A stretch of DNA of 64,000 nucleotides from Glandiceps talaboti (taxonomy: Eukaryota > Hemichordata > Enteropneusta > Spengelidae), in NCBI RefSeq assembly GCF_964340395.1, contig NC_135556.1, forward strand, positions 7,403,501 to 7,467,500, read 5' to 3'. Below are positions 1 to 64,000 of this stretch, in pieces; position 1 is the first letter of the stretch, and every line of letters starts with the position of its first letter. The notes beneath the pieces are model-generated. The model worked only from the letters and a program-made list of their open reading frames with translations, was not told the origin of the DNA and made no database searches. Position numbers and translations under genes: made by a program.

Positions 1-59
1 ACGAAAATTTTCATTCTTGTGGCCCAAACTTTATTTTCGAGTGATAACATTTAAGTTGC

Positions 60-440
60 AGGATAAAAGATTTAATTAGCTGACTGACTGACTAACTAAC
101 TTGCTGGTGGCTTATTTGTTGACTGCCCAAATTACTGATTGGCCATTGGACATACTGACTGACTTTGAAGGCTGTTTTCATGGTTACATGACTGACTGAT
201 TGACTAACTGACTGACTGACTGACTGACTGACTGACTAACCAGTAGGCTGGTTTGGTGACTGTCGACTGACTGATTTGACTAACTAACTAATTAGGTAAC
301 TAAAATAACTAAATACATTACTAACCAACTAAATACCTAAACTAATAAATGATTGAATGACTGTCTGATTGAGAGACGGATTAACTACCCCAGACTAAAT
401 TTCGAAGACTGGTTAGAGTTCAAATATCGACTCACTGCCT
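60..440. repeat. Degenerate (GACT)n region in gene B intron
   Basis: Many GACTGACT and AACTAACT units. A similar, shorter tract lies at 25640-25690 just beyond the equivalent exon of gene A. Confidence 0.75.
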
Positions 441-519
441 AAATGATGATAGATTGGTTTGATGGCTGATGAGTGTACATGATACAATGGTGCTCTTGGG
501 TAGTTAGGATGATACTTAC

Positions 520-6710
<6,191 letters not shown>

Positions 6711-6964
6711 TATTCAAACGTCAAATTGTCCGTTAAAGTCATTGCTGCACACGACATATCATGGTTGTTTCTTCTTGAGATCTTGTCGGAATTTGTCACG
6801 TGACGTACTTACACAATGACGTAAGAATTGTTATGCCAACGGCTGGCTCAAGATTCACTTCCAGCGTCTGTGCAGTTTTGTTAGCTACAGGTGAACGTCC
6901 TTTCAGACATCAATATAAAGCGCACAGTTTAGAGCGATTCCTTGTTCTGTACTTGTCGATATTT

Positions 6965-7170
6965 ATTGAACTTAGAAGTCGTCACGAAAGTAATTGTTTA
7001 ACTCGACAAGACAATGCACATCTATATCACGACAACGCGACACTGGTTCTACTGTGTTCGAAATATGAGACAAAACGCTCAAACTTGCTGACATTTACCA
7101 GTTTTTATTTTATATTACTGACCTAAGGGCAATCGTATTTTCTTTGGCTGAACAAAAATAATATCCAAAT
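6965..7170 (-). repeat. Dispersed repeat B, reverse copy
   Basis: TGGTTCTACTGTGTTCGAAA, ATGAGACAAAACGCTCAAAC and TTTGGCTGAACA are the reverse complement of the repeat B order. Confidence 0.5.
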
Positions 7171-7721
7171 GTAATGAACGTACTGTATGTATATTTTATT
7201 GCATTATAGTACATGTCCAATAGTTTGTACATGTCATGTACAGCTAACAGTATGAAGTATAAAAATCTAGAAAGGTCATATAATTTATTATATTTTTGTC
7301 TTGGTTATATTCATGAATATGGCGCAGTGTAACTTAATGTAATGATATATCTCTAACACACAATATTTGATCCTGCATCTATAGTTCTTGCCAAATGTAC
7401 GCAGGGTCGGCGATGATCATGGACTCATATTACATCACCCCTATTATATAGGCAAATTCGTTTCTTAAAATTAGTTATAGAATTTCAAAGTATTTTTGTA
7501 AATTAATATAATTTATATACACATATATTTTCAAATGCTATTTTTTTTCTATTCTTATCTAAACGAAATGGACTGACGTGGCACCATGCAAATATCAAAT
7601 GCAGACATCGTCAAAACATTGGTGCTCGCATGTCTACATTTTGTTGCAATACGTCTATTTTATTTCGACAAAATGTAGCAAGAAATTGATATCTTGCTGT
7701 AAATTGTATCATGTGCAGTTA

Positions 7722-7727
7722 TTTATT
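7722..7727 (-). terminator. Probable polyadenylation signal of gene A
   Basis: AATAAA on the minus strand, about 120 nt past the gene A stop. A second AATAAA-containing word lies near 7650-7657. Both sit in a copy of a dispersed repeat that is also present at about 42775-42980. Confidence 0.45.
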
Positions 7728-7846
7728 GACTTATGCGTGGTTGTATCCATAAAAAGAACGATATTCTGAAATCCGTTATATTAAATATGTGAGCATTCCA
7801 GAGAGTCCATGCATGAAAACATGTCAGCCATGTCTTGTTTGTGCTG

Positions 7847-32239
<24,393 letters not shown>

Positions 32240-33744
32240 GATTCCTAAGGCATGGTAGCTATGCAGCTATAGGGAGAGTGATGGAATTGTTGTGTTTTTC
32301 TTCAAGTGGGTTTCATGTCACATGACTTATCAAGACGCCCATTGATTTGTTCAAAGATGCATTGATTCTGATCAGAGTTCGGGAATCGATATGCTAGAAA
32401 GAAAAATACCCGTATGTGCGGGACGGAACATTGTGTGAACTCCTTCCTCGAGTGACGACGTCATCAATGACAGTATACAAACACATTATGTCTCTTTGAC
32501 ATACTAGTAAAAAGTTTGAACTACAGCCCACTGTCGTTTGTCGGTACAAACGGTCGTCGGATGAAACATAATCCAAAAAGCAAACAGATACCTGAATATG
32601 AAATAAGAGTAAATGTAAACAACTCAGTATACACGCGCTTATCAGGCGCCATCAACGGCGAATCTTTCTAAATTGGCCAAAAGGCTGACAATTGTTTTCA
32701 GACAGCACAATCAATTTCAGATCAGTATTTAGTAGTATGTAGTGCTATGGCTACAAAGCCAGTATGTGGTGAGTAAACAAAATAGTTCTTTTGTTGACAC
32801 TTTACTTTATTTTAATGCCATACATTTACTATAGTGAAAATTCTTCCATTTATGAATTTGACATTTTTTTAAACAAATATTTGTATTTAGGGGTACAAAC
32901 ATCCATTAAATGTAAATCAATTTTGTAGGATGAGAGCTAAAATGGCTCACCCCCCCCCTTCCAAAGTAAAAGAATTTAGTTTGTTATCGTACATTGAACT
33001 ATTGATCTTGCCCCTTATGTAACACTCAGTTCAAGAATTCGCGATGTATGCTACAATGAAGTGAATTTCCATGGCTCTCAAATTCGTTTGGTTTCTCAAA
33101 ATCTCAAAATCAAATCTGGACAGAAACTTATCGACATATATTTTGATATACGTATCTTTTATACAAACAACCCGGATACGTTGAATGGTCTAGGACGAAG
33201 CCAATCAACGTCGACCTAATTCAAGCACTGAGTACAGAGCCCAACTATAAACAACATTTACTTTTCTCATTTGCATTGTCGTGATCATGTTAATAAATGC
33301 ACTGCGTTCTGGCAGCAAACTCGCTCCTCAGCCTATTGAAAGATTTATAAAACAAAAATTTGTTTGTTCGAAGATCATATGGATTTATCTTGGCGATTTC
33401 TCCAGCAAGATTGGCTACAGATGTGGTTTATTTATCGTGATGTGCGATGTTTAGATCGTTTGGGAAATATTCAAATTGGGATAGGTTAAACCGTAACAAG
33501 AGTTTCCAACAGTTTCTGAGTTTCCAGTTGCGTCATCCGATCTATAAGTTAATTAGCGAACATTTAGATTACGTAAATCAGTCATTAATATTCATGTTAT
33601 GTTTACCAAAACCTAATTAGTTCTAGCAATTACTCTAAATAATAATGCACCTAGACTCTCTCACAGCCCTCGGAGCTGTAAAATTAAAGCTAAACTAATT
33701 ATTTTGTATGTACCGGTACCATCTACATAATGTACTCCATGACA

Positions 33745-33963
33745 GTACTCGAATATCCTTGTACTGTGCGCCCTCATAGAGCTAAGTGACCACTCATTGA
33801 CGTGTGACTGTGATGCTCCGTGTTTTCACGAAGCCCGAGAAAACACGGTGCTTGGCAGTCACACGTACACGTCAACCAATGGTTATCTCTATTATAATAA
33901 TGATAATAATAATCACAGTCTATGTGGTCGAAGAGGGCGCACAGTACAAGGATATTCGAGTAC
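33745..33963. mobile_element. Palindromic MITE with perfect 31-bp ends
   Basis: 33745-33775 (starts GTACTCGAATATCCTTGTAC) is the exact reverse complement of 33933-33963. A second nested inverted pair (ACGTGTGACTG / CAGTCACACGT) surrounds a central hairpin CGTGTTTTC / GAAAACACG. Confidence 0.65.
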
Positions 33964-34341
33964 GATTATACAGCTGGTATCAGTACACACAAAATAATTC
34001 GTTTAGCTTTAATTTTAGCCAGTCTTTTTTTTAATAAAATGGTGATACAGACAGACAAACAGACACACAGACAGACTTTTCATCCCTAACATATCACCTT
34101 TCTTACGGAAGGTAAACGCTGCATACATTCAGAGCTTCCTCCAAAAGCAGGTTATAAACAACACTCATACTTTGGGCATGGAGTGAATTATAATCTGAGT
34201 CAATTGGATGGGAAATTGGTGGGGAAGAAGTTTGCTACTATTTGTCTTTGACGAGAGGTTGTTGATACAACTGATGGGTATCCTTCCTCTGGATTACATA
34301 GGATGACAGCAAGGAGTGATGAGAATTCAGCCTGCATAGAT

Positions 34342-34614
<273 letters not shown>

Positions 34615-37437
34615 CTGTCATCAAACTCATCACTAAATATATTTTGTTTTTTTAATTTACTCCGCTCCTGAGGTTTAATTATTTCCAACTCATGAGCAAA
34701 ATATTTCGGGTCCCTTTCAGACCATCACATTGGGGAAAAATTTGCTTGAATTCAAAGTAACTTGAAATCATCTAAAACTTGCCATATAAAAAGTTTTTCA
34801 TGGTCGAGTCCTTTGTAAATCATTTCCCAAAATTTGGTTGTTCACCATGGCTTGTCTGGAAATCACCAATGTGTTTATTCTCACAAACAAGCACACATAT
34901 TGCTACTAAAGTAACGAAATAAGTACCTCTTTGCGGGTACGTTTTGGACGGTGCCGTAAAAGAGACTGTGGTTTACGACGTTGCTGCAATGTGCTGTTTT
35001 TCCTTAGACATATTAACACTGTATTTCGTGGCCATTATGAAGTATAACATGGTTAAATTTTGATTTTTTTTTATTTCTTTTGAAATATGTTGCATGATGA
35101 CATTGACACATTAAATTTCTTTTGAGGATGGGTTGGAATTTTATTGAAAAAGGGTTTACAGTAAATATTGAAGACTTTATTTTCGAGGTGCATACTTGTA
35201 ATGATTAAAATACTTTGATAACATGCTAAATTTACATTAACAAGTGAAACTAAAAGTACATGTACTCGTCCGAATTAGATTTTTTTTATATAAAATCTAG
35301 AAAAATTGACAACTGCAAATGCATCTTACATCAACCCTGTGGAAAGGTAACCAATAATATTAGGTACATGGAGCATACAAATTCATACTTACTCCATTGT
35401 ATATACAGGTATTAATTGTGATCAACTTAGGCAAAAAAAAACAACTTGTTTCTGGTCAGGACAGTTTGTCTAATATGGTGCGACGACACGAATTTTTTTA
35501 AATCTCAACAAACCTGTCACCAATCTACTATTTATGGCAGTTACTGTTCTTATTTTAGTACTTTAGAGCAAGTGTGTATGTGGGACAGATGTCATTTTCT
35601 AGTTCATGATTGGTTCTGCAGTTGTCTTCACTGAAGTAGGGAGGATTATTTTTGTGTTTCCCCCACGGATCTGCAGACTGCATGGGCTGGACTAACACAC
35701 ACAAACACGACGCGAGAGTATTTAAGTGATGCGTGCGCTGACCAGAAACAATTCTTTTGGGGGGGGGGCCTTACCTTTTAGGCAATCTAATTTTAAACCA
35801 TCTACACAGTTTTCGTCTGAAACTCATAGATGTCATCAGTGTGATGATATTATGTTTCACAACTAGATACCGAAAAAAATATCACTTTTATTAGGTATGT
35901 GGTTATGCACATTTATGCAAATTTATACTCATGTATACATGTGTTGTGAAATATAAGGGCAAGACTTCCAAGAATCTGGTTATGCATCATATTTACATAA
36001 TATGCAAATAGGTATAACATTGGTTACATATCGTACAACTGCAATAACAACCACACAAAAGAATTTCCCCTGTAATATAACCCAAACTACTATAAGTTTT
36101 GTTCATCAATTTAACTTCATAAGTGTTTTTGCTAAGCTTAGGGTGGTAAGTAGGTAAAATCTACTAGGGTTCCCATGTCATTTCACCTGGGTTTCCAAAC
36201 AAAATTACCATAGACTCTATGAGGTTATCGGTGTTCCCCAACCTCAGCAAAAACACTATTCATTTTGTACAAACATTTGTGCCACCCTATCAGTAGGTGC
36301 AAGGAGTTGATCGATGTGTGAGGGCGCCCCATCATTGCGCACCTTACAGACTACCCTATCAGCTACCATCACTCAGGTTTAGAAGCCTGATGTGGCTGAA
36401 CAACATGACGTATCTCGCAGTCTACATTCTACTAGATTAAAGCGATATAAGCATTCCTTCTATAATCAAGAGCACTTGAATATTTAATTTGTGAATGAAA
36501 ACTTCATAGTTACTTTCAAAATTCATTCAGACTTACATGTAAATCTGACGTAAACAAATTAAAATCATCGTTTTTCAAAGTGGTGGATTACACAGGTGGG
36601 TGATAGCGATACCTCTGATGTGCGAATTTAATCACCCTATGATCAAGTGTAAACATAAAAAGTCCCCAAAAATGTACACCACAAGATCATGGAAGTCATC
36701 AGAAATGCCCCTACTATGACTACAAAGAAACCGACATCCATTCAAATAGCTTATATATCAACATGTTACATCAATAATTTTAGTTTGTGTCTATCTTAAT
36801 AAACCGAGACCTCTACTGCCAGAGTAGTTTTTCCATACAGAGGATCATATCTGAGATAAAGACCAAATTATAGTATTTTCCATTCTTTCTTTTTTTTCAA
36901 TAATTACCTATACAATTTTACAAAGGAATTGACATGTACATGTATGTATTCTTTGTCAATGAAATATTGTGTTAGTATTGATCAGATTACATTATAATCT
37001 GTTTAAAAAAATCATATATTCAGACATATGAAACTAAATTTTTGTGACTGCACTGTGCATAAATTAACAGGCTCTTCGACAGAAGCAATATCTCTCCTCT
37101 CAGCTTCTGCAGTCATTTGAACATCCCTGAGGAAGGTAAAGGATTGGAAAAAAAACAGAATTTACCCTGAATATTGCAATTTAACAACAACAACAATAAA
37201 ATGATTGCCTTGTACCCTGCTGAAAAGAAATGAATATTTCACATGGTCTTAGTTTTGGGTTGATTTATCAATGTATTGGCAGCTTTCATGGGCTGGAATC
37301 ACTACTGTAAACAATGCGTGTATGACAATAAAAACTGGAATTGCCAAAATACGAGAATGCTGATCTGGTACAAGCCCTGTGTTTCTTTCATTTGATGGCA
37401 ATGTTTCATTACAATGCAAGTACTACAGTCTAGTTCC

Positions 37438-37797
37438 AAACTGGTACAGTATTATGTATTAGAAACTTCATTACATTACCAGTCTACTCAAGGCAGTTGT
37501 TCGAGCACATAGTTCTGTTCTCCCCCCCACCCCCCAACCATGTTCATATAAACATGATGACGTCATCACTTCCCCACGTGATTTGAGTTTAAACAGACTG
37601 GAGGCAGAGTCCTGGTTGGACATTTGCATATCAGTGCAGTTCGGTGACGACAGCCTGTCAGTTTGTGATGGATTACTACTGACATGCGCCCTTCGCGCAC
37701 TACAGGGGAGCACCACAATTTAACACCTTTCATAACTGCCTTGACTAGACTGGTAAAGTAATGAAGTTTTTAATACGTACTACTGTACCAGTACTGA
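37438..37797. mobile_element. Foldback element with unique centre
   Basis: Arms of about 70 bp at 37438-37507 and 37726-37797 are inverted copies (ACTGGTACAGTA, AGAAACTTCATTAC, TACCAGTCTA, CAAGGCAGTT). The 218-bp centre is unique and contains GATGACGTCATC. Confidence 0.5.
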
Positions 37798-38264
37798 CAC
37801 CATATTATTCTACACTCTACTACTGAGTCGTTTGTATCAACTAATAAAAACACTATAATTAGGTTATAGACATTGTCTAAAACCGTTCTGCAAATTGCCC
37901 AACTTTATCTCAGGCCTTAGCATTTTGACTGAGAAAAGTTCTACTTGTACAGGACATGGTACTTTGAAAACATTTCAAAGACACCATCATTCTATCTTTT
38001 CAAAATGTAATAGTAAATGTCTACATTACTATAGAGTAACAAAACTAGTACTATTACAGCATTCTAATAACAGAATCACTAGCGATGTTACATATAACAT
38101 GTACATTTGATAGAATATTACAGCCATTCAACCAATGGTCATCGTGACCAGTACAATCTCAAGAACTGTACACTGAGCATGTACACTGTATGTTATCAGA
38201 GACAACATATACTGTGACCTTGAGCTCAGTATGACAGTATCATCACAGGCATATAACATGAATG

Positions 38265-38660
38265 TTAGAGGGTTCAACAACTGAAAACATTGGAGAGTAA
38301 AACGATCCAAAATTACAAACAGCTTCGAGGGTACAATAACTGAAAACTTACTAGTAAGTAAGAGGGTACAACAACTGAAAACTTGCGAGAAAGTTAGCGG
38401 GTACAACTACTGAAAATTTGCAAGAAAGTTAGAGGGTACAACAATTGAAAACTTACTAGAAAGTTAGAGGGTACAATTACTGAAAACTTGCAAGAAAGTT
38501 AGAGGGTACAACTACTGAAAACTTACTAGAAAGTTAGAGGGTACAACAACTGAAAAATTGTGTCAAAGTAAGATAGTACAATAACTGTAAACTTACTAGA
38601 AAGTTAGAAGGTAAATAATTGAAAATTTGCAAAAAAACTTAAAGACAAATACAACAACTG
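38265..38660. repeat. TMEM165: 35-bp minisatellite downstream of TMEM165
   Basis: About ten units of AAGTTAGAGGGTACAACAAC then TGAAAACTTACTAGA, starting about 140 bp beyond the TMEM165 stop, so probably within or beside its 3' UTR. Confidence 0.8.
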
Positions 38661-38801
38661 AAAATTCACAAAACAAATAATTTGTGAACATGTGCATGGC
38701 ACATGACAGCATACAATTAATAATGTATATTGAATAAATTTTATGTTTGATTTTTTACATCACGTAGTTTATAATCTTCTGACTTGGTTAGCTAGCTGCT
38801 A

Positions 38802-51975
<13,174 letters not shown>

Positions 51976-52110
51976 GGCGACGTCAATATGTGTAAATATA
52001 GCTTCTTATACAAACTGTTCATAAAGACACAAAATTAGGACGGTAAGTTCTCTAAACACTTCTAAAAAAATATCGACAATCACAGATCACAGTTCATTCA
52101 AGCTATCCAC

Positions 52111-52162
52111 GGCCGCCATGCTGGCAGGAAATGCGCGATGCTGTGAGGTGATGTACTTCCGG
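52111..52162 (-). promoter_or_regulatory. TMEM165: TATA-less TMEM165 promoter: ETS and YY1-type motifs
   Basis: On the minus strand CCGGAAGT (52162-52155) matches the ETS/GABP consensus and ATGGCGGCC (52119-52111) matches the YY1 core, about 140-190 nt upstream of the start codon. The pair is typical of broadly expressed genes. The ATG in the YY1 site also opens a short uORF (MAAVDSLNEL, 52119-52087). Confidence 0.5.
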
Positions 52163-52218
52163 GTTACATGACTGAGTAGTGCGCCATCTATAACATATAA
52201 CGGCGCTCCTAGTATTAG

Positions 52219-52645
52219 TAAGGCAAAAAAATAAAATGTTTTCGTTTCCGATAACATGACTTAAAAAAAAATAAGGTAGGTAGGTAGTAGTTTTACTTAT
52301 TTTTTTTTTTCAATTTTGTTGTGAAATTGCTTCAACCCATACATAAGCTTACACAACTTCCTCATTATTGTCCCGGCGTCACCTGCGATAATATACAAGA
52401 GACACCAGTTGACAGCAAAAGGGCATAATTTATAGTTTGGCCTAATAGGCACGGTGTAAAAGGAAATGAAATCTGAAGCTTGTATTTTTGAAAGAGGCAA
52501 TTTATCTGGAATGGGATTTAAAAAATGGATTGACCACAGGGTGCTCAGGCTCATTTAGTTCTGTTTACAAATATAAACAAAACAAAATAAACATACAAGT
52601 AAAAAAACAAACAAACACAAACAAACAAACAAACAAACAAACAAA

Positions 52646-52700
<55 letters not shown>

Positions 52701-53234
52701 ACAAGTAAACAAACAAACAAACAAAATAATTTGACAAATGAGTAGATACATACATGAGTAAACGACAACAAAGCAACGAACACCCCTCCCCCGAATTGAT
52801 AACATATGGAAATTTCCATATGTGACCATTTTTTTTTTTTTTTGGGGGGGGGGCAGTGTTTGGGTGTTCGTTGGTTTGTTGTCGTTTACTCATGTATGTA
52901 TCTACTCATTTGTCAGTTTATTTGGTTTGTTTGTTTGTTTGTTTGTTTATTTATTTGTTTGTTTGTTTGTTTGTTTGTTTGTTTGTTTACTTGTATGTTT
53001 ATTTTGTTTTGTTTATATTTGTAAACAGAACTAATTGAGCCTGAGCACCCTGTGGATTGACCAGAGATACTTTGGCAAAAAAAATTACACGGAAATTGAA
53101 GTAAACCTCTTACCATTTTACACTAAAGTCTTTTTTTCAGTGAATGTAAAAACCGTGGCAAATGTTTAGAGTCGGCGGCTTAAACTAGGGTCGGTCGGGT
53201 TACCAGAAACATACTTTTTTATCATTTAGCCTAA
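52219..53234 (+). mobile_element. MITE family, second subfamily, split by a foldback insertion
   Basis: The left part (TAAGGCAAAAAAATAAAATG, TTTCCGATAACATGAC) is at 52219-52330. The right part (GGCTTAAACTAGGGTCGGTC, GGGTTACCAGAAACATAC, GCCTAA) is at 53140-53234. The foldback at 52535-53053 lies between them. Confidence 0.55.
52527..53061. mobile_element. Foldback element with 8-bp target duplication
   Basis: Arms start CACAGGGTGCTCAGGCTCA and end in its complement; both arms contain the same (AAAC/AAAT)n-type tract in opposite orientation. The centre is the 22-bp palindrome around GGAAATTTCC (52802-52823). GGATTGAC flanks both sides (52527-52534, 53054-53061). Eight-base duplications and CACAGGG-like ends suggest a non-autonomous hAT relative. 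Confidence 0.7.
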
Positions 53235-54590
53235 GAAAATGTCCTCGGCCGAAAAAAAAAGAAATTGAAAATAGCCGACATGTCTGGATTGCACTAACCG
53301 TAGACGCTGTTGGCTCCCGGTGTTGGCTCTCCAACGATTAGCAGCAAAATTGTAACTCACTTCCTTGGCTCCCTGTGTCTCAACACGTTGAGCCCAGGGA
53401 CATAGTTAGAAATCAACGAGCGACAACCAAAAGATTCCAGTATAAACCTAAAAAGCCAGGGAGAGGTGAATTAATGCGAATTTTTACGGGGCCTCGCAAC
53501 TACAATTAATTGTGCATGGGAACACACTCTGAAGGAGACAAAAGTTAGATTCTTTGAGTAGGCCTAAATGATGTGCAAAGAGTTGTATAAAATATGAAAC
53601 GTTTACAGTAAGCAGTTAAACAAATAGTCGCCATAGATGGCGCACTTCTGTCCTACCTGGCTTCCGAAATGCTTGTATTTCTTGTTATAAATTTTCAGAT
53701 GTAAATCTCTCACAACCTTTCTACATGAATTGTGGCTGGGAAGGGGTAAATTATGATTTGCGCGTTGGGTGACAGGAAAAATTTAGATTTCACAGTGGGA
53801 CGGTAGTTTTTAACTCCGATCAGGGGAGACAACCTTTCGAGTCCCCAATTAGAATTGGAAAGAAGACGGAAGAGATATTAGCGGTGACGCTTGTGTTGGT
53901 TGTCTGGGGTCGAAGGCAATTCTCGAACACCACTGTTCATTTTGTGGGATCTGACAATGTTCAAAAAACAATCACACCTTCTCCACTGTCAAATTGTACG
54001 GGGAATTGTGCCCACACTCATACTTATCAGTGTACCCGGGCCTGGACTCACACACCCAATGTGATCGCAGTATACCACTATAAAATAAAGTGGTCAAATG
54101 TCCATCCTGCTTCAATGGTACTTTAGTGATTCAAGTTGTATATTTCAAGGTACATCAATTTCTTTAATATCGTGATTGTGAGAGGGGGATTTTGGGGAAG
54201 AAACGGAGAGAGTTTGGTGTGCTGTATTTGGGAGTGGGCCGGGATAAAGCCTTAGAGAGCTCGAGGTTATCGGATGAGATTATTCTAACGAAAACAAACA
54301 TTATTATTGATGAGGATGATGTTGATATCATCAATATACAAGACTAGGTTTGACATAGTGATTGCCAGAAATGTGAAAAGGTCATCTCTTCTTGAGATAG
54401 AGTGACTTTTTTACAGAGTTGTCTATCGATTGGCGCACAGAAACTTTAACCCTTATGTCTACAGAGACAGAAGAATTTTCAATTGTTCACCATCACATGA
54501 CTCTGTTGTTATCGAAACCGTCATAACTTGATTACCATACAACAACTAATGGTTCCGCCCATTACAAGATTAAAAGTTACTCCAGAAGCA

Positions 54591-54641
54591 TTCCAAACAC
54601 AGACCCTCCACCAACGTTGGTGGAGGGTCTATGTTCCAAAC
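54591..54641. mobile_element. Tiny palindromic insertion, copy 2
   Basis: A perfect 30-bp palindrome at 54601-54630 (left half AGACCCTCCACCAAC) lies within a 35-bp insert, flanked by exact 8-bp repeats TTCCAAAC (54591-54598 and 54634-54641). Confidence 0.7.
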
Positions 54642-54935
54642 CACTCTATAATCAAAACAATACCGTGAATTTATTACATGTATGCTAAGAATTTCAGGTT
54701 GCCTAAAACACACCGTTGCTACTATCCGACTCGTTACGATTCTACAGTGACATACTAAAAGCCATGATAAAGTGTCTGTCATTTGCTTTGCCATATCATT
54801 TCACCCACACAACATTCCAATTTGAAACTGTTGACCTTTGAGTTCCGCTCACGCAAGAAACTGAACAAAAAAATATGATGCAACGCTTCTTCATTCCTAC
54901 AGATTTCTGCCTTAATGCAACCAATAATTGTCAAA

Positions 54936-57900
54936 ATGGTCCATTATATTGTCCGGCTTGTGTCAGTGTTTGTATGTGGATCCCTCTACGGTAAGTAACA
55001 GTATATGTGTGACGTAACTGGTATGAAATATGACGTATTAGTAAGTTTAAGAAAAGACTGAAGGCAAATAGCATAAGCATATGTGGTACACCTTTGTCAG
55101 GGTTGAGTCAGACAGAAATACAAATAATACAACCCCGCTTTAATACTTCCTCTTTTTCAAACCTGCCTGTACGATTTAATAAGTCATGAATATTAAGTAG
55201 TTTAAATAAGTTTACAATTGTGCACTTGACTTGTAGTGGTACGTGAACTGAACCCACTAGTACTAAAATGGAAATATCACCATTTAAACATGTCCATCTC
55301 TTTTTGATAATCGTTTCATTAGTTAACACAATATAAGTACACCGGAGTACGAGTGTGACGTTCAGCTTCATGTTATATTTTAAAATTGTGTTATTTATTG
55401 AATGTTGATTAGACATCGAAGGTCAATAATTCACTGGACCCTTGACGAGAACGAGATATGACGAGAACGGTATACAACCGAAGGAGCATAAATTGAGGAT
55501 GACCCTAAAACGAATGACAACCGGAATGACAGAAAACAAATGACATCATTTGCATATATGTAAACAGTGGAATGACACCCTTTTCAACATTCAGTTAGTT
55601 GAATGACACAACTTGCACTGTTAAACAAGTGGAATGACAGCCGCCACTCTATAGCATAAGTGGAATGACAGCAATATCAATGCTTTGAAACTGGAATGAC
55701 AGCACTTGTTTAACAGTACTAGTGCAGAGGTTGTCATGCAACTAACTGAATGTAAAGGGTGTCATTCTACTGTTTACATACTGTAAATGTTGTCATTCGT
55801 TTTAGGGTCACCCATAGAGTATAAACGAATCGAACAAAATTCCAAGTGCTGCGTTTTAGGGAGTCTTTTAGTAATTACAGGGGAGGCCCGGAAAATTAGG
55901 AGGAGGTGTCATATTTTACAAATCGGTTCCCAGGGAAGGGTCATATTTTAGAAAATGGAATTATGGGATTAACTAACTTTGTGATTTCGGCATCCCATCG
56001 CTGACACTGATTCCGCATCGTACTTCTGTCGACATCCCCACCAAGGCCATCGTTGTCAGTTGAATGTAGGAAAGGAGTGGATCTCACAGCGTGAAAGGGT
56101 CCGGGATCCGGGAACAGCGTGGTAAGACACGGAGATCAGAATGTGGAGTTGGGATGTTGACTTCAGTTCCAACAACTTATGTAGTATGTACATTTGGGAG
56201 TTCTGCCATGGTCACCAGGCCTGCCATTAAATCCAATCACAAGGATTAATTACTGCAGCGACTTCCCAACATTCATGTGTGGTTATATTAGTGGGAAACA
56301 ATCAATGCAATGCCTTTTAAAGTATCAATGTGATGGCAGCAGTGTGATCGAGTCATTGCTATGTATTAATTGATCCTGGGACTCGTGTCCTATCTAATAA
56401 CTCTTTAACCCGTTTTTTGAAAGATTTGAACAAGTGGGTGGGGTCAAGTTTTAGAGAAGGGAATTGAGAAGGGGGGGGGGAGTTTTAGCAACAGACTGGA
56501 CTTGATTTCTCCCCCCCCCCCACCCCACCCTTTTTTAAATTTCTGAATGCTGTCTTACGGCAATGAGTCGTTCACATTATGAGTGCCGTAAAGAGGCCTA
56601 CAGGTTTACGACGATTACGGAAGTTAATCTTTTATTGTGTTTTCAATCTAGCGTTCCAGCTAACGTTTGCAGGTCCAGGACGAATTTATAATGTTCATAG
56701 CACAACTGGTGACAACATTACACTTAGCTGTCCTATTAAACCAGCATCGAAACACAGACAGTATGACGTCACAATGGTCAGATGGACACGGAAGGAAAAC
56801 AACCGATTTCTTGCTCTGAAAGCTAGCAGTGGATACAGCAAATATGCTGATCTTAACAAGTATCGCATAATAAGCATCCCTAGCTTAATTTTAAGTAACG
56901 TCTCCACAGATGATGAAGGGATATATCGATGTACAGTGTTTCTTAAGATTCGTTCACGAAAACTAAGACAGGACCAGAAACACTGTTTTATACGTCTGGA
57001 AGTTGGGGAGGCAGGTAAGTGTAAACTTCAGTAGTCCATGGCCATTTTGTATTTTACTACTCAATTTGAAAATTGTTGTTTACGTTAATAATTTCAATGC
57101 AGGATTTTGGTTTGTTTGTTGTTTGTCGATTGTTTGTTTGTTTGTTTGTTTGTAGCAGAGTACTATACTGCAAGTTCAATTTTAAATATGCAGGCAAAAT
57201 ATGCCCCAAAACATACAAACTAATCTTGTGTCCCTTTAGAATTTAAGTAGTTTTTTTTTAATATACTAAAATTTCAAAGGGGCACAAGCTGAGTCTGTAC
57301 GTTTTGAGACATAGTTTTTTACTGCATATTTAAAAAGTACTTGCAGTACTCTGCTAACTAAAGCATACTTAACCATCGCTTGCAAATGACAGAACTCGTA
57401 TCTGGTATTAAGATATAGCTCATAAAAAGATCCAATGACGTAATTTATCATACGTAATAAAATATTGAGGAAATTCCTACGATGTTATAAACTGTTCTCA
57501 CAATGTCAGAAGATTGCATCTCATAGAAAAGCATGCAACAATATTTTGATATTATACTAGAATATTTTAATCAGTGCAAGTATTTTCACTTGAGTGAAAA
57601 GCTTATAAACTCAGCTTGAGCCACTTTAACATAGTCAACATGCCGTCACAAATTTATTACTGGTTTTATTTCATTTTATGATATTCATTTACATATACAA
57701 TCATGTAAACTATACTTTCAAAAATTTATAAATCTGTGCTGTAAAATCCGTTTTGTTATTTATTATAGGTTTGCCTGACGTAGAGCTAACCTTAAGCTTG
57801 CCAACCAAACATCAACAAAGTCAGACGAGATTGAGATATCACATCGTTAGCGAAAACACAACTTTTGTAGCTGCATGTAAATATTCAAAAAGACAAAAAC

Positions 57901-58199
57901 GCAAAAAGGCGGTCAGTTGGTATCGTAACAATGAACAGATATCCCGTAAACTAAAAGTTGATACAAGAAACGAGCAAACATCACGCAGAAAAAGAATTTA
58001 CTCAACCAAAGGCAATGACCTTAAAATAAAAAGTGTGCATTTGCAGGATGCGGGCATCTATACGTGTCAAACAAATACCAAACAACGAAAAAATAACCCA
58101 AAGAGGTCATTCGTTCTCTGTGTTAAAAACAAAAGGAATGGTGTTGGAGTTCAAGATAAAGTTAGCCATACGCATAATGTTACTTGTCCTAAAGTTTGA
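54936..58199 (+). CDS. Secreted two-Ig-domain protein
   Basis: Three coding exons, 54936-54990, 56673-57014 and 57769-58199, joined by phase-1 introns, give 828 nt or 275 residues. Exon 1 is a signal peptide (MVHYIVRLVSVFVCGSLY) with a good AAAATGG start context. Exon 2 is a V-like Ig domain: TGDNITLSC, VRWTRKE, NVSTDDEGIYRC. Exon 3 is a second Ig domain: NTTFVAACKYS, AVSWYRNNE, VHLQDAGIYTC, with long Lys/Arg-rich stretches. No membrane segment follows, so it should be secreted. The basic second domain could bind heparan sulphate, and its layout is loosely like the second Ig domain of FGF receptors; both are inference. A weak donor near 58140 could extend the gene past the TGA at 58197-58199. 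Confidence 0.75.
55500..55810. mobile_element. Palindromic MITE with repeated GGAATGACA words
   Basis: The ends TGACCCTAAAACGAATGACA and their complement are perfect over 22 bp. Inverted similarity continues inward (GTTTACA, GAATGACACCC, ACATTCAGTTAGTTG, CTGTTAAACAAGTG). The word GAATGACA recurs about eight times. Confidence 0.65.
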
Positions 58200-58552
58200 G
58201 CAAAAAGTATCACAACAATATTTCCTAAATATGAACACAAAAATCAAGGTAATTTATATAACACGCAAAAATTGTAAGTTCATAATGTTTGGATTTCGCA
58301 ATAAGTTAACTATTCATGTGTTATTATTCCATATAAATGCTAGTATAACTATGATGCTAAGGAAACACAATGTGTATACAATATGGCATTGCTATTTTAG
58401 GGAAAAGACTGTTTCAAAGTGTCATATACTATATTCAAAGTCAATAATATGGCACAATTCATATTGGAATTATCAGTCAGTTTGAAGAACATCCCTTTCT
58501 CCCCCTTCTTTCACCATTATCTTCATTCTTTCTCATGTGGCCAGCAATCAAT
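58200..58552. other. Convergent 3' interval between Ig gene and receptor kinase
   Basis: 353 bp separate the two stop codons. No canonical AATAAA was found on either strand by eye, so the 3' UTRs may overlap. Confidence 0.5.
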
Positions 58553-63645
<5,093 letters not shown>

Positions 63646-63763
63646 CTGAAACGTAAATAAAAAAAGTTTACATACTTGTAGGTAGAACATTTACAAGGAA
63701 AGCAATACTGACTAATGAGTAAGTGAAGGGCAGAATGTGTCCAAATATTGTCCAACATTCATA

Positions 63764-64000
63764 TTAATTAGTGATGTGATGTGATGCAATACTATGCGAT
63801 ATGACGTGATGTGGCGTGACGTGATGTGCACGTGATTCGACGTGTCGTGACGAGATGCGATGTGATGTGATCTGATGTGATGTGATGTGATGTGATATGA
63901 TGTGATGTAATACGATGCGATGTGACGTGATGACGTGGCGTGACGTGATGTGCACGTGATTCGACATGTCGTGACGAGATGCGATGCGATGTGATGTGAT
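63764..64000. repeat. GATGT-rich satellite with 124-bp higher order
   Basis: Degenerate GTGAT-type units. A longer word (GTGCACGTGATTCGAC) recurs 124 bp apart (63831 and 63955). It continues past the window. Confidence 0.85.

Follow-up and report, generated by a model that had tools for sequence, protein, structure and literature searches.

Closest described systems

Footprints of the P-element type are known from laboratory excisions, and footprints on a genome scale are known for plant transposons (PMC4423477). The Drosophila P transposase makes cuts staggered by 17 nt, one strand being cut at the edge of the element and the other inside it (PMC7776569). After excision of P{wa} the 17-nt tails of both terminal repeats stay at the donor site, and in the repair products two tips, the second inverted, meet at filler or microhomology between two duplications (PMC2895639). 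Where Drosophila P is excised by the zebrafish enzyme, the joints have larger flanking deletions (PMC10983969). Galileo, a member of the P superfamily in Drosophila, makes 7-bp duplications with consensus GTAGTAC (PMC2775673).

Our literature search of open-licence papers found no report of natural genome-wide scars of the P type. Here a footprint type that is classic in the laboratory appears to be preserved, like fossils, throughout the genome of an animal. We describe five short inserts, each of which is almost certainly the healed donor site, or scar, of a cut-and-paste transposon of the P superfamily.

Inserts in the window

The window, by which we mean the whole 64,000-nucleotide stretch of Glandiceps talaboti DNA under analysis (C9:7403501-7467500), belongs to a genome that was examined over 590.4 Mb in 47 contigs. 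It also holds a RET-like kinase exon, V-set immunoglobulin exons and a PAN domain, a 487-bp unit in two tandem copies that are 97% alike (21039-22004), and a 45-bp tandem array of 12.6 copies (41715-42281) overlapping an open frame, the start of which we take to be TMEM165-like. The inserts, none with an assigned strand, and the reference copy discussed below are as follows.

Scar 1: 2910..2951, unstranded; insert 2917-2944 (28 bp), flanks GTTTAAT/GTTTAAT, exact
Scar 2: 54591..54640, unstranded; insert 54598-54633 (36 bp), flanks TTCCAAA/TTCCAAA, exact
Scar 3: 59037..59081, unstranded; insert 59044-59074 (31 bp), flanks CTGATAG/CTGATAG, exact
Scar 4: 60378..60413, unstranded; insert 60385-60406 (22 bp), flanks ACTAGAA/ATTAGAA, one mismatch
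Scar 5: 62318..62363, unstranded; insert 62325-62356 (32 bp), flanks CTATACT/CTATAAT, one mismatch
Empty-site reference: 9421..9510, + strand; uninterrupted copy of the dispersed repeat that is split by scar 4

All five inserts (22-36 bp) have the ends CAYAGAC...GTCTRTG, with two departures, at the final base of scar 3 and at an inner base of scar 4, and all lie between 7-bp duplications, three exact and two with one mismatch. The first-pass annotation had listed four palindromic insertions of 23-35 bp with target duplications of 6-8 bp. All four are present, with limits corrected to those given above, and their palindromic nature and the duplications stand; scar 5, absent from that list, makes a fifth member, the size range is now that measured here, and the length common to all the duplications is 7 bp. 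An 8-bp reading is possible at 54591, as TTCCAAAC, if the boundary is shifted by one base, and at the other window sites an exact 8-bp duplication is impossible.

Three scars are matched by the terminal repeats of elements described in the next section, from whose contigs the families are named. In scar 2 the C5/C24-family terminal repeat accounts for 18 + 18 nt (at most one mismatch), both tips being of full length, and the arms of scar 1 fit the C19-family repeat over 11 nt on the left and 16 nt on the right (at most one mismatch). Scar 4 has ends of the C5 type truncated to 13 and 11 nt (at most one mismatch), which overlap. The end of scar 3 is CACAGACAACTAACTAG, a type that recurs elsewhere in the genome, and scar 5 has dissimilar ends, CACAGACAAGTATATC and CACAGACAATTAAGAA; a comparable pair is present at G000:C1:6922156, as would be expected if these were the two ends of one element.

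A search for at least 13 of the 14 end letters of the CAYAGAC type with a 7-bp duplication (at most one mismatch) gave 5 sites in the window and 0 in 50 Markov-1 shuffles. At the same threshold duplication lengths of 4, 5, 6, 8, 9 and 10 scored 0 each, so that 7 bp alone scores. A stricter scan, for perfect 7-nt arms and exact duplications, catches 2 of the 4 sites first noted.

Scar 4 interrupts a dispersed repeat, and the uninterrupted copy that had been noted at 9461-9470 was confirmed. In the genome 40 scored places, the window copy included, align across the site with no room for an insert; these are the best-scoring among 1,254 first-look candidates, a selection that favours uninterrupted copies. 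The uninterrupted copies bear out the earlier reading of an insertion, and a conserved RNA or DNA hairpin was dropped as an explanation because empty copies exist.

Parental elements of the P superfamily

Profile searches of the genome found 5 places with PF21788 (the P-type GTP-binding insertion domain, GBD) and 13 with PF21787 (RNase H). At the PF21788 places on C19 and C14 the copies are 99.5-99.8% identical, and the shared sequence halts exactly at CATAGAC ends.

C19 element: C19:16466610-16476276, 9,667 bp; GTTACTC on both sides
C14 element: C14:24543531-24552984, 9,454 bp; ATTATAC on both sides
C24 element: C24:18349274-18358452, 9,179 bp; GTTACAT on both sides, 37-bp terminal repeat CATAGACCCTACACCAACAGGATACGCAACTGCGGCA
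Shorter copies: G000:C4:11822780, C10:224013, C12:23519678, C20:1115655 and C23:10394007, 1.58-1.60 kb; ends only read

The terminal repeat is a perfect 36 bp in C19, starting CATAGACAGTGGAGGGG, and C14 has the same ends. The CATAGAC-type ends are present at 4 of the 7 RNase H places for which flanks were read (C19, C14, C24 and C5); no terminal-repeat pair was found at those on C15, C23 and C13 (loci L042-L044) in the 9-10 kb of flanks read, and no CAYAGAC terminal-repeat pair was recognised at the GBD place on C1 (locus L020). The C19 copy has transposase domains RNaseH_N (PF21787, 2e-23), GBD (PF21788, 6.7e-8) and RNaseH_C (PF21789, 2.7e-7). The C24 element has RNaseH_N (2.2e-25) and RNaseH_C (7e-8), with a GBD match at C24:18353643 (E 2.8e-5) that includes one internal stop. 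Over 705 positions the two transposase frames share 45% identity. The parental elements combine terminal inverted repeats starting with CA and a 7-bp duplication, exact in the three full copies (C19, C14 and C24), as expected of the P superfamily, in which duplications are 7 or 8 bp long. PF12017 (Tnp_P_element) has zero matches here and also in the control genomes, no THAP domain was seen in the longer open frames of C19 and C24 that were scanned, and a PDB sequence search with the C19 transposase frame gave no matches.

Parent and scar share their ends and the length of the duplication, and this holds for two end types. The P-domain places examined include no parent of a CACAGAC type (scars 3 and 5), and for that reason P-type excision is put forward as the probable cause of these two from their anatomy, which is the same as that of the other scars.

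The five 1.6-kb copies have ends of the C24 type, with the 7-bp duplication exact in 4 of 5 and with at most one mismatch in 5 of 5, and a 37-bp terminal repeat in the best-preserved copy; they are presumably a non-autonomous family. A 4.1-kb element with CATAGAC-type ends and CCCATAT/CCCATAC flanks (L041:2858-6981; L041/L046 to joined position 11087) is nested in the C5 relative of the C24 P-like element, which is 95-98% identical to it in long blocks. The C19 and C14 elements themselves hold a palindrome of another end type, CATAGACAATG...GTCTATG, at joined coordinate 12976 (L027/L025); its 7-mer flanks have two mismatches, and it is possibly a scar inside an element.

Both 9-kb families have a second open frame, on the strand opposite to the transposase and convergent with it: L025:1248-2279 (+), 344 aa, and L040:3161-4198 (+), 346 aa. 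The two are 39% identical over 332 positions (E 1e-81), and we read the pair as a predicted conserved second gene of the P-like elements here. Pfam is blank for both frames up to E = 1, and PDB is blank up to E = 0.1 for the frame of the C24 element.

Arm lengths and the proposed excision

Each insert consists of the two terminal-repeat tips in a head-to-head joint, often with trimming of the tips. In the C19 family (84 places with 168 arms, among the matches listed) no arm is longer than 20 nt and 13 of the 168 are exactly 20, so that arms end by 20 nt although the terminal repeat extends to 36; genome-wide there are 7 strand-hits of at least 21 nt, of which 3 reach 22-23 nt, beside 275 + 278 for the pattern anchored in 13 nt. 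Independent sites, each with its own duplication, show the complete product of 20 + 20 nt (L058, one mismatch; L059, exact). In the C5/C24 family (90 places with 180 arms, among the matches listed) there are 20 arms of 18 nt, 3 of 19 and 2 of 21, and none longer; the extra letters of the two 21-nt arms also match the opposite end. These counts treat overlapping rows separately (C5:16991319/16991326 in the C19 set; C1:4840355/4840369 and C2:5605584/5605596 in the C5/C24 set), and the patterns used detect arms of at most about 45-50 nt. The inserts share the features of P-type excision footprints: tips from both terminal repeats, limited to a fixed maximal length, are kept between target duplications and are joined with microhomology or filler. 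From the joints we take the limits of 18 and 20 nt to be the probable cut positions of the transposases.

The following course of events would give the structures seen. An element would insert and duplicate 7 bp. Its transposase would later make staggered cuts, one strand being opened at the outer edge and the other 18 or 20 nt into the terminal repeat. Once the element had departed, a single-stranded tip of each terminal repeat would remain at the donor site. End joining would trim these tips, align them at microhomologies or fill them in, and seal the break. The product would be a palindrome of up to 36-40 bp, sometimes with filler, between two 7-bp duplications, and its palindromic form would follow from the two tips being inverted copies of one terminal-repeat sequence. 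The process would have taken place in the germ line, thousands of times.

Abundance in the genome

The pattern CATAGAC-N0-30-GTCTATG has 3,706 places in the genome against 198 for the reversed-pattern control, and CACAGAC-N0-30-GTCTGTG has 1,396 against 117. Patterns anchored in longer tips gave 275 + 278 = 553 strand-hits for the C19 type (13 nt) and 606 + 663 = 1,269 for the C5/C24 type (15 nt), with a control of 0 in both cases. The check proposed in the first-pass annotation, of CAYAGAC hairpins against shuffled sequence, thus finds an excess, in the window against 50 shuffles and in the genome against the reversed pattern. The five scars come from one chosen window and are not to be scaled up genome-wide.

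The 7-bp duplication was followed in three sets of fetched scars, taken from the tops of lists or by hand. In the first set it was exact at 10 of 19 sites and had at most one mismatch at 15 of 19, figures that become 11 and 16 when L019, which had been clipped by the search pattern and is exact, is read to its real end; the poorest 3 of the 19 have 2-3 mismatches. In the second set (L058-L066) it was exact at 5 of 9 and within one mismatch at 9 of 9, and in the third at 9 of 10 and 10 of 10; the second was selected for long arms and the ten of the third were hand-picked from contig C1, so that none is random. Seven-base matches at the fetched loci numbered 59, of which 28 belong to one 30-bp satellite (L013/L014) and one, L012:781, is chance-like; both were excluded, and most of the remaining matches are counted once per strand. 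Some of the fetched scar loci are remnants of one side only, others have joints that overlap or contain filler, and one is a composite with repeated tips.

One 24-bp form recurs, at 12 of the 90 places among the C5/C24-type matches listed, and a few other short forms there recur 2-4 times each. Its 11 fetched copies are a single scar carried in another repeat, 97-100% identical over 624 bp and with the same duplication, and L006 is very probably another copy of it. This young dispersed repeat (L047-L057) bears its one fixed scar, with duplication GTAAAAC, as a built-in marker of its spread. At G000:C2:3028007-3028617 there is a tandem array with a scar-like palindrome at multiples of 53 bp, six places among the matches listed. 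The C5/C24 counts are therefore counts of places and not of events, as 12 of the 90 are the 24-bp form, its 11 fetched copies being one copied scar, and six are a tandem array.

Somatic excision in the sequenced tissue was rejected: a scar has been copied within another repeat, at 97-100% identity, and many duplications are mismatched, both of which point to a germ-line age for the scars.

Alternative explanations

Chance hairpins next to chance repeats might be suggested when the window is scanned without the motif (8-nt arms with at most one mismatch and any ends, compared with four shuffles), since the result barely exceeds the shuffles: 2 against 0, 0, 0 and 0 with exact 7-bp duplications, and 7, of which 4 are the CAYAGAC inserts, against 3, 3, 0 and 5 with at most one mismatch. 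The signal in the window thus sits mainly in the end motif, and the motif-based counts in window and genome, together with the zero controls of the anchored patterns, refute chance, the probability of which we take to be practically nil. The first-pass annotation had offered ends-only relics of a hAT-like transposon, or fill-in products of its breakage. Elements of the hAT type likewise start with CA, and they commonly leave small footprints. However hAT excision leaves palindromes of the flanks and is not known to leave long terminal-repeat tips. The duplication here is 7 bp, in contrast to the 8 bp of hAT, and none of the 38 fetched scars (19 + 9 + 10) permits 8 bp directly at the CA/TG ends with fewer than 3 mismatches. 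The parents with these ends carry TNP-like domains, with no hAT domain in the open frames scanned in the C19 and C24 elements. With the duplication length wrong for it, and the transposase too in the parents found, a hAT origin is highly improbable and was dropped, while the idea of a breakage product is retained in the tip-to-tip joints.

The 22-40-bp palindromes could also be mobile units that transposed themselves as ends-only MITEs, having the inverted repeats and duplications of transposons and, in the 24-bp form, a sequence found at 12 of the 90 places among the matches listed. That form is refuted as a mobile unit, being one scar copied within a larger repeat. Joints differ widely between sites, which the copying of a unit would not yield, one-sided remnants exist, and the arms mostly finish by 18 or 20 nt within a longer terminal repeat; the inserts do not show the shared body sequence or the descent of copies from one another by which MITEs are recognised, and we find such units very hard to credit. 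Internally deleted derivatives of P elements are known (PMC7776569), and if replication slippage or an interrupted gap repair had removed almost all of the interior of P-like elements, the outer tips and the duplication would be kept. The ends of such deletions should however scatter through the terminal repeat and past nucleotide 20, whereas the arms halt sharply at 20 and 18 with few exceptions, an argument that covers arms up to about 45-50 nt. We regard internal deletion as very unlikely and return to excision of P-type elements as the favoured origin of the scars.

Scars and resident elements

In the genome 11 places match the first 23 nt of the C19 repeat (4 ends of full copies, 2 scars, 4 ends running into element sequence and 1 diverging after 23 nt) and 31 match the first 28 nt of the C5/C24 repeat. 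Scars outnumber resident ends by roughly tens to one. The ratio is a rough one because more old copies are missed by the resident patterns, which are longer, a palindromic scar is counted on both strands, and some scars ride in other repeats. The genome thus appears to carry thousands of P-like excision scars, far above the resident elements, and these therefore record jumps whose elements are gone.

On balance we lean towards the view that P-like transposons here live by net loss, with thousands of germ-line jumps of which mostly scars are left, at tens to one over resident ends, with cut offsets of 18 and 20 nt that differ between the families and from the 17 nt of Drosophila, and with the convergent conserved second gene of both 9-kb families perhaps taking part in an excision-biased cycle.

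Scars of this kind would allow the cut sites of a transposase to be read from sequence alone, and would show how germ-line end joining behaves with regard to microhomology and filler and how often transposons depart rather than remain. Vanished element families could remain recognisable from the ends kept in their scars. Being very short and variable, the scars may escape ordinary repeat annotation, so that past P-like activity may be undercounted.

Comparison with known systems

With regard to Drosophila, the layout of tips and duplications is identical to that of the P{wa} footprints (PMC2895639), but those have 17-nt tips and 8-bp duplications and come from induced laboratory excisions, whereas here the tips are 18 or 20 nt, the duplications 7 bp and many scars lie in one assembled genome. 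Galileo shares with the elements here the P superfamily, a kinship compared by Pfam domains only, and the 7-bp duplication, and its consensus GTAGTAC (PMC2775673) is similar to GTTNAAC, the symmetrised form at 19 sites here; a weak test for internal pairing in the 19 duplications gave p of about 0.11, 0.015 and 0.61 for the three position pairs. In contrast the terminal repeats of Galileo are long and internally repetitive, 575-610 bp in two copies (PMC2775673), and those here are 36-37 bp.

The zebrafish element Pdre2 / THAP9 is also P-like with short terminal repeats starting CATA, but it differs in having a 13-bp terminal repeat, CATACCTGTCAAC, and 8-bp duplications (PMC10983969). In rice, as here, excision scars with filler have been read off assembled genomes (PMC4423477). 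However the rice footprints are those of plant Mariner, Harbinger and Mutator elements, with 94 putative excisions from a comparison of two species, and the part of that paper drawn on gives no fixed tips of 18 or 20 nt such as those that mark the scars described here.
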